A stretch of DNA of 64,000 nucleotides from an uncultured Candidatus Poseidoniales archaeon. GTDB lineage: Archaea > Thermoplasmatota > Poseidoniia > Poseidoniales > Poseidoniaceae. Below are positions 1-64,000 of this stretch, one piece after another. The notes beneath the pieces were generated by a model. It was not told where the DNA came from, did no database searches, and worked only from the letters and a program-made list of their open reading frames with translations. The position numbers and the translations under genes are program-made. Position 1 is the first letter of the stretch, and the number at the start of each line of letters is the position of its first letter. The stretch covers positions 62,001-126,000 of the forward strand of contig CAJIZC010000005.1 in assembly GCA_905181785.1 (NCBI GenBank), written 5' to 3'.

Positions 1-1
1 G

Positions 2-772
2 TTGCTGCCACAAGGGCGAGGCGTCTGGATTCCAATCGACCACGGTGCTTCGGATTTCCCAATCCCTGGCTTAACCGACACCGAAGCTGTGATTCGTTCC
101 TTGATCGCCGCCGGCGTGGATGGGATTGTCGCTCAAAAAGGTCTTGTTTCACATTACCACCACCTGTGTGAAGGGACTTCGACCTCGATGGTGATTCATT
201 TTTCAGTATCGACCAGGCATGCTGGCCCCGACGGAGCAAACAAGGTCCTGGTTGGTCATGCTGATGAGGTCCTGCCACGTGGAGGCTTGGGTGTTTCATG
301 CCAAGTCAACATGGGGAGCCCGAATGAGGCTCAGATGATTGAACGAATGGGTCAAATTAGCAGAGAAGCCCTTCATCACAACTTGCCAATGTTTGGCATG
401 GTGTACGCCCGGGGTGAATACCTCAACCCAATCGAAGGGGACACAACTGGAGGCAACGCCCATGCGGTCCGGCTTGCCTTTGAACTGGGCTGTGACGCTG
501 CTAAAACCGTGTGGAACGGGGACGCTGAAGCGTTCAAAACCATCACCTCTGCTGCACCAATTCCGGTGTTGGTTGCGGGTGGACCATCCACCGGCGACAG
601 CCACAGCATCCTCACTATGGTTCGATCTGCGCTCGACGCAGGCGCCTCCGGGGTGTGCATGGGTCGGCAGGTGTTTGCCCATGAAAATGTCGAAGGCATC
701 GCTCGTGCACTTGTGATGCTGGTGCATGAAAATGCCTCCGTTGAAGACGCCATGAGCGCTTGTCAACTGTGA
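2..772 (+). CDS. ADH synthase (archaeal shikimate pathway, first step), 5' truncated by window edge
   Basis: Class I aldolase-family TIM barrel of the type of 2-amino-3,7-dideoxy-D-threo-hept-6-ulosonate synthase, which condenses aspartate semialdehyde with a 6-deoxy-5-ketofructose 1-phosphate derivative to start the archaeal route to dehydroquinate. In the visible part Asp13-His14 (PIDHG) and the Schiff-base lysine Lys168 (DAAKT) stand in the expected places, with the YARGEY segment near 135-140 and a phosphate-binding GGPSTG segment. Archaeal homologues have about 20 more N-terminal residues, so the true start probably lies before the window and the TTG at position 2 is not it. It is followed 11 bp later by DHQ synthase II, the next enzyme. 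An ordinary fructose-bisphosphate aldolase is the alternative, but the operon context favours ADH synthase. Confidence 0.88.
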   Translation: MLPQGRGVWIPIDHGASDFPIPGLTDTEAVIRSLIAAGVDGIVAQKGLVSHYHHLCEGTSTSMVIHFSVSTRHAGPDGANKVLVGHADEVLPRGGLGVSCQVNMGSPNEAQMIERMGQISREALHHNLPMFGMVYARGEYLNPIEGDTTGGNAHAVRLAFELGCDAAKTVWNGDAEAFKTITSAAPIPVLVAGGPSTGDSHSILTMVRSALDAGASGVCMGRQVFAHENVEGIARALVMLVHENASVEDAMSACQL

Positions 773-783
773 GAGGGAACGTC

Positions 784-1794
784 ATGGAATTATGGATCGA
801 CCGACGTGATGTTCCCGCCGGCGAGAAAACGTTGCCAAATGGTTTTACTCGTAGCCTCGATGGGGAAGGAATGTCCATCGAAGGAAAGAAAATTCTCCTA
901 AACGGTGCTGTGATTGGGGCTTATATCCACATCAGAGATGGCACGAATCAAGACGATGCAAGAGCGGTGATTGGCAGCGTGGAATGGCTGTTGGTTTCGT
1001 TTGAGGACTGGTCCATGATCCCACTGGAGAATTTCATTGCTGCATCAGAAGGAACACCGACTAAAATCGCAGCACTGCTCACCGAGGCATCTCAAATCCA
1101 AGGAGCAGCTTTTGCTCTTGAACGAGGTGTGGATGCAATTGTGGTCAGCGAAACGAACGATTTGGTCGAAGCAGCACAAATCGCAATGGCGCAGCGCTTA
1201 GAACGACCTGATTCACCGGCCACGACGGCCTCCGAAGTCACCTCTGAAATCATTCCAACTGTCCTGACCATCACTTCAGTTGAAGATGGAGGACTTGGGG
1301 AACGGTATTGCATTGATTTCACTTCACTGCTCCGCCCTGGAGAAGGCATGCTCATCGGTTCTAACGCCTCAAGTTTCATGCTCGTTCATGGTGAAACTGT
1401 ATCCTCCGAATTTGTACCTGTGCGCCCGTTCAGAGTCAACGCTGGATCGCCACAATCATACACGCTGATGGCGGACGGCTCAACCAAATACCTTGCAGAA
1501 CTCTCTTCCGGTGATAACGTTACAGTGGTCAACCATGAAGGCCATTCACGCCATGTCGTTGTTGGCAGGCTTAAAATTGAACAACGCCCCCTTTTACTGC
1601 TAAAATGGATGAATGCCAACCATAAAGAGGGGCATATGTTCTTGCAGCAAGCAGAGACGGTCCGAGCCGTTGATTCATCCGGAATTCCAGTGTCAGTGAC
1701 TTCAATCTCAATTGGCGATGAAATATTCGGCTGGAACGACACAGGTGCACGCCACATTGGCGTCGCTATCTCGAGCAATGTCTTCGAGAGGTGA
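784..1794 (+). CDS. 3-dehydroquinate synthase type II (archaeal AroB')
   Basis: This enzyme performs oxidative deamination and cyclisation of the ADH synthase product to 3-dehydroquinate, replacing bacterial AroB. The 336-residue length and the C-terminal half, with GEGMLIGS, the RPFRVNAG segment, the SGD..VVNHEG turn and a final IGDEIFGW, match the archaeal family. I chose ATG 784 because GAGAGG lies just upstream; the open frame extends back to 760 and would overlap the preceding gene. The shikimate kinase GTG begins 5 bp after its stop, so the genes are translationally close and surely co-transcribed. Function follows from family and operon position. Confidence 0.88.
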   Translation: MELWIDRRDVPAGEKTLPNGFTRSLDGEGMSIEGKKILLNGAVIGAYIHIRDGTNQDDARAVIGSVEWLLVSFEDWSMIPLENFIAASEGTPTKIAALLTEASQIQGAAFALERGVDAIVVSETNDLVEAAQIAMAQRLERPDSPATTASEVTSEIIPTVLTITSVEDGGLGERYCIDFTSLLRPGEGMLIGSNASSFMLVHGETVSSEFVPVRPFRVNAGSPQSYTLMADGSTKYLAELSSGDNVTVVNHEGHSRHVVVGRLKIEQRPLLLLKWMNANHKEGHMFLQQAETVRAVDSSGIPVSVTSISIGDEIFGWNDTGARHIGVAISSNVFER

Positions 1795-1798
1795 AACA

Positions 1799-2686
1799 GT
1801 GGCGGTACTTGGAAACGGCAAAGCACATGGTGCTTGCAGCCTTCTTCATGCAGCAGGTTTGGGGTACGGTGCGAGCGTTGCGCTTGACTTGCCAGTTGCG
1901 GTTCGTCTGCTCGATGCTGCAAGTAAACGGACCTTAGAAGATCCTGATGGGTTGCTTAAGTGCGTGCTTGCGGCTTGGTCCAACGCCGGCCACCCTTTTC
2001 CTCAAGACCGCTCAGCGGAAGAGTTCCACTGGGCCGTTGCCTCAAAAATACCACCTCGTCAGGGCCTAAAATCCAGCGCAGCAATTGCAGTTGCAGCAAT
2101 TCGTGCGCTCGCAGACGCCACCTCGATTGAACTTGAGGACGCAGCGATTGTAGCCATCGCCGCTCAAGCGCAGATTGAATCGGGCGTTTCCCTCACAGGT
2201 TCGATTGACGATGCTTGGGCCTGCGCAACAACCGGTTGGAAACTGATTGACACTCAGGCGGAAACCATCCAAGAAGGCGTGCTCCTCGAGAGCCCGGGTC
2301 CCAGTTCCGAGGATTGGTATGTTCTCCTGATTTGTCGAGGCGACCGAGAACACAAACCAGTCATGGAAGATTTTGTCCCTCATACGGCTGCATTCCAACA
2401 AGCCTTGAGCGCCTTGCAAGAAGGTCGGGAATTGGTCGCCCTGACGTGGAACGGGCGCGCTATGATTGGGGTTTTGGGCGATTTAGGCGGCCGAAAACTA
2501 ACAAATGACGCCCTTATGAATGGGGCACGCGCAGCTGGATTGTCTGGTTCTGGCTCTGCTTTAGTGATCGTGGCCCCAAAGGTCAGCAAACCCACATGTG
2601 AACGTTTGAAAAACTTCTTTGAATCTCGCAAGGATGGAATCACCGTCATTGAAACAACATTTTTGAGTCAAGTTCCAGATGAATGA
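1799..2686 (+). CDS. Archaeal shikimate kinase (GHMP superfamily)
   Basis: Phosphorylates shikimate with ATP. It belongs to the GHMP kinases (galactokinase/homoserine kinase fold), unrelated to bacterial AroK. The glycine/serine-rich ATP loop is PPRQGLKSSAAIAVAA at about residues 85-100, and a C-terminal GLSGSGSALVIV segment forms the third GHMP motif. The frame is open from 1712, but the GTG at 1799 sits behind GAGAGGTG and leaves the N-terminus at VAVLGNGKAHGAC, where family members begin; this gives 295 residues. It lies in the aromatic operon after DHQ synthase and before chorismate synthase. Homoserine kinase is the closest alternative, disfavoured by context. Confidence 0.87.
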   Translation: MAVLGNGKAHGACSLLHAAGLGYGASVALDLPVAVRLLDAASKRTLEDPDGLLKCVLAAWSNAGHPFPQDRSAEEFHWAVASKIPPRQGLKSSAAIAVAAIRALADATSIELEDAAIVAIAAQAQIESGVSLTGSIDDAWACATTGWKLIDTQAETIQEGVLLESPGPSSEDWYVLLICRGDREHKPVMEDFVPHTAAFQQALSALQEGRELVALTWNGRAMIGVLGDLGGRKLTNDALMNGARAAGLSGSGSALVIVAPKVSKPTCERLKNFFESRKDGITVIETTFLSQVPDE

Positions 2687-2746
2687 GCCCCTATGGTCCC
2701 GCACGCACCTTCTTGAAGGAAGTACGGCTGGGTCGGATTGAATTAC

Positions 2747-3829
2747 ATGCAGATGCAGTTCGGAGAACAACTTCGCTTGACCCTTTTTGGGACAAGCCAC
2801 GGGCCAAGAGTCGGCGCCGTGTTGGAAGGGGTTCCTAAGGGACTTATTGTGGATGAAGACGGAATTCGTTCTGCTATGATTTCACGCCGTCCCGGCGGCC
2901 GGTATGCGAGCAAACGCAAAGAAGAAGACAAGGTCGAAGTGTTGAGCGGTGTTGCAGAAGGGCGCACAACTGGCGAATCCATCGAACTCTCCATTGAAAA
3001 TCAAGATGCAAAATCCAAAGATTACAGTTTCCTCCCCAATCACCCCAGACCAGGCCACCAAGACATGGTGATGCACAAGCGTACAAAGGGCCAGGCAGAT
3101 CTTCGTGGAGGCGGTACATCTTCGGCACGTTTGACTGCCCCTTTGGTTGCAGCATCAGCGTTTGTTGCACCCTTGCTTGCTTCGCTTGGTGTTGAAATTG
3201 AAGCGCAGGTTGGCGCTGTTGGAAATGTCATATCTGGGCCGATGCTCGAACAACCTCCAAGGTGGGCTGATGAAGCCTGCAAAGAGATGCGATGCAGAGA
3301 CCCAGTTGCTGCCCGGGCCATGGTGGATACCGTTGAAAAGCATCGTATGAGTCTCAATTCTATAGGAAGCAGGGTTGATCTCACGGTTCAAGGGATTCCG
3401 TTTGGTTTAGGGGAGCCGTGGTTTGATGGAATCGAACCCGCTATGGCCCGAGCCATGATGGCAATTCCTGCGGCACGAGGTGTGACGTTTGGTCGGGGTT
3501 TCTCTGTTGTTTCCATGAATGGAATTGATCACAACGATGCTTGGGGCGGTTCGCCAGAACACCCTGAACCACTTGGAGAGCGTCCTGATGGCGCTTTAGC
3601 CGGTTTAGCGACTGGAGCCCCCCTCTGCTGTTCTGTAGCGTTCAAGCCACCCTCAAGCATCGCTGCGGAGCAAATCACCCTGAACCTCGAAACCGGTACG
3701 ATGGAACCGCTTACTGTCAAGGGCAGGCATGACCCCGTGCTCGGCCCCCGTGCGGTTGCTGTGGTCGAAGCAATGGCCACGTTGGTGCTGACGGACCTTG
3801 CTCTTCGTGGAGGCTACCTCGATGAATGA
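2747..3829 (+). CDS. aroC: Chorismate synthase
   Basis: Converts 5-enolpyruvylshikimate 3-phosphate to chorismate using reduced FMN. Family signatures are present: the N-terminal FGTSHG with its active-site histidine, the SRRPGGRY and RPGHQDM segments, and the C-terminal GRHDPVLGPRAVAVVEAM. About 361 residues is the normal length. Start could be ATG 2747 or 2753; a TTG at 2738 is in frame but less likely. The 60 bp before it is the largest gap in the operon and has no clear ribosome site, so a separate promoter is possible. Its stop overlaps the aspartate kinase start by 8 nt, coupling the two. Confidence 0.95.
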   Translation: MQMQFGEQLRLTLFGTSHGPRVGAVLEGVPKGLIVDEDGIRSAMISRRPGGRYASKRKEEDKVEVLSGVAEGRTTGESIELSIENQDAKSKDYSFLPNHPRPGHQDMVMHKRTKGQADLRGGGTSSARLTAPLVAASAFVAPLLASLGVEIEAQVGAVGNVISGPMLEQPPRWADEACKEMRCRDPVAARAMVDTVEKHRMSLNSIGSRVDLTVQGIPFGLGEPWFDGIEPAMARAMMAIPAARGVTFGRGFSVVSMNGIDHNDAWGGSPEHPEPLGERPDGALAGLATGAPLCCSVAFKPPSSIAAEQITLNLETGTMEPLTVKGRHDPVLGPRAVAVVEAMATLVLTDLALRGGYLDE

Positions 3830-5153
3830 AACACTCACGGTCCACAAATTTGGAGGCTCGTGCCTTCGAGACGCCTCGGACCTGGATCGAATCGCTGAAG
3901 TGATTGGCGATTGGAGTGGGCAATCAATCGTGGTTGTTTCCGCTCTGTGGGGCACAACAGACCGGCTGATGCGAGCGAGCAAAGAGCCTCGGTACGCCAG
4001 CCGACTGGTCAATGATTTATCCAGTCAGCACTTGCGTTTTGCCCCTGGTTTGTTGAAAAGCGAACTTGGACCCTTGTTCACAAAAGTCCTCAACGGCATT
4101 GAACAATCGCTTGTGGAACTTGCAAAGCAGCCAGCCGACCGGGTGGCGATCAACCGACTTCTTGCCGCAGGTGAACGCCTCTCTGCTTTGGTCGTGGCTC
4201 ATCGCCTCAAACAATACGGCATCATCGCCCACCCAGTTGGTTCCGAGGACATCGGATTGAGGCTCAACGGCATCAACAGAGCCCCCACCGTTGATTTGGC
4301 GGCATCGATGGGGTTGCTTGACCGCAAAGCGCTTCATGACACCCCCGTGATCACGGGTTGGTTTGGCGAAGGCAACGATGGGGAATTGGCGCTGCTAAGC
4401 CGAGGTGGCTCCGACCACACCGCAACATCGATTGCTCGATTGGTTGATGCTTCCCGAGTCATTCTGTGGAAGGATGTAGAGGGGGTTTTGCCACTCAACC
4501 CACGCTGGGGCATTGAAACTGAGCCAATTTCATACCTCGGCTATGGAGAGGCGATGGAACTTTCTCGCCTTGACACACCTATTCTTCATCCAGCAACTGT
4601 GGAACCACTCACCGATACGGGAATTCCACTCGAAATTAGGCATCTTCGCGGGTCGATTCAATCGCAAGCTGCCACGGTGATTGGCCCAGATTTGTATGAG
4701 GCAAACGTCATCAAGGCAATTGGATGCTTGCCCCGTGTGGTCTCCATTCGTTGCCAAACCAAATCACTTGGACAACAGAGTGGTAAGTTGGGTGATGTTT
4801 TAGTGGATTTGGATAAAGCCGAAATCGCATGTTGGCATTTGGATGCACAACCTGGTGAATTGCGATGGATTGTGTCGCAACACGATGTAGAGGAGGCGCG
4901 TGGGTTGATCGAGAAGCAATTTGGAACCACCGAAACCGAATCGTTCAGTGCAATTATTTCTCTTGTTGGGAACCAATTCGATGCAGAGCGGCAAGCCTGG
5001 CACTCGGATGAATCCGCCCGGTTGGGCATCGAAGTCCTGTCCGACACCGGGCATGCGGTTCGAATGCTAACGAAAAATGACGATATGGTGGATTTGTTGC
5101 ACCAATTAAGTCAACGGTGTGGATTAAAGCACACCTTGCAGTCAAACGACTGA
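3822..5153 (+). CDS. Aspartate kinase
   Basis: Phosphorylates aspartate, the first step toward aspartate semialdehyde. The N-terminal KFGGSC (from Lys9) is the amino-acid kinase signature; the family usually has KFGGTS. AAGERLSA, SRGGSDHTA and the lysine in ILWKDVEGVL are further kinase motifs, and about 150 C-terminal residues look like ACT regulatory domains, suggesting amino-acid feedback. ATG 3822 overlaps the aroC stop (ATGAATGA). In this operon it makes sense as supplier of aspartate semialdehyde to ADH synthase, as well as for lysine, threonine and methionine. The stop lies 1 bp from the end of a convergent gene. Confidence 0.92.
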   Translation: MNETLTVHKFGGSCLRDASDLDRIAEVIGDWSGQSIVVVSALWGTTDRLMRASKEPRYASRLVNDLSSQHLRFAPGLLKSELGPLFTKVLNGIEQSLVELAKQPADRVAINRLLAAGERLSALVVAHRLKQYGIIAHPVGSEDIGLRLNGINRAPTVDLAASMGLLDRKALHDTPVITGWFGEGNDGELALLSRGGSDHTATSIARLVDASRVILWKDVEGVLPLNPRWGIETEPISYLGYGEAMELSRLDTPILHPATVEPLTDTGIPLEIRHLRGSIQSQAATVIGPDLYEANVIKAIGCLPRVVSIRCQTKSLGQQSGKLGDVLVDLDKAEIACWHLDAQPGELRWIVSQHDVEEARGLIEKQFGTTETESFSAIISLVGNQFDAERQAWHSDESARLGIEVLSDTGHAVRMLTKNDDMVDLLHQLSQRCGLKHTLQSND

Positions 5154-5154
5154 A

Positions 5155-6078
5155 TCACTCTGCACGCTTCTCACGAAGGTTTTGCAAGTGCATTGGAAGG
5201 TTAAGGGCAAACAGTCCTCCAACAACACAGAAGACAAAGAAGGTTCCAAGGGCAACACCATAAACAGAAATCAGTTCAACCGATTCTTCCATGCGGGTCG
5301 CTGTATCTTTGGAGAATATACCGACAAAGAACGGAAGAATTGTGTTTGCAGAAAGGACGATTGTGGCAAGGACAACCGCAATGATTGGGTTGATGAGCAA
5401 GGAACGGTGGTACTTGCCGACGATTTTCAGAGGGTTCATCACATACACTTCATTGGTGCGAATGCTCGTGTCCAGCATTGAATAGCGGAGCACACCGTTG
5501 CTGAGTTCGAAGTACATGATGAGCAAAACTGCGTAAATAACGACGAGTGCAGAGAGAAGGAAGGGCTTGTCTTGCAGCCCAAACAGGTCGCTCGACAGTG
5601 TGACCTTCGATGATGCGAAGCGCAAAATGGCGAGAATGAACAGAATGTTGCTGATCAACGTGAACCGCCCGTCGCGTTGGAAGGTGCCCCAGAAACCGGT
5701 TCCTGTTGCGGTGACAATCAAGACCAACTGAAGAATTGTAGCGATACCTAGGCTTCCAGTAATCATGTACCAGATGGTACCTTCGGGAGGGGAAATCATG
5801 TAGGTGAGCATGGCAAGAGCCACAAGCACACCGTACACGCAAAGTTGGAGGGTTTGCACCCATTTTGCGGGTGGCAAAAATTTGGTTTTCGGGACCAAAG
5901 GTCCGCCGAGCAAGCTTTCGATGAAAGAAGGTATTTCGACGGTTGGAATTGCGTCCTTTGGAATCTCGCTTCCAGACCCAATTTGTCCTGCTGCCTTCTT
6001 TCTTGAAGGGGCTGAAGAACGAACGGTCTTTCCGTCGTACAAGTGGGCGGTATCGCTGGATGGCTTGTTGACAGTCAT
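5155..6078 (-). CDS. Polytopic membrane protein at the end of the MoxR/DUF58 operon
   Basis: I do not recognise a named family. The first about 70 residues are polar and probably cytosolic; after them come roughly six to seven hydrophobic helices (for example LCVYGVLVALAMLTYM and SALVVIYAVLLIMYF), ending in a short basic tail LREKRAE. It starts 9 bp after the DUF58 stop, so it is the last gene of the DUF4350-MoxR-DUF58 operon. It may be the membrane partner that in other MoxR clusters is filled by von Willebrand or BatA-like proteins; that role is inference. Confidence 0.7.
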   Translation of the reverse strand: MTVNKPSSDTAHLYDGKTVRSSAPSRKKAAGQIGSGSEIPKDAIPTVEIPSFIESLLGGPLVPKTKFLPPAKWVQTLQLCVYGVLVALAMLTYMISPPEGTIWYMITGSLGIATILQLVLIVTATGTGFWGTFQRDGRFTLISNILFILAILRFASSKVTLSSDLFGLQDKPFLLSALVVIYAVLLIMYFELSNGVLRYSMLDTSIRTNEVYVMNPLKIVGKYHRSLLINPIIAVVLATIVLSANTILPFFVGIFSKDTATRMEESVELISVYGVALGTFFVFCVVGGLFALNLPMHLQNLREKRAE

Positions 6079-6087
6079 CTTTTCACC

Positions 6088-7404
6088 TCAGAATCCTCGT
6101 GCTCCAGCAAGAGCGGTTGACAGAAGCATGTCAGGCTCCCAATCCATGATGTTGACACCGAGGCCGCGCAATTCGCTGATGAGCACGTCTCGTTCGGTCT
6201 TCATGACTTCATACCCGGTTCGGTCGAGGCGGCGGGCATCGAATTCAAACTCGAGTGAAGATGGGGTGAGCACTGTGACGTCGAAGTCACGGGCTCGGAA
6301 ATCCCGAAGCGCGTTGACGATGGTCGGATCATCCTCTAAGTTGGAAAGGAAGATAATCGGACTTCCCTTGTTGATGTGAGGTAAAATACGGTTGACAACG
6401 ACCTGCAATGGGATGTTACCACGGGCAACAGCACCTGCAAGTTTGGTCAAGATCACATAGAGTTGCTTCTTTCCTGTGTCTCGGTCAACGCTGACCACTT
6501 CATCGCCATAGACGATGACGCCGACGCTGTCACGGCGACCGAGGAAGTACTTCGCCAACGAAGCTGCTGCTCGAGTGGAGTACACCAGAGCGTTTCGTGA
6601 AACAGGTCCGGTCTCTGCGACCGAGCGTGAGTCAACGATGATGATGATGTCGGAGACAGCGTCTCGTTCGCGTTCATTCACCATGAGTTTTCCAGACCGG
6701 GCATAAGCGGACCAGTTGATGGCTCGGAAGGAGTCGCCTTCGAAATACTCTCGAAGGGAGTAAAATTCGGAACCAGGACCTGGTTGTCGGATGTTCACTG
6801 CACCGGTAAAAATCTTAGGAACACGCGATTTAACGAATGTTTCTTTGAGGTCTTCCATTTTCGGGAACACAAGGAAATCATTGTAGACATGCAATTCCTT
6901 TTCCTTGTGGAACAGACCGAAGGGGTCTTGAATCCTGACAGCCACAGGACCCACGCTGTAGAAGCCTCGGAGTGGGCATTCAACGGTGTAATTGATTTCT
7001 GTTTCCCGGCGAGGACCAAGTTCCATCAGAATGTAATTTGCACCGTCTTTGATGCGCATAACCTCTGGAACGCGATCTCGTACTTCCAAGATCTTGGCCA
7101 GCGACGAATGATTTTGCATCCGCAGTACGATGTTGAGGTCCCCGTCTTCGAAAATACGGGCGCTCGAGAGTTTTCGCTGAGCGGAAACGCTGCCGAGTGC
7201 GACACCCTCTTCGCCGGTCCATTCCTCTGCACGACGACCGCTTGAAGCGACGTCGGCGTGGCCGCCAAACAAGGCAGCCCAGGTAAGGAACACGAAGATG
7301 ACAACCGCAATGGTAACCAGTTGGGAATTTCGCAAGGTTAACCCAAGCAAATACATGGCAACAGCCAAACTTCCCAGCATAGCAGATTTACGGCTCCACA
7401 TCAT
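6088..7404 (-). CDS. DUF58 domain membrane protein
   Basis: Two N-terminal hydrophobic helices (LAVAMYLLGLTL and VTIAVVIFVFLTWAALF) are followed by a beta-rich segment, then the DUF58 core, whose signature is visible as LREYFEGDSFRAINWSAYAR, with IIIIVDSRS beginning a von Willebrand A-like fold. DUF58 proteins are regularly encoded beside MoxR ATPases and are thought to be assembled or activated by them, as here. I chose ATG 7404, preceded by GAGG; the frame opens with GTG 7410. The gene is 36 bp downstream of MoxR. Exact substrate unknown. Confidence 0.88.
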   Translation of the reverse strand: MMWSRKSAMLGSLAVAMYLLGLTLRNSQLVTIAVVIFVFLTWAALFGGHADVASSGRRAEEWTGEEGVALGSVSAQRKLSSARIFEDGDLNIVLRMQNHSSLAKILEVRDRVPEVMRIKDGANYILMELGPRRETEINYTVECPLRGFYSVGPVAVRIQDPFGLFHKEKELHVYNDFLVFPKMEDLKETFVKSRVPKIFTGAVNIRQPGPGSEFYSLREYFEGDSFRAINWSAYARSGKLMVNERERDAVSDIIIIVDSRSVAETGPVSRNALVYSTRAAASLAKYFLGRRDSVGVIVYGDEVVSVDRDTGKKQLYVILTKLAGAVARGNIPLQVVVNRILPHINKGSPIIFLSNLEDDPTIVNALRDFRARDFDVTVLTPSSLEFEFDARRLDRTGYEVMKTERDVLISELRGLGVNIMDWEPDMLLSTALAGARGF

Positions 7405-7440
7405 CAACACCTCAATTTAATTCAAGTAACGCGAGTCAAC

Positions 7441-8592
7441 TCAAACGGTTGGCACAGGGACTTCTCGTAGGATAGCTTGAATCACTTCACCGGACTCTAG
7501 GCCCTTGATTTGATGCTCAGGCTTGAGAATAATTCGGTGTGCGATAGCCAGTTCAGAAACAGCCTTGATGTCGTCAGGTGTGACGAAGTCACGACCACGA
7601 AGGGCTGCTGCTGCACGGGATGTCTTGAGCAATGCTTGGGAACCACGGGGCGAAGCGCCGACCAGAACACGAGGATCTTCACGGGTTCGTGACACGATTT
7701 CGACCATGTACATGCGGAGAGCAGGGTCGACGTAAACGTCTTCACAAGCTTGTTGCATAGCGATAACTCGCTGTGGGTCAGTGATCACATCGACATCGAC
7801 GGCGTCCTTACCACGAGCAATACGTCGGCGGAGAATTTCGTCTTCGTCAGCGCGGTCAGGGTAGCCCACGGACATCTTGAACATGAAACGGTCAAGTTGC
7901 GCTTCAGGAAGCGGGTAGGTACCTTCTTGCTCGACCGGGTTTTGAGTGGCCATAACAATGAACGGTGCAGGGAGTTTGTGAGTAACCGTACCAATGGTCA
8001 CCTGCTTCTCTTGCATAGCCTCAAGCAAAGCAGCTTGGGTCTTTGGAGGAGCACGGTTAATCTCGTCAGCAAGAAGAAGGTTGCAGAACAGAGGTCCTGG
8101 CTTGAAGGTGAATTCACCCTTCTTTGCGTCGTAGATGTTGGTACCTGTGATGTCAGCAGGGAGCAAGTCAGGCGTGAATTGGACACGCTTGAAATCGCAA
8201 CCCAACGCATCAGCGAAGGTGTTGGTCATCAAGGTCTTCGCCAAACCAGGGTAATCTTCGAAGAGAAGGTTACCGTTCGACAAGATGTTGATCAACACGT
8301 TGTCGATAACGTGGGGCTTACCGATAATCACTTTCTGCACTTCAGCAGCAATCGCTTGAGAGATTGCGCCGACGTGGGTCAAGCGAGCTTTGACCTCGGG
8401 TGTGGCTTGGTGCTTCGGCTGGGCCGGAGCGGCCGGTGCTGCTGGTGCTGGGGCTGGGGCCGCTGGTGCTGCTGGTGCTGGTGCTGCCGGCATTGGTGGT
8501 GCTGGCGCAACAGGTGCTGCGGGGGCGGCTGGGGCCACTGGCATTGGCGGCGCTGGCGCGGGCGGGGCTGCGGGTGGGGTAGGGGGTTGCAT
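7441..8592 (-). CDS. MoxR-family AAA+ ATPase with an Ala/Pro-rich N-terminal extension
   Basis: MoxR chaperone-like ATPases mature or activate partner proteins, often with DUF58 or VWA proteins. The Walker A appears as EDYPGLAKT, the usual MoxR variant, Walker B as LLLADEINRAP, and sensor segment as VMATQNPVEQEGTYPLPEAQ, the most conserved stretch of the family. The first about 62 residues are almost only Ala and Pro; typical MoxR proteins lack this and begin near ARLTHVGAISQAIAAE. The extension could be a flexible linker or tether. It lies 19 bp after the DUF4350 gene and ahead of DUF58. Confidence 0.93.
   Translation of the reverse strand: MQPPTPPAAPPAPAPPMPVAPAAPAAPVAPAPPMPAAPAPAAPAAPAPAPAAPAAPAQPKHQATPEVKARLTHVGAISQAIAAEVQKVIIGKPHVIDNVLINILSNGNLLFEDYPGLAKTLMTNTFADALGCDFKRVQFTPDLLPADITGTNIYDAKKGEFTFKPGPLFCNLLLADEINRAPPKTQAALLEAMQEKQVTIGTVTHKLPAPFIVMATQNPVEQEGTYPLPEAQLDRFMFKMSVGYPDRADEDEILRRRIARGKDAVDVDVITDPQRVIAMQQACEDVYVDPALRMYMVEIVSRTREDPRVLVGASPRGSQALLKTSRAAAALRGRDFVTPDDIKAVSELAIAHRIILKPEHQIKGLESGEVIQAILREVPVPTV
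8395..8592 (-). repeat. Low-complexity Ala/Pro coding tract
   Basis: GC-rich imperfect repeats of GCTGGTGCT/GGCGCTGGC type (plus-strand reading) encode the Ala-Pro tail of the MoxR protein. The tract opens spurious frames on both strands. Length variation between strains would be expected by slippage. Confidence 0.7.
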
Positions 8593-8611
8593 GTCTATTG
8601 TCCTCCGATTT

Positions 8612-10198
8612 TCAATTTCCCCAACGTCGGATGTGCGGGATTACCTCTCGCAATTCTTCGCTGGAATAGATGCGGTTGGAACTGATAAGTTCCACCAAAC
8701 GCGGATCACGCACCATCTGCATGATTTCCGCTTGTGACTTGCGCATGAATTCATCACGCGTCAAATCATTGAACTGGCGTACCTTGGAGAGCAAAGCCTC
8801 CCGGGTGCGCATTTGATACTGGCTGGCGTCGACCTTCTTGGGGCGTTCTCTGAATCGAGTGAGATCGAACACGTGACGCCAGTTTTCTTTCTCTGGTACC
8901 ACCATGATCGCAATGGCGAGAAGAGCAAACAGATTGAGGACAATCAGCCACTTGAGGACAACGTCACTTGTGAGCAAGACGACGGCGCCCATTGCTTCAG
9001 TGAAAGGCGAGGAAAGGGCGCTGGAAACGTGGCGGCTCTCGTCAAACACGATGTAGAAGTTGGAGTTGAATCGAGTCACGGTTGTGGAAATATCCTCATT
9101 GTCTTTTTCCATCATGTCCTGCATGAGCGCTTGGAAGTATTGCCCGTTGCCGTTCCAGGTGGTGTCGCCTTGAGCGTCGGAGAGGCCATTGGAATCTGAG
9201 TTCCAGCAGTTGTGGCCTTGCTCAACATAGAACGGAGAACTGCACTGTTGGTAACCGAGTTCTTCAGCGATGTCTTTGTCCCAAAGGTGGTTTGCCAGCA
9301 CGGAATGGTCGGCGACAAAGACAATTGAACCTGTGACAGAGACTTCGCCTTGGTCTTTATTTTCCATGATATCCAAGACATTGATTCCCGGGTAGTCAAT
9401 ACGGACAATCAGTCCGGTTTTTCCTTCACCGAGGGTTGGGTTCTTGTCGCTGTTGATGTCGATGTTGCTTGAATCAGCGACGATCACGGCCGAGGTTGAG
9501 GCCGCCGCTAGGACATTGATGTCACGGTTGGTGTCGGTTTGGTCGTCAAGGACCTGAATGGCCGTTGGGCGGTGGAACAAGACTGGAAGGCGGCAGTTGT
9601 CGTAGACGCCGATGTCCAAGTTGCCTTGTGCACAAGGAATCAAACGCTCATCGCCCATTTCAGTGACGTTGGCACGTAGACTTGCTGCAGCCCAAAGGCG
9701 GCGGTAGTCCCCAGGTTGAACTTCATCCAGTTCATTGGTCATTTCGTAGTACCGTTGGTCATCGAGGACCATGTCACCGAAGTACTTGACTCCGAATTGG
9801 TCAGCGACCAGTTGAGCGTTGGTGGAGTTGGCTGCAAGAATGACCTTGCCCCCTTTCTTTGTGACAAAGTCATACAGAGCTGAGGCTTCTGCAGCGTCGA
9901 AGGGCTTTTCTGGTCCCGCAATGACAAGCATGGTACGGTGAGGGTCCTGCCAGTCGTTGACCAGCATAGGGGTTGACATGGTGTTGGCGATCGAGAAATC
10001 TGAATCTGAGAAATCCGCTCGCATCGAAGTCAACTGTTGGTTGGAATATTCATTGTCCGCTGTAGCGTAGGGTGAAAGCACGGTCTCCTTGTTGAAGCTG
10101 ACCAACCCGATGAGGGCGACGGAAAGCACGAGTGAAGTCATCAACCCGACTTTGAGCCAGGATTCAACGGAGAGTTTTTTGCCTTCTGTTTCTGCCAT
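8612..10198 (-). CDS. DUF4350-type anchored protein, first gene of the MoxR operon
   Basis: One N-terminal membrane helix (about residues 15-34, VGLMTSLVLSVALIGLV), a large external region of about 370 residues, a second helix (WLIVLNLFALLAIAIMVV) and a basic cytosolic tail of about 75 residues. The external region resembles DUF4350/GATase-like domains: DPHRTMLVIAGPEKPFDAAEASALYDFVTKKGGKVILAANS is the usual 'tear-down' fold, here split for quoting. Such proteins accompany MoxR/DUF58 genes. A strong ribosome site (GGAGGGAGAGAA) precedes ATG 10198. Function in the complex is unknown; surface sensing or polymer handling are only guesses. Confidence 0.78.
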   Translation of the reverse strand: MAETEGKKLSVESWLKVGLMTSLVLSVALIGLVSFNKETVLSPYATADNEYSNQQLTSMRADFSDSDFSIANTMSTPMLVNDWQDPHRTMLVIAGPEKPFDAAEASALYDFVTKKGGKVILAANSTNAQLVADQFGVKYFGDMVLDDQRYYEMTNELDEVQPGDYRRLWAAASLRANVTEMGDERLIPCAQGNLDIGVYDNCRLPVLFHRPTAIQVLDDQTDTNRDINVLAAASTSAVIVADSSNIDINSDKNPTLGEGKTGLIVRIDYPGINVLDIMENKDQGEVSVTGSIVFVADHSVLANHLWDKDIAEELGYQQCSSPFYVEQGHNCWNSDSNGLSDAQGDTTWNGNGQYFQALMQDMMEKDNEDISTTVTRFNSNFYIVFDESRHVSSALSSPFTEAMGAVVLLTSDVVLKWLIVLNLFALLAIAIMVVPEKENWRHVFDLTRFRERPKKVDASQYQMRTREALLSKVRQFNDLTRDEFMRKSQAEIMQMVRDPRLVELISSNRIYSSEELREVIPHIRRWGN

Positions 10199-10320
10199 TT
10201 CTCTCCCTCCTGTTCATCATCTCGCGTTGCAATTGCTCGTAAAGACATCTGTCGGAACTTCGCTCCACTCATAATGGTTCTCCATGAGTGCTCCGTAGAA
10301 TTTTCACTGGACAAGAGGTT

Positions 10321-10327
10321 CATATAC
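10321..10327 (-). promoter_or_regulatory. Possible TATA box of the DUF4350-MoxR operon
   Basis: The minus strand reads GGTATATGAAC here. With the usual 25 bp spacing, transcription would begin near 10298, giving a leader of about 100 nt that ends in a strong GGAGGG ribosome site. The 189 bp gap between 10199 and 10387 holds nothing else I can name apart from short T-rich stretches that could end the upstream operon. Confidence 0.4.
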
Positions 10328-10387
10328 CCCCTGTGCACAAAATTACGAAGGTTATCACGCAAAAGGTGTAAGAAAATTGCGTTTTAA

Positions 10388-11368
10388 TCAAACGATTGTC
10401 TTTTTCCGGCGAAGCACACTGCATGCTGCCAGCATGATGATCGCTTCAAAGGCGAGGAAGCCGGGGATTGTGTTCGATTCAACGTTGAGCCCGTCATCCG
10501 AGGCATCGCCGTCGTCGCTGTCCCCCGAACCAGTCGAGGGTTTCTCTTCACCATCATAGGCAAACACTTCGACGTCAAAGGTTGTGCTTCGAGCAGCGTC
10601 ATCGCCCTCTGAGATGAGTGAGATGGTAATTTCACACGCCCTGCGAGGCTGGCTCTCTGAAGCGACGAGCGTCAACGTCGAGAAGGTGTCTTTGCCGTTT
10701 CGAGCATCGGTCGTTTCAACGATCGTGTTGGTCAATGCATCCAATCCTTCGACCGAAAGGTGTGGGCAACTTCTCACCTGTGCAGATGCGTCCTTGATGG
10801 CATCTTTTGCGTTTCCGAGGTTGAGGATTTGAATCGAAATTTCAACCGACGATCCGGCGTAAAGGTCATCCTTGGAGAGGGTCACTTCAGGCCGCAAGTT
10901 GAACATTTTCGGCACGCTTATGTCGCCTTCTATCTCTTGTGTTTCAGTGGAAGTATCGCCGACTTTTTCTTCTGCCATAACCGTCAGCATGGAATTGTTA
11001 TCAGGGTTGTATTCGCGAACGTCTGCATCGTTATCGGTCACCAGCGATATGGTGAAGCTCTTGTTTTCTCCTGCACCGACTGTGATCGTCTCTGGCCCAC
11101 TGAAGGTGAATGGAACCCAGGTGTTGACCTCATAGGTCAACTCAAGTTGCACCTGACTCATTCTAGTGTTCTCGACGTAGGCAACGATCTCGCCCTCAAT
11201 GTCCCAATCATCGTCCAACTCAACGGTGTAGCCATCGTCCATATCTGTCGACCATCCAAGCGTCCAACTGGGCGCCTCAAATTGGTCTTGCGCCACAACA
11301 GTAGGTGGCAGGCTTAACCCAACCGTTAGCAGAAATACAAGGAGAAGGGGGAGGGTGCTGCGTTTCAT
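10388..11368 (-). CDS. Secreted protein with CARDB-like domains and PGF-CTERM-like tail
   Basis: Signal peptide (MKRSTLPLLLVFLLTVGLSL), two beta-sandwich stretches rich in 'VEISIQILNLGNAKD'-like patterns typical of CARDB/alpha-galactosidase NEW3 domains, an acidic Ser/Asp linker (SGDSDDGDASDDG) and a C-terminus of Pro-Gly-Phe, a hydrophobic helix and RRKK. That tripartite end resembles PGF-CTERM sorting signals processed by archaeosortase. ATG 11368 has GGAG 8 bp upstream; a GTG at 11377 overlaps the stop of the molybdenum-enzyme flavin subunit. It may therefore be the last gene of that operon. Role unknown. Confidence 0.75.
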   Translation of the reverse strand: MKRSTLPLLLVFLLTVGLSLPPTVVAQDQFEAPSWTLGWSTDMDDGYTVELDDDWDIEGEIVAYVENTRMSQVQLELTYEVNTWVPFTFSGPETITVGAGENKSFTISLVTDNDADVREYNPDNNSMLTVMAEEKVGDTSTETQEIEGDISVPKMFNLRPEVTLSKDDLYAGSSVEISIQILNLGNAKDAIKDASAQVRSCPHLSVEGLDALTNTIVETTDARNGKDTFSTLTLVASESQPRRACEITISLISEGDDAARSTTFDVEVFAYDGEEKPSTGSGDSDDGDASDDGLNVESNTIPGFLAFEAIIMLAACSVLRRKKTIV

Positions 11369-11373
11369 CTTAA

Positions 11374-12351
11374 TCACTCCAGCAACCCTTGTATTGCTCG
11401 TTTGGTGAGCACCCGAACCATTGATTTGCGGTACCGAGGTGGCAAGGCGGTGTTGTTGACCGGCTTGACGCTCTTTTGCATAGCAGAGGAAAGGGCCTTC
11501 ACAGAAGCTGCGCCATTCCAGCCATCGGCAAAGATGGCTGCGACTTCGTCAGGGTGGCAACGTGGAATTGATTCAAGCGCTGTCGTGGCAATGACAAGCG
11601 ATGCTGGATCGCCTTCAATCCAAGAAGCAGCAACACCTGCTTCGGGGAAATCCCATGTGTCACGAACTCGAAGTTTTTGATACGAGCCTGTTCGCTTTGC
11701 TGCATCGTCTGGAAGCGTCACTTTGAGAAGGAATTCTCCTTCTTCAAGCACATTCTTCTTCATCCCATCGAGTTGATAGAACGCGTCAATTGGTAAGGTG
11801 CGCGCCCCGTTTGGACCGATGAGGTGCACGCTGGCGCCCAACACCATCAGTGTAGGTGCAATATCGCCTTGGTAGGTGGCCACACAGAGTGTGTTTTGGT
11901 TTGGAATGACGCGACAATCAGCGCCTGTACCGCAATCTGCTTTATGGCACCAGTCAATCGATCGTCGCCAATCTTCGCCTTGATTGTACCAGAAGCATCG
12001 TGTGTCCAAACAGAGGTTACCGCCCAAGGTTGCGTTGGTTCGAATTAACGATGACGCAACCTTTGAGGCTGCTTGAACGATGACCGGATGCACACCGTTG
12101 GCTTCAGTCATGTCCGCCAACCGAATCATGCAACCGAGTTCATTTGCAGAAATGGTCGATGTTCCTTCGATTCGTGCGAGCGAGATGACATGCGGCTTGG
12201 TGTTGATGTGCCACTTGTAATTTGGCAGCAAATCGGTTCCGCCAGCGACCCAGTCAAAGGATTCACCAGCAGCCATTAACTCGGCTGCAAGTTCACATGC
12301 GGCCTCAACTGTCGTTGGGTGGTGGAGGGTAAATGGAGGCATCAGCATCAT
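11374..12351 (-). CDS. Molybdenum hydroxylase medium (FAD) subunit, 4-hydroxybenzoyl-CoA reductase-like
   Basis: FAD-binding subunit of the xanthine oxidase family; the FAD motifs are VAGGTDLLPN (residues 35-44) and ATLGGNLC (107-114). Between them and YQGDIAPTL lies an insertion of about 40 residues with Cys119, Cys135, Cys140, Cys146 and Cys156. Ordinary xanthine or CO dehydrogenase subunits lack it; the beta subunit of 4-hydroxybenzoyl-CoA reductase has an equivalent insertion that binds a [4Fe-4S] cluster, with the same LCxDTRC beginning. ATG 12351 overlaps the large-subunit stop by 4 nt. It is encoded in the order small, large, medium. Confidence 0.9.
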   Translation of the reverse strand: MMLMPPFTLHHPTTVEAACELAAELMAAGESFDWVAGGTDLLPNYKWHINTKPHVISLARIEGTSTISANELGCMIRLADMTEANGVHPVIVQAASKVASSLIRTNATLGGNLCLDTRCFWYNQGEDWRRSIDWCHKADCGTGADCRVIPNQNTLCVATYQGDIAPTLMVLGASVHLIGPNGARTLPIDAFYQLDGMKKNVLEEGEFLLKVTLPDDAAKRTGSYQKLRVRDTWDFPEAGVAASWIEGDPASLVIATTALESIPRCHPDEVAAIFADGWNGAASVKALSSAMQKSVKPVNNTALPPRYRKSMVRVLTKRAIQGLLE

Positions 12352-15161
12352 TCATCACCGCCCATATGTCGTTGTTCTTTTTTCAGCCAAGCCTTTCCGG
12401 CCAGCCCAAGTTCGGCAAGCTGCTCAGGATCGGGTTCGGTGGCCGTGCGCCAGCCTTCCACTTGATCTTCGAGTGGGATGTTCGGGTCAAAGCCAAACAA
12501 GACGCCGTTGACGTACTGACTGGTATCTTCGCTGCGTTGTCGCGCTTGATCTCGCGTTTTGTGTTCTGCCGCTCGCTTGACCAAAACCGGTTGCAAGTCG
12601 CCGTGTGTGACTCGAGGTGATTCAAGATCCAGCGGATCGTCAACATCAGCAGCCTTCATGGCTTTCTCGATGCCTTTGAACACGACATCTGGCGTGAGCG
12701 GGAGGTCGCGCAGACGAATGCCGATGGCGTCGTAGACCGCATTGACCACAGCAGGCAGAATTGGAAGAAGTGGCCCCTCACCTGCTTCCTTGGCACCAAA
12801 AGGCCCCTCAGGATCGCAAGATTCGACGATAATTGGAACCACATGCGGCATTTCATGCACGGATGGGATTTTGTATTCCAAGAGGTTTGGATTTTGCAAA
12901 TGTCCGGTGCGGCCATAGACCATTTTCTCAGAGAGAACTTGGCCCAACCCCATGTGGCATGAGCCGATGATTTGACCTTTGACTGCAAGCGGATTGAGGG
13001 CTTTTCCACAATCGTGAGCGGCCCAAACCTTGGTGCACTTGATGATGCCAGTTTCCACATCGACATCAACTTCTGCAACATAAGCGGAGAAGGAGTATGC
13101 GGGAGCCAAGCCTGCTGCTGCGCCTTTGTGAACGCCACCCATTGGGGGGGAACGGTAGGCACCGCTTGCGATGAGTGCACCCTTGTCTTCCTGTGCCTTG
13201 TGCAAGGCTTTCAGGTAAGAAACACCAATTGCAGGGTCGTGCTTGTAGTAGATCCGGCGATCATTGAGCACCAAATTGTTCGGGTGGTAGCCAAGGATTT
13301 CCCAGGCAGCAGCGAGTATTTGTTCGCGGATTTCAAGCGCTGCGCGGATGGCTGCGTTTGCGTTCATGAACGTAACCCTGCTCGAATAGGAACCCAAATC
13401 CACGGGCGAAGTATCGCTTTCATGGCTTCGAACATGAATCATTTCAAGCGGCAACGCAAGCACTTCGGAAACGACCTGGGCAACAGCGGTTGTCGAACCT
13501 TGCCCGATGTCTGCAGCGCCTGTGTGAACGGTGACGCCTCCATCCATGTCCACTTGGATGTGGACCGTTGCGTGAGGGAATCGGTTTGGATCCCAATGGA
13601 TTGGCAATCCAGAACCTGAGATGAAGAAACCACATCCAATGCCAAGACCCTTTCCAAGCGGCATTTGACGGAACTTACTGTCCCAATCTGAGCCTTCTCG
13701 TACTTTTTCAAGGGCTTCGCGCATTCCATTTGAAGTGATTCGGAAGCCGCTGATGGTTCGGCTGTGAGGGGGCAAGAGGTTGGCCAATCGAAGATCGATT
13801 GGATCGACCTTCATCTGTTCGGACATTTCATCCAAACCAACTTCAACCGCACATCGAGTGTTCACGGCACCGTGGCCTCGCATTGCACCGGATGCTGGTT
13901 TGTTGGTCCAAACGCGGGCGCCTGTGTAATGGAACGAGCCCAATTCGTAAGGCGCTGTAGCGAGCACGCCGTTGTAATAGGAAGTGACGTGTCCAAATGA
14001 AGCAAAACCTCCGCCGTCGATGAGAGCATCGATGTCAAACCCGGATATACGAGCGTCTTCATCCGCCGTCATCTTGACTTCGATGTGACTCGGGTGCCGC
14101 CCACGGTTGATCCAGTACACTTCTTCTCGGTCAAAGGTAATGCGAACAGGTCGGCCTGATTTACGAGCGAGGATGGCTGCGCACATCTCGTGTGGGAAAG
14201 GATCTGATTTTCCACCAAAACCGCCACCGACAAAGGTTCGAATGACGTTGATTTGGTGCATTGGCACATCCAAGACCGTAGCGAGGGCCCTGTGAGTGTA
14301 ATGAGGGACCTGCTGGGGCGTGTAGAGTTGCAACCTGCCGTTTGGATCCCAATGGGCAACAACGGCGTGAGGCTCAGTGAACCCGTGATGAACACCAGCC
14401 ATTTTCCACTTGCCATGGGAAGAAGCAAGCGGCTTTTCAACAAGCGAGCGGTCTCCGAATTCTTGGAACACTCGCTTTTGAACGTTGGTTCGAGCCAAAT
14501 GGTACTTGCCTCGCCAGTGAATTGGTTCATCAGCGTCTTCCAAACCTTTCTTCGGATCGAACACTGGTTCCAACACTTCGTATTCGACTTCAAACAGGTT
14601 GAGTGCTTCCATCGCCGTGGCTTCGTCAACCGCAGCCACACATGCGACAAGATCTCCGACGTGCCTTACCTTTTCAACGGCCATAGCGTGTTCGTCTTTG
14701 GTCACAGGAAGCACACCGAATTGGTGGGGTGAATCTGCGCCAGTTGCGACGGCTAAAACGCCGGGAAGGGCTTCGACTTTGGAGGTGTCAATCGATTTTA
14801 TCTTCGCGTAATGATGGGGCGAGCGGAGGATTTTGCCAATCACTTCGTTGGCCAAACGTACGTCATCGCCGTACCAAGCTTGGCCTGTTACTTTCGCGTT
14901 GGAATCGACGAGCGCGGTCGGCTTGCCAACAGAGGTGCCGGTCCGGGCACGATCGTGCACGTGAGCGCCTGCTGGTTGGGCTTCTTTGCCGCCCACCATC
15001 TCTGGGATAAAATCGAGATCCCTCGGCGCCATGGTTGGGTTGGAACCACCCGAGCCAGGAGGGGGGAATGCTTGCTTTCCAGCGACGCGCTTGCCGTCTT
15101 TTCGTGTTGTTTTCCCGGCTCCACCGGGTTGCTGACGGTATCCTCCTGACATCACAATCAT
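12348..15161 (-). CDS. Molybdenum hydroxylase large (molybdopterin) subunit
   Basis: Catalytic subunit of the xanthine oxidase family, expected to carry molybdopterin cytosine dinucleotide. Visible family features are FVGGGFGGKSDPF, the loop SGAMRGHGAVNTRCAVE, and GAKEAGEGP near the C-terminus with the expected catalytic glutamate. The loop lacks the AYxCSFR of form I CO dehydrogenase and is nearer the AxRGxG of xanthine dehydrogenase and 4-hydroxybenzoyl-CoA reductase. At 937 residues it is longer than the usual 750-800: about 75 extra residues at the N-terminus are Gly/Pro/Lys-rich, and the C-terminus is also extended. Start and stop overlap its partner genes by 4 nt each. Substrate unproven. 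Confidence 0.92.
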   Translation of the reverse strand: MIVMSGGYRQQPGGAGKTTRKDGKRVAGKQAFPPPGSGGSNPTMAPRDLDFIPEMVGGKEAQPAGAHVHDRARTGTSVGKPTALVDSNAKVTGQAWYGDDVRLANEVIGKILRSPHHYAKIKSIDTSKVEALPGVLAVATGADSPHQFGVLPVTKDEHAMAVEKVRHVGDLVACVAAVDEATAMEALNLFEVEYEVLEPVFDPKKGLEDADEPIHWRGKYHLARTNVQKRVFQEFGDRSLVEKPLASSHGKWKMAGVHHGFTEPHAVVAHWDPNGRLQLYTPQQVPHYTHRALATVLDVPMHQINVIRTFVGGGFGGKSDPFPHEMCAAILARKSGRPVRITFDREEVYWINRGRHPSHIEVKMTADEDARISGFDIDALIDGGGFASFGHVTSYYNGVLATAPYELGSFHYTGARVWTNKPASGAMRGHGAVNTRCAVEVGLDEMSEQMKVDPIDLRLANLLPPHSRTISGFRITSNGMREALEKVREGSDWDSKFRQMPLGKGLGIGCGFFISGSGLPIHWDPNRFPHATVHIQVDMDGGVTVHTGAADIGQGSTTAVAQVVSEVLALPLEMIHVRSHESDTSPVDLGSYSSRVTFMNANAAIRAALEIREQILAAAWEILGYHPNNLVLNDRRIYYKHDPAIGVSYLKALHKAQEDKGALIASGAYRSPPMGGVHKGAAAGLAPAYSFSAYVAEVDVDVETGIIKCTKVWAAHDCGKALNPLAVKGQIIGSCHMGLGQVLSEKMVYGRTGHLQNPNLLEYKIPSVHEMPHVVPIIVESCDPEGPFGAKEAGEGPLLPILPAVVNAVYDAIGIRLRDLPLTPDVVFKGIEKAMKAADVDDPLDLESPRVTHGDLQPVLVKRAAEHKTRDQARQRSEDTSQYVNGVLFGFDPNIPLEDQVEGWRTATEPDPEQLAELGLAGKAWLKKEQRHMGGDE

Positions 15162-15760
15162 CTCGCGTGGCCCGGCGGCATCTGAGGTTCTTCTGGCCCA
15201 CTGGGATGTGGGTCAGGGTGAGGGTTGCTTGCGGGTGCGGCGGGTTCGACTTCGCCACGATGAATAGCGGCTGCGGCTTGAATGGATTCAACAATTTGTT
15301 GGTAACCAGTGCAACGGCAAAGGTTGCCTTCAATCGCCTGAGCCACTTCTTGGTCGCTAGGAGCGTTGTTTTCATTGAGCAGCGCTTGGGCGGTGATGAG
15401 GAAACCAGGGGTGCAGAATCCACATTGGGAGCCACCATGTTCGGCGAAGCAGGATTGGATCGGAGCAAGATGCGCGCCGTCAGCCAATCCTTCGACGGTC
15501 ACGATGGAGGTGCCTTCCACTTGCCCTGCCAAACACAGGCAAGAGATGCGGGGGGTGCCGTCGATCATCACGGTGCAGCAGCCACAGGTTCCAAGGTCGC
15601 AGCCTCGTTTCACACCCAGTGTTCCCACTTTGTCGCGCAGAACATCGAGAAGAATTGCGTTCGAAGGAGCCAGAACTTCAACCGGCCTTCCGTTGACTTC
15701 TGCGGACCAGATTTCCTTCTTTGCGACGGGTATCATTTCAACGTGTTCGGTGCCTACCAT
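15158..15760 (-). CDS. Molybdenum hydroxylase small [2Fe-2S] subunit
   Basis: Electron-transfer subunit with two [2Fe-2S] clusters. The plant-ferredoxin-type site is GCDLGTCGCCTV plus the distal cysteines of SCLCLAG; the second, all-helical site is CGFCTPG with CRCTGY. About 165 residues form the usual protein; a Pro/His-rich tail (SNPHPDPHPSGPEEPQ) of about 30 residues is extra. It is the first gene of the operon. A TATA-like GATATGCG lies about 35 bp upstream on the minus strand, so the message may have almost no leader. Confidence 0.93.
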   Translation of the reverse strand: MVGTEHVEMIPVAKKEIWSAEVNGRPVEVLAPSNAILLDVLRDKVGTLGVKRGCDLGTCGCCTVMIDGTPRISCLCLAGQVEGTSIVTVEGLADGAHLAPIQSCFAEHGGSQCGFCTPGFLITAQALLNENNAPSDQEVAQAIEGNLCRCTGYQQIVESIQAAAAIHRGEVEPAAPASNPHPDPHPSGPEEPQMPPGHAR

Positions 15761-15764
15761 GTCT

Positions 15765-15779
15765 GTCGCCTACGGCGAC
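15765..15779 (-). promoter_or_regulatory. Palindrome at the predicted start of the molybdenum hydroxylase transcript
   Basis: GTCGCC-TAC-GGCGAC is a perfect 6-3-6 inverted repeat, 5 bp before the small-subunit ATG. Just upstream lie TATA-like CATATCA (15793-15799, plus reading) and a second small palindrome CCTA-AGG-TAGG (15801-15811). The placement suits an operator, but nothing else supports it. Confidence 0.3.
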
Positions 15780-15822
15780 GTGGGGAGCACCGCATATCAA
15801 CCTAAGGTAGGATATTTTTCGC

Positions 15823-17424
15823 TCATGTTGTCATGCTCGCCCGAGGGCGCACCGACACAACATCATCTTGGCCCGCCGGAGGGTCAATCCAATCTTCATC
15901 GCCGGGCAAAACTAAACCCTCTCCAACGCCAACAAGCCGACCGGCTAAGTTGCGTTGAGTGATCACCAGTTGGTCCCAATCGACCTCTTCATCGCGCCAT
16001 GATTGCCAGCGCTTGAGCGATCGGTAATTCACCACGACCTTGGAAAACAGGCGCATGTGTGCTTTGGCGGAGAGGGGCCACCACAAGAAAAACACGCAGA
16101 ACACGAGGTAGTAAGGCAGGTTCGCCAGCGGTTCCAGAATCCAATGCATTTGGAGCAACTCGTTGATTGGACTGGCTGAATTCAACAGCAGCCAAGTTGC
16201 ACCTGCAGATGCAACAATCCACCACAGCGGGAAAAACACAAGCGCTGTGAGCACCTTGATGGTGCTAATGATGGACCCGTCCGCTCCTTTCGCCTTCATC
16301 CGATTGACCAGCAACGCATTGGCTTTGTAGGGCACGATGTTGCCGAGCATAGCGCCCCATGAGATCAGGCCAAACATCCAAGCCCCAGCCCAAGCCCAAG
16401 ACAAGAAAACCTTGAAGAAACCTGAGGCTGAGAGCCGCTCTGGTTTCGAATCCACATCAAAAGGCGTGATGCCACGGTGGTCCAAGGCTTTGAAGTGAGA
16501 CTCGGCTTCTTCAACAATAGAAGCAGCTGTATCAGGCTGGTTTGCCGCCATGTAATCCCACCCTGCTCGAACCCTTCGGGCTCCAAGGACGGCATGGGCA
16601 TAACTCGGCTTGGTGAGCTTGTCTTTGGATTGGCGCGCTCGTTCAGCATAAGCCAAACTCCGCCCTTTCCAAATGAGGGTGCGCTCTCGCCAAGTCGTTT
16701 TCGAGAGGCTTGCTCGCTTCAGTTCGACGCTGATGGCGTCTGTAACGCCTTTAACCCAGGCTCGGTCGTTTTGATCTTGAACGGTTTCATCCTCAATCAA
16801 TTCTGGGATGGGAGGGAACTCCATAGCCCGTTCGATGATGACTGCAGCGCGTTCCCTAAACCGCTGAGAGTTCGAGTAATGTAGGCCGATTGGAACCAAC
16901 TGAGGCTCGTTAAATCCTTCGCTTTTGGCTTGCCTACGCGCCGCCAAAAGGATTCGCCCCGCCCCTGATCGCACGCGTTTTACGTCCGAGTCAGTGTGCG
17001 TGGTGCCTTCCGGGAAAATCATCAAGCGTCCACCCTTGGCGACAACGGAAGAAACACCAGCCAGCATGTTTGAGTTGCGCTCACTTGCACCTGCTTTGTC
17101 ACCGCTGTCTTGGGACCGTTCCACCGGCACGCCACCCGCAGCGCGAAGCAAGCGGCCAATCAGAGGCAACTTGAACAGCGTGTGTTTGGCAATAATGGAA
17201 ATTCGACCCGGGAGTGAAGCGTTCATCAGCATGGGGTCAATCAACCCACTGGGATGCCAAGCGATGAAAATGATTCCACCCTCTGGAGGTAAGTTCTCGT
17301 CGTCAACGATGTTGATTTCTCGGAACCAAACTGATGTGAGTGAGCGGAAAAAACGGCGCGCTATCCGATAGGCTCGTGGAACGCGCTGGTGATGTTCACC
17401 AACAGGGTCTTTCAGCCACCGCAT
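15823..17424 (-). CDS. PlsC-like glycerophosphate acyltransferase with membrane domain
   Basis: Transfers acyl chains to glycerol phosphate or lysophosphatidate. The four acyltransferase blocks are visible: AWHPSGLIDP (motif I, histidine and aspartate), GGVPVERSQD (II), MIFPEGTTHTD (III) and LVPIGLHYSN (IV). The first about 270 residues form this domain; the rest of the 533 residues is helical with a charged linker, then three or four membrane helices (about 345-460). Such an enzyme belongs to bacterial ester-lipid synthesis and is out of place in archaea with classical ether lipids, though reported for Marine Group II. No lipid gene adjoins it; gpsA is 25 kb away. Confidence 0.88.
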   Translation of the reverse strand: MRWLKDPVGEHHQRVPRAYRIARRFFRSLTSVWFREINIVDDENLPPEGGIIFIAWHPSGLIDPMLMNASLPGRISIIAKHTLFKLPLIGRLLRAAGGVPVERSQDSGDKAGASERNSNMLAGVSSVVAKGGRLMIFPEGTTHTDSDVKRVRSGAGRILLAARRQAKSEGFNEPQLVPIGLHYSNSQRFRERAAVIIERAMEFPPIPELIEDETVQDQNDRAWVKGVTDAISVELKRASLSKTTWRERTLIWKGRSLAYAERARQSKDKLTKPSYAHAVLGARRVRAGWDYMAANQPDTAASIVEEAESHFKALDHRGITPFDVDSKPERLSASGFFKVFLSWAWAGAWMFGLISWGAMLGNIVPYKANALLVNRMKAKGADGSIISTIKVLTALVFFPLWWIVASAGATWLLLNSASPINELLQMHWILEPLANLPYYLVFCVFFLWWPLSAKAHMRLFSKVVVNYRSLKRWQSWRDEEVDWDQLVITQRNLAGRLVGVGEGLVLPGDEDWIDPPAGQDDVVSVRPRASMTT

Positions 17425-17499
17425 ACCGCGATGAATCGGTTGTTGCTTTTATCATCATCTCCGGCGCGAAGGCCGTGGTGTGTGGAATCGAAGATGGCC

Positions 17500-19500
17500 C
17501 TATTCTTCTTTTGAGACCAATTCTGCTTCGAGGGATTGAGATGTTGCAGCTTGTGAATCTTCTTTCAGCGTGGTGAAATCAATGCCTGCCAAAGTGCCTT
17601 CTTCCTTGTCGCTGATCGCGCCGGTGACCATGAGGACCACGAAGAAGAGGGCAAAGAATCCAAGCAAGCCCAGCGCGAGCATGGTTGTTGAGATGCCCGA
17701 GGATGCTTCCTCTTGGGCTTCAAATGCACTTGCTGTGTCCATGAGCATGATGTTAGCAGAGATCAGAGGTGAGGATGCGTGCCCTCCGCTGTCATTTGCT
17801 TTGATGCCACGGAAAGAGATTGTATGGTTGCCTTCGACGTCAATTCCCGGCAAATGCTCGAGTTGGTGAATAATGTCGATGGCCGCCAAAGTACCAGAAG
17901 TGTCGCCAGGGGAGAAACTGTGGATGTTCGACCAATCGTCACGCAGGTGATTGCTTCGCCATTGAATGGTGTCCACATCGCCAAGAGCGGAATAGGAGAG
18001 GGCGTCACTTGGGAACATGTGGAAGCGGCTGTCCATTCCGGTTTCAGCAGTAATTGATACGTCGAGGGATGTATCGAATTCATAATCACGTTCTGCTGCT
18101 TCATAGACCGCCTCGAGTGCTCGAACTTCGCCGTGACCATAGACGTTGTTTTGACGGTTCTTGGGAAGGAGGTCTTCCGCACAAGGCTCGTTTGCAGCCA
18201 TGTAAACGCACAACCGGTAGGTGGACGTTTCCTGCATGATGTTCTTGATGTCAAACGGTGACAAGTCAGGGTTGGCTTGATACATCAACGCTGCAACCCC
18301 AGCAGCCCCGGGGGTGGCCATTGAAGTCCCTGACATGGCCGTGTATTGATCGCCAGAGTTGAAGGCGACCGACATGACGTTGCTGCCCACATAAGCGATG
18401 TTCGGCTTCACTCGTAGTTCTTCAGTAGGACCTTGACTGGAATAGACAGCGATGGCTGAATTTTTGTCAAGGGCACCGACGGTGATGGCGTCCTCTGCAG
18501 ATCCGGGTGTTCCGATTTGGGCCGAAACGCCGTTGTTACCTGCTGCGATAAAGATGGCAATACCCGCCGACATCATTTCATTGGCATAGCGGTTGACGCT
18601 GTCGTCTTCTGAAGAAGCCCATTCTGCAAGACCTGGGCCCCCAAGGCTCATCGATGCGCCGCGGATGTTGTACCTGTAGCGGTTCTCAACGGTCCATTCC
18701 ATACCTGCCATCACTGTTGCAAAGGAACCCGAACCACCTGCATCAAGCACCTTCACGCCAACAAGGAAGGCTTGTGGCGCCATCCCAATGTGCTCATAAT
18801 TTGGCGCACCTGTTCCGGCGGTCGTCCCCGCACAATGCGAGCCGTGTCCTTGATCGTCGTAAGGGAACACTTCAGTGCCGTTGGTGAGCGTTGGGTTGTT
18901 GACGGGGTCGTAGAAGGCAATGACCTTTGGATCGTCTGTTGAATTGTCGTCATCGAGGTCATCAAGACTGGCGTGTGCACCATCAATACCAGTATCGATG
19001 ATAGCAACGGCCGAACCGGCACCATCGTACCCTGTATCTGCCCAAACCGTATCAACGCCATGAAGGACTGCGGCATCACCGTTGGCGGTGGTTAAAATGC
19101 CATCCAGTTCAAGCATCACGACGCCAGGAAGGGCCGTTGCATCGAGGATGCGGTCGACTGGCACTCGGCCAGCGAGGGCGTCAATCCCTTCCAATGTCCA
19201 TTGGTGTTGGAAGTCGATTTCCCGTTCAAGCAGAGCAACCTCTGTTTCACCTGGCGTGTGATCGAAGTCGATGATAAGGGGAAGGGTGCCATCTTCGCTC
19301 AAAAAGATAGGATTGTCTTTGTGGAATTCAACCATGTCTCCGATTCCGTTTCCGTCTCGGTCCACGGTGGTTTCGACCCACCAACCTTGTTCTTCTGGTT
19401 CGCTCAGAGGGTCTGCTTCAACTGGCACAGCCATAGCCAAAGCAGGAAGGAGCAGCAAGCTCAAACAGAGCACAGATAGAGTGGATTGAACCTTGGACAT
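17500..19500 (-). CDS. Secreted, membrane-anchored subtilisin-like protease (S8)
   Basis: Signal peptide (MSKVQSTLSVLCLSLLLLPA), a propeptide-like region, then the S8 catalytic domain: Asp in AVAIIDTGIDGAH, His in GHGSHCAGTT, oxyanion Asn in IFIAAGNNGVS, and Ser in SGTSMATPGAAG. After about 130 further residues a membrane helix (MLALGLLGFFALFFVVLMV) and a 35-residue acidic cytosolic tail follow. So the protease faces outside. ATG 19500 has GAGG 7 bp upstream; the frame opens at 19542. It is transcribed divergently from the giant membrane protein at 19660. Confidence 0.93.
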   Translation of the reverse strand: MSKVQSTLSVLCLSLLLLPALAMAVPVEADPLSEPEEQGWWVETTVDRDGNGIGDMVEFHKDNPIFLSEDGTLPLIIDFDHTPGETEVALLEREIDFQHQWTLEGIDALAGRVPVDRILDATALPGVVMLELDGILTTANGDAAVLHGVDTVWADTGYDGAGSAVAIIDTGIDGAHASLDDLDDDNSTDDPKVIAFYDPVNNPTLTNGTEVFPYDDQGHGSHCAGTTAGTGAPNYEHIGMAPQAFLVGVKVLDAGGSGSFATVMAGMEWTVENRYRYNIRGASMSLGGPGLAEWASSEDDSVNRYANEMMSAGIAIFIAAGNNGVSAQIGTPGSAEDAITVGALDKNSAIAVYSSQGPTEELRVKPNIAYVGSNVMSVAFNSGDQYTAMSGTSMATPGAAGVAALMYQANPDLSPFDIKNIMQETSTYRLCVYMAANEPCAEDLLPKNRQNNVYGHGEVRALEAVYEAAERDYEFDTSLDVSITAETGMDSRFHMFPSDALSYSALGDVDTIQWRSNHLRDDWSNIHSFSPGDTSGTLAAIDIIHQLEHLPGIDVEGNHTISFRGIKANDSGGHASSPLISANIMLMDTASAFEAQEEASSGISTTMLALGLLGFFALFFVVLMVTGAISDKEEGTLAGIDFTTLKEDSQAATSQSLEAELVSKEE

Positions 19501-19626
19501 AGCGACGCCTCGATGTGAGACCACAGCGGGGTACTTTTTCAACCCATTGAGGAAATGACTGAATCAACGTCCACCATCTTCGCCCTTTGTAAAAAGGGTA
19601 AGGCTGGGCCAATAAACGGGTCAACG

Positions 19627-19634
19627 CTTTTATC
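19627..19634 (+). promoter_or_regulatory. TATA-like box before the 1355-residue membrane protein
   Basis: CTTTTATC is centred 29 bp before ATG 19660, with no ribosome site between. This fits a nearly leaderless archaeal transcript and is the reason for choosing 19660 over the upstream ATG 19555. Confidence 0.45.
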
Positions 19635-19659
19635 GAAAGAGGACTGGATTTCGTACTGT

Positions 19660-22600
19660 ATGGCGGCACCTCGACGAAACACCAACCCCATCCCTCAACC
19701 AACTCCCGGTTCAACAGCCGACGCTGGTACATCTTTGCTCCAACATGCACAACAGACTTCGCAGCCCATGCGCGTCAGAGCGCCGGGCACGGACATCGAT
19801 GACTCCGAGCGATCACTTATTCGATTCTCTCAAATTATTATGCTTGCAATCGCACTGGGCGCCATTTGGTTCAGTATTTACAACATCGCGTTCAGCGACG
19901 AAGGGACAAGCAACGCCGATTTCGCGGTTCTCTTTTTCGGAGGCATTCTATCGGCTGGTTTCGCCATTGGTTGGATTGAGGCTCAAAGTCGCTCAAACGG
20001 CCATCAACTCAGAGATGTCCAAGATTACATGCTCGGGATTGGGTTCTTTTTCGCCACGGTTGGTACGGTATGGGGCGCACGGTTTGTCCTCGGTTTGTTT
20101 GAAGGGGGCACTGTTTTTGGTTCGCAATCTACAGAAGATGGATGGTATCCGAACGGAAATGGAATCTATGTTCAAACAGCGGCGATCCTCCTGCTGATGG
20201 TTGTACAGTACAAACTTTTGCAACGGTACAAAGGCCAGACGAAGTTTGGCTGGGCAATCGCATCTTATGCACCAATGATCGTGTTGCTTGGCGCTGGAAT
20301 GAACATTTGGCTCAAGTGGTCTGAAGACGTCGTTAGTTATGAAATCGGAATTTCTCTGATCGTTCTGAGCGTGGCTGCAATGGAAATGGCATTGCGTTCC
20401 AACAATTCGATCAACCTCACCGTCATCGTCATCGCTTCAAGCATAGCGCCAATCTTGTTTGAGAGCGCTCATGATGTCGAAGCTGCCAAACAGGGTGGAG
20501 CTCTCTCTCTGCTTGTGTTCATCATTGCCATACAAGGGTATTATGCTTCGAAAAAGGAATTGAGAACTGACATCATTCAACGGGCCTCCCTCGTGTTGAT
20601 CGGCATCATTGTCCTCGCAATGCTTTTCGCCCGCTCCGATAACCTCTCTCTTATTCTTGGGCCCCTTACTCCAGACGCATTGGGTGGCTTAAGCCAGCAC
20701 TTCACGCTCATTGTTGCCCTCTGGTTAGCTGTTCTTGGCTTCTACTTCCCAGCCATGCTTGACCAACGTCTCCCTTGGATCCCGATTGGCTTGGCCTTTG
20801 CTCTGATGATCATACCAACCGATGAAAGCACAGTACCGTGGTTGGTTACCGTCGCAATCCTCCCCTACATGTTGCTGGTCTCAACGGCTACACGGCTTTG
20901 GGTGGCAAATGGAACCATGGCGATGGCAGCCGTATCTTACATTGTTGTGGACTTGGTGGCGAGCGCTCAAGACATCGCTCAAATTGACACCTATGGGACA
21001 GTTGGGTTGCACCTTGTAATCCCGATCGCATTGATTGCTGTCTCTGAATTAGCCAATCGGCGTGGGAAAATCGACATTCAGATACACATGCTGGTCATCG
21101 GGTGCATTGCTCTATCCCGTGCGGTGCTGTTTGCCGAGGAATGGTACATGCCTTGGTTTTTCATCGTTTACTTGCTGTACCTTGCCCGCACGGGCTTGGA
21201 TGGAATTGGAGAGGGTGCATCCCTTGAGCGTCGTTGGAAGGCAACGCTTGGCGTGTTGCTTGCGAATTCGGTTATGATTGCCTTGGTTGCCTTGGGCCGT
21301 TTGGAAGTCCCTGAACAATTGATCTTTGGAGGGTACAGTTTCCACGTATTCGCCGCAGGTGCAATCTCATACTTCCTATTGCTTTCTGGCCGCAACAAGG
21401 AATTCGACCTCGGCATGACTTTGGCTTGGTCCGGCAGCACCGCCAGCGGCGCTCCGAAGTACGACCCAGAGACGGAGACTTGGAAGGAAACTAAACTTGA
21501 TGATGATGCAATGATCGAATGGAGCACCACACACAGTTGGAGCCCACTTGCTCGCAGTTCGTTGATCATCCCTTTCATCATGATGACGGCGGGTATTTTC
21601 ATAGCAAATGGGATTGAATCAGAAGAACAGATTAGAGGTTTTGTTTCAAAACCGGTAGGCATTCTTCTTTTAGCCTTGCCAATTTCTTGCTTGGTTTGGG
21701 AAATTCTTGATTTGAAAACCATCACCTCGAGATCAAGAGCGACCGCAGTGTGGATTCTTTTCGGCATGGGACTTGGACCTTCAGTTTTTATCAACCTCCT
21801 TCGCGAAGAAATGCTTGGTATGAGCCAGTACGCTGGCAAGTTCATTTTACCGGCTGCAATTCTGCTTGATCTCACCCTCTTAGCTGCGCCGCTTGTCGTT
21901 GCTTGGGCAATCGAACGCCGTGGGCTCGACAAAGCCGGCATCTCCGCTCCTGCGGATCTCGCCGCTATGATTGGGTTGATTGGTATCGCTTGCCTTGACA
22001 CTACAGGTGGCTTACTGATGATCCCAATGCTGGCTCTCGTCACGTACCAATCGGTGCGATACGGCCACAGTTTGGCGTTGATTCTGGCACCCTTAGCATT
22101 GGTTCTCACCAACAACATCTGGTTGGATCTCCAAGGCTTTGGCTGGAAGTTGTCAGAGACCTTCCCCTCGTGGGGCCTTGATGAGCGGTCGATGTTCTAC
22201 AGCCTTGGCCTTTCTCGGCTCAGCGGGGTCTTGGTCGTCTTGCAAATGTCTTACATTTTGATGGCTCAATTCTCAAAGAAGGAAAATAAGCACCAAAAGG
22301 CATTGCCTTGGCTGGGTGCCTGGGTCTGGATGGCCATTGGACTGATGGCTTGCTTCCCTGGCATGGACTGGTTCTTATGGATGCCATTGTTCTTCACCGG
22401 AGCCCTCATGCTCAACGCTTGGTTCAACGGCCAAGTCCAATATTTACCTGTGCTTGGATTTGCTCAGTTTATTTCCCTGATCATCGCTATTGGAGGCCAA
22501 TCTTGGGGCAACAGTGAGTTGGAGATTGTTTCTTGGGCGGCGTTGCTTACGGGCGCTACCGCTCTTGGGTTTTCTGTTTTGCACGAGAGTGACATTTTGT

Positions 22601-23727
22601 ACAAGAATTTCAAGGAAGTCCAAAATCTGGAAAACAGCACCTCCGTATTCATCCACCCCGAAACAATCGAGCAACGCCAAGAGTTGAATGAACAATTCCA
22701 GTTGGTGGGCTACCTCGGCCTGACGTTGAGCTTCACTGTTCTTTTGGGTATTGGTACGATGGTGGGCGCTTTGATGCTCACGAAACAGGTGGCAACCAAG
22801 GGCCAATACAACATCATTTTGTTGGCACCGCTTGCCCACAGCCTCGCCTTCTATAATTTCTTGATGCAGGCAGACGTTCTCCATTCCGATCTCAATCTTT
22901 CGCTTGTTGGAGGCCTGTTAATCGCTGAAGGCTTTGCTTTGACCTACGGCTCGATTAAGAACGATGCAATCTATGATTACGCTGGATTTGACTGGCTAAA
23001 TGATAATGCCTTCTTCGAATTCACAGACCGAATGGGCATGATCGGGGTTGGAACCATCATTGCAGGGATTTTCTTCCTCATCAACAACCCAGATTGGGAC
23101 ACCCTCACTTATGGGTTGACAACCGTGGTGTTGATTGGCGTCGGGATCCAAGGTTACAGCGACGACTATGATGCACGATGGCGCCGTGTGTTTGGTGGTT
23201 ACGGCTCGATCTTTACAGCGTTCATCACTGCGTTCACCCTTGATGGGTTAATGCAAAACGTGAGCATTATGGGCGCCGCGATCGTTGCAATGGGTTGGTT
23301 GTTCATGAACAGCAGTCGCTTAGGCGACACAAATGAACTCTACATCCCAGATCCGAATGCGGTTCAACCGGTGATGGCGAGCGAACAACCTGCGCAACTT
23401 GCCCCTCAAGAAAAATCACAGCCAGAACCTGCAGCCGCCCCTGCATCAAAGGAGGCTGTTGAACTGGTTGAAGAAATTGAACTGGTTGTTCCAAAATCAA
23501 CGGGCCAAACCGCACCAAAGAAGGAGAACCTTCCTTTGCAGATTCCTCAGCCAGTGCTCGCTGTTAAAGAGCGAGTGAAGACCCGCCATGGATTTGAGAT
23601 TGAATTGCCTGATGACATGTTTAACACCATCTTGTCGTCCATTGACTTGACGCCGCATGAAGGGTACAAGCCAGTCGTTTCGTTTGGCCCCAGAGGAGAA
23701 ATTGTTCTGGAATTTGAGGCGATTTAA
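19660..23727 (+). CDS. Giant polytopic membrane protein (1355 residues)
   Basis: I recognise no named function. After a polar N-terminus of about 45 residues come more than thirty hydrophobic helices in almost unbroken series to about residue 1240, resembling in architecture, though not provably in descent, the DUF2339 class of many-helix proteins. A Pro/Ala/Glu-rich linker (QPEPAAAPASKEAVELVEEI) follows, then a last folded piece of about 55 residues beginning at KTRHGFEIELPDD and ending EIVLEFEAI. It lies between two subtilase genes, one divergent, one convergent, touching the latter with no spacer. A role in envelope biogenesis or transport is only a guess. Confidence 0.75.
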   Translation: MAAPRRNTNPIPQPTPGSTADAGTSLLQHAQQTSQPMRVRAPGTDIDDSERSLIRFSQIIMLAIALGAIWFSIYNIAFSDEGTSNADFAVLFFGGILSAGFAIGWIEAQSRSNGHQLRDVQDYMLGIGFFFATVGTVWGARFVLGLFEGGTVFGSQSTEDGWYPNGNGIYVQTAAILLLMVVQYKLLQRYKGQTKFGWAIASYAPMIVLLGAGMNIWLKWSEDVVSYEIGISLIVLSVAAMEMALRSNNSINLTVIVIASSIAPILFESAHDVEAAKQGGALSLLVFIIAIQGYYASKKELRTDIIQRASLVLIGIIVLAMLFARSDNLSLILGPLTPDALGGLSQHFTLIVALWLAVLGFYFPAMLDQRLPWIPIGLAFALMIIPTDESTVPWLVTVAILPYMLLVSTATRLWVANGTMAMAAVSYIVVDLVASAQDIAQIDTYGTVGLHLVIPIALIAVSELANRRGKIDIQIHMLVIGCIALSRAVLFAEEWYMPWFFIVYLLYLARTGLDGIGEGASLERRWKATLGVLLANSVMIALVALGRLEVPEQLIFGGYSFHVFAAGAISYFLLLSGRNKEFDLGMTLAWSGSTASGAPKYDPETETWKETKLDDDAMIEWSTTHSWSPLARSSLIIPFIMMTAGIFIANGIESEEQIRGFVSKPVGILLLALPISCLVWEILDLKTITSRSRATAVWILFGMGLGPSVFINLLREEMLGMSQYAGKFILPAAILLDLTLLAAPLVVAWAIERRGLDKAGISAPADLAAMIGLIGIACLDTTGGLLMIPMLALVTYQSVRYGHSLALILAPLALVLTNNIWLDLQGFGWKLSETFPSWGLDERSMFYSLGLSRLSGVLVVLQMSYILMAQFSKKENKHQKALPWLGAWVWMAIGLMACFPGMDWFLWMPLFFTGALMLNAWFNGQVQYLPVLGFAQFISLIIAIGGQSWGNSELEIVSWAALLTGATALGFSVLHESDILYKNFKEVQNLENSTSVFIHPETIEQRQELNEQFQLVGYLGLTLSFTVLLGIGTMVGALMLTKQVATKGQYNIILLAPLAHSLAFYNFLMQADVLHSDLNLSLVGGLLIAEGFALTYGSIKNDAIYDYAGFDWLNDNAFFEFTDRMGMIGVGTIIAGIFFLINNPDWDTLTYGLTTVVLIGVGIQGYSDDYDARWRRVFGGYGSIFTAFITAFTLDGLMQNVSIMGAAIVAMGWLFMNSSRLGDTNELYIPDPNAVQPVMASEQPAQLAPQEKSQPEPAAAPASKEAVELVEEIELVVPKSTGQTAPKKENLPLQIPQPVLAVKERVKTRHGFEIELPDDMFNTILSSIDLTPHEGYKPVVSFGPRGEIVLEFEAI

Positions 23728-25095
23728 TCAGTCTTTGAATCGGGTGCCTTCGGTACCCGTCACGTGGGCCTGTGCTGGCAACGACGGGAAGGCTGCCCAA
23801 TAGGACTCTCTTAATTGTTGATTGACATCCATGCATGCAACTACGTCCCCGGGGCGGTCTGGCAGTGGTTCACTGCCGTTGAGGTGCTTAATGATCGGTT
23901 GAATGTTGGATAGATTCACCAGCCCCCAGCCGGTTTGTGTGCAGGGTGCGACGGGTGAAATTGGCATGGTTCCCGAAGTCGGATCCCAGCCGAGGTCCGG
24001 GTACCATGCTGAACGGTTGAGCGCTTCACGAACCTCTGCGTTCGAGACAGTGAATGCATTTCCGTCTCCATCGGTCCCGTTGACGAGTTGCTTCGAACGT
24101 GCGTCGGGTGCAGCACCTGATGAAGCATCATTGAACTCGTCCCGAAGCGCCTCCAGAACAAAGGAAAGAATGCCTGCTGTGCGAGGGGTTGCGAAGGATG
24201 TGCCTGAAGTTTCATGGTAGCCATCGGTGTCTTCATGGTTCGGCAACAACTGTGTCCAATCTGCGGAGATGTCAGGGTATGAACCCGACATGATCTCCTT
24301 TTGGTCGTCGCCCTCTTCAGCGTAACCAGCGATGCCAATCGACCATGGTGGACCTGCAGTGGCGTCTTGGATGGCAGGGGATGGGCTGTTGTCTGCAGCA
24401 CCGGTGTGTATTTTCCCGAACTCAACAACAGCTGATTCCGTCGCCCGTTCGATGCCTGGAACAGGCACTGACCCGGGCGCCCCGAATGAAGTGGTGATGA
24501 TGTCAACAAGAGGTTGATCCGCCGCAGATTGTACAGCCTCTGAGGAAAAACCTTCAACGAAGAAAATGATGGCGTTTGGATTTGCGTTCAAAACCGCTCC
24601 AGTCACAGCGGAGCCGTGACCGTCGTTAGGGTCGTCCAGGATCAGAATATCGCTGTCGCCATCTGGAGAACTGCCGATGATTTTGGTACCCGGGAAGTAA
24701 ACGATGTCGCTTGCAGTAAGGGTGTCCCAACATTCGCTTTTGTCCGCTTCATAGCGTTCTTGCCATGTGCCTTCAAAGGTCAAGGTACACACCTTGTTGA
24801 CGCCAAGACCATCCTGAATCCATTGAGGATAGGTCTCATTGGTGCGGTAATGATCGTGATACACATTGATCCCAGTGTCAATTGGTGCGACAACAGAAAA
24901 CGCTCGCCAATCATCGCCTTGTGGCGTCGTTTGTGCAGTTGTCTGCGAAGCGGGGGATTCGTTCAACATTGCCAAAACTGTAGCAAAAGAAACGACTAGA
25001 ATCGTCGCTAAACTGAGGGCCATCAACTGCTTAGCCCCCATCGACTTTGCGCTTAATTCGCTGACCAAAAGCACAGCCTCCTCAGTTCCTGCCAT
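23728..25095 (-). CDS. Subtilisin-like serine protease (S8), N-terminally anchored
   Basis: An N-terminal hydrophobic helix (LSLATILVVSFATVLAML) acts as signal or anchor. The S8 triad is Asp in VVAPIDTGINVYHDHY, His in NDGHGSAVTGAVL and Ser in SGTSFATPRTAG, with Asn in GAADNSPSP as oxyanion residue. The catalytic domain is divergent and interrupted by long loops, one with two cysteines (NKVCTL and SECWDT). There is no C-terminal anchor. Start 25095 has GGAGGG 6 bp upstream; the frame opens at 25101. It is convergent with, and abuts, the giant membrane protein. Substrate unknown. Confidence 0.87.
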   Translation of the reverse strand: MAGTEEAVLLVSELSAKSMGAKQLMALSLATILVVSFATVLAMLNESPASQTTAQTTPQGDDWRAFSVVAPIDTGINVYHDHYRTNETYPQWIQDGLGVNKVCTLTFEGTWQERYEADKSECWDTLTASDIVYFPGTKIIGSSPDGDSDILILDDPNDGHGSAVTGAVLNANPNAIIFFVEGFSSEAVQSAADQPLVDIITTSFGAPGSVPVPGIERATESAVVEFGKIHTGAADNSPSPAIQDATAGPPWSIGIAGYAEEGDDQKEIMSGSYPDISADWTQLLPNHEDTDGYHETSGTSFATPRTAGILSFVLEALRDEFNDASSGAAPDARSKQLVNGTDGDGNAFTVSNAEVREALNRSAWYPDLGWDPTSGTMPISPVAPCTQTGWGLVNLSNIQPIIKHLNGSEPLPDRPGDVVACMDVNQQLRESYWAAFPSLPAQAHVTGTEGTRFKD

Positions 25096-25166
25096 GAACA
25101 TCCCTCCACATCAGTGCCTCAAGAACCCTGCGCCCCATTGAAGAACCGCCACCTTGTGGCCGTTCT

Positions 25167-25709
25167 ATGAGCAAAGCCGGAGAACGCTTGGTTTGGATTG
25201 ATCTTGAAATGACTGGCCTGGACGTCACCCGCGAATCGATCATCGAAATTGCCACGGTCATCACAGACGGCGAACTGAATATTCTTGCTCAAGGCCCAAA
25301 CTTGGCCATCAAGGTGGACGATTCACTGTTGGCCGAGATGGATGAATGGAACACCAGCCATCACACCTCAAGCGGCCTCGTGGACCGTGTGAAGCACAAC
25401 AGTGTCAGCCTCGAAGAAGCAGAACAGCAGACCCTTGAGTTTGTTCAAGAATGGGTGCCCGCTGGCGTTGCGCCACTGTGCGGAAACAGCGTTTGGAACG
25501 ACAAAAAATTCATGGAAAAGGAAATGCCAAACCTCGTCGAACACCTGCACTATCGAATGATTGATGTTTCCACGGTCAAAGAATTGGCCCGCAGATGGTA
25601 TCCAGAAGTGAAGCGATATGAGAAAAAAGGCGCTCACCTGGCCCTTGATGACATCCTCGAATCGATTGAGGAACTGCGCCACTTCCGTTCTCGAGTGTTC
25701 AAGGATTGA
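25167..25709 (+). CDS. orn: Oligoribonuclease (DEDDh 3'-5' exonuclease)
   Basis: Degrades short RNA oligomers of two to five nucleotides to mononucleotides. Catalytic residues of the DEDD family are visible: Asp12 and Glu14 in WIDLEMTGLD, Asp in GNSVWNDKKFM, and His and Asp in AHLALDDI. At 180 residues it is full length and looks very like the proteobacterial and mitochondrial enzyme. Most archaea use other nanoRNases, so transfer is likely. It stands alone, with a convergent neighbour 3 bp downstream. Confidence 0.93.
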   Translation: MSKAGERLVWIDLEMTGLDVTRESIIEIATVITDGELNILAQGPNLAIKVDDSLLAEMDEWNTSHHTSSGLVDRVKHNSVSLEEAEQQTLEFVQEWVPAGVAPLCGNSVWNDKKFMEKEMPNLVEHLHYRMIDVSTVKELARRWYPEVKRYEKKGAHLALDDILESIEELRHFRSRVFKD

Positions 25710-25712
25710 AGT

Positions 25713-26588
25713 TCAAACCCGCCATGTGGCGTCGCTTGGATTCACGCCTTTGTGAAGTGACATAATTTGAGCCACAACCGCAACTGCAATTTCTTCGGGC
25801 GATTCAGCTCCAATGTTGACGCCAATGGGGCATATCACTTGATCAAGAACCTCTTGTTTGACACCCTGATTCAAAGCAGCCTGTTCAAAGGCCTGCCATT
25901 TTGATCGGCTCCCAATCACACCAACTCGAGGCGACAATCGGCCATCAAGAGGGGCGTTCTGATCCTGTAACGCAGCCAGAAGGCCCAACAAGCGAGTTTG
26001 ATCTTCGGCCCAATCATGACCAAGCAGCAAAACATCCGAGTACCGACTGAGCGTCATTGCGTCGTGATGTTCGACAAAAGAAGATGCTTCCATGTGAAAG
26101 TGATCTTTGGCCTGAGGGAACAGGTTTGCGTTGCAAAATTCTTCACGGGTATCGTGAATGGAATGCGACCATCCAAGCGCCTCAAGGGCCGGAGCAATTG
26201 CTTGGGCGCAGTGGCCTCCTCCAATCAGCAACACGTGTGGCATTGGAACAAGAACCTCCATACTGAGGGTAACGCGCCCCCCACATAGGGAATCTAACGC
26301 CGTTACTTCATAGCCCTTCGCACCCTTATTCAAACCGAATGTGTGCACTTCACCAGCAGGCAAGTTATGCTTGCTAAGCAGCAAGGCGCTTCGCTTCAGC
26401 ACTGTCATTTCAAGACCAGCCCCCCCAACCGTACCGACCCATTCCTCATCCAAAGAGCGCATGGCAAGTCGAGCGCCTGCCTTGCCTGGAACGCTTCCAG
26501 AAGTATCGATGACGCTTGCCAAGACGACCTTGTGGCCCGCCTCGAGTTGAGCCAATGCCCAAGCGAGAACGGTTGCTGTCATATTCAT
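25713..26588 (-). CDS. XdhC/CoxI-family molybdenum cofactor insertion chaperone
   Basis: XdhC proteins bind the molybdenum cofactor, take part in its sulfuration and insert it into xanthine oxidase-family enzymes. The N-terminal signature ASVIDTSGSVPGKAGARL and the Rossmann-type second domain (HVLLIGGGHCAQAIAPALEALG) are present; 291 residues is normal. The neighbouring MocA-like gene on the same strand, 44 bp away, makes the matching cofactor, so both probably serve the hydroxylase at 11-16 kb. TATA-like GGTATGTG lies about 23 bp before the start; ATG 26588 or 26582 are both possible. Confidence 0.88.
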   Translation of the reverse strand: MNMTATVLAWALAQLEAGHKVVLASVIDTSGSVPGKAGARLAMRSLDEEWVGTVGGAGLEMTVLKRSALLLSKHNLPAGEVHTFGLNKGAKGYEVTALDSLCGGRVTLSMEVLVPMPHVLLIGGGHCAQAIAPALEALGWSHSIHDTREEFCNANLFPQAKDHFHMEASSFVEHHDAMTLSRYSDVLLLGHDWAEDQTRLLGLLAALQDQNAPLDGRLSPRVGVIGSRSKWQAFEQAALNQGVKQEVLDQVICPIGVNIGAESPEEIAVAVVAQIMSLHKGVNPSDATWRV

Positions 26589-26632
26589 CGCTTGAAGCGC
26601 TTACACATACCCTTTGCCCTTGTGCTCGGTGC

Positions 26633-27220
26633 TTATTCAAGCAACACAGATTCAAGGCCCAGCAAAGCGTCTAAATCTTCAGGAGCGTCGATGTTAAGCC
26701 CAATGTGCGGGCAGGAACCTTGCACAAGTTGCGGCGCAATGAGGTCTCGAAGAGGTGTCTGGGGTGGCGCAGCGAGCACAGCCTCAATGTCGGGGTCATG
26801 AAGGAGCAAGGGATGGCCGGATCGGCCCTCATACGCCAGCGTTGAGGTGGCGGCTTGCCCCATGAGCAAGCGAGCATCGTTCGAAGTCCAACCCGGGCGG
26901 TCAACTGGGGCGATGACGACGCGCCTTGGCATGCGTCCCTTGTCCCCCATAAGCGACATGATGCCGCATTGAACACTCCCTGTACGCCCTTGTTCCGGCT
27001 TCTTGTTCACAACCACCGTCGCATCCACGGCCTTTGTCATGATTTCAAACAGCAGAGACTGGCGAGTGACGACGACGATTGGGGTGCAGCCTGCTTGTTG
27101 CAAACGTCGCACTGCAAGACCGACGAGGGTTGTCGGGCCAATGGGGACCAGTGCTTTTGGTTGACCCAACCGGCTGCTTGCCCCAGCGGCGAGAACAAGC
27201 GCTGGGCATCCCCGGACCAT
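26633..27220 (-). CDS. MobA/MocA-like molybdenum cofactor nucleotidyltransferase
   Basis: Nucleotidyltransferase of the GT-A fold. The N-terminal LVLAAGASSRLGQPKAL is the nucleotide-binding motif, followed by GRTGSVQCGI, the metal-binding APVDRPG and SGHPLLL. These suit MocA, which adds CMP to molybdopterin, the cofactor form used by xanthine oxidase-family enzymes in bacteria. A different NTP transferase activity cannot be excluded from sequence. It is upstream of XdhC and likely co-transcribed. Confidence 0.82.
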   Translation of the reverse strand: MVRGCPALVLAAGASSRLGQPKALVPIGPTTLVGLAVRRLQQAGCTPIVVVTRQSLLFEIMTKAVDATVVVNKKPEQGRTGSVQCGIMSLMGDKGRMPRRVVIAPVDRPGWTSNDARLLMGQAATSTLAYEGRSGHPLLLHDPDIEAVLAAPPQTPLRDLIAPQLVQGSCPHIGLNIDAPEDLDALLGLESVLLE

Positions 27221-27263
27221 GGTGAGGGCTTAGATTGGGGTGTCAAGGCCTTTTCGATTTTCC

Positions 27264-27272
27264 TTGAAATAC
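27264..27272 (+). promoter_or_regulatory. TATA-like box for the unknown gene at 27293
   Basis: TGAAATACA is centred 25 bp upstream of ATG 27293 and no ribosome site follows, so a leaderless message is likely. Confidence 0.45.
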
Positions 27273-27292
27273 ACTGACCGTTCTTTGCCTGT

Positions 27293-28063
27293 ATGAACGC
27301 AAGCGTATCCCCATTTACAGAACCAGAGCAGCGTTCGCTGGAACTTCTTGCCAGCATCATCGAAGCAAACCCTTGGGCGGAGAGTTTGGGTCAAGAAGAG
27401 CATGAAATCAAAATTAGGGTGCAAGGTCAATCGAAGCGTTGGTACCTTATTTCGGCTGCACGGCTCAAAGGTGCTATGACGAGGCTTTCCATCGACAGTT
27501 CGAACCCTTGGAGCGTGAACGTACAAGGGGGGGCCCGAAAGAGGGATATCATCCATAAAAATCAGTACTGCGCAAACCTCTGCCTCAACATTCGTCATGC
27601 ATCTCCGCTGCCTGTTGGGGATCAACTCGCAGCGCTTGGACTCTCGCTTCACAATGATCTTACAACAGCAATGACCATTCCTCTGCTTGCTCAATTCCTC
27701 ATTTGTCCGCGTGAAGAACTGGCCAAGATCATGGTGTTTCAAGATGAAATGGTTGTGTTTCACTCGATGGCTTTCGGCAATGAAGGGCCTTTTGGTGCAT
27801 TTGAAGACCATGAGGAGTTTGAAGAAGAACCAGACAATGTGCACGGGGGATGGGATGAGAGTTTCTTGGAGATTGAACCCTCGGAATCCGTCCCCTCACC
27901 TCAAGAAACTCGAGACAGGACCGCTGTTGAAGCAAACCCTCCGTTTCAGGACCCGCCACAACTCAGCGAAGAGGAACTGGCTGAACAACGGATGTGGGAA
28001 GCCTATGAACAGCACATGGAAGAATTGGCTCAAAGCAGCCGTTGGGACGATAGATCGCCTTAA
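27293..28063 (+). CDS. Unknown soluble protein, 256 residues
   Basis: I do not recognise the family. The first about 165 residues look like a mixed alpha/beta globular domain (KRWYLISAARL, then CANLCLNIRHASPLPVGD, LICPREELAKIMVFQD). The last about 85 are acidic, proline-rich and probably disordered, ending in a short helix EEELAEQRMWEAYEQHMEEL. No signal peptide or membrane helix. It stands divergent from the MocA-like gene and convergent with the acyl-CoA dehydrogenase. Two acidic-tail segments would suit a protein-interaction role, which is inference only. Confidence 0.75.
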   Translation: MNASVSPFTEPEQRSLELLASIIEANPWAESLGQEEHEIKIRVQGQSKRWYLISAARLKGAMTRLSIDSSNPWSVNVQGGARKRDIIHKNQYCANLCLNIRHASPLPVGDQLAALGLSLHNDLTTAMTIPLLAQFLICPREELAKIMVFQDEMVVFHSMAFGNEGPFGAFEDHEEFEEEPDNVHGGWDESFLEIEPSESVPSPQETRDRTAVEANPPFQDPPQLSEEELAEQRMWEAYEQHMEELAQSSRWDDRSP

Positions 28064-28069
28064 TTCGGC

Positions 28070-29218
28070 TCACAGGTCTTTAGTGATTTCACGGCCAATA
28101 ATCATGCGTTGAACTTGCGATGAGCCCTCGTAGATTTGCATCACCTTTGCAGCCCGCATCAACCGAGCCACCGGGTATTCTTCTGAATATCCATAGCCAC
28201 CGTACACCTGGACTGCATCAGTAGAAACTTCCATTGCGGTGTCAGCTGCAAATCGCTTTGCATGGGCAGCGGATTCAGTGTTGCGAATGCCAGCATCAGA
28301 TTCAGCGGCCGATTTCCAAGTTAACATGCGAGACGCCTCAATCTTTGTTTTCATGTCAGCCAGCATGAATTGAATCGCTTGGTGTTGATGTAAATGCTTT
28401 CCAAACGTCTTGCGCTCTCCCGAATATTGCAATGCGTGTTCGTAAGAGGCGCGCGCCAAGCCCGTTGCGTGAGCGGCAATGTTTGGACGTGACACGTCAA
28501 AGGCCTTCATGGCGTTCATCCACCCTCCGGATTCAGAACCGCCAATGAGGTGTTCGGCTGGCACCCTTACGTCATCGAAGTTAATCGAGCGAGTGTCTGA
28601 GCATCGCTGGCCCATGTTGCTTTCTTTCTTGCCAAGGCTGAACCCTGCTGCATCCTTCTCGACGATGAAGCCAGACATGCCACGGTAACCTGCGTCCATG
28701 TCTGTTTTGGCAAGAACGAAGAAGAAATCTGCATGACCAGCGCCAGTGATCCACATTTTTGAACCGTTGATGATGTAATCATCACCGTCACGAACTGCGC
28801 TTGTTTTGCACGCTGCGACATCGGAACCAGCTCCAGGTTCAGTTACAGCGTACGAGGCAAGCGCTCCTTCTTCTGCAACCTTGCGTAGCCATACTTCCTT
28901 CTGAGCGTCTGTTGCCCCGGTGATAATAGGAGCGCATGCGAGGGCGGTGGCGTAAGCTGCTGTTGCGAATCCAGGGTCGCCCCATGCCAGTTCTTCATTG
29001 ACGAGGACTTCCTCCATTGATCCAAGACCAGGGCCTCCGTATGCTTCCGGGATGTGGAGGTTGAGCAAACCCATTTCGTGGGCTGCGAGGATTGTTTCTT
29101 TTGGGTAAGTGGAGGTCGCGTCCCAGTGTTCTGCTTTAGGACGAATCTCTTCCAAAGCAAACTCACGGGCGAGTTCCTTCAACATCTCCTGCATTTCATC
29201 GAGTTGGAAGTTGACCAT
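28070..29218 (-). CDS. Acyl-CoA dehydrogenase
   Basis: Flavoprotein that introduces the alpha-beta double bond in acyl-CoA. Family motifs: CAPIITGATDAQKEVWL, YAVTEPGAGSDVAA, WITGAGHADFF, and near the end VQVYGGYGYSEEYPVARLMR, followed by IYEGSSQVQ, whose Glu364 is the catalytic base position of short- and medium-chain enzymes. Length 382 is typical. A TATA-like box is 25 bp upstream, so the message seems leaderless. No other beta-oxidation gene is near. Chain length or branched-chain preference cannot be read from the sequence. Confidence 0.94.
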   Translation of the reverse strand: MVNFQLDEMQEMLKELAREFALEEIRPKAEHWDATSTYPKETILAAHEMGLLNLHIPEAYGGPGLGSMEEVLVNEELAWGDPGFATAAYATALACAPIITGATDAQKEVWLRKVAEEGALASYAVTEPGAGSDVAACKTSAVRDGDDYIINGSKMWITGAGHADFFFVLAKTDMDAGYRGMSGFIVEKDAAGFSLGKKESNMGQRCSDTRSINFDDVRVPAEHLIGGSESGGWMNAMKAFDVSRPNIAAHATGLARASYEHALQYSGERKTFGKHLHQHQAIQFMLADMKTKIEASRMLTWKSAAESDAGIRNTESAAHAKRFAADTAMEVSTDAVQVYGGYGYSEEYPVARLMRAAKVMQIYEGSSQVQRMIIGREITKDL

Positions 29219-29238
29219 GCCAATGGGAGAAGGCCGCC

Positions 29239-29247
29239 CCTTATGTC
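29239..29247 (-). promoter_or_regulatory. TATA-like box of the acyl-CoA dehydrogenase gene
   Basis: The minus strand reads GACATAAGG, centred 25 bp before the ATG with no ribosome site between: a leaderless arrangement. Confidence 0.5.
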
Positions 29248-29255
29248 TTCATTGT

Positions 29256-30440
29256 TTAGGAGAAGACAAGAACACCACGACGGTGCGCTTCGAGGGTGAT
29301 GAGGAAGATTCCATAGATTGCAATCATAACCCATCCTTCCCACTTCTTGAATTCGTAGGAAGTGCGCATCATCAACAAAGCAGCAAAGCAACCAAAAATG
29401 GTGAATGGCATGATGATGTAAAGAATGAGATCGTGCCCCGCATCCGTGATCGCGAGGGGGTAAACCAATCCAGCAATACCGACGGAAAGCAACGGGTCGG
29501 TAATGTTTGAACCAATGAGGGTCCCAATCGCCACGCCTTGGCTGCGTTTTGCAGCCATCAAAGCAATGGTAAGTTCTGGAAGAGAGGTCCCAATGCCAAG
29601 AATCGTCGTGCTGACAATCGCATCTGGCACTTTGAGTTCATGTGCAATTTGAGCCACATTTTGAATCAATTCATTGGCAGCATAAACGGCGAACGTCAAG
29701 CCCACAAGCACCATGAGGAGGTAGGCCGCTGTACTCCAGGAAGTGCCTTGAACTTCAACTTGGATTCCATCTTCCATCTCTTCTTTTTGAATTTCCTTCC
29801 TGTTGGTCAACAACCATGTGATGTAAAGCAAATAAAGGCTCACGAGGATGGCAGCTTCCCATTGCTGTAGCGTCGCTTCTGTGATCAAAAAGAGGCTGAG
29901 GATGAGAACGGAGAGCACCATGATTTGGCCATCTCTTTTCAACCATGACTCCCTAATTTTCAAGCCCTTATTGATGACAACAACACCCAAAATCAAAGTG
30001 ATTTGAACCAAAATCGAACCCAGAATGTTTCCAATAGCCGTATCTGCAAACTCCGGCGCCTCGGCAATGTTTGAAGCCGATGAGGCTGAAATGAGGATTT
30101 CAGGCAAGGAAGTTCCAATCGAGACGATGGTGAGGCCAATCACCACTTCGGGCAGGCCAACCCTGCGAGCAAGCCCCTTTGCACCTTCGATGAAGAAATC
30201 GGCGGAGAAAATCAACAAGAAAAGGGCGAGAATAACCACGCTAAGCGCAACAATCAGGTTGTTAAGACTAATTCCGTTTGAGATTAATTTCACGGCTAAA
30301 AGGCCAAGAAAGAGGCCCCCAGTGGTGACAAGGGTCTGGAAATGAACCAGTTGGGGAATCCCCATTACCTCCTGGTCGGACCCCATGTTCAACGGTCGAT
30401 GCCCTCCTTCTTCACCATTCTCCTTCAAGTCAAGCGACAT
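29256..30440 (-). CDS. Sodium/calcium exchanger family membrane protein
   Basis: CaCA-superfamily antiporter with the two inverted alpha repeats: GLTIVSIGTSLPEILISAS in the first half and ILGIGTSLPELTIALMAAK with GSNITDPLLSVG in the second. These carry the acidic and polar residues that bind Ca2+ and Na+. About ten to eleven membrane helices; the stretch between repeats (NRKEIQKEEMEDGIQVEVQG) is a short charged loop, as in the prokaryotic YrbG/NCX_Mj type. The first about 40 residues are polar and longer than usual. Divergent from the aquaporin gene, sharing a small AT-rich promoter region. Confidence 0.9.
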   Translation of the reverse strand: MSLDLKENGEEGGHRPLNMGSDQEVMGIPQLVHFQTLVTTGGLFLGLLAVKLISNGISLNNLIVALSVVILALFLLIFSADFFIEGAKGLARRVGLPEVVIGLTIVSIGTSLPEILISASSASNIAEAPEFADTAIGNILGSILVQITLILGVVVINKGLKIRESWLKRDGQIMVLSVLILSLFLITEATLQQWEAAILVSLYLLYITWLLTNRKEIQKEEMEDGIQVEVQGTSWSTAAYLLMVLVGLTFAVYAANELIQNVAQIAHELKVPDAIVSTTILGIGTSLPELTIALMAAKRSQGVAIGTLIGSNITDPLLSVGIAGLVYPLAITDAGHDLILYIIMPFTIFGCFAALLMMRTSYEFKKWEGWVMIAIYGIFLITLEAHRRGVLVFS

Positions 30441-30455
30441 GGGTGATTGAAAAGG

Positions 30456-30464
30456 GATTTAGAG
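30456..30464 (+). promoter_or_regulatory. AT-rich promoter element between exchanger and aquaporin
   Basis: GATTTAGAG is centred 26 bp before ATG 30486 of the aquaporin gene. Read on the other strand it is CTCTAAATC, 20 bp before the exchanger start, so one element could serve both genes. Confidence 0.4.
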
Positions 30465-30485
30465 CATGGCTGGCTCCAGCAAACC

Positions 30486-31109
30486 ATGTGGCAACGTGCC
30501 CTTGCCGAATTTGGTGGCACGTGGTTCATGGTGTTCATTGGATGCGGGAGCATTGCACTTGGAGCGCCAGGTTGGTTGGTTTCATTGGCTTTCGGAGCAG
30601 CAGTTACTGCTGCAATCCTGGTGCTCCAGCCGATCAGTGGCGCTCACATCAACCCTGCAGTGAGCATTGCCTTCATGCGAACTGGCCACTTGGAACGTTC
30701 GGCATTGATGCCTTACATCACCGCACAATTGGGCGGAGCCCTGCTTGCAGCATGGATGCTGAATGGAGTCGGTCCAACTCAACTCGCAGACGGTGTAAGC
30801 GTTGTTGAGGCCACTGCCATTGAAGTGTTCATCACCTTCATGCTGATGGCTTCGATCTATTGGATTGTGATCAAGTCCAAAACTCATGTTTCAATTGCCT
30901 TTTTTGTTGGAGCAACGGTTGCTGTGCTGGCTTACTTTTTCGGACCCCTTACCGGGGCCTCGATGAACCCTGCAAGAACATTTGGACCGAACATGATGGA
31001 GGGATTGTATTCAAGTATTCCTTTCTATAGTTTTACGACAATCGTTGGAGCCTTAATCGCAGCGGAGGTTTACCTGCGCTTTTACAAGAACCTACAGGCT
31101 CAAGACTGA
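30486..31109 (+). CDS. Aquaporin / MIP-family channel
   Basis: Six membrane helices and two half-helices with NPA boxes: SGAHINPAVS and GASMNPARTFGP. The protein passes water or small neutral solutes. The residue after the second NPA is Arg, the selectivity-filter arginine. The small aquaporin-type loops and missing glycerol-facilitator insertions favour a water channel. I chose ATG 30486 (MWQRALAEF) because an AT-rich box is 26 bp upstream and the homologous part starts there; the frame is open from 30447. The end overlaps the convergent E1 gene by 10 bp. Confidence 0.93.
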   Translation: MWQRALAEFGGTWFMVFIGCGSIALGAPGWLVSLAFGAAVTAAILVLQPISGAHINPAVSIAFMRTGHLERSALMPYITAQLGGALLAAWMLNGVGPTQLADGVSVVEATAIEVFITFMLMASIYWIVIKSKTHVSIAFFVGATVAVLAYFFGPLTGASMNPARTFGPNMMEGLYSSIPFYSFTTIVGALIAAEVYLRFYKNLQAQD

Positions 31110-33721
31110 GCGGTAAAACGGACAACATCCACGACATGTTCAGTCGATGGAACTGTGAAGTCTTCAAGCGGTGGGGAGAATGGAACCGGTGTGTCGATCG
31201 CACCGATGACAACGGGTGCTGCCTCAAGTGCGTAGAAACTTGATTCCAAAATACGACTTTGCACCGTGTGGCCAAGACCTCCATTCCATTGCCCTTCTTG
31301 TAGAACAACCAGCCGACCAGTACGGGTGACGGAGTCGATACAAGTTTGTGCATCAAAAGGAAGCAAGGTTCGCAAGTCGACGATTTCGACTTCGATGCCT
31401 TCCTTGGCTAGAGCATCAGCTGCTTGTTTGGCGACGTGAATCATCGCGCCCCAAGTCACGAGGGTGATGTCACGGCCACCACGGATGACCGCAGCCTTGC
31501 CGATTTTGAGGTGTCGTTGTTCTTCAATCGCTTTCTTCACCGGCTCTGTGTCGACCTTTTGATTGATGTTTTGACCCCAACCTGTCAAGCCACCTCCAAG
31601 GCCGTAAAGGCCAATGTGTTCAAGCATAATCACTGGATCATCGAGTTCAGCGCCTTCCATGAGAAGGTCATAGGCGTCTTGTGGAGAACCGGGTGCGATA
31701 ACAACCATTCCAGGGTCGTTTGCAAACCACGATTCAATCATATTGGCATGGAAGGGTCCAGATCGAGTCTTGGCCCCTAAAGGCACCCGGATTGTCATGG
31801 GGCAATCAGCACCCCAGCGCCATCGAAGCATAGCGGCGTTATTGATCAAGGCGTTGTAGCCGAGTGCAGCAAAGCCACCAAATTGTATTTCCACCATCGG
31901 ACGCATGCCAGAGAGAGCGGCGCCCGTGCCCGTATGGACAATGACTGCCTCGCAAAGGGGCATGTCTACAAGTTTGTCAGCGTGGCCAGCATTTTTGAGC
32001 GCCATGTTCATCCCAAACGCCCCGGCTACTTCCATGTCTTCGCCAATGAAAACGCATTTCTCACCATGTCGAGTTGCGATGTCCGCCATCGCTTGTTGAA
32101 TGGCTCTGGCGTAAGTCCAACCTCCTGTTTCGACATAGTTGAGGGTTGTTTCTCCGACTTCGAGAGGAGCGGTTGATTCGGATTCCAACGATGGTTGTTG
32201 GAGGCGTGCAAAGCGCTCTTGATGAGTCTCAGCATCGTTGAGTGTGGTGACGCCCTTCGTCACGGTCGCCGGGTCCGGCCAAGCCATTTCAGTGACATCG
32301 CTCAGGGCTTTGTCCACCATTGATTGCTCTTCTTCTTCCATGTTACTGAGTGCGATTTCGTCCACACCTAAATCCAAAAGCAGTTGCCGGTGGGTTGGCA
32401 GTGGGTCTTTTGCTTCCCAATACTCCAACAAATCTCGATCCACATAACCGGGCGGGGTGCCCGAAGCGTTTCCTAAGTACAGATCATCATGATGATGAGC
32501 ATGCCCGCATCCGCGCATGGTTTCCACGTGGATTAAGGTCGGGCCGCCGCCCTCCATTGCGAATTCTCGGGCGACCGCCGCACTAGCGTGCCATGCAGCA
32601 GGGTCAGATCCGTCAATGGTCCAAGCTGGGAAGCCCATAGCAACCGCTTTATCAGCCCAAACTTCAACACCAGATTGCTTTGCTGGAGGCGTATCAAGAG
32701 CGATTTGATTGTTTTGTAAGATGTAACAAATGGGCAATCCACGAGCTCCTGCGAGGTTCATGGCTTCCCAAAATTCGCCAGAAGATGATGCCCCTTCACC
32801 GATGCATGCAACGTGAAAGCGATCGAGGTTTTGTCGCCAAGCAGCAAACGCCAACCCTGTCATCGTTACGCTTGCAATCGGCAGAGGCGCTGTTGGAGGC
32901 AGCACGCCGACGTGCCACGCCCCGACGTGTAGATCGCGCCCGCCAGCATCCTTCCAACCGCCGTTTTGGTTGGACCCTGCTTTGCCTAGATTGGCAGCCA
33001 TAACGTCAAGCGGTGTGTCCCCCATAGCGAGGCCAAGGCCAATATCCCGAATCATTGGAGCGACTAAATCCCCATCATAGCCTTGCCCGGGTCGAGCGTC
33101 TCGAGGTGAATCTTGTTGCCGATTGAGAGCGGTTGCCACAGCGACAACGCCTTCCTGCCAGGTGGAACGGAAGCCTTTACCTCCAAATCGACCGCCATCA
33201 GGGGTCGACATACCGTCGGTGTAAATGGTCTTGAGATGAGCATCGAGTTTTCGCGTACGGGTCATCAAGCGTTGCCACTCAAGACGGTCGCCAATGTGGA
33301 CCGCCATGTAATGAGCAAGCCGTCGGAAGGTGAGGCGCAGATCGATGAGGAAGTGTTGTGAACGGCGATCAAGGAATTCAGTCATCGTTCGACGGGGAAT
33401 GACTTCAACCGCTTCGTCTTCACCCATCTTCGCCTGAATTTGGGCTTGCAGGCCCCTGTGTACTGCTTCAATGAAACGATTGGTGAAGGTGTGCCATGCT
33501 TCTCCCTCAAACTGGCTTGGTTCGTTTTCAATCAAGACATCCCAAACATTGGCTACCAAAAACAGGTGGCCGTCATGGCGTTGGGCCACGAAACGAAGGA
33601 GTTCCCTGCGAGCAGCGTCAGCAAGCAAAGGCTGATTGAATTTGAGCGGTGAACTTGCCCTCCATTCTGAACCGTGAATTACGGGCAAGTCGCTTTGGCT
33701 CATGGTTCGGCCAATCGTCAC
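31100..33721 (-). CDS. Fused E1 alpha-beta of a 2-oxoacid dehydrogenase complex
   Basis: Thiamin diphosphate-dependent decarboxylase subunit. Residues about 1-500 are the alpha chain; the ThDP motif is GEGASSSGEFWEAMN...LQNN near residues 306-335, with GEG rather than GDG, as in branched-chain oxoacid dehydrogenases. From about 530 the beta chain begins (YARAIQQAMADIATR, FIGEDMEVAGAFG, FGGFAALGYNAL, PGSPQDAYDLL) and ends with the transketolase C-terminal domain. Alpha and beta are normally two genes. No E2 or E3 lies in the window. Start may be GTG 33721 or ATG 33703; a TATA-like TTGTATTTG before 33703 favours the latter. Confidence 0.9.
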   Translation of the reverse strand: MTIGRTMSQSDLPVIHGSEWRASSPLKFNQPLLADAARRELLRFVAQRHDGHLFLVANVWDVLIENEPSQFEGEAWHTFTNRFIEAVHRGLQAQIQAKMGEDEAVEVIPRRTMTEFLDRRSQHFLIDLRLTFRRLAHYMAVHIGDRLEWQRLMTRTRKLDAHLKTIYTDGMSTPDGGRFGGKGFRSTWQEGVVAVATALNRQQDSPRDARPGQGYDGDLVAPMIRDIGLGLAMGDTPLDVMAANLGKAGSNQNGGWKDAGGRDLHVGAWHVGVLPPTAPLPIASVTMTGLAFAAWRQNLDRFHVACIGEGASSSGEFWEAMNLAGARGLPICYILQNNQIALDTPPAKQSGVEVWADKAVAMGFPAWTIDGSDPAAWHASAAVAREFAMEGGGPTLIHVETMRGCGHAHHHDDLYLGNASGTPPGYVDRDLLEYWEAKDPLPTHRQLLLDLGVDEIALSNMEEEEQSMVDKALSDVTEMAWPDPATVTKGVTTLNDAETHQERFARLQQPSLESESTAPLEVGETTLNYVETGGWTYARAIQQAMADIATRHGEKCVFIGEDMEVAGAFGMNMALKNAGHADKLVDMPLCEAVIVHTGTGAALSGMRPMVEIQFGGFAALGYNALINNAAMLRWRWGADCPMTIRVPLGAKTRSGPFHANMIESWFANDPGMVVIAPGSPQDAYDLLMEGAELDDPVIMLEHIGLYGLGGGLTGWGQNINQKVDTEPVKKAIEEQRHLKIGKAAVIRGGRDITLVTWGAMIHVAKQAADALAKEGIEVEIVDLRTLLPFDAQTCIDSVTRTGRLVVLQEGQWNGGLGHTVQSRILESSFYALEAAPVVIGAIDTPVPFSPPLEDFTVPSTEHVVDVVRFTAQS

Positions 33722-33768
33722 CCAAATACAAACCCCACGGGCGATAAAGTTGCTGCAAATCAGCGACT

Positions 33769-34554
33769 TTATTCGCTCTCATCACTCATTGCACCGCCCA
33801 AAGCCCGCATCGAAGCCCGAGTGACGAATACCGTTGCCAGAATGGAGGCAATGATGCCTAAGCCGAGCATGATGCTTCCGGAAGAGGAGGTTTGCACCTC
33901 TTGCAAGGCGTTCCTATTGAGAGCAAAACTACCCAACGCATGGCCGTAATAAGCGTAGGCCAACGAATAGATGATGCTCGATGCGTTTGAGAGCATGAAC
34001 ACTCGAAACGAGACTGGGCCTGCCGACATCATGTAATTGAGCCACTCATCTGGAATCAATGGAGAAAGGCGTACAAGGACGGAGATTCGCATGGCATCTT
34101 CTGCCAATGCCCGTTCAATGCGTTTCATTTTTTCATCGTCTGCAATCGAGGCCTGAATTGTATCCCTAAACAACCAGCGGCCCAAGAGAAAGGCGATCAT
34201 ACCACCAATCATTGAGGCTGCGTAGTTGACCAGTGTGGCGACCCAGAAAGGGAAAATGGCCCCTGCGGCGACCTTGAGCAACGGTGAAGGGATCAACAAT
34301 ACAATGCCAAGGGAAACAGCAAGAGCGTAGAGAATCGGCCCGAGAGGGCCAACGTCTTCAAACCAAGAAATAATCACTTGTGCGTCTTGAAAAAGGACAT
34401 ACCCTGCACCAGCGCATCCAACCAACATCACGGCTCCGAAAAGAGCACGCCAACGGTACAACTGCGGTTGGTTTTCCTTCATTTGTTGAAGGTTGACCTT
34501 CCCGTCGATCAATTGCATTTCAGCCGGCTTGGGAAGGGAAGCAAGGCGCTTCAT
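33769..34554 (-). CDS. VTT-domain (TVP38/TMEM64, DedA-like) membrane protein
   Basis: Membrane protein with the VTT core: LLIPSPLLKVAAGAIFPFW, MIGGMIAFLLGRWLF and LSPLIPDEWLNYMMSAG, the last being the conserved proline segment. About six helices follow an N-terminal cytosolic stretch of about 35 residues. Members of this superfamily have been linked to lipid scrambling and membrane homeostasis. Its start overlaps the receiver-protein stop as ATGA, so the two are one operon. The C-terminal helix ends just before RASMRALGGAMSDESE. Confidence 0.85.
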   Translation of the reverse strand: MKRLASLPKPAEMQLIDGKVNLQQMKENQPQLYRWRALFGAVMLVGCAGAGYVLFQDAQVIISWFEDVGPLGPILYALAVSLGIVLLIPSPLLKVAAGAIFPFWVATLVNYAASMIGGMIAFLLGRWLFRDTIQASIADDEKMKRIERALAEDAMRISVLVRLSPLIPDEWLNYMMSAGPVSFRVFMLSNASSIIYSLAYAYYGHALGSFALNRNALQEVQTSSSGSIMLGLGIIASILATVFVTRASMRALGGAMSDESE

Positions 34555-35639
34555 TCCTCTTCCTCCGCTGCTGGTAAGGCTTCAAGAACATCCTTGAGCA
34601 TTTGTGCAGCGTCTTCGACCTGCGTCATCAGGGTGATGTCCGAAACGGCCCCTGGCTGCCCAAGGTTCCAAAGTAAATCCGATACAAATTCGGTGGTCAG
34701 TCTTGTCATTTGGAGCACTTCGGGGTCAATGGGCGTCATGTTGGCCTCGTGATAAATAGCCACAAGGTCGGGCGTTTCGCTCAAGATGTCATCCATTGCG
34801 TCTTCGACGTCTTGGGCCAAACCTTGGGCTTGAGCCTCAAGAATATCTTCCATTGAAGATTTGAATCCTTGGTTCATCGATTCTAAGCCAGGCTTACCTT
34901 TGCCGAGGGATTCACTGCGTTGGATGTCTCCAAAAGAGGGTGCTTGGGATGTTGGTTGCCCGAGCGCTTGCCCAGCCAAGCCTCCTTGAGCTGCTGACAA
35001 AGCCGTACCGTCGGCTTCTCCGACGAGTTTGTTCAGAGCTAAACGAAGCATTGCCGACATCGTTGATGGGTCCAATTCCTCGTTGACTTCCAATCCTTCT
35101 TCGCCCATTTGGCCGAGGATTTCATCGATGAAACCGCTGTCAATTTTTTCTGGACCAACAAGGCCTTTCAGCATAGGAAGAGCCCAGGTGCTGTCGCCCA
35201 TCGTCATCGATACATCGAAACTTCCACCTTTGCCTCCACCAACGTTGACTTCTGCCGGCGGTGGAACAAATTGTTTTCGAGTGTGCCGATTGAGTTGTTC
35301 AATCAGCGCCGACATATCAATCGGTTTGCCCATCACTTCAGCGACACCTGCCTGCGCCGCACCCACGAGGTATTCTTGACTCGTGTTTCGGGATAGAATG
35401 ACGATTCGGCACTTAAATGCAAATTCTGGGTCGCTCATTAACCGCTGTGAAGCATCAATAGCATCGCCGTTTTTCCATTCACTGTCAAACAAAACCACCT
35501 CTGGCATGATTGCCAAAGCAGTGCCTTCTGCTTGCCGTAGAGTCCCTGCACGGGTGATTTCGAAGCCCTCTCGCTCAAGGGTGTTGGCGAGGAGGCTTCG
35601 ACGGCCTTCGTTTTCATCTGCGACGATTACCTTGGCCAT
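34551..35639 (-). CDS. Receiver-domain protein with unknown C-terminal region
   Basis: CheY-like receiver at residues 1-115: acidic pair Asp8-Glu9, phospho-acceptor Asp52 (VVLFDSEW), Ser83 (VILSRN) and Lys105 (VMGKPID). After a glycine-rich linker (NVGGGKGGSFDV) the remaining about 230 residues are acidic, helical and not a DNA-binding domain that I can see; Met/Gln/Leu-rich stretches such as MSAMLRLALNKLVGEADG recur. No histidine kinase lies nearby. A strong ribosome site (GGGGGGAG) precedes ATG 35639. Coupling with the VTT membrane protein suggests a shared role. Phosphorelay output is not known. Confidence 0.78.
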   Translation of the reverse strand: MAKVIVADENEGRRSLLANTLEREGFEITRAGTLRQAEGTALAIMPEVVLFDSEWKNGDAIDASQRLMSDPEFAFKCRIVILSRNTSQEYLVGAAQAGVAEVMGKPIDMSALIEQLNRHTRKQFVPPPAEVNVGGGKGGSFDVSMTMGDSTWALPMLKGLVGPEKIDSGFIDEILGQMGEEGLEVNEELDPSTMSAMLRLALNKLVGEADGTALSAAQGGLAGQALGQPTSQAPSFGDIQRSESLGKGKPGLESMNQGFKSSMEDILEAQAQGLAQDVEDAMDDILSETPDLVAIYHEANMTPIDPEVLQMTRLTTEFVSDLLWNLGQPGAVSDITLMTQVEDAAQMLKDVLEALPAAEEEE

Positions 35640-35749
35640 GTTCTCCCCCCTTTTCCCTCAAGGGGTTGCTGAGGAGTCTTGAACCTCACCCTTCATTCTG
35701 CCCATGCCATGATGATTGGCAGTGCGCCGGTTGGCGGCCAATGTCGAGG

Positions 35750-36913
35750 TCATTGAAGAATTTCTTCAGGTTGTGCAGCGTTCCACGCCAAGATACCACC
35801 CTCGAGGTTGTAGAGGGTGTTACCATCCATGCCCGCTTGCATTAACAGCATGGCAGCCATCTGTGATCGCATGCCACTCTTGCAGTAAATCAAAATGTCA
35901 CGGTCTTTGGGCAGAACATCGATTGAATCGGTGACTAATTCATGCGCCACGCGATGGTCGCATGAGGCAACACGGGCCTGTTGATGTTCCATAGCCGAAC
36001 GCACATCGAGTATGAATGGTGCCCAGCCTTGACTTCTTCGTTCAATAAAATTAGACATTGATATGCGTTGGAACATTGACCCTTCATCGGAGGCTTCACC
36101 CTCTTGAATTGAACGCTTGGGGTCCGCAACTGCACACCATTCAGGTGAATTGAACATAGCAGCAGCAGCCTCCAAGGTGGTGATGGTTTCACGGTCGTGA
36201 TTGCGACTGAACCGGAGGGTGTTGAAGGCCATTTCTTCCGCATCGTACAGCAGAAGGCGCCCAGTCAGTACTTTGCCTAGATTGAGGATGATTTTCAGCG
36301 CTTCATTCGCTTGTAGAGAGCCGATCACACCCGGCAAAACGCCGAGAACTCCGCCTTCGCTGCATGATGGAACCGCACCCGGTGGTGGCGAGGTGGTGAA
36401 AAGGTCACGGTATGTGGGTCCACTTTGGTAATTGAAGACGCTGACTTGGCCTTCATATCGATATATAGAACCATACACCCAAGGTATATTTAGCAAAGTG
36501 CAACAGTCATCCACAAGGTAACGTGTCGGAAGATTATCGGTCCCATCGATAATTAGATCCCATCCTTCTTGGAAGATCCCCAATGCGTTTGAAGGGGTGA
36601 GTCTTGTGTCATAGGCTACAACTTCGATCTCATCGTTAAGCTCCCGAAGGCGATTTTGAGCAGAGGTTACCTTTTTTTCTCCAACGGCTCCTGTCGAATG
36701 GATGATTTGACGTTGGAGGTTTGAAAGGGCCACTGTATCATCATCCACAACCCCTAATCGGCCGACGCCGGCTGCTGCAAGGTAAAGCAAAACAGGACTA
36801 CCAAGGCCGCCAGCACCGACGACAAGAACGCTCGCTGCAGCAATTTTTTCTTGGCCTTCCAAGCCGACCCCTGGTAAAACGAGGTGGCGGTCGTATCGTT
36901 CATTCGTGCTCAT
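35750..36913 (-). CDS. ThiF/MoeB-like adenylyltransferase with C-terminal rhodanese domain
   Basis: Activates the C-terminal glycine of a ubiquitin-fold sulfur carrier by adenylation and passes sulfur to it. The N-terminal E1-like domain has VLVVGAGGLGSPVLLYLA, the DDDTVALSNLQRQ segment and SCSEGGVLGVLPG with the presumed reactive cysteine. The C-terminal about 115 residues are a rhodanese domain with active-site loop YCKSGMRS. This MoeZ-type fusion serves molybdopterin, thiamin or thio-tRNA synthesis. The CxxC zinc pairs of MoeB seem absent. ATG 36913 is preferred (GGTG upstream); the frame is open to 36934, overlapping the upstream gene. Confidence 0.9.
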   Translation of the reverse strand: MSTNERYDRHLVLPGVGLEGQEKIAAASVLVVGAGGLGSPVLLYLAAAGVGRLGVVDDDTVALSNLQRQIIHSTGAVGEKKVTSAQNRLRELNDEIEVVAYDTRLTPSNALGIFQEGWDLIIDGTDNLPTRYLVDDCCTLLNIPWVYGSIYRYEGQVSVFNYQSGPTYRDLFTTSPPPGAVPSCSEGGVLGVLPGVIGSLQANEALKIILNLGKVLTGRLLLYDAEEMAFNTLRFSRNHDRETITTLEAAAAMFNSPEWCAVADPKRSIQEGEASDEGSMFQRISMSNFIERRSQGWAPFILDVRSAMEHQQARVASCDHRVAHELVTDSIDVLPKDRDILIYCKSGMRSQMAAMLLMQAGMDGNTLYNLEGGILAWNAAQPEEILQ

Positions 36914-36923
36914 TTCGACACCA

Positions 36924-37346
36924 TCAGAAGCCATTCGTCATCAGTAATGCGAGAAACAATCCTATGATGATCACGCCGAGGAGCAACAAAGTGACAATGA
37001 TAAGAGAGATGATTTGTGCCGCTCGTGCTACTCCGTGTTCAGTATGCCCGGGATACATTTCCGTAACACTGAGGGATTTGTTGGCGAGGATCAACGACAC
37101 CGGTGCGAGAAAAAAGGGGAAGAAGAACAGAAATCCGCCAACAAGAGCGATGAGAGAGACCACGAGGGCGGCTGTTGCTTGAGTTTGCTGTTGTACCGAC
37201 TGGTCAAATCTGACAATCATAGGTTCCTGTGAGCCCTGGAGTATTTGTTGGGGGCTGCCGTACAAGGGTTGTCCCGCCTCATTTCCGGGTCCTTCAGGGG
37301 TTGGGTCCCACTTGAAGCCTTGAGGAGGGTTGTCATCGGAGGTCAT
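36924..37346 (-). CDS. Small DUF4190-like membrane protein
   Basis: A polar Pro/Gln-rich N-terminus of about 60 residues, then two or three membrane helices (ALVVSLIALVGGFLFFFPFF, and SLIIVTLLLLGVIIIGLFLA). The pattern, a hydrophobic hairpin around a loop of small residues, is that of DUF4190 proteins of unknown function. ATG 37346 is chosen because TATA-like CTTTATTTT is centred 25 bp before it; the frame is open to 37385. It directly precedes the ThiF-rhodanese gene. Confidence 0.7.
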   Translation of the reverse strand: MTSDDNPPQGFKWDPTPEGPGNEAGQPLYGSPQQILQGSQEPMIVRFDQSVQQQTQATAALVVSLIALVGGFLFFFPFFLAPVSLILANKSLSVTEMYPGHTEHGVARAAQIISLIIVTLLLLGVIIIGLFLALLMTNGF

Positions 37347-37367
37347 GCTTCGTCCAAGACCCATGGC

Positions 37368-37375
37368 AAAATAAA
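37368..37375 (-). promoter_or_regulatory. TATA-like box of the small membrane protein / ThiF operon
   Basis: The minus strand reads CTTTATTTT, centred 25 bp before ATG 37346, without ribosome site: leaderless arrangement. Confidence 0.5.
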
Positions 37376-37388
37376 GGATATGCAAGCC

Positions 37389-38318
37389 TCAAGCATGGTT
37401 GTCTTCCAACCACTTTTCGACGTCAATGGCTGATTGGCAACCCATACCTGCTGCAGTGATGGCTTGTTTGTAGCGAGTGTCCACAACATCGCCTGCGGCA
37501 AAGACGCCTTCGACTGAAGTCATGGTGTGATGCTTGTGAAGGATGTAGCCTTCTTCATCGGTCTCAACTTGACCGCCAAGGAATGCTGTGATGGGTTTGT
37601 GACCGATCGCAATGAAGGCCCCAGTGACGTTAATCGTCTCTGTGCTTCCATCGCGTGGGTCTTCCAGAATCGCTCCTGAGAGCCCCTTTTCATTCGATAG
37701 CCAAGACTGAACTTGACGGAAAGTTTTGATTTCGATTTTCTCATTAGCAGCAGCGCGCTCGTACATGATGGTGGAGGCTTTGAACACATCTCGTCGGTGA
37801 ACGAGGGTGACCTTTGAAGCGAAGCGAGTTAGGAAAGTTGCTTCTTCGCAAGCTGAATCTCCGCCACCAACAACCATGACTTCTTCGTCCCTGAAGAAAG
37901 CCCCATCGCATGTGGCGCATGTGGAGATTCCTCGCCCCTTTTGCTCTTCCTCACCAGGTACATTGAGCCAAATGGATTCAGCACCAGTGCAGACAATGAT
38001 GGCATGGGTAAGGAAGACTTCGCCTTCCACGACCACCTTATATGGTCGTTCGGACAAGTCGACGGATTCTACATTTTGATCTCGGACTTCCAATCCAAAA
38101 CGCTCGGCTTGTTCGCGCAACTCGGTCATCATTTCTGGCCCACCAATGCCCTTAGGGTAGCCGGGGAAGTTCTCTACGTCGGAAGTAAGCATCAACTGAC
38201 CTCCAGACATGTACCCTGCAAACATCAGGGGGTTGAGCATGGCGCGAGCAGCGTAGAGGCCTGCGGTGTATCCGGCTGGTCCGGAACCGATGATGATGAC
38301 ATTGTGAATTTCTGACAT
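37389..38318 (-). CDS. trxB: Thioredoxin reductase
   Basis: FAD/NAD(P)H flavoprotein that reduces thioredoxin. N-terminal FAD loop IIIGSGPAGYTAG, redox pair Cys134-Cys137 (STCATCDGA), the NADPH domain VVGGGDSACEEA with HRRD, and the C-terminal FAD segment FAAGDVVDTRYKQAITAAG are all present. The HRR arginines favour NADPH. ATG 38318 has GGAG 9 bp upstream; the open frame extends to 38369 but homologues begin at this Met. No thioredoxin gene adjoins it. It lies between the ThiF operon and the riboflavin operon, same strand. Confidence 0.95.
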   Translation of the reverse strand: MSEIHNVIIIGSGPAGYTAGLYAARAMLNPLMFAGYMSGGQLMLTSDVENFPGYPKGIGGPEMMTELREQAERFGLEVRDQNVESVDLSERPYKVVVEGEVFLTHAIIVCTGAESIWLNVPGEEEQKGRGISTCATCDGAFFRDEEVMVVGGGDSACEEATFLTRFASKVTLVHRRDVFKASTIMYERAAANEKIEIKTFRQVQSWLSNEKGLSGAILEDPRDGSTETINVTGAFIAIGHKPITAFLGGQVETDEEGYILHKHHTMTSVEGVFAAGDVVDTRYKQAITAAGMGCQSAIDVEKWLEDNHA

Positions 38319-38454
38319 AAAGATGCACTCCAGTAAGTTACCAAGGGGTGGGAGTCGCCATTTGAACATTCACATGCATTCACATCAAAGTGAAGCCGTC
38401 AAGGTTGAAGAAAAACATGCGCTGTGCTTCGCCTCACCATGTGGATTTGCTCGT

Positions 38455-38853
38455 TCAGAGCATGCTTGCAAGAGCAGCCACAGCCGCCCTTGCATGGGGT
38501 TCCAGTCTTGGTTCAATGTGTTCAGGTTCAGCGCCCGGTCCAATAATGCCGAGGCCAACTGGCTTTTCATGAACAAGCTGAAGTTCAATAATCGATTTAA
38601 TCACGGCTTGACCCATGGCCAATCCGTGTTGAGTTTGGCCCCGTTCAATGATGCCCAAGCACGCTGCTGCTGCAATGTCTTCTCGACCAAGCAATCTGTC
38701 GATGGCCAGTGGAACTTCCATGGCCCCTGGCACCCAGATCACCTCAACCACCTCGAGATCGTGTTGCTCGGCTTCTTGTTTAGCCCAAACAAGCATGCGT
38801 TCAATCTCCTTTTTGTGGAATGAACCACAGACGAATCCGATCGGTGCTGTCAT
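38455..38853 (-). CDS. ribH: 6,7-dimethyl-8-ribityllumazine synthase
   Basis: Joins the pyrimidine intermediate with dihydroxybutanone phosphate. Short archaeal-type enzyme of 132 residues; substrate-loop motifs are FVCGSFHK, VPGAMEVPLAI and the active-site histidine in IERGQTQHGLAMG. Start ATG 38853 is supported by AAAAGGAG 9 bp upstream, placed across the ribE stop, and the longer frame would overlap ribE. It is the last gene of the four-gene flavin operon. Confidence 0.92.
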   Translation of the reverse strand: MTAPIGFVCGSFHKKEIERMLVWAKQEAEQHDLEVVEVIWVPGAMEVPLAIDRLLGREDIAAAACLGIIERGQTQHGLAMGQAVIKSIIELQLVHEKPVGLGIIGPGAEPEHIEPRLEPHARAAVAALASML

Positions 38854-38857
38854 ATTT

Positions 38858-39466
38858 TCATGCTCCTTTTTGTTGAGATAAGTACCGTTCGACGGTCTCG
38901 ACGATGGTTTGGGTGGTTGAATCAATTTCCAGGTTGACTGCGTCCCCTACTTCCCGCTGACCCAGCGTGGTGAGGCGGAGCGTTTCAGGAATGATGTGGA
39001 GGGAAAAACAGCCCTTTTCCACCGCACCAACGGTCAGTGAGATTCCGTCAACCCCAATGTAGCCTTTTTCGAGAATGAATTTCCGAAGTTCTTCAGGCAC
39101 CAAGATTTCCAAGTTCATGCCTTCACCGCTGGCGTTGACTGCGTGCACTAACCCGGTCCCCATGATATGGCCAGAGAGAAGATGTCCGCCGATTTCATCA
39201 CCAAAAGCAAGAGAGCGCTCAATGTTGACCTTGTGGCCTGCATCAAGTTCGCCAGTGCTCGTTCGTTGAAGGGTTTCTTCAATGACATCGAAATGGACGC
39301 TATTGGATTGGATGGTGGTTGCTGTCAAGCAAACGCCGTTAATGGCTACGCTTGCCCCGATGGCAAGGTTCTCGACGTTTGGCAGTTCAATCACAAGCGT
39401 TCGGATGGTTTCTCCATCCTTGATTGAAAGAACTGTACCTGTCCCTTGGACAATACCTGTGAACAT
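38858..39466 (-). CDS. ribE: Riboflavin synthase, alpha type
   Basis: Dismutates two lumazines to riboflavin. It has the typical duplicated beta-barrel: MFTGIVQGTGTV and LAIGASVAINGVCLTA in the N-half, LEKGYIGVDGISLTV in the C-half. This is the bacterial and eukaryotic type; most archaea use the unrelated RibC related to RibH, so transfer is probable. ATG 39466 overlaps the RibL stop by 1 nt (TGATG). Length of 203 residues is normal. Confidence 0.94.
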   Translation of the reverse strand: MFTGIVQGTGTVLSIKDGETIRTLVIELPNVENLAIGASVAINGVCLTATTIQSNSVHFDVIEETLQRTSTGELDAGHKVNIERSLAFGDEIGGHLLSGHIMGTGLVHAVNASGEGMNLEILVPEELRKFILEKGYIGVDGISLTVGAVEKGCFSLHIIPETLRLTTLGQREVGDAVNLEIDSTTQTIVETVERYLSQQKGA

Positions 39467-39912
39467 CAAGCCTCATCCCCTGTTGTACGAGCGAGTTCGA
39501 GGATCCGGGCAATAATCTTGCGAGTTCCATCGAGGTCTTCCGAAAGGCCTTCGACCCTTGTCACTTCGATATGTTCGTATCCAAGATCCTTGAGTTGCGT
39601 GCGTATTCTGTCTTCAGCGTGTTCTTGGTCATAGCCAAGAGCAATCACGTTTGGATTGATGGAAGGAAGAATGTCAAAGATTGGCACATCGGGAGGGTTT
39701 CCGATCACTGCGCTATCCACTGGTTTGAGCCCTCGAACCATGCGCAGCCTGAGGTCTTGGCCTGTAACGGGTTCATGCTTTCGCTTTCGTACCGTATCGT
39801 CATGAGCAACGACCACAGTCAAATGATCGCCAAGCGCTTTGGCTTGCTCCATGTAATGCAAATGACCTGCATGCAAGAGGTCAAACACACCAACCGCCAT
39901 CACGCGCTTCAT
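39466..39912 (-). CDS. ribL: FAD synthetase, RibL-type cytidylyltransferase-family protein
   Basis: Nucleotidyltransferase of the HxGH class: GVFDLLHAGHLHYMEQAK carries the motif, VTGQDLRLRMV the ISSTxxR-position segment, and VIALGYDQEHAEDRI the middle part matches archaeal RibL, which adenylates FMN to FAD. Glycerol-3-phosphate cytidylyltransferase is a close paralogue, but the riboflavin operon decides. ATG 39912 is where homologues begin; the frame is open to 39969 and overlaps ribB, so coupling is likely. Confidence 0.88.
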   Translation of the reverse strand: MKRVMAVGVFDLLHAGHLHYMEQAKALGDHLTVVVAHDDTVRKRKHEPVTGQDLRLRMVRGLKPVDSAVIGNPPDVPIFDILPSINPNVIALGYDQEHAEDRIRTQLKDLGYEHIEVTRVEGLSEDLDGTRKIIARILELARTTGDEA

Positions 39913-39965
39913 TGCCTCACCAAATCTGTTCAAAATGCCCTTGCACAAGGTTCTACCGGCGGTGT

Positions 39966-40673
39966 TCAAGCACCGAGTGCCTCAATCAGTTGAGCGCCTT
40001 CGAGGAAGGGGATACCACGCTCAGTGGCCCAAACACGGGCATCATTCACCGAAAGGGCATGGTCGCCATCAGGCTGAAGCATCTCTGCGCCGATGACAAC
40101 TGGGGTCATGCCGGCAAGTCGGGCCAGCCCCACGGCCAATTCAGTGTGGCCTTGTCGACGGGACAATCCACCTTCAGTTTCTCGGCACACCGGGATGTGA
40201 CCTGGTGTTCGGAATTCTACGCCAAGCGCCTTTTGAGCGGCTTGACCTTCGGTCCCGGATTCAATGAGTTCGGCTGTGAGTTCAGCAAAGCGCCGGGTGG
40301 TTAAGGCCCGGTCATGGTCGGTAATTCCGGTGTATGTTTCTCGGTGGTTGAGTGAGAGTGTGAAGGCTGAGCGGGCATCATAGCGTAAATCGTTGGTGAC
40401 CAAGTGACTGAGCACTTCATGATCGTTGACCAAACTGGGGTGGGTGTGAAGATCTTGTAAAAACGGCAAAGAAAAACGCTCACCAACGTCGTGGCCAATC
40501 GCCAAGAAGAGCAAACCGCCGCAGTCGAGGCGAAGTTGCCGCATTGTAGCAGGCTCAGCGCATTGGCCGGGGAACAACAGATCGGTTTCTCCTTCTCGCT
40601 TTTCGGAATCGAAAAGGCAGACTGGTTTGCCGTGCTGAAAGGCTTTGATTGCGGCTTGAACTTGCTCGTCCAT
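39966..40673 (-). CDS. ribB: 3,4-dihydroxy-2-butanone 4-phosphate synthase
   Basis: Makes the four-carbon precursor for RibH from ribulose 5-phosphate. The acidic metal site is FDSEKREGETDLLF; further on are the HTHPSLVNDH segment and the RGQ-type GHIPVCRETEGGLSRRQGHTELAVGLARLAG, the latter containing the histidine and glutamate ligands. It is a stand-alone enzyme of 235 residues without GTP cyclohydrolase II. Start ATG 40673 or the GTG 40679. First gene of ribB-ribL-ribE-ribH; genes for the GTP branch are not in the window. Confidence 0.92.
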   Translation of the reverse strand: MDEQVQAAIKAFQHGKPVCLFDSEKREGETDLLFPGQCAEPATMRQLRLDCGGLLFLAIGHDVGERFSLPFLQDLHTHPSLVNDHEVLSHLVTNDLRYDARSAFTLSLNHRETYTGITDHDRALTTRRFAELTAELIESGTEGQAAQKALGVEFRTPGHIPVCRETEGGLSRRQGHTELAVGLARLAGMTPVVIGAEMLQPDGDHALSVNDARVWATERGIPFLEGAQLIEALGA

Positions 40674-40774
40674 ATCCACGGGTCACCGGCTGGAGTTCAT
40701 GAAGGGTCGTATGGTAGCACCCTCAGCAGGGGCTAAGAAATCGTTTGATTTTGCGGACAGCCAACGGAAAGGGG

Positions 40775-40782
40775 TTATCATA
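40775..40782 (+). promoter_or_regulatory. TATA-like box before the AP-endonuclease-like gene
   Basis: TTATCATA lies about 32 bp before ATG 40810, so transcription would start a few bases before it. The region 40674-40809 separates this gene from the divergent ribB. Confidence 0.35.
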
Positions 40783-40809
40783 GGATGTCCCTTGGCTTGG
40801 ACCTGCGGG

Positions 40810-42057
40810 ATGCAAATTATGCCAGTAAAACTCGGACCCGCAGGTGTACCTTTGTCGTGCAAAGGACGAACGATTGTCGAAGGAATGGACGATATCATCT
40901 CCCTTGGCCTCGAAACCATGGAAGTTCAAACCGTTCGCATGGTCGCACCACACCACTTCGAACAGTACTGGCAAGCTGGTGTCTTGGCTAACAAAACCGA
41001 GTTCGAAATGAACATTCACGGACCTTACTACTCTGAACTGCTTGGCAACCGCGTTGAACGAGGCCGATCGTTGGCAAAAATTGAGTCCACCCTTCAAGCG
41101 GCAAGAACCATCAATGCTCGCCACATTACACTCCACGCTGGCCACTATGGTGGCATGAGCCCAGGCTCAGCCGCCAACGAACAGGTTGCGAATGTATTCG
41201 CTGGTGTTGTTGATCGTGTAGCCGAAATTTGGCATGACGATGAGGATGAATTCCCCGTGTTCCCTTGGATTAAAGACGGAACCCCTTCGAAAATAGGCAT
41301 TGAAACCTCAGGTCGCCAAGAACTGTGGGGCAGCCTCGAGGAAGTTCTTGAAGTCGTCAACCACGTCGAAGGTACGATTCCAGTTCTCAACATCGCTCAC
41401 ATCCACGCTCGTGGTCACGGCAAGATGAGAACCTCCGAAGATTATGGCGAATTGTTTGATCAAGTCCGTGAAACAATTGGAACCAAGGAATTCTACTGTC
41501 ACTTCTCAGGCGTTGAGCACAGAACTGGAAACGCCATGCATTACACACAGATCAAGAAATCTGACTTGAACTTTGAACCGCTCGCTGAATTCATCGTCGA
41601 AGATGGTGGTTGGTTGGACATCACCTTGATTTCCGACTCCCCGCTCCTTGAACACGATGCAATGTACATGTTGCAAAGCATCGAGAAGTCCCGTCACCGA
41701 CAACTTGAGCGAAAAGCACGTGAAAACCGACGCCGAGCTCTCGCTGCACAAACTGGCACAACGCCCGCTGCATTGGCGGCTAAAGAAGCGCAACAAGCAG
41801 CGCTTCGCCCCGATGCGCAACCTGGTGCCAAGAAAGCAGAACCTGAAGCGGTTGTCGAAGAAGCGCCTGCTGCAGTTGCAGAACCCGTTGTTGAACCAAT
41901 CGAAGAAGCGACCGCCCCAGTGGCTGAAGCTGCTGAGCCTGCTCCAAAAGCAAAGCCTGCAAAAAAGGCCGCTAAGAAGAAGGCGACCAAGGCAAAAGCC
42001 GAGGAGAAGAACGACGATGTCTTTGACTTCGAAGAAGAAGACGAAGACTTGTTCTGA
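40810..42057 (+). CDS. Endonuclease IV-like TIM-barrel protein with Lys/Ala and acidic tail
   Basis: AP endonuclease family 2 barrel (residues about 1-275). Putative metal ligands fall in order: NIHGPY, TLHAGHYGG, IGIETSGR, NIAHIHARGHG, YCHFSGVEH, as in endonuclease IV, which cleaves at abasic sites. After the barrel comes a basic helix (SRHRQLERKARENRRRAL), an Ala/Glu/Pro linker, a Lys/Ala stretch like histone tails, and a very acidic end DDVFDFEEEDEDLF. Endonuclease IV itself lacks that tail. The frame extends to 40699; ATG 40810 or 40819 fit homology and the promoter. Sugar isomerase is the alternative. Confidence 0.82.
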   Translation: MQIMPVKLGPAGVPLSCKGRTIVEGMDDIISLGLETMEVQTVRMVAPHHFEQYWQAGVLANKTEFEMNIHGPYYSELLGNRVERGRSLAKIESTLQAARTINARHITLHAGHYGGMSPGSAANEQVANVFAGVVDRVAEIWHDDEDEFPVFPWIKDGTPSKIGIETSGRQELWGSLEEVLEVVNHVEGTIPVLNIAHIHARGHGKMRTSEDYGELFDQVRETIGTKEFYCHFSGVEHRTGNAMHYTQIKKSDLNFEPLAEFIVEDGGWLDITLISDSPLLEHDAMYMLQSIEKSRHRQLERKARENRRRALAAQTGTTPAALAAKEAQQAALRPDAQPGAKKAEPEAVVEEAPAAVAEPVVEPIEEATAPVAEAAEPAPKAKPAKKAAKKKATKAKAEEKNDDVFDFEEEDEDLF

Positions 42058-42148
42058 ACCTCACGACGCTCATTGAAGGCTCGCAAAACCACCTTTGTGG
42101 CAACGCTAACCGTGGGAACCAACATAAATGAAGTGGACCGCGTTCGAT

Positions 42149-43156
42149 ATGGTCGCCATGGCACACATCGCAATTCTTGGACTTGGAAACTGGGGCACTG
42201 CAATCGCTCGCATGTGGCTTGCTGACGGCCACAGCGTCAAAGGCTGGACCATTGAGCAGGAAGTCTATGAATCCATCACGATGGAAGGTGTGAACAAGAA
42301 ATACCTCCCCAACCATCCTGTCAAAGGCATGGAAGCAACCATGCATGTAGAGGAGGTGTTGGACGGCGTGGAGATCGTGGTTCTTGCTGTTCCATCATCG
42401 GTCATTCTCGATGTCGTCGATCAAGTCATTCCTCATCTGCGTCCCGGCCATGTGCTGTTGGATCTGGCCAAAGGCCTTGCACCAGGCAACCAACTGATTT
42501 CTCAGGCCATTCATGAAAAACTCCAAGCCGCTGGAAAAAACAACCCTCTTGCAGTCGTCACCGGGCCAACAATTGCACCGGAAGCCGCTGCCGGCGTGAT
42601 GACGACAGCTCTTGTAGCGAGCGAGGATGTCTCTGTCGCTCAACATCTTGCTTCAACCTTGACAACACAGACGTTTATTCTTCACCCTGCAGCAGATCCT
42701 GCGGGAGCTGAATTGTGGGGGGCGTTCAAGAATGTCGTCGCTCTTGCTTGCGGATTAGTTGACGGATTGAAGCAGGTTGGCACCCTTGGTGGTGACAACC
42801 TCAAAGCAGCCATTTTCATGGCTGGATTCAAAGAAGGCTGTATCTTACTCCCTCAACTCGGTGCACGGGCTGAGGTGGCGTTTGGTCCTGCAGGCCTTGG
42901 AGACTTGTACGTCACGGCCACTTCACCTCACGGCCGAAATCGGTCGATGGGGGAAAAACTCGGAACGGGCCTCTCAGTGGAAGAAGCCCTTGAAGAAATG
43001 CACATGGTGGCTGAAGGCGTTCGTGCAGCACAAATGTTCGGTGAACGTGCTGAGGCTTTGAAGATTCAAATTCCTTTCACGAAGGCACTGAACACCCTTT
43101 TGGATGGTTACATCGATGCGGAAGAATGTTGCCGACGGATGGTCGCGCTTCACTGA
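42149..43156 (+). CDS. gpsA: NAD(P)-dependent glycerol-3-phosphate dehydrogenase
   Basis: Reduces dihydroxyacetone phosphate to sn-glycerol 3-phosphate, the bacterial lipid backbone. Rossmann motif ILGLGNWGTAIA at the N-terminus; VTGPTIAPEAAAG; the active-site lysine in AFKNVVALACGLVDGLK and the NLKAAIFMAG segment; and the substrate loop GLGDLYVTATSPHGRN. Length 335 is typical. CATAAAT centred about 23 bp before ATG 42149 supports that start; 42128 and 42158 are alternatives. It has nothing to do with archaeal glycerol-1-phosphate dehydrogenase. Confidence 0.94.
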   Translation: MVAMAHIAILGLGNWGTAIARMWLADGHSVKGWTIEQEVYESITMEGVNKKYLPNHPVKGMEATMHVEEVLDGVEIVVLAVPSSVILDVVDQVIPHLRPGHVLLDLAKGLAPGNQLISQAIHEKLQAAGKNNPLAVVTGPTIAPEAAAGVMTTALVASEDVSVAQHLASTLTTQTFILHPAADPAGAELWGAFKNVVALACGLVDGLKQVGTLGGDNLKAAIFMAGFKEGCILLPQLGARAEVAFGPAGLGDLYVTATSPHGRNRSMGEKLGTGLSVEEALEEMHMVAEGVRAAQMFGERAEALKIQIPFTKALNTLLDGYIDAEECCRRMVALH

Positions 43157-43222
43157 CCAGCACCTCTTAGCCCCTTCAATCCTCATCGGTGTTGTTTTCA
43201 TCTATGGCCCCGTGGCCGTAGC

Positions 43223-43438
43223 ATGGCCGAAGAACTGACTGAATTGGAAGCACGTATCTTTGAATGGATTCGTCAATCCGATTTCGAAACAGTAGCATGG
43301 TCCACAGCGAAGGCTGCTCGTTCGTTCAAGGTCAAGCAAGATGAAGTCTACGAAGCGGTCGCTGCGTTGACCCGCAAGGTTCCAGATCGAATTCAAGTGT
43401 TCTACAAAGATGGCTCAGTCCACATTGCTGCTGAATGA
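43223..43438 (+). CDS. Small winged-helix-like protein
   Basis: 71 residues with three helices and a beta hairpin: LEARIFEWIRQ, WSTAKAARSFKVKQDEVYEAVAALTRKV, then IQVFYKDGSVHIAAE. This is the order of a winged helix-turn-helix, so DNA or RNA binding is plausible, though I cannot name a family. A leaderless start is possible. Its 3' end overlaps the convergent phnE-like gene by 24 bp. Confidence 0.65.
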   Translation: MAEELTELEARIFEWIRQSDFETVAWSTAKAARSFKVKQDEVYEAVAALTRKVPDRIQVFYKDGSVHIAAE

Positions 43439-44326
43439 TTGCTCGGCGTTAGCAGAAGCATTTCTCTTGGCCTTCGCTCGAAGGATCATGTTCAACCAGG
43501 TCGGCTTTCGTACATCGCCTTCTTCGTTAACAAAGGAGCGAACCATCAAGGAGAGCAGGTCGATGAGAACGACAACAACGAAAATAAGGATCAGCAACGC
43601 AAAGACCTTGTCGTACTGAAGGAATTTAAGATAGGTGCTGATGTAATATCCAATACCACCTGCACCAACAATGCCAATGACAGTGCCATGTCGAACATTG
43701 TACTCAAACATAAACATCAGTTGACTTAACAGATGGTTGCTGTTTTCAGGAATGACAATGAAGGCAAAGATGCTTGGTCTACTCAACCCCATGGCCCGAC
43801 CGGCTTCCAGTGGATCGTTCTGCATGCCTTCAAACACCTCATACTGAAGTTTACCCAAGTAGCCCACGGTGTAGAAGGTCATTGCGAGGACACCAGAAAG
43901 CGGACCAAAGCCGATAACGATGACAAACAGAATGGCCCAAATCAGGCTTGGGAGACTTCGTACGGCTGAAAGGAATACCCGAATAGGGATGGAGATGTAA
44001 AGCGGCGTAAGGTTGCGTGCTGCTAGGGATGAAAGGCAAATGGCCCCTACAAACCCGAGGATGGTTGAGACAAAAGCAATCTTCAGCGTCTCCATCATAC
44101 CCAAGTAGCCAACCGAGCAGAAAAATTCGATTTTTTCGTCACATACAGGGTAAGAGCGGGCTTCGAGAACGCTCCAGTTCGGAGGCCACATGCTTTCGCT
44201 AAAGAAGATTGAAAGATTTGCAAGACCGCCTTCAAGCCGCCCCCAATCCCCTTCGACCAGCCCATCAAGGGTATGCCAAGCAAGGATCAGGAGGACGGAA
44301 AAAATCCCGAGCAAACGGAACTTCAT
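43415..44326 (-). CDS. PhnE-like ABC transporter permease
   Basis: Inner-membrane permease with about six helices. The EAA-like cytoplasmic loop EAGRAMGLSRPSIFAFIVIP and the C-terminal GTVIGIVGAGGIGYYI are characteristic of the phosphonate/phosphite permease family. About 80 residues before the core (WHTLDGLVEGDWGRLEG to CSVGYLG) form an extracellular loop with two or three cysteines (ARSYPVCDEK, FFCSVG). ATG 44326 overlaps the ATPase stop as ATGA; the frame opens at 44359. Transported substrate is uncertain, see the binding protein. Confidence 0.9.
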   Translation of the reverse strand: MKFRLLGIFSVLLILAWHTLDGLVEGDWGRLEGGLANLSIFFSESMWPPNWSVLEARSYPVCDEKIEFFCSVGYLGMMETLKIAFVSTILGFVGAICLSSLAARNLTPLYISIPIRVFLSAVRSLPSLIWAILFVIVIGFGPLSGVLAMTFYTVGYLGKLQYEVFEGMQNDPLEAGRAMGLSRPSIFAFIVIPENSNHLLSQLMFMFEYNVRHGTVIGIVGAGGIGYYISTYLKFLQYDKVFALLILIFVVVVLIDLLSLMVRSFVNEEGDVRKPTWLNMILRAKAKRNASANAEQSFSSNVD

Positions 44327-45009
44327 TCTTCTTCCCCCAAATCCGACTTTGATTGCCATTCTTCAATCGAAGCGTCAAGAAAGCGGCCATCTTTGAGTTC
44401 CCAAATCCGGGTGGCAAAATCCATCACATTGTCTTCATGGTGCTCCACCATAATCACCGAAGTGCCATTGTTGACCAAACCTGAAACAGCGCTCAGCACT
44501 GTATCGACGTTGTCTTGATCAAGTTCACCTAAGAACTCGTCCGCCAGCATAAGTTGAGGGCGCTGTGCCAACGTTCGGGCAGTGGCAACACGGCGTTGCT
44601 GACCACCTGAAAGGCGTCGAACTGGTTCCTTGGCTTTTTCTTCTATGCCAAGGGTTCGCATGGCATCCTGAGTGCGTTCTTTTCGCTCTTGGAACATGGT
44701 TTTTGACCATTTAACGCCGCACCGTGCTCCCAAGGCCACATTGTGGGCGACGGTTGCATGCCGCACCAAACCCAAGCGTTGTGGAATATAACCAAGATTT
44801 CCACGCCCATCAAGGTCCATATCGAAGTGCCCAGAGAGTGGTCGGACAAGCCCTGCAAGGGTGCGGATTAAGGTGGTCTTTCCGATGCCAGATGGTCCTA
44901 GAATAGCGATGATTTCTCCGGCCTCGACCGTGAGGCTGATCGGTTCGACCAACGGTTCACCGTAGCCGATGACCAAGCCATCAAGGGTCAAGACAACGCC
45001 GTCACTCAT
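44323..45009 (-). CDS. PhnC-like ABC transporter ATPase
   Basis: ATP-hydrolysing subunit: Walker A GPSGIGKTTL, Q-loop GYIPQRLGL, signature RRLSGGQQRRV, Walker B QLMLADEF, and the switch histidine VEHHED. At 228 residues it is compact. Closest family pattern is PhnC. ATG 45009 has GAGGGG upstream. It lies 194 bp after the binding-protein stop; that gap contains only a weak stem (CAGTC-N6-GACTG, 45182-45197) and no gene I can support. Confidence 0.92.
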   Translation of the reverse strand: MSDGVVLTLDGLVIGYGEPLVEPISLTVEAGEIIAILGPSGIGKTTLIRTLAGLVRPLSGHFDMDLDGRGNLGYIPQRLGLVRHATVAHNVALGARCGVKWSKTMFQERKERTQDAMRTLGIEEKAKEPVRRLSGGQQRRVATARTLAQRPQLMLADEFLGELDQDNVDTVLSAVSGLVNNGTSVIMVEHHEDNVMDFATRIWELKDGRFLDASIEEWQSKSDLGEEE

Positions 45010-45203
45010 TGCATCCCCTCAGGCTGCCCTGCAGGCAGGTCTTTTTCAAACGGTTGGCCCATGAACATCGCCAAGAAGCAAGAGGAAAGGTGTGAGGAAT
45101 GGTCATATCGTATCTCCGAGGTGCCGACGAAGCAATCCAGTCTGTTGGGTGAGGCGATTGGATTGCTCCGCCGACGGTTTTCAGTCAAGGAAGACTGGCT
45201 GAA

Positions 45204-47324
45204 TCATTCAGTGATCTCGTACTTGCTGTCGAAGTAGCTTGAGATTCCTGGAATCGCACTAATTAGACCGCTGTAGCTGCCCAGATGCTCTTGGGAATTC
45301 ACTTCAACGAGTCCGGGGGTGTTGAGTACATTGCCCAGAATCTGATCGCCACAAGCGGCTTGTGGAGAGGTCGAATCAACTTGATGGGAGACCATCGAGT
45401 AGCATCCAGTGTAGGTTTGACCCTGCATGGAATAATCTTCCACGTACATTTCGCTGTTCATTGCAAGCAATGCGTTGAGGATTGCCGTTCGGGTTTGAAC
45501 ATCCAAGGTCGCAGGATTGTACATCACTGGGTGCGATGGTGCAGTTCCATACGAAGGCAGGAGGATGTACTCGGATTCCGGCAAGCACCAATCTGCATTG
45601 TCGCTGGTGTTATCGTTCCCACAGTAGGATGCGACGGTTGAGTCCTTGGCGAAAGCCACGTCACCGACGCCTTCTGTCAAGCACTTCACCGCTCCAGAGT
45701 ATGAATAGTATGGAGTGCCTGAATCAGGGATGCTTGCGTTCTCGTTGAAATACGAAGTGATGGTGTTTCTCAACGACTCAATGTCATCTTGAGGGCCGAC
45801 AACCGGGGCGTAGCCTTGGGAGATCAAATGCCCCATTGGCAAAAGCATGCCCGCGGATTTGAGCCATCCTGTGTGGCACGAAGTCTTCCCTTCCATCATT
45901 GCAAATGGGTCGGTCGAGGAATCGTTGTCGAGGTAGGCATTAGCGATCTCAGAACCGTTGAGCACAACAGCATGAGCGTCATAATGGGTTCGGCCATCGG
46001 ACTTCAAATCTGCAGCCATAGCAGCAAGACCGTACTCTTTCCAACCCACCCAAGCAGCACCTCCATCCATGAAGGCAATGTCAGCGTTGCCGAAGCGAAG
46101 AGCCTCGATGATTGCTCCTTCGGAAGTCACCGGGTACAGTGTGACGGAAACGCCAGTTTGTTCTGCGATGAAATCAGCTAGAACTTGTGGGTTCTCGGCT
46201 GGGTTTTCATAATCGTCCTTCATTTCGAAAGCAATACGAATGTTGGAGATGGTTGGCTCAATCGAGTCGTTGATGGTGAACTTGGTATCGTAGTATGCTG
46301 AGATGCCTGGCACATCTTCGATGAGGTTGCCATAGGAAGCGAGGTGTTCCGCAGCGGTTGTTGCGGAGATGGCTGGTGTGTTGAGCACGCTCTCAAGGAT
46401 TGAGGCCCCTTCAGTGGAATCCTTCATGGCCACAAGTGCCTCTTGAACAAGAGTCATGGTCGCTGAATCCGAAGTTGCTGGATTGTACATCACTGGGTGA
46501 GATGGTGCGTTCCCGTAGGTAGGAAGCAGGATGTAATCTGATTCTGGAAGGCACCATGCTTCGTTCGTGGATGCATCTTCATTGCCACAGTAAGAAGCAA
46601 CGGTTGAATCCTTCACAAAGGCAACGTCGCCCACCCCTTCGGTCAAGCACTTCACTGCACCAGAGTAGGAGTAGTAAGGCGTGCCGGAATCGGGGATGCT
46701 TGCATCTTCGTTGAAGAAGTTCGTGATGGTGGAGCGCAGCGATTCAACATCGTTCGCATCTCCAATCACGTTTGCGTATCCATTACCGATGAGGAAGCCC
46801 ATAGGAAGGAGCATGCCTGCCGACTTGAGCCATCCTGTGTGGCAAGAAGTTTTTCCTGCGAGCAAGGAAAACGGATCTGTTGTTGGATCGTCATCGAGGT
46901 GTGCCGCTGCCATTTCAGAATCCTTGTGAACCACAGCGTGAGCGCTGTAGTAGGTGCGACCGTCGGACTTTTGATCAGCGGCGATGGCGTCAAGGCCATA
47001 CTGTTGCCAGCCAACCCATGCTGCTCCGCCGTCCATGAAGGCGATGTCAGCGTTACCGAATCGAAGCGCTTGCAGTGCAGCCCCTTCAGAGTCGATTGAG
47101 TACAAAGACACATCCATGTTGAGGGTCTCACCGAGGTAATCAGCGAAGCGTTGAGGGTTTTCATCGACGTTGGTGTAGTCGTCTTTCAAGCTGAATGCTA
47201 CCACGAGTTTTTCCAATTCGCCAGCGTCTGCTTCATCGCTTCCTTCGAGGCAACCCGCAAGTGCTGTTGTTCCAATGAGAAGCGTCATAATTAGGGTTTT
47301 TGCGATGTTTGGGTTCATGTCCAT
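45204..47324 (-). CDS. Tandem PhnD-like substrate-binding lipoprotein (two fused domains)
   Basis: Lipobox ALAGC with lipidated Cys25, an acidic linker, then two homologous binding domains of about 320 residues, beginning near residues 37 (LVVAFSLKDDYTN) and 360 (IRIAFEMKDDYEN). Both repeat GNADIAFMDGGAAWVGW, SDGRT.Y.AHAVV, TSCHTGWLKSAGMLLPMG and IPDSGTPYYSYSGAVKCLTEGVGDVAF. The two-domain layout is unusual; PhnD has one. GGAAGG lies just before ATG 47324. Two TTTAGG-N4-CCTAAA palindromes flank its TATA box. It sits with PhnC- and PhnE-like genes. Phosphonate, phosphite or a metal complex are possible ligands. Confidence 0.9.
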   Translation of the reverse strand: MDMNPNIAKTLIMTLLIGTTALAGCLEGSDEADAGELEKLVVAFSLKDDYTNVDENPQRFADYLGETLNMDVSLYSIDSEGAALQALRFGNADIAFMDGGAAWVGWQQYGLDAIAADQKSDGRTYYSAHAVVHKDSEMAAAHLDDDPTTDPFSLLAGKTSCHTGWLKSAGMLLPMGFLIGNGYANVIGDANDVESLRSTITNFFNEDASIPDSGTPYYSYSGAVKCLTEGVGDVAFVKDSTVASYCGNEDASTNEAWCLPESDYILLPTYGNAPSHPVMYNPATSDSATMTLVQEALVAMKDSTEGASILESVLNTPAISATTAAEHLASYGNLIEDVPGISAYYDTKFTINDSIEPTISNIRIAFEMKDDYENPAENPQVLADFIAEQTGVSVTLYPVTSEGAIIEALRFGNADIAFMDGGAAWVGWKEYGLAAMAADLKSDGRTHYDAHAVVLNGSEIANAYLDNDSSTDPFAMMEGKTSCHTGWLKSAGMLLPMGHLISQGYAPVVGPQDDIESLRNTITSYFNENASIPDSGTPYYSYSGAVKCLTEGVGDVAFAKDSTVASYCGNDNTSDNADWCLPESEYILLPSYGTAPSHPVMYNPATLDVQTRTAILNALLAMNSEMYVEDYSMQGQTYTGCYSMVSHQVDSTSPQAACGDQILGNVLNTPGLVEVNSQEHLGSYSGLISAIPGISSYFDSKYEITE

Positions 47325-47333
47325 ACCTTCCGG

Positions 47334-47349
47334 TTTAGGCCGCCCTAAA
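47334..47349 (-). promoter_or_regulatory. DtxR-type operator 1
   Basis: Perfect palindrome arms TTTAGG-CCGC-CCTAAA, 10 bp before the binding-protein ATG and over the predicted transcription start. The half-site TTAGG/CCTAA is that of iron- and manganese-dependent DtxR/IdeR-family repressors. Confidence 0.7.
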
Positions 47350-47360
47350 TCCCACTTCTA

Positions 47361-47367
47361 CATATAG
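47361..47367 (-). promoter_or_regulatory. TATA-like box between the two operators
   Basis: Minus strand CTATATG lies between the palindromes, about 40 bp from the ATG, giving a start near 47340 and a leader of about 16 nt with the GGAAGG ribosome site. A repressor bound at both sites would block TBP/TFB and the start point. Confidence 0.5.
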
Positions 47368-47383
47368 TTTAGGTCGCCCTAAA
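47368..47383 (-). promoter_or_regulatory. DtxR-type operator 2
   Basis: Second palindrome, TTTAGG-TCGC-CCTAAA, 34 bp centre to centre from the first and just upstream of the TATA-like box, overlapping the BRE position. Confidence 0.7.
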
Positions 47384-47395
47384 TATTTCATTTTC

Positions 47396-47404
47396 AAAAA
47401 AAAA
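47396..47404 (-). terminator. T-run terminator after the gene at 47427
   Basis: Nine consecutive T residues on the minus strand, 22 bp after the stop of the membrane protein. T-runs are the usual archaeal termination signal and this one separates that gene from the regulated binding-protein promoter. Confidence 0.5.
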
Positions 47405-47426
47405 TACTGCGAGGCAACCTCATCCA

Positions 47427-48326
47427 TCATTCAGCCAGCCATTCCAAAACGATGGCTTCAGCGAAACGGTCAGAAGAAAGCCCTGGGTGCAAAACTGGGC
47501 GCACAACAATCAGCATCTGAAGTTCGCCTCCAAGGTTGGCTTTTGCCACACAGAGCACCTCGCCAACCCGAGTGCCATCGGATGAGGTGCTGAGCAAACT
47601 CCGCAATTCAAAAACTCGAACCTCGACTCGTTCATCCACCCCAAGGGCGGTGGAAATGTAACGGTGGGATTCTTCCGTACTGACAGCCTTCAAGTCCATT
47701 TCATCGGGGTCCAGTGATGCTCCAGTGAGTTGTTGATCGAGCAATTCAATCGCTTGTCGCATCCTTCCGTTCTCCATGCCGAACAATTCTGACACATCGA
47801 GCGCTGATGAAGAGGCCCCAATCGTTCCGTATTGATAGGGGAGCCTCAAACTGATCGATTGAACGATTTCAACATCGAAACCCGCCGACTCGGGCAGCAT
47901 GAGCCAAGTGTATTGCTCACTGGCTGGATAGAGCGGAGCGTTTGGATTTTCTTGCAACAGCGGTTCACCCCACGCAGCTGGAGCAATGGGTTGGCCAACG
48001 GGAACGAAACCCCCGAGTAAAATCATTGTGACCAGGCAGGTGCACAACGTAATCCTTGTACGACGATGAGTGCGCCAATCTTCGCGACCTGCTGGACTCA
48101 AAGCCGATACTACAAGCAAAACAGGAAGCACAACGAGCACGCCCCATGGCACCACCCAAAGAAGAAGAAAACCGCCAATCACCGCTTCAAGCCCATATGG
48201 ACCCAAGAGGGGGCGAAGGTTGCGGGTGGCATCTTCCTTGTCAAGCCCCCTTCGCAACCACCAAACGGCAATGAGGGTACCAAAGAACACCAACAGAGAA
48301 GGAACAAGGTTCCACAGTTGGCTCAT
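47427..48326 (-). CDS. Membrane protein of unknown function
   Basis: Three N-terminal membrane helices (LVPSLLVFFGTLIAVWWL, AVIGGFLLLWVVPWGVLVVLPVLLVVSAL, ITLCTCLVTMILLGGFVPV) and an external domain of about 190 residues rich in beta strands, ending in the tail LEWLAE. No family recognised. ATG 48326 (MSQLWNL) is preferred over the frame opening at 48395. It is divergent from the ABC ATPase, with about 90 bp between. Confidence 0.7.
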   Translation of the reverse strand: MSQLWNLVPSLLVFFGTLIAVWWLRRGLDKEDATRNLRPLLGPYGLEAVIGGFLLLWVVPWGVLVVLPVLLVVSALSPAGREDWRTHRRTRITLCTCLVTMILLGGFVPVGQPIAPAAWGEPLLQENPNAPLYPASEQYTWLMLPESAGFDVEIVQSISLRLPYQYGTIGASSSALDVSELFGMENGRMRQAIELLDQQLTGASLDPDEMDLKAVSTEESHRYISTALGVDERVEVRVFELRSLLSTSSDGTRVGEVLCVAKANLGGELQMLIVVRPVLHPGLSSDRFAEAIVLEWLAE

Positions 48327-48417
48327 GAACGTTGGTGCGTTGTTGCCGGTCAAGAGGGTTGGGGTTCGTGGATGATTCGAACGGTATGTTGTCAAGTCAT
48401 GACCTCATCGCCGTACC

Positions 48418-49431
48418 ATGGAGGAAGGCGTGCTTGAACTCAAAAACGTCACCTTTCGTCATTTGATTCATGCTCCAACGCGCATCAAACCGTGGAGAAA
48501 ACAGCCCGGGCCGGGGGTTTTGGGTGTTTCTTTGAGGCTGCAGCCAGGTGAAATTCTCGGCCTTGTCGGGCCAAACGGTGCTGGAAAAACCACCTTACTG
48601 CGTATGATAGCAGGGGTATTACCGATTGAAAAAGGAAAGATTCATTTGAACAAGAACGGTACTTTTGAGGCGCTTGATGGCTCTTCTCTGCGCACCGTCG
48701 TCGGGCACATGCCGGAGCAGGTTCGTTGGCAAGGACGGCAAACCGTTGAAGATGCTTTATTCGAACTTGCACAAATGCGAGGAAGTTCACTCAAGCGGGT
48801 GAATGATTTGCTCCGCTTGGTCGGTTTAGCAGAACGCACCAAAACACCTCTGTCCAGTTTAAGCCAAGGGATGAGGCAACGCCTCACATTAGCCGCAGCC
48901 TTGTTGGGCACGCCCAAGTACCTGCTTTTGGATGAACCCTTGAACGGCCTCGACCCCGTCGCTGCTGCGGCCTTCATCCGATTGTTGAAGCAATTAACCA
49001 CGAAGGGGGTCTCGATTGTGATCTCATCCCATCAAGTCGAAGGCCTTCAAGCGATCACCGACCGAGTTGCATTGATGCATCGCGGTCAAGTGTTGGCATG
49101 CGGTACGCTGGAAGCCATTGCCCAGAACCTAGGATTAACAAGCACAATCGAAGCAAGAGGGATTGGAGATGCACCAGACTTCTCTTGGTGCAACCTCACT
49201 GAACAAACAGAGGAAAAGGGGCAATGGACTGCTGTTTTGCACGACACTCAACCAAACATGCTGGCTGAAGTTCTCAGCCGCGGGATTGACTTCACCGCCT
49301 GGATTCCGAAACCACCCGGCATTGTTGAGATGTTGTGTGCTGCAACTGGCATGGACGTCGAAGAAGTTGGATTGGATATCGCAACTGCGGCAATGCTCCC
49401 TCACCGACGCTTAGGAGGGGAGGAAGAATGA
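48418..49431 (+). CDS. ABC-2 type exporter ATPase
   Basis: ATPase of the CcmA/NosF class: Walker A GLVGPNGAGKTTL, Q-loop GHMPEQVRWQG, signature LSSLSQGMRQRLT, Walker B KYLLLDEPLNGLDP and switch His SSHQVEG. About 100 C-terminal residues are family-variable. A long N-terminal insertion (HAPTRIKPWRKQPGPGVLG) precedes Walker A. It is translationally coupled to the permease (GAATGA overlap). Confidence 0.93.
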   Translation: MEEGVLELKNVTFRHLIHAPTRIKPWRKQPGPGVLGVSLRLQPGEILGLVGPNGAGKTTLLRMIAGVLPIEKGKIHLNKNGTFEALDGSSLRTVVGHMPEQVRWQGRQTVEDALFELAQMRGSSLKRVNDLLRLVGLAERTKTPLSSLSQGMRQRLTLAAALLGTPKYLLLDEPLNGLDPVAAAAFIRLLKQLTTKGVSIVISSHQVEGLQAITDRVALMHRGQVLACGTLEAIAQNLGLTSTIEARGIGDAPDFSWCNLTEQTEEKGQWTAVLHDTQPNMLAEVLSRGIDFTAWIPKPPGIVEMLCAATGMDVEEVGLDIATAAMLPHRRLGGEEE

Positions 49432-50258
49432 ACGACGGAGTGCGTATATTGGCCCTTGCTCGACGCGTGTTTTTGGATCGTGTAAAGTCGACACGAATGA
49501 TGATCATGCTCCCCATCTTGGTGCTCTTTTTGCCCGGAATGGCGTGGGGGTTTTCCGACCCTGATATTATTCTGCCCGGAGGCCACCAACCCGATGAACC
49601 GATGGAAGTTTTGTTTTACGCAAGCCTTGGCGTTGTGTTTGGCGCAACAATGTGTGCGGTCTTGCTGGCCTTTGATGGCGTGAGCAGGGACCGAGCAAGT
49701 GGAGTGTTCGAATTGAGGCTTGCGCAACCTATGCCACGCACACACCAAGCAATCGCTCTGGTTCTCGGCATGTGGCAGGCTATTTTCATTCCAGTGGCAA
49801 TTTTAATTTTCATCTCGATTGCAATCATCCGTTGGCGTCTTGGCGAATGGGCAAGCGTTGGCGATGCATTGATGCATTTGTTGGCAACAAGTTTGATTCT
49901 GCTATGGTATGTCGTGTTCACCCTTCTCGCTTCTTCAAGGACCAAAGACCAAGGCACCGCCATCGCTTTTGGAGTGGGCATGTGGTTTTTATTCACCTTT
50001 TTGTGGGCCCTCGTGACAACCATGGTTGCTTACGCTTCAGGGGTCACCATTGGAGAGCAAAATGACATGCAATGGATCGCTCTTGAAGGAGCGCTTGACC
50101 TTCTCTCACCAAACGGAGTCTACCACCATCTCCTCGAAACGAGATTGATTGACATCGACCGAGGTGTAGCCGCATGGCAGACATGGAGCATGGCCCTCGT
50201 CTGGACCGCCCTCCCCACCTGGTGGTTTATTCGCAAAATGGACGAATTGCAACCTTGA
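49428..50258 (+). CDS. ABC-2 type exporter permease
   Basis: NosY-like permease of six helices: first after VKSTRMMIML, then GVVFGATMCAVLLAFDGVS with the family-typical RDRASGVFELRLAQPM loop, and four further helices; the large external loop lies between SGVTIGEQ and AWQTWSM. Its ATG 49428 overlaps the ATPase stop by 4 nt. Substrate unknown; the secreted protein 92 bp downstream may be exported or helped by it. Confidence 0.88.
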   Translation: MNDGVRILALARRVFLDRVKSTRMMIMLPILVLFLPGMAWGFSDPDIILPGGHQPDEPMEVLFYASLGVVFGATMCAVLLAFDGVSRDRASGVFELRLAQPMPRTHQAIALVLGMWQAIFIPVAILIFISIAIIRWRLGEWASVGDALMHLLATSLILLWYVVFTLLASSRTKDQGTAIAFGVGMWFLFTFLWALVTTMVAYASGVTIGEQNDMQWIALEGALDLLSPNGVYHHLLETRLIDIDRGVAAWQTWSMALVWTALPTWWFIRKMDELQP

Positions 50259-50349
50259 CTGTACCCCGGCTCGATTGTTCAAAGACCGGTGCTGTTTGGT
50301 TCAACAAGGGGAAGTCTCTTTGAGAGTAGACACGCCCGCATTAAGCATG

Positions 50350-52317
50350 GAGAAGCAACGTTTCGCCCAGACATCAATCGCATTCACGGTCATCATCCTG
50401 TTCTTGATGATGGCTGCGTCAAGTATGATCACAGGAAATTCAACCATGATCGAATCCTCTGAAGCACCGACGAGCGCCCGTCAGGGCAGCCTTGATGTCG
50501 ATTGCAGTGGTTACAAATTCGAAGATTTATTCGATTACAACTACGCTGCCTTCGACATCAACATTGGCGAAGATTGGGCCACTGGACAAATGAGCGCTGT
50601 GGCTTTTGTCAACGGAAGCAATTCCGCAATTGTTCGAGAAAACCTCGATGAGCTGTTCGATGGCACCCCCGGCGGTAACAACTCTTGGATGAGCACGGAT
50701 GAACGTGAGGCTGTGCGAGCCATTGGACCGGAATGCATTGCTGACATGGACACGCGAATCGGCATGAGGGAGGGCTTGCCCCACCGTGGTGGCGTCGATT
50801 GGAACGATTTGGAATTCGTCAAGGATGGCATTTCGCTCGATGAAGTGAACCTTGTTCCTTCCAACCACGACGAAGAACGCGATTGCCAAGACCTCCTCGC
50901 TTCATCCGATTGCAAGGAAGTGCCAGTCACCATTACCGATGATTTGCAAATACACATGTTCACGAAAGAAGACGAAACTCACAATGTTCGCTTTGATCAA
51001 CTTCCCAACAGTGGGGCATCAAACTTCACCCTCGCTCTCAACGTGACCAACATGAGCAACGCTGGCTTGGTCCTCACGTTCCCGCAACTGCAAGGATTGC
51101 GCTTGGTCAATTCTTCAATTCAAGATGACAACGCAGAAAGCACCGCTATGCCGCTTCCAGAACCACAGTACCTCCCTGATGGACGGTTGAGGGTCATTCA
51201 AGAGGTCAGTTATGCCGCAAACGAATACCCGATTCTTCGCAACTTGTTCTTAGATTTCACAACCATGGCACCTGAAACGAATGAAATCCCAGAATGGACT
51301 GCTGATGCCCCTGTTGACGGAACAGTAATTCCCTTTAGCGCCGAAACACGGGATGTTGTGGAAGGCGAAATCACTGAACTTTGGGCAACCGACGACAGCG
51401 GATGGGCAATCGATTGCGTATTTGCGAACCAAGAATGGGTTGGACAGTGGACCACTGGATTGGATGAAGAGGGGAGCCTCTTCCTCGACGGCCCTGACGA
51501 CGTGGCACCAGACGCTCAAATCCAAGTTGAATGCAGCGTTGTGGATCCATTCGGAGCGTCTTCTATTGAAACTCGAAACTGGACCTTTGCTCAACCCTTT
51601 ACCTCTGAAGCAACCATTTCTGAATCTGGAGATGCTCTTGAATTTACGGTCACACCTACGGGTGTTGTGAGCGAAATCTCAATCAGCGCACATGCTCACC
51701 AAACAGCAACAATGGGTGAAATGAGGATGGCGACCGTTGCCGGTGAAGCATCGATGCTCGCCCTTCCTTTGGATGGATTGGCACCTGGGCCAGTTATGAT
51801 CATGGGCCATGCTGAATCAAACGGCATGCTCGACTACGCATTCATGCTTGACTTCAACTTGGAAAAAGCCAGCGCACCTCCGGTGATTGAACTCGAAGTG
51901 AACCTCGACGGCACCAACGCCACATGGGATGCAAGTTACCTCAAGTTCACCCTTCAAGGCAAGGTCTTGGACCCTGACGGTGAAGGCGTTGAAATGGCCC
52001 TTTCGCTGTGTGGTTATTCCACCAACGACTTTGTCCGATCCGGTGTCGTGTGGGAAATTGATGTCAACATTGTTTCCTGTTCATCCCAAAACCCACCTGT
52101 CACAATCTACGACATAACCCTCATTGCAACAGACGATTCCGGTACCATTGCCACCATGCAAGTGCAGGTTCCAGACCCATATGCAAGCACTGAGGAACCG
52201 GTCAACGATGAGGACGAAGTCACTGTCGAAGAAGGCTTGCCTGCAGTTTCCCTGCTCGCCACATTGTCCGTGGCTCTGCTCGGTGCTGCCGTGGTAAACA
52301 ATCGAAAAAAGCAGTGA
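50350..52317 (+). CDS. Large secreted, C-terminally anchored protein
   Basis: Signal peptide or anchor (SIAFTVIILFLMMAASSM), then about 600 residues of beta-rich extracellular domains including Ig-like ones (VDGTVIPFSAETRDVVEGEITELWATDD, split when quoted), with paired cysteines at wide spacing, and a C-terminal helix LLATLSVALLGAAVV ending in NNRKKQ after an acidic stalk. The end resembles sorting signals such as PGF-CTERM in layout, but the tripeptide is LPAVS. No enzymatic motif found. ATG 50350 fits the signal peptide; the frame is open to 50275. Confidence 0.75.
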   Translation, partial: EKQRFAQTSIAFTVIILFLMMAASSMITGNSTMIESSEAPTSARQGSLDVDCSGYKFEDLFDYNYAAFDINIGEDWATGQMSAVAFVNGSNSAIVRENLDELFDGTPGGNNSWMSTDEREAVRAIGPECIADMDTRIGMREGLPHRGGVDWNDLEFVKDGISLDEVNLVPSNHDEERDCQDLLASSDCKEVPVTITDDLQIHMFTKEDETHNVRFDQLPNSGASNFTLALNVTNMSNAGLVLTFPQLQGLRLVNSSIQDDNAESTAMPLPEPQYLPDGRLRVIQEVSYAANEYPILRNLFLDFTTMAPETNEIPEWTADAPVDGTVIPFSAETRDVVEGEITELWATDDSGWAIDCVFANQEWVGQWTTGLDEEGSLFLDGPDDVAPDAQIQVECSVVDPFGASSIETRNWTFAQPFTSEATISESGDALEFTVTPTGVVSEISISAHAHQTATMGEMRMATVAGEASMLALPLDGLAPGPVMIMGHAESNGMLDYAFMLDFNLEKASAPPVIELEVNLDGTNATWDASYLKFTLQGKVLDPDGEGVEMALSLCGYSTNDFVRSGVVWEIDVNIVSCSSQNPPVTIYDITLIATDDSGTIATMQVQVPDPYASTEEPVNDEDEVTVEEGLPAVSLLATLSVALLGAAVVNNRKKQ

Positions 52318-52377
52318 ATGCCGCTACCGGCACCCTCAAGAGGGAACGGTTGGCCCCCACAAACTGAGAGTGAGCAT

Positions 52378-53667
52378 ATGTTTGCAGGCACCGTCCAGTC
52401 GTTGAGCCACGAAGGTGGGCTCTTAGTGTCCTTTACCGGCTCCTCTCCAGCTTTAGAATCAATCATTGTCAACCTCGAAACTGGTGATTACATCGGTAAG
52501 GTTGACGCTGTGCTTGGCAGCACGAGTGCCCCTCTTGCACACGTTGCTCACTTGGACAGAAAACTCGACATCCCTGCCTTGGTCGGCATTGAAGTCAACA
52601 TCCGAGCAAAAAAGGTTCGTGAAGAGCGAAAATTTGGCGAACGGGGCAACGATCGACAAGACAGAGGACGAAATGATCGTGGCGGCCGATTTGAACACAA
52701 CGACCGCGGCGGACGCTTCGAGCGAAATGACCGCGGTGGTCGCCCAGACCGAAACGACCGTTCCAACGGTGGCGATTGGGACTGCCCCAAATGCCGAAAC
52801 AACAACTTCGCTTTCCGACACGAATGCAACCGATGTGGCGAGCCACGCGGCAACGGTGGCGGAGGACGTTCCAACGACCGTGGATTCCAAGGTCGCGAAC
52901 AACGGGCACCTCGATTTGAGCGAAACGATCGTCAAAACAACCGCATGGATGGCGATTGGGATTGCCCAAAATGCCACAATGATAACTTCGCTTGGCGAAC
53001 CGAATGCAATAAGTGCGGCGCACCAAAGGCAGGCGGCGGTCAAGGACGGCCACCCCGCAGAGACGACCGAAGGTCGTTCAACGACCGTGACAATCGAGGT
53101 GGCGACCGACGAGGTGGCGACCGACGAGGTGGCGACCGACGAGGTGGAGAAACATTCAACGACAACGATTGGGATTGCCCTCAATGCAACAACTCCAATT
53201 TCGCATTCAGACAAGAATGCAACCGATGTGGAGTTCCACGAAGCGGTGGCCAAAGTCGGCCACCACGACGCGATGACCGACGAGGTGGCGATTCACGAGG
53301 TGGAAGCAGTTACGGTGGTGGCGGCCAACGAGGCGGCGACCGACGAGGTGGCGATTCACGAGGCGGAAGCAGTTACGGTGGCGGAGGCCAACGAGGCGGC
53401 GACCGACGAGGCGGCGATTCACGAGGCGGAAGCAGTTACGGTGGCGGAGGCCAGCGAGGTGGCGACCGCAGCGGTTCCGATGACCGCCGTGGTGGAGACC
53501 GACAAGTTCGCAGTAACTTCGGTGGCGACCGAGGCGGGAACGATGGACGTCGTCCACCAAGAGAGCCACGAGAACCACGAGAATTTCGCAAAGCCCGAGG
53601 CAAGAGTTCGGGCCATGCCCACAACCGCCCACCACGCGACTTGATGGGACGAGATCGAGAAGATTGA
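52378..53667 (+). CDS. Gar1-like H/ACA RNP protein with RGG boxes and three RanBP2-type zinc fingers
   Basis: Residues 1-80 follow the Gar1 pattern (FAGTVQSLSHEGGLLVSF, DYIGKVDAVLGSTSAPLAH, IPALVGIEVNIRAKK), the H/ACA protein that helps pseudouridine-guide RNPs. Then a basic RGG/RGRND tract is interrupted by three zinc fingers at 133-158, 193-218 and 264-289, each W-D-C-P-x-C-x3-N-x6-C-N-x-C-G, exactly the RanBP2 consensus (Cys136, 139, 150, 153 in the first). These fingers bind single-stranded RNA in eukaryotic ZRANB2 and FUS. The last part has three 21-residue RGGDSRGGSSYGGGG units and ends RPPREPREPREF. Normal archaeal Gar1 has no such tail. ATG 52378 chosen from homology; the frame opens at 52318. 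Confidence 0.82.
   Translation: MFAGTVQSLSHEGGLLVSFTGSSPALESIIVNLETGDYIGKVDAVLGSTSAPLAHVAHLDRKLDIPALVGIEVNIRAKKVREERKFGERGNDRQDRGRNDRGGRFEHNDRGGRFERNDRGGRPDRNDRSNGGDWDCPKCRNNNFAFRHECNRCGEPRGNGGGGRSNDRGFQGREQRAPRFERNDRQNNRMDGDWDCPKCHNDNFAWRTECNKCGAPKAGGGQGRPPRRDDRRSFNDRDNRGGDRRGGDRRGGDRRGGETFNDNDWDCPQCNNSNFAFRQECNRCGVPRSGGQSRPPRRDDRRGGDSRGGSSYGGGGQRGGDRRGGDSRGGSSYGGGGQRGGDRRGGDSRGGSSYGGGGQRGGDRSGSDDRRGGDRQVRSNFGGDRGGNDGRRPPREPREPREFRKARGKSSGHAHNRPPRDLMGRDRED
53101..53145 (+). repeat. 15-bp tandem repeat encoding GDRRG units
   Basis: Three identical 15-bp units, GGCGACCGACGAGGT, encode GDRRG just before the third zinc finger of the Gar1-like protein. Confidence 0.8.
53275..53463 (+). repeat. 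63-bp tandem repeat encoding RGG/SYGGGG units
   Basis: Three near-identical 63-bp units (53275-53337, 53338-53400, 53401-53463) encode DRRGGDSRGG followed by SSYGGGGQRGG. They differ only by a few silent changes, a sign of recent tandem duplication. Confidence 0.85.
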
Positions 53668-53695
53668 TCGAGAAGTCAACGAAAGGTGTGTCGAT

Positions 53696-54730
53696 ATGGG
53701 CGCTGAAGAACACTACCTTGACGCTGTTGAAGCCTATGATGAAGGTGACTTGGAAGCAGCATACGCTTCGGCAAAACTTGCTGTCAAAGAAGACCCACAG
53801 CATGTAGATGCATTGCAATTATGCGCAGAGGCAGCACTCCCTCCGAAGGGAGAAAGTCCGACCCTCAAGCAAGCCGCACAGTCCCTTTCCGCTGTCAAGA
53901 AGATCATCGCAATCGAACCAGAAAGAACCGCAATGTGGTTTCTTGGCGGCCGATTGCTAAGCGATGAACTGGGCTTGCTGGATGATGCCCTCGACTGGTG
54001 GCAACAACTTCGCCACCACATGCCCGATGAAGTTACACCGCTGGTTGAGCAAGCAACCTTGCTTGCAGACATGGGGTTGTACACTGAAGCTCGCTACAGA
54101 CTCGAAGCAATCACTGAAGAGAACATGGACGTCAGCGGCCAGCAATACGCTAAGATTCAACAATTACATTCGATGGTTATGTCCGCTTCAATGCAAGACC
54201 AAGCGGAATTTTTCAAACCATGGGAACGGCACCACAATGGATGGGGTGCCATCGAAATGAAGATGCGAAAACCTCCAGTCTCGGAGAGTTTCCTGTTCAT
54301 GACAACGACCGTTCCTGTTCTTTTGCTTGAGGTCGTTTTTTCCAACAGGTTTGTCGAGCAAGGGTGGGGCGGTTTTTGCCTCACCACCTTGCTGATTTTC
54401 GGTACGGTACTGTTTGGTATGCGGTTCAGCCGTAAGATCTTCAGAAGGGTGAATCGACCTGCATTCAACCTCTTGCGCGCAATGAATTTCGAAGCCTCGT
54501 CTGGCTATGTTGTGGTTTCTGAAGAAATACGAACTTCGGTGCTCTATGTCTACATCATGCAGCGAAAACCCAAAGCATGGCAGGAACGTATGCTCAAGAT
54601 CATCCAAGATAAAACCAAATTGCCTGGTGGATGGAAACAGACGCTTCCGGATTTCGACTCCCACATTGAGGAGATTGGCCATATTGAAGACGCCGATGAT
54701 GAGCAATTCGAGCCCTTTGAAGAAGAGTGA
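53696..54730 (+). CDS. TPR-like membrane protein
   Basis: The first about 170 residues are helical pairs with TPR-like spacing (DAVEAYDEGDLEAAYASAKLAV, PQHVDALQLCAEAAL, LTEARYRLEAITEEN-type), then two membrane helices (TTTVPVLLLEVVFSN and LTTLLIFGTVLFGM) and a cytosolic domain of about 100 residues with an acidic tail FEPFEEE. Such a protein may scaffold a complex at the membrane. It begins 28 bp after the Gar1-like gene and is probably co-transcribed; AAAGGTG lies before its ATG. Confidence 0.75.
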   Translation: MGAEEHYLDAVEAYDEGDLEAAYASAKLAVKEDPQHVDALQLCAEAALPPKGESPTLKQAAQSLSAVKKIIAIEPERTAMWFLGGRLLSDELGLLDDALDWWQQLRHHMPDEVTPLVEQATLLADMGLYTEARYRLEAITEENMDVSGQQYAKIQQLHSMVMSASMQDQAEFFKPWERHHNGWGAIEMKMRKPPVSESFLFMTTTVPVLLLEVVFSNRFVEQGWGGFCLTTLLIFGTVLFGMRFSRKIFRRVNRPAFNLLRAMNFEASSGYVVVSEEIRTSVLYVYIMQRKPKAWQERMLKIIQDKTKLPGGWKQTLPDFDSHIEEIGHIEDADDEQFEPFEEE

Positions 54731-54762
54731 TTTCTTCTCCGTTGGACGGTAACACACCAACC

Positions 54763-54852
54763 TCAAGCCTCTGCAAGCGATGACGTCCAGACAAAGAGCA
54801 CACCTGCCAGAACGATGAGCAAAATCACTGCAATGAACAATCCAATGGCCAC
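54763..54852 (-). CDS. Possible 29-residue membrane microprotein or remnant
   Basis: In the 306-bp gap 54731-55036, a minus-strand frame from GTG 54852 encodes MAIGLFIAVILLIVLAGVLF then VWTSSLAEA and a stop, one hydrophobic helix. Its FIAVILLIVLAGVLFVW resembles the N-terminal helix of archaeal pilin-like proteins, which would normally be preceded by a basic leader and a longer body. No ATG or clear ribosome site is present, so it may be a remnant. The rest of the gap holds only a short CGCCC-AAA-GGGCG stem at 55008-55020. Confidence 0.25.
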   Translation of the reverse strand: MAIGLFIAVILLIVLAGVLFVWTSSLAEA

Positions 54853-55036
54853 CCTGGCGCAAATCTTAGCGGCTTTAGCAACCAGCGCCGGGATGATTTG
54901 GAACTTGATTGGTGAGGGTCAAGGCCGCTTCACCAAATTCCTTCCAAAACCGGTCTGCTTAGATGGTGACAAGAACCTTCCTGCGTAGCTTACGCTCAAC
55001 CATTGATCGCCCAAAGGGCGCGCTTGGTCCCTTCCA

Positions 55037-58000
55037 TCATTGCTGCGTTTGAGCGTATTGAGCGGCGTATTGTTGTGCATACGTCGCTGCGGTTGCTTCA
55101 TCGTAGCCTTGGGCAACAAACTGCTGGTAATACTGCTGGTACACTGCATCGTCAGCCACAGGAGCGGCCGCCGCTGCTGCTGGAGCTGCTGCTCCAGCCG
55201 CTTGGGCAGCGTACTGCTGTGCGTAAGTTCGAGCCGTCTCTTCAGGGTAGCCTTGAGCGATGAGTTGCTGAACGTATTGTTCAGTCGCATCGAGTTGAGC
55301 GGATCCGTATCCTGCAGAACTTGCTGCAAAGTCCTTGATTGTGTCATCGCCACCGGCGCCGCCCTTTCGAAGGAAGACGAGGGTGAGAAGAATGATGATG
55401 ATCAAGGCGCCTGCTGCAATACCGATTGTCATGGTATCAACGCCGCTTTGAGTGCCGTCTGAGTCACCAGATTGTGCAGGGGCTTTCCACTCACCGTTTT
55501 CGTAGGTCCAAGCCCCACTCCATTGGCATTCACCATCTGCGTCAAACACGAACTCTCCGCCTGCTGTAAGTGCGCCTGCGTCTGCTTCCAAGCCTTGACA
55601 GGCTGGAAGTTGAATTTCGATCCACTTGATTGTGACCCATCGTTCGTCATCGCCTTCGTAAATCTTGATGAAGATTCGTTGGCTTTGTGACTTGTTGGTG
55701 TACATGTCTTCTAGGGAAAGGGTGAGGTCAAAAGTTTCAGCATCACCTGTCTTGTTTGACCGGTCCCAGGCTCCAATGAGTCCGAGGTTGTACTTGTCCA
55801 CTGCACTTGCATCGAAATCAGATTCGACGAAGGCTGCTTCGACGTAAACGTCGCCGTTTTCTGCACCCGAGAGGACTGTACCAGAGATGGTCACTGTGTC
55901 TGAGGCAACACGGGAAGCGTTGAGGGAAGCGTCCAATTGAACAACCGGTTCTTCATCGCCAAAGCCGTCAGGAACAACGACAAAGTACATTCGATACTTT
56001 TCCGAGAACTTGCCTGCTTTGTCATAAACAATTAATTCGATACGGATTTGATTCTCCGTTGTACCGCTTGGGTCCACTGTCACGTTGCGGAAGGTGTAAG
56101 CCCATGCGCCGTCGCTTGCTGCCGTTTGCTCGAAGGTGTGACCGTCGAGGCTGAACGAGTCGTCGCCGTACGGTGCATCGAAGAGAACCTTCCATTCATA
56201 GGTTTCAATTCCGCTGCCTTCCAGTGCGTCAAGGTCGGTTGAGTTGCTTGCATCAAAGTGCACTGTAACTTCACCATCTTCATCGAGAATAATTCGGTTG
56301 ACAGACCATTCCGTGTTTGAGACGGTCTTCGTTCCAACGAATTCGACAAGATCGGTGTATTCTTCACGCATGTCAATCATTGCTTCAGCAGTTGGTCGAT
56401 ATTCGTCAGCGTAAACGTCGTTGGTTTCGACGGTCACCTCAATCACTCGAGCGTGCCCTGCAGCGTCGTGGAGCATCAGAGTGATGGTCCACTGCTCACC
56501 TTGAGCGCAGCCCGTAGCGGAAGAGAGGTCAGCCTTACAGAAGTTCATCACAGGCATAGCATCGGTGTTGACTGCGGTCATTCCAGTGGCCATGGTCGAT
56601 CCGTCCCACGAGGTTGGGCCAGAAACAATCCAGTCGGTGCTGAGGGTTTCTGTTGTCGTGGTCGTGTAGGAGAACGTCAAATCAGCGTCGCTCTTCATGT
56701 AACGAAGTTCGTAGCCACCGGTGCTTGGGTTGATGCCAGGCACTTGGTCGTTGATTTTCAAATCAAGACCGTTTCCAAGCGTTCCGAAGCCTTCAGGGTA
56801 CGGAGTCACTTGGTAGGCAAGCATGTTTCCGAGAAGCGGGAGTGTGGTGCTGTCAGCTCGCTCTGAGTGGGTTGAAACGTCCATGGTGGAAACTATGAGT
56901 CCACCGGAGTAGTAACTGCACACGCCGAGGATGGTGTCTTGATTGTCTGCTCCGTCGCGGATTAACCGCTGGAAGTAACCACCGTCTTCCATGTAACCGT
57001 TGCAGGTCACTGGAACGTTGTTGGCGCTGACCGATTTTGTGTTCAGCACCGCTTGAGCAACGGTTGAATCTGCATCAAAGCCTTGGAAGGCGTTGATGTC
57101 AACGTTGTCCATCAATGGGTGGTATGGGTCGGCAAAGTCAGTTCCTGCAAAGTCAATTTGAGACTCTGGTGTGTTGCGGCTTTGCACGTCCAATCCGAAT
57201 GGCAAACGTCCAGCGAGGCCTTGGTCGACACCGTAAATCTGGCTTCCTTGAGGACCAAGGTGGGCCTGCACTGTACCACCGGAGGACATGAAGCCTTCCA
57301 AGGTGGTCTTGTGTGCGGTGGAGCCCAACTTCTGGTAGTAGCCACGGCCACCGTTTTCGATGTCCTTTGCTGCGATGTCATCTTGCCAAGGCAGGACGAT
57401 CTTGTCGTAGTGTGTGAACCATCCAGCGTCGAGGTATGTGTCCCAGTTGTTGATGGTGTACTGGGTGTAACTCATGCCAAGGATGTTCAGATCTTCCTTG
57501 ATGGCGTTGGTTCGAACCGAGGTGTCGGAAAGGATTGCAACATCCACGTGGTCAGCAAAGGTTGCGTGGAAGTATCGCACGTTACCTGAAGGGTTACCGT
57601 TTGCAAGTTCAGCATCGAAGCTGATGTTGTAGGTGTGGCCGTCCATCCAGCCGTTCCAGGGCGTGAAGGTAAGATCGATCTTTTGTTGGGAGTCAAGCGA
57701 CTGTGATGGCCCTGCGGTTGTGGTGTGAGCCATGCTTTGGGTCGTTTCATCATAGATGTTCATGTTGAACACATAATCACCAGCAAGCACACCGTTGGTG
57801 GCTTGTAGGCCCCAGTCGTGGGTGTAAGAACTGTCAATTGGCATTACACATTCCAAAATCTGGTCGTTCAAGCAGGTAAGTGTGTTTGGCTTTCCAAGCG
57901 TGATGTCAACGGATTCAACATTGAAGATCACTCGCTCGATGTTGTTGGATGTGGATATTTCTTGGTCGTTAAACCAAGGCTTACCAGCAGTGGTGTTGTC

Positions 58001-61000
58001 GAAGATTGTTTCCACTTCAATCATGTACACTCCAGAGAAGAACTCGTGGCTTGCGACAATCTCAGTTGCGGATTGTTCTGCGTCAACGTTGGTTCGGGAG
58101 ATGGTGTATGCGTTGTCTTCGATGAAGGTGAACTCTTGCAGCGAGATGTTGTTGAAAGCAACACCCTTGAATCCGTCATTGATACCGTTTCGTCCATCAT
58201 CATCGGACTGGAATTCGAAGTTAATGTCCACGACGGAGCCGGAGAGTGACATGCACTCATAGCCCCAGTTGATTGAACTGGCGTCCGAAGTGTTGAGCAC
58301 GTACAAGTGAGTCAAGTCAATCGATGTTGTAGCAACAAGATCGTTGGTGTTGAAGAAGACGTTGTAGTTTCCACCTGTTCCGTCAGTGCTGGAGTCATCA
58401 CCAATGTAGGCGATTTCTGCGTTGTCAATCGGTTCGGAAGCGTTGACAATGTTGTCCCCGTTCTCATCAATTTGGCAGGTACCGTCTTCGTTGTAGTCGT
58501 TCCATTGACCGACCAAAACGCCAGAGTAGGTTGCGCCATCCCGAAGGATGTCGAGGGTCATTGCAGCGTAATCATTGACATCGACGATTGAAGTGCCATC
58601 TGAGTCGATTCCATAGAAGGTATCTGCATAGTACTCAAAGTTCAAGGAGACGAAGTCGCCGCTCATCGAGGTCAAGTCAATGTCTGGGATGGTCAGCGTT
58701 TCGTTGGCCCATGCGTCACCATAGCCGTTGGCGCCGGTATCACACGGATGGCCGAACCAGTAGGCGTTGTTGTTGAAAATTAGATCTTGGCAGGTTGCTT
58801 CGTTGTAGATTACACCCTTGGGATTTGCGCTTTCTTCGTATCGGTAACCATTGGCACCGCCTTCAAAGTCTTCAGCACACAATGCGGTTGGTGTACCACA
58901 ATAGACATCGGATGGTGTAGCGGAGAACACGGTTGCCTTCACATCGAAGTCCACTTCGGTGTTTCCGTAGTTGTTGGTTGCCACTTCAATGTCAAAGACA
59001 CCTTCAGCGTACAATCCACCGGGATTGAAGTATTCAATGCCCTCGACCATTGGGTCGTAGAGGTTGAAAGGTGTGATGTATCCAACGAGTTCATCGTTCT
59101 GGGCTTGCTCATCCCAACTGTTCGCAGAAAGGCTTGCAGAGATGCGATAAATTGTATCATTGAGCAAATCTGCGGTGATTGAAGCGGTGTATTCTTGACC
59201 TGGGCCAAGGTTGTTGAGGTTGATGTTGGTTTGTTGAACTTGCGGGTTGGCCAAGAAAGCAGTGTTCTGCTTGGTAATGGTCAAATTATCCACTGCGAAT
59301 CCGTCTCGACCGGTCCAACGGCTTTCATTGTCATCGGAAATCGATCCGGTGAATCCTGTGCGGAATCTGAAACGAACATCGACGGTTTCCCCAGCCCATG
59401 GACTGAGATCGAACGAACCGACGCCTTCTTCGGTGAAGTTGTTCCAGCCGTAGTAGGTGCCAGCGGAGTAGATACCGTAGTAGTAGACGCCTTCAGCAAC
59501 GCCACCAAGGGCTTGCTTGTATTGACGGTCAAGGTCGAATCCGCCCCAAATTGAGTCACCTGAAGCGCATGCTCCGGAGATGTAGGCTTCTTGTGGGCAG
59601 GAGAGAATGTCCCATCCAGATTCTTCGCTGCCGATTTCAATCATGGCCACGTCATCCCAGACATCGCCTGCGAGGTAGTTTCCAGTTTGGTCAAGGCTAC
59701 CGAGCACACCGTGACCGAGGTGCTGGAACAGTTCGACGCTCATGAATGCGCGATCTGAGCCGGTCAGATCGACGTCTTCGAGGACCATAGCATCGTCCCA
59801 GTTCTTGTCGTATCCAGACCATAGGTCGCCGGAAGAGTTCGTCTTGTAGTGCCCAGCCCACATGAAGTCAGTTGGGTTCTGGTAGTTGGCAGAAACGTTT
59901 GGATCGTTGTTTCCATCGCTTGCCCCTTGGGAACTGTTGGTTTCTTCATGCCACTTGGTTGCTTGATCGATGTACTCTTCGAATGCCCAGTTGCAGCCTG
60001 TGCCACAGCCCGTCTTGACTTCTGGATTGTCCCAATCCATTTGGTACACGCTGCTGTTGGTTGAACTTGCTTCATCAACAACCTTCAATTCAAGATCGAG
60101 GGTGGCTGATTGTCCGTTGAGGACGTCCATACCAGTGTTGGTAACCGTGACGTTGATGTCACGAGTTCCTTCTCCAACGATGCCGAAGAATCTGTCAGTT
60201 GGACTGATTTCTAACGAGGTTACAGCGAGATCCTTGCTGTCCATTTCCACCACGGTGATGGTGTCGTATTGACCTTCCCAACCAAAGTTGTCGACCCAGC
60301 TTCCAAAGTCGTAACTGGTGTGGCCAACAACAATGTCGAGGGCGGAATTTGAAGGTCCTGCAAGTTGACCAACTTCGACCATGCTCGGTCGGCGCCCAGC
60401 CTCGTATGAGAGCGGCGTCAAGTGGGTGCCGCTTCCATCTGAGAGCGTTACTTGGACGGTCGTAGGGAAGTTGAGGAAGAAGTTCGATGTTGAACCGCCA
60501 GCAGAGTCACTGCTGTTTTGTTGGTAGGCAACGGTTGGGTTGACGAAATCAGGCTCACCATCGTTGTTGAGGTCAGCCACAGTAACGGAATACGAAATGT
60601 AAGGTCCGAAGTAGGCTAGAGTGGGTGATGTCCAGGTCCCAACAGCAGAAGAAGTCACGAAACTCACGTTTTCGACGTTGCCATCGTTCACAACCAAAGC
60701 ATCGATTGCGCCGTTGTTGTCGATATCGGCGATGTCAAAATCATTGGTAAACGGTACGGCCATATTGATCAGGCTGGTACCGGTTTGCGGGTTTGCTTGG
60801 TTGTAGGTGAACGTTGCAGGATAGGTGTTGGTCAAGCAAGAGTATTCAATGATGGTGACGTTGTCGTCGTTGCCAGGGTTTGTGGTTTGACCTGTAGCAT
60901 AGTCAACGCCCTCTGAGCGAAGAACCCAGATGTCGTCATCCGTGCACGTGCCGCTGAGGCCACCTGTTTCAGTTTCGCCCCAATCGCCAACTTCGAGGCT

Positions 61001-61720
61001 TCGGTAAGCGTTTTGGTTCGAAGGACCGAGTGATGTAATCATGCCTTGTGTGCTGGAGGTGATCGGCCCTCGGTAAGTCACGACGCGTTGATTTGAAACG
61101 TCATTGAGCAGGTCGAGGATGTAAATATCATCGTTCCCGTCTTGGTTTGCGTCGCCAACTGCGAGGTCCCAAGCCCAGAAGTGAGTGTAGCGCTGGCCGA
61201 TGTTCCACGAGTTGTCATCGCAGCCTGCGTTTTCGATGATGGTGACGTTGCCCGGTTCACCTGCTGGTGCGCCGTTGTCATCGGTCTTGAAGGGGTTGTT
61301 TCGCTGGAAAATCACAATGTCGTCTGCCCCGTCACCGGTGAACTCACCGACTTCGATAAATTGGACATTGGAAAATTCATCCCAATCTGCGTTTCGGCTT
61401 TGGTTCTCCGAGACCCAAATGTCCTGACGCTCGCTGAAATCCCCGTTCCCATCGTTCCAAAGAACGCTGATGGTGTGGGTGCCTTCAGTTGCCACGGCCA
61501 TGTCGTTGAAACCATCGCAGTTGAAATCGCCAATAGCGACGTCCAACGGGTCACGGTTTGTTGTGTAAGACCGGGCGATAGAGGCGCTTGCAGTGGTGGC
61601 AAGAGCGGCGGTGGTCGACAAAACCATCAGCATGACGAGAAACATACTGAGGGCGCGGCTGTTTTTGTGGTTGTTTTTGGAGAACATCAACATCACTGCT
61701 TCGGCCACTGCCCGTTGCAC
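55037..61720 (-). CDS. Giant surface protein (2227 residues) with FG-GAP/VCBS repeats and cytosolic Ala/Gln tail
   Basis: Signal peptide (ALSMFLVMLMVLSTTAALAT), then about 420 residues of FG-GAP/VCBS-type repeats with calcium-binding DxNxDGxxD loops (DFNCDGFND at 65-73, DANQDGNDD, DIDNNGAID, DLNNDGEPD). The middle holds several beta-sandwich domains, some resembling MAM or CARDB domains, and a GATase-like stretch near VAILSDTSVRTNAIKEDLN. A membrane helix (IGIAAGALIIIILLTLVFL) is followed by an about 100-residue cytosolic tail with two copies of YxQQxxAQGYxEETAxTYAQQYAAQ. Adhesion, sensing or calcium-stiffened surface fibre are possible. GTG 61720 has GGAG/AAGGA upstream; ATG 61693 or 61687 are alternatives. 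Confidence 0.88.
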   Translation of the reverse strand: MQRAVAEAVMLMFSKNNHKNSRALSMFLVMLMVLSTTAALATTASASIARSYTTNRDPLDVAIGDFNCDGFNDMAVATEGTHTISVLWNDGNGDFSERQDIWVSENQSRNADWDEFSNVQFIEVGEFTGDGADDIVIFQRNNPFKTDDNGAPAGEPGNVTIIENAGCDDNSWNIGQRYTHFWAWDLAVGDANQDGNDDIYILDLLNDVSNQRVVTYRGPITSSTQGMITSLGPSNQNAYRSLEVGDWGETETGGLSGTCTDDDIWVLRSEGVDYATGQTTNPGNDDNVTIIEYSCLTNTYPATFTYNQANPQTGTSLINMAVPFTNDFDIADIDNNGAIDALVVNDGNVENVSFVTSSAVGTWTSPTLAYFGPYISYSVTVADLNNDGEPDFVNPTVAYQQNSSDSAGGSTSNFFLNFPTTVQVTLSDGSGTHLTPLSYEAGRRPSMVEVGQLAGPSNSALDIVVGHTSYDFGSWVDNFGWEGQYDTITVVEMDSKDLAVTSLEISPTDRFFGIVGEGTRDINVTVTNTGMDVLNGQSATLDLELKVVDEASSTNSSVYQMDWDNPEVKTGCGTGCNWAFEEYIDQATKWHEETNSSQGASDGNNDPNVSANYQNPTDFMWAGHYKTNSSGDLWSGYDKNWDDAMVLEDVDLTGSDRAFMSVELFQHLGHGVLGSLDQTGNYLAGDVWDDVAMIEIGSEESGWDILSCPQEAYISGACASGDSIWGGFDLDRQYKQALGGVAEGVYYYGIYSAGTYYGWNNFTEEGVGSFDLSPWAGETVDVRFRFRTGFTGSISDDNESRWTGRDGFAVDNLTITKQNTAFLANPQVQQTNINLNNLGPGQEYTASITADLLNDTIYRISASLSANSWDEQAQNDELVGYITPFNLYDPMVEGIEYFNPGGLYAEGVFDIEVATNNYGNTEVDFDVKATVFSATPSDVYCGTPTALCAEDFEGGANGYRYEESANPKGVIYNEATCQDLIFNNNAYWFGHPCDTGANGYGDAWANETLTIPDIDLTSMSGDFVSLNFEYYADTFYGIDSDGTSIVDVNDYAAMTLDILRDGATYSGVLVGQWNDYNEDGTCQIDENGDNIVNASEPIDNAEIAYIGDDSSTDGTGGNYNVFFNTNDLVATTSIDLTHLYVLNTSDASSINWGYECMSLSGSVVDINFEFQSDDDGRNGINDGFKGVAFNNISLQEFTFIEDNAYTISRTNVDAEQSATEIVASHEFFSGVYMIEVETIFDNTTAGKPWFNDQEISTSNNIERVIFNVESVDITLGKPNTLTCLNDQILECVMPIDSSYTHDWGLQATNGVLAGDYVFNMNIYDETTQSMAHTTTAGPSQSLDSQQKIDLTFTPWNGWMDGHTYNISFDAELANGNPSGNVRYFHATFADHVDVAILSDTSVRTNAIKEDLNILGMSYTQYTINNWDTYLDAGWFTHYDKIVLPWQDDIAAKDIENGGRGYYQKLGSTAHKTTLEGFMSSGGTVQAHLGPQGSQIYGVDQGLAGRLPFGLDVQSRNTPESQIDFAGTDFADPYHPLMDNVDINAFQGFDADSTVAQAVLNTKSVSANNVPVTCNGYMEDGGYFQRLIRDGADNQDTILGVCSYYSGGLIVSTMDVSTHSERADSTTLPLLGNMLAYQVTPYPEGFGTLGNGLDLKINDQVPGINPSTGGYELRYMKSDADLTFSYTTTTTETLSTDWIVSGPTSWDGSTMATGMTAVNTDAMPVMNFCKADLSSATGCAQGEQWTITLMLHDAAGHARVIEVTVETNDVYADEYRPTAEAMIDMREEYTDLVEFVGTKTVSNTEWSVNRIILDEDGEVTVHFDASNSTDLDALEGSGIETYEWKVLFDAPYGDDSFSLDGHTFEQTAASDGAWAYTFRNVTVDPSGTTENQIRIELIVYDKAGKFSEKYRMYFVVVPDGFGDEEPVVQLDASLNASRVASDTVTISGTVLSGAENGDVYVEAAFVESDFDASAVDKYNLGLIGAWDRSNKTGDAETFDLTLSLEDMYTNKSQSQRIFIKIYEGDDERWVTIKWIEIQLPACQGLEADAGALTAGGEFVFDADGECQWSGAWTYENGEWKAPAQSGDSDGTQSGVDTMTIGIAAGALIIIILLTLVFLRKGGAGGDDTIKDFAASSAGYGSAQLDATEQYVQQLIAQGYPEETARTYAQQYAAQAAGAAAPAAAAAAPVADDAVYQQYYQQFVAQGYDEATAATYAQQYAAQYAQTQQ
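55050..55290 (-). repeat. Duplicated 25-residue motif in the cytosolic tail of the giant protein
   Basis: Two copies encode VQQLIAQGYPEETARTYAQQ and YQQFVAQGYDEATAATYAQQ, each followed by YAAQ, separated by an Ala/Pro-rich linker. Confidence 0.7.
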
Positions 61721-61849
61721 TTTAATTCCTTTGCTCCTAAGTTCAGTCCATCCCGCCTTAACCTTTCTCGCAGTACCCCGTTTAACAACAGATTTAAAAT
61801 TTCAATACCCGACAGGGAGTCAGCGGAGTTTTTACGGTCAATCCGAGCC

Positions 61850-61858
61850 GTTTTATAG
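61850..61858 (-). promoter_or_regulatory. TATA box upstream of the giant surface protein
   Basis: Minus strand CTATAAAAC is a near-perfect archaeal TATA box, about 25 bp from a start near 61830, giving a 110-nt leader. A second AT-rich element, TTTAAATC near 61793, could give a shorter one. The 150-bp gap holds no gene. Confidence 0.55.
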
Positions 61859-61870
61859 AGGCAAAAGGGT

Positions 61871-62542
61871 TCAAAATTTACCTTTTAGCCAAGCTGGGGA
61901 AGGGCCCCAACCAGTCGCATCTCCGCCGTGAACTTTCACTAATTTCCCAGCGCCAAACAATGACTCCAACCAGACTTCCAAGGCCGTACCTTCGCGCCCG
62001 CCGAGTTTCTTACTTGCAACCTCTTCGATGACTTCGGTTCGGAGGGCTGTAATGCCGTATTCACGCACCACAAGGTGCATCAATTCGCGCAACCATGCTT
62101 CCGCCATTGGATCGATGCTCATCGCCCCTTGGATTGGAAGCGGCTCTTCCATTTCATCGAGTGCCTCCATGAGTTCAATTGGGTCAGGCCGAGCGGGGAG
62201 TTGCAAACCAATGGTGTCCAATTCCAGCTGGAGGTCCAGTTGGCCAATAGGACGTCGGACAACAGGGATTCGACTCGGGTCTGGTGTAGGTCCCATGTCG
62301 AGTGGTTTCTCACCCATTGGCGAATCATCAAGAGCGTCTTTTGGCCCCCCTTTAGCCGGCACAACACCAGAGGAATTCGTAGCGATGACTTCGGACCCAA
62401 TCGGCATCGACCAGCCGACGCCCTCTAGACCGAGTTCCTTCACACGGTCATCGACCCATGATGAATCGCCCTCAAGCAAGACATTGATATCGTGCTCATC
62501 GGAGCGGAAACGATAACGAACATTGCCTCTGAGTTTCGACAT
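61871..62542 (-). CDS. Unknown soluble protein, 223 residues
   Basis: No family recognised. An N-terminal beta-rich stretch (LRGNVRYRFRSDEHDINVLLEG), an acidic Pro-rich middle, and a C-terminal helical region with LTQ-like LRTEVIEEVASKKLGGREGT and the closing WGPSPAWLKGKF that resembles a winged-helix wing. No signal or membrane helix. ATG 62542 is 21-25 bp from TTTAACTAAAA, giving a leaderless message; the frame opens with GTG 62545. It lies between aconitase and the giant surface gene on the same strand. Confidence 0.65.
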   Translation of the reverse strand: MSKLRGNVRYRFRSDEHDINVLLEGDSSWVDDRVKELGLEGVGWSMPIGSEVIATNSSGVVPAKGGPKDALDDSPMGEKPLDMGPTPDPSRIPVVRRPIGQLDLQLELDTIGLQLPARPDPIELMEALDEMEEPLPIQGAMSIDPMAEAWLRELMHLVVREYGITALRTEVIEEVASKKLGGREGTALEVWLESLFGAGKLVKVHGGDATGWGPSPAWLKGKF

Positions 62543-62610
62543 CACTGAGGCCTCATTTTAGTTAAACCAATTTGATTGATGAACTTTTTCATGACGGACG
62601 CCCTCATGAA

Positions 62611-63999
62611 TCACTCCGCCAAAGCCAGTTGACGCAACACGGTATGGAGAATCCCGCCGTTTCGGTAGTATTCAACCTCAACAGGCGTGTCAAGACGGAC
62701 CTGAGCGTTGAACTTCAAATTCGAGCCGTCGGCCCGAACGGCCGTAACTTCGAGCATTTGGAGCGGTTCAACATCGTCACCAACTGGGATGGTAAACGAT
62801 TCTGTCCCATCCAAGCCAAGTGTTTCGTGAGATTCACCTTCGACGAAGGTCATCGGAAGAACGCCCATGCCAACAAGGTTCGATCGATGAATTCGTTCAA
62901 ACGAGGTTGCAATCACTGCGCCAACACCGAGCAAATAGGTACCTTTAGCAGCCCAGTCTCGAGAGGAACCTGTACCGTATTGACTGCCAGCGAGCACGAC
63001 CTTTGGCCCGTCGTAACTCTGTGCTGCATCGTACACTGAAACCACTTCGCCCGTGACAAAATCAAGCGCATAACCGCCCTCTGTACCGGGTGCCATTTGG
63101 TTGCGAATGCGAACGTTGGCAAAGGTGCCCCGCATCATCACTTCGTGATTTCCGCGGCGGCTTCCAAAGGAATTGAAATCAGTTTGGCTAATGCCTCGTT
63201 CGACAAGCCATTTACCAGCCGGCCCATCCTCTGGGAATGCACCAGCGGGAGAGATGTGATCGGTCGTAATCGAATCGCCCAACTTGAGCAGAACGCGAGC
63301 GTTTTCGATGCTCGAGATTGGCTGGGGTTCCGCTGAAAGGCCTGAAAAGAAGGTTGGCAAGCGAATGTAAGTTGATTCGGCTTCCCATGGATAAAGCGGG
63401 CTTGGTTCGGAAGGTATGCTGTCCCAGCGAGGCTCGTTCATGGCGTCAGCATAGCGCTGACGGAACATTTCGGGCGTGATGACAGAAAGAGCTTCTGCCA
63501 GTTCCTCATCGCTTGGCCACAGTTCGCTGAGCATGACTGGTGCACCTTCGGGCGTGTAGCCAACCGGTTGGGTTGACAAATCCACTTCGAGCGAACCTGC
63601 AAGAGCGTAAGCGACAACAAGCGGCGGGCTCGCAAGGTAGGACGCCTTGACTTTCCCATGCACTCGACCCTCGAAGTTTCGATTGCCTGAAATAACTGAA
63701 CCAACAATAAGGCCAGCGTCATCGATGGCTGCTTCAATTTCCTCGGGAAGTGGGCCGGAGTTTCCGATGCAGGTGGTGCATCCATAGCCGACAACATTGA
63801 ATCCGAGGGCGTTGAGATCTTCTTGTAGACCAGACGCTTCGTAGTACTCTGTAACAACCCTTGAACCAGGGGCGAGGGAGGTTTTCACCCACGGTTTGAC
63901 TTCCAAGCCGTGCTTTCTTGCGTTTCGGGCAACAAGCCCTGCTGCGAGCATGACTCCAGGATTCGAGGTGTTGGTGCAACTCGTAATCGCTGCAATCAC
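62611..63999 (-). CDS. Aconitate hydratase, C-terminal part (5' end beyond window)
   Basis: Interconverts citrate and isocitrate in the TCA cycle. The [4Fe-4S] ligand cysteines are in [10 protein letters not shown] and [14 protein letters not shown]; the C-terminal swivel domain has [21 protein letters not shown] and [17 protein letters not shown] with the substrate-binding arginines and serine. The pattern is AcnA/IRP-type rather than mitochondrial AcnB. The frame runs off the window end, so roughly the first half is missing, and the visible Met at 63999 is internal. Flanked downstream by the unknown gene at 61871. Confidence 0.95.
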
Positions 64000-64000
64000 A

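Follow-up and report, generated by a model that had tools for sequence, protein, structure and literature searches.

A Poseidoniales-specific form of Gar1 with a tail of Arg/Gly repeats and RanBP2-type zinc fingers predicted to bind RNA

The gene at positions 52378–53667 of the window (the whole stretch of 64,000 nucleotides of DNA that was analysed) encodes a protein of 429 amino acids which is very probably the Gar1 subunit of the H/ACA pseudouridylation ribonucleoprotein particle (RNP), in a form specific to Poseidoniales whose tail is inferred to make multivalent contacts to single-stranded RNA. The underlying machinery, the H/ACA RNP, is already known; the Gar1 variant is new, and its added function is inferred. 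The initial annotation of this DNA had regarded the combination of Gar1, RGG boxes and RanBP2 fingers as undescribed for archaea. In agreement with this, no description of an archaeal Gar1 with RGG repeats or RanBP2 fingers was found in open PMC text, the only literature covered.

Results

Gene structure and reading frame

Core, linkers and zinc fingers are encoded by a single unbroken ORF (Table 1). An in-frame ATG is located 20 codons upstream, at position 52318, and the frame is open that far; we prefer the start at 52378 because homologues align from the methionine at this position. No frameshift separates the core from the finger/RGG part, either in the source genome or in relatives, and an origin as a frameshift or fusion artefact is ruled out by dozens of loci in which core and tail share an ORF, among them those of CM001443.1 and of AH-273-O19, a record not labelled as a MAG in its title. 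The former (locus L123) is a 2.06-Mb single-record chromosome with the same one-ORF architecture. Chance can likewise be excluded because this architecture is kept in dozens of species and median dN/dS values of core and fingers are low.

Other frames contain long overlapping ORFs (392 amino acids on the plus and 264 on the minus strand), which were dismissed as by-products of GC-rich codon repeats. The repeats of the gene probably also break assembly and may have hidden it, many metagenome contigs ending inside the gene (loci L002, L003, L005, L007, L009, L015, L017 and L018).

Table 1. Features of the gar1 locus (positions in the window)
Feature	Position	Strand	Evidence or remark
Upstream neighbour, function unknown, no confident Pfam family	50347..52317	+	
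Gar1 core, residues 1–84, predicted small β-barrel	52378..52629	+	hhalign, AlphaFold2, PDB structural matches
First linker, Arg/Gly/Asn-rich, predicted disordered	52630..52770	+	pLDDT < 50; tandem repeats with a 27-base unit at 52668–52760
RanBP2-type zinc finger 1 DWDCPKCRNNNFAFRHECNRC	52771..52848	+	PF00641, E=1.3e-7 (genome search); pLDDT ~80
RanBP2-type zinc finger 2 DWDCPKCHNDNFAWRTECNKC	52951..53028	+	PF00641, E=2.0e-11 (genome search)
RGGD repeats, 15-base unit × 3.5, 100% matches	53095..53147	+	
RanBP2-type zinc finger 3 DWDCPQCNNSNFAFRQECNRC	53167..53244	+	PF00641, E=1.0e-7 (genome search)
RGG/SYGGGG tail repeats, 63-base unit × 3.1, 95% matches	53275..53468	+	
Conserved C-terminal motif FRKARGKSSGHAHNRPP, role unknown	53584..53634	+	HAHN motif count in Poseidoniaceae
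Downstream neighbour, weak TPR_19 match	53696..54730	+	

Assignment of the core to Gar1

Judged by profile comparison and predicted structure, the N-terminal core of about 85 amino acids is Gar1. Pfam alone leaves its match to Gar1 (PF04410) below threshold (16.6 bits versus a cut-off of 29.3; E=0.007), and NCBIfam gave no match for the protein; the Poseidoniales Gar1 is a form missed by standard annotation models. Elsewhere in the order, at least G189 exceeded the PF04410 cut-off (30.3 bits). When a family profile made from 39 orthologous Poseidoniales cores was aligned by hhalign to one representing ordinary Thermoplasmatota Gar1, the two matched over 77 columns with a probability of 97% (E=3e-11), the best of 60 column-shuffled controls reaching 6%. 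The glycine/valine motif of the core (G-K/R-V...V-x-G...P), in which hhalign aligned it with GRVxxIFGPVxxPY of canonical Gar1, is present, and G40, V45 and G47 are invariant in all 39 cores. With the AlphaFold2 model of the core (pLDDT 88.7) as query, the top three PDB matches returned by Foldseek were the archaeal Gar1 chains 2ey4_D, 2hvy_B and 2ey4_C (TM 0.74–0.88); eukaryotic Gar1 and Naf1 ranked lower by E-value, interspersed with ATP-synthase domains. Profile and structural matches thus bear out the Gar1-like N-terminus proposed by the initial annotation.

Two further matches of the core were rejected. Structure and profile favour Gar1 over the PEP-utilizers domain suggested by Pfam (E=0.004), and an archaemetzincin, the best PDB profile match (E=0.11), was taken as a chance hit that is weak and starts in an apparent expression-tag region.

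Naf1 shares the fold of Gar1, as reflected in a structural match to 2v3m, and the core diverges from Pfam Gar1. The barrel might therefore belong to a Naf1-like assembly factor or to an RNA chaperone acting outside H/ACA, the true gar1 having been missed. We consider this improbable in view of the Naf1 matches, which rank well below archaeal Gar1 (E of 0.1 versus 1.5e-4), and of the distribution of the core profile, which matches all genera; in the sister lineage f3, by contrast, the only Gar1 is a short canonical one. Moreover, no other Gar1-like gene was found in the source genome.

H/ACA partners and genomic context

Assignment to Gar1 is also compatible with the search for a second canonical gar1, a gene that would have spoken against it: PF04410 gave no match at E ≤ 0.001 in the source assembly, whose completeness is 79.75%, and no second gar1 was found in relatives, near-complete ones included. 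A second gar1 could reside in an assembly gap of the source genome, although the near-complete relatives show none. The source genome encodes a Cbf5 that scores 330 bits with the NCBIfam Cbf5 equivalog (cut-off 242), has archaeal Cbf5 as its best PDB relatives (E=1e-70) and contains the catalytic GTLDP and thumb-loop SAVK motifs. Nop10 and two L7Ae-family proteins are encoded as well. Together with the Gar1 core and the lack of any other detected Gar1, this set of partners supports the proposed membership in an H/ACA RNP.

The fibrillarin encoded by the same genome (239 residues) carries no such addition; extended forms are thus not the rule among the RNA-modification proteins of this genome. 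The upstream neighbour adjoins gar1 in 19 of 19 loci compared, representing both families of the order, and the downstream neighbour is kept in both families, too. Such conservation indicates vertical inheritance.

The Arg/Gly-rich tail

The tail comprises 345 residues, among them 74 Arg and 77 Gly, and has 18 RGG triplets and a net charge of +26. Of the 11 RGG-x(n)-RGG patterns in the DNA of the whole genome, 8 fall within this gene. AlphaFold2 predicts four ordered islands in the whole protein, i.e., the core and the three fingers, with disordered linkers between them. The long Arg/Gly-rich tail noted originally is thus a valid description of this protein; what is constant across complete copies is a strongly positive tail, its richness in Arg and Gly being variable. 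In 60 complete proteins of the order the tail is 65–448 residues long, and its net charge always lies between +16 and +41.

Most Poseidoniaceae copies terminate in a motif of the form FRKARGKxxGHAHN(R/K)xP, to which no family could be matched; its HAHN portion was present in 40 of 46 complete, N-free loci of this family. The motif may make contact with either Cbf5 or the ribosome.

RanBP2-type zinc fingers

PF00641 matched three stretches of the protein with 82.5 bits (cut-off 27; E=1.2e-23). The three W-x-C-x2-C...N...C-x2-C fingers recognized by the initial annotation therefore surpass the Pfam cut-off. Their D-W pairs are located at residues 133/134, 193/194 and 264/265, and all three PF00641 matches of the source genome lie within this one gene.

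A survey of 180 fingers from 75 loci revealed no variation at D, W, two N, R, N and four C, and only Phe or Tyr at the aromatic stacking position. The stacking Trp of ZRANB2 (identified in part from PMC6384913) is replaced by Phe in 96% of the fingers; according to a phmmer alignment, FUS also has Phe at this position. At the R19 position, where FUS has Trp, the fingers carry Phe, Arg or Trp. Finger 2 shows the FUS pattern (NFAWRTECN) and is the closest of the three to FUS (phmmer versus 6g99_B, E=1.3e-6). Overall, the best relatives are the fingers of FUS, ZRANB2 and RBM10, and the alignment and the survey substantiate the previously noted likeness to FUS and ZRANB2 residue by residue.

Across 66 pairs, the core had a median dN/dS of 0.041 and the fingers one of 0.025. 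The fingers are under purifying selection. If finger positions are assigned to the RNA-contact numbering of PMC6384913, an assignment only partly taken from that source, the contact positions D4, N14, R20 and N24 and an aromatic residue at 17 are matched in the 180 fingers. Fingers of ZRANB2, EWS and FUS bind GGU as tandem pairs with sub-micromolar KD; D4 is important for affinity, and the third base is read by two Asn residues (PMC6384913). Based on the invariant GGU-contact residues, the FUS-like pattern and the low dN/dS, binding of single-stranded RNA by the archaeal fingers is strongly predicted from sequence, yet not shown.

The RanBP2 finger family also includes protein binders, and some of its members bind ubiquitin or Ran. 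This leaves room for a model in which the fingers recognize a ubiquitin-like or ribosomal protein partner instead of RNA, and fingers of the ZRANB1 type showed no RNA binding in one study (PMC6384913). We regard such a model as very improbable here, given that D, W, N, N, R and N, including the RNA-contact positions, do not vary in 180 fingers, that the closest relatives are those of FUS, ZRANB2 and RBM10, and that the fingers are set in an RNP protein with RGG repeats.

It is also conceivable that the entire tail is a non-functional or near-neutral repeat expansion riding on Gar1. Its tandem repeats of 15, 27 and 63 bases, the wide variation in length (65–448 residues) and finger number, and the finding that the core of yeast Gar1 alone suffices (PMC7991803) would fit with that notion. 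A dN/dS of about 0.025 in the fingers, the invariant contact residues, the maintenance of the C-terminal motif and the invariably positive charge of the tail are hard to reconcile with it, and we give it hardly any credence.

Distribution, gain and loss

Matches to the core profile were detected in 258 of the 293 Poseidoniales genomes, in 33 of 35 high-quality ones and in all 22 sampled genera. Those that carry a name are mostly labelled as Candidatus Poseidoniaceae, Poseidoniales, Poseidonia or Euryarchaeota, the CM001443.1 chromosome being among them; one instance of the same archaeal protein (L178) comes from a locus labelled as an uncultured Rhodobiaceae bacterium, which presumably reflects a binning error. 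The core gene is nearly always present in single copy, and few genomes have more than one match. Two different Gar1-RanBP2 genes were found in the Poseidoniaceae genome G092 (L197 on G092:C37 and L198 on G092:C38), and two core matches each in G203, G376, G391 and G422. These double matches may represent paralogues, split genes or binning mixtures.

Complete Poseidoniaceae copies have 1–4 fingers, and those of the other family 0–3. Hence, the fingers are widely present in Poseidoniales, but they do not form a fixed set, their number ranging from 0 to 4 with two clades lacking them. In a tree built from concatenated neighbours plus the core, both fingerless clades are nested among fingered ones, one of them as sister to a fingered genus (support 0.998). 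Because of this nesting we read them as putative losses: the finger form probably existed already in the ancestor of the order, and fingers appear to have been lost in at least two clades, which kept a short basic GAR-like tail (65–89 Arg/Gly-rich residues with a net charge of +19 to +26). Loss in two clades also implies that the fingers are dispensable.

In the sister lineage f3, which belongs to the same class, and in other sampled Thermoplasmatota, Gar1 is short (mostly 74–105 amino acids) and devoid of zinc fingers, consistent with the earlier statement that other archaeal Gar1 proteins end soon after the core. One Thermoplasmatota Gar1 from outside the order (L113, G269:C105) has about 146 amino acids and lacks a finger; its basic tail, in part rich in Arg and Gly, may represent an independent short tail. 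PF00641 matches in the phylum outside the order were few and mostly weak; the only one over the cut-off is a RanBP2-like finger located at the C-terminus of an unrelated proline-rich membrane protein (L199, G210:C2:1000-5000).

Discussion

Gar1 binds the catalytic domain of Cbf5 without contacting the guide RNA, and the thumb loop as well as product release are under its control (PMC7991803; PMC4551948). Inferred from fold and family, the N-terminal barrel of the Poseidoniales protein would bind Cbf5 and work the thumb loop as in other archaea. The tail would act as a disordered, positively charged Arg/Gly tether with 0–4 FUS/ZRANB2-type fingers, each of which is predicted to take a GGU/GGN trinucleotide, and the RGG stretches should bind RNA less specifically. 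The H/ACA particle could thereby hold single-stranded pre-rRNA or guide RNA by multivalent contacts of its own. In the protein studied here, the three fingers, as GGU readers tethered by flexible basic stretches, might raise the local substrate concentration and slow the loss of pre-rRNA, helping substrates to find the guide pocket and to stay there. The nearest experimental analogue is yeast Gar1, whose RGG domains alter turnover in a hairpin-dependent manner, an effect interpreted in terms of contacts to substrate RNA (PMC8096250).

Perhaps the tail also clusters H/ACA particles on nascent rRNA and holds neighbouring particles together. Carried further, RGG tails and GGU-binding fingers would assemble the particles on nascent pre-rRNA into a condensate, a nucleolus-like arrangement that evolved independently and without a nucleus. 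We consider this extension unlikely on present evidence; condensate formation by the Gar1 tail is possible but lacks direct support.

A Gar1 with a tail inferred to bind RNA is not solely eukaryotic but occurs order-wide in Poseidoniales of the marine plankton. This contradicts a 2021 review according to which archaeal Gar1 homologues are without both GAR regions (PMC7991803). In this abundant order of marine archaea, Gar1 has acquired a Gly/Arg tail, apparently independently, in combination with FUS-type fingers. Poseidoniales thus offer a natural comparison series of proteins with 0, 1, 2, 3 or 4 fingers, including forms with a short GAR tail only. The short tailless Gar1 of sister lineage f3 completes this series for testing the use of an RNA-binding tail.

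Among known systems, archaeal Gar1 as studied in Pyrococcus furiosus (PDB 2EY4/2HVY/3HAY; PF04410) shares its core fold with the Poseidoniales protein (TM up to 0.88) and is likewise encoded by a single-copy gene in a genome with Cbf5, Nop10 and L7Ae-family genes. Unlike the P. furiosus protein with its chain of 104 amino acids, the Poseidoniales core is followed by an Arg/Gly tail of 65–448 residues with 0–4 fingers. A Gly/Arg-rich tail on a Gar1 core is shared with yeast Gar1 and human GAR1. The eukaryotic-type layout with RGG/GAR regions on both sides of the core is not seen here, however: the Poseidoniales tail is C-terminal only, the core starting at residue 1–3, and compared with eukaryotic GAR regions it is also rich in Asp and Asn and bears fingers. 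We know of no eukaryotic Gar1 with RanBP2 fingers. The role of the eukaryotic RGG domains themselves has been called elusive (PMC8096250). Since sister lineage f3 lacks the extension, the likeness to eukaryotic GAR-tailed Gar1 is best read as convergence and not as ancestry. With FUS/EWS/TAF15 and ZRANB2 the protein shares the finger sequence, the RNA-contact residues and RGG stretches flanking the fingers. In contrast to these proteins, it has neither an RRM nor a prion-like SYGQ domain, and its fingers are part of an archaeal H/ACA RNP subunit.
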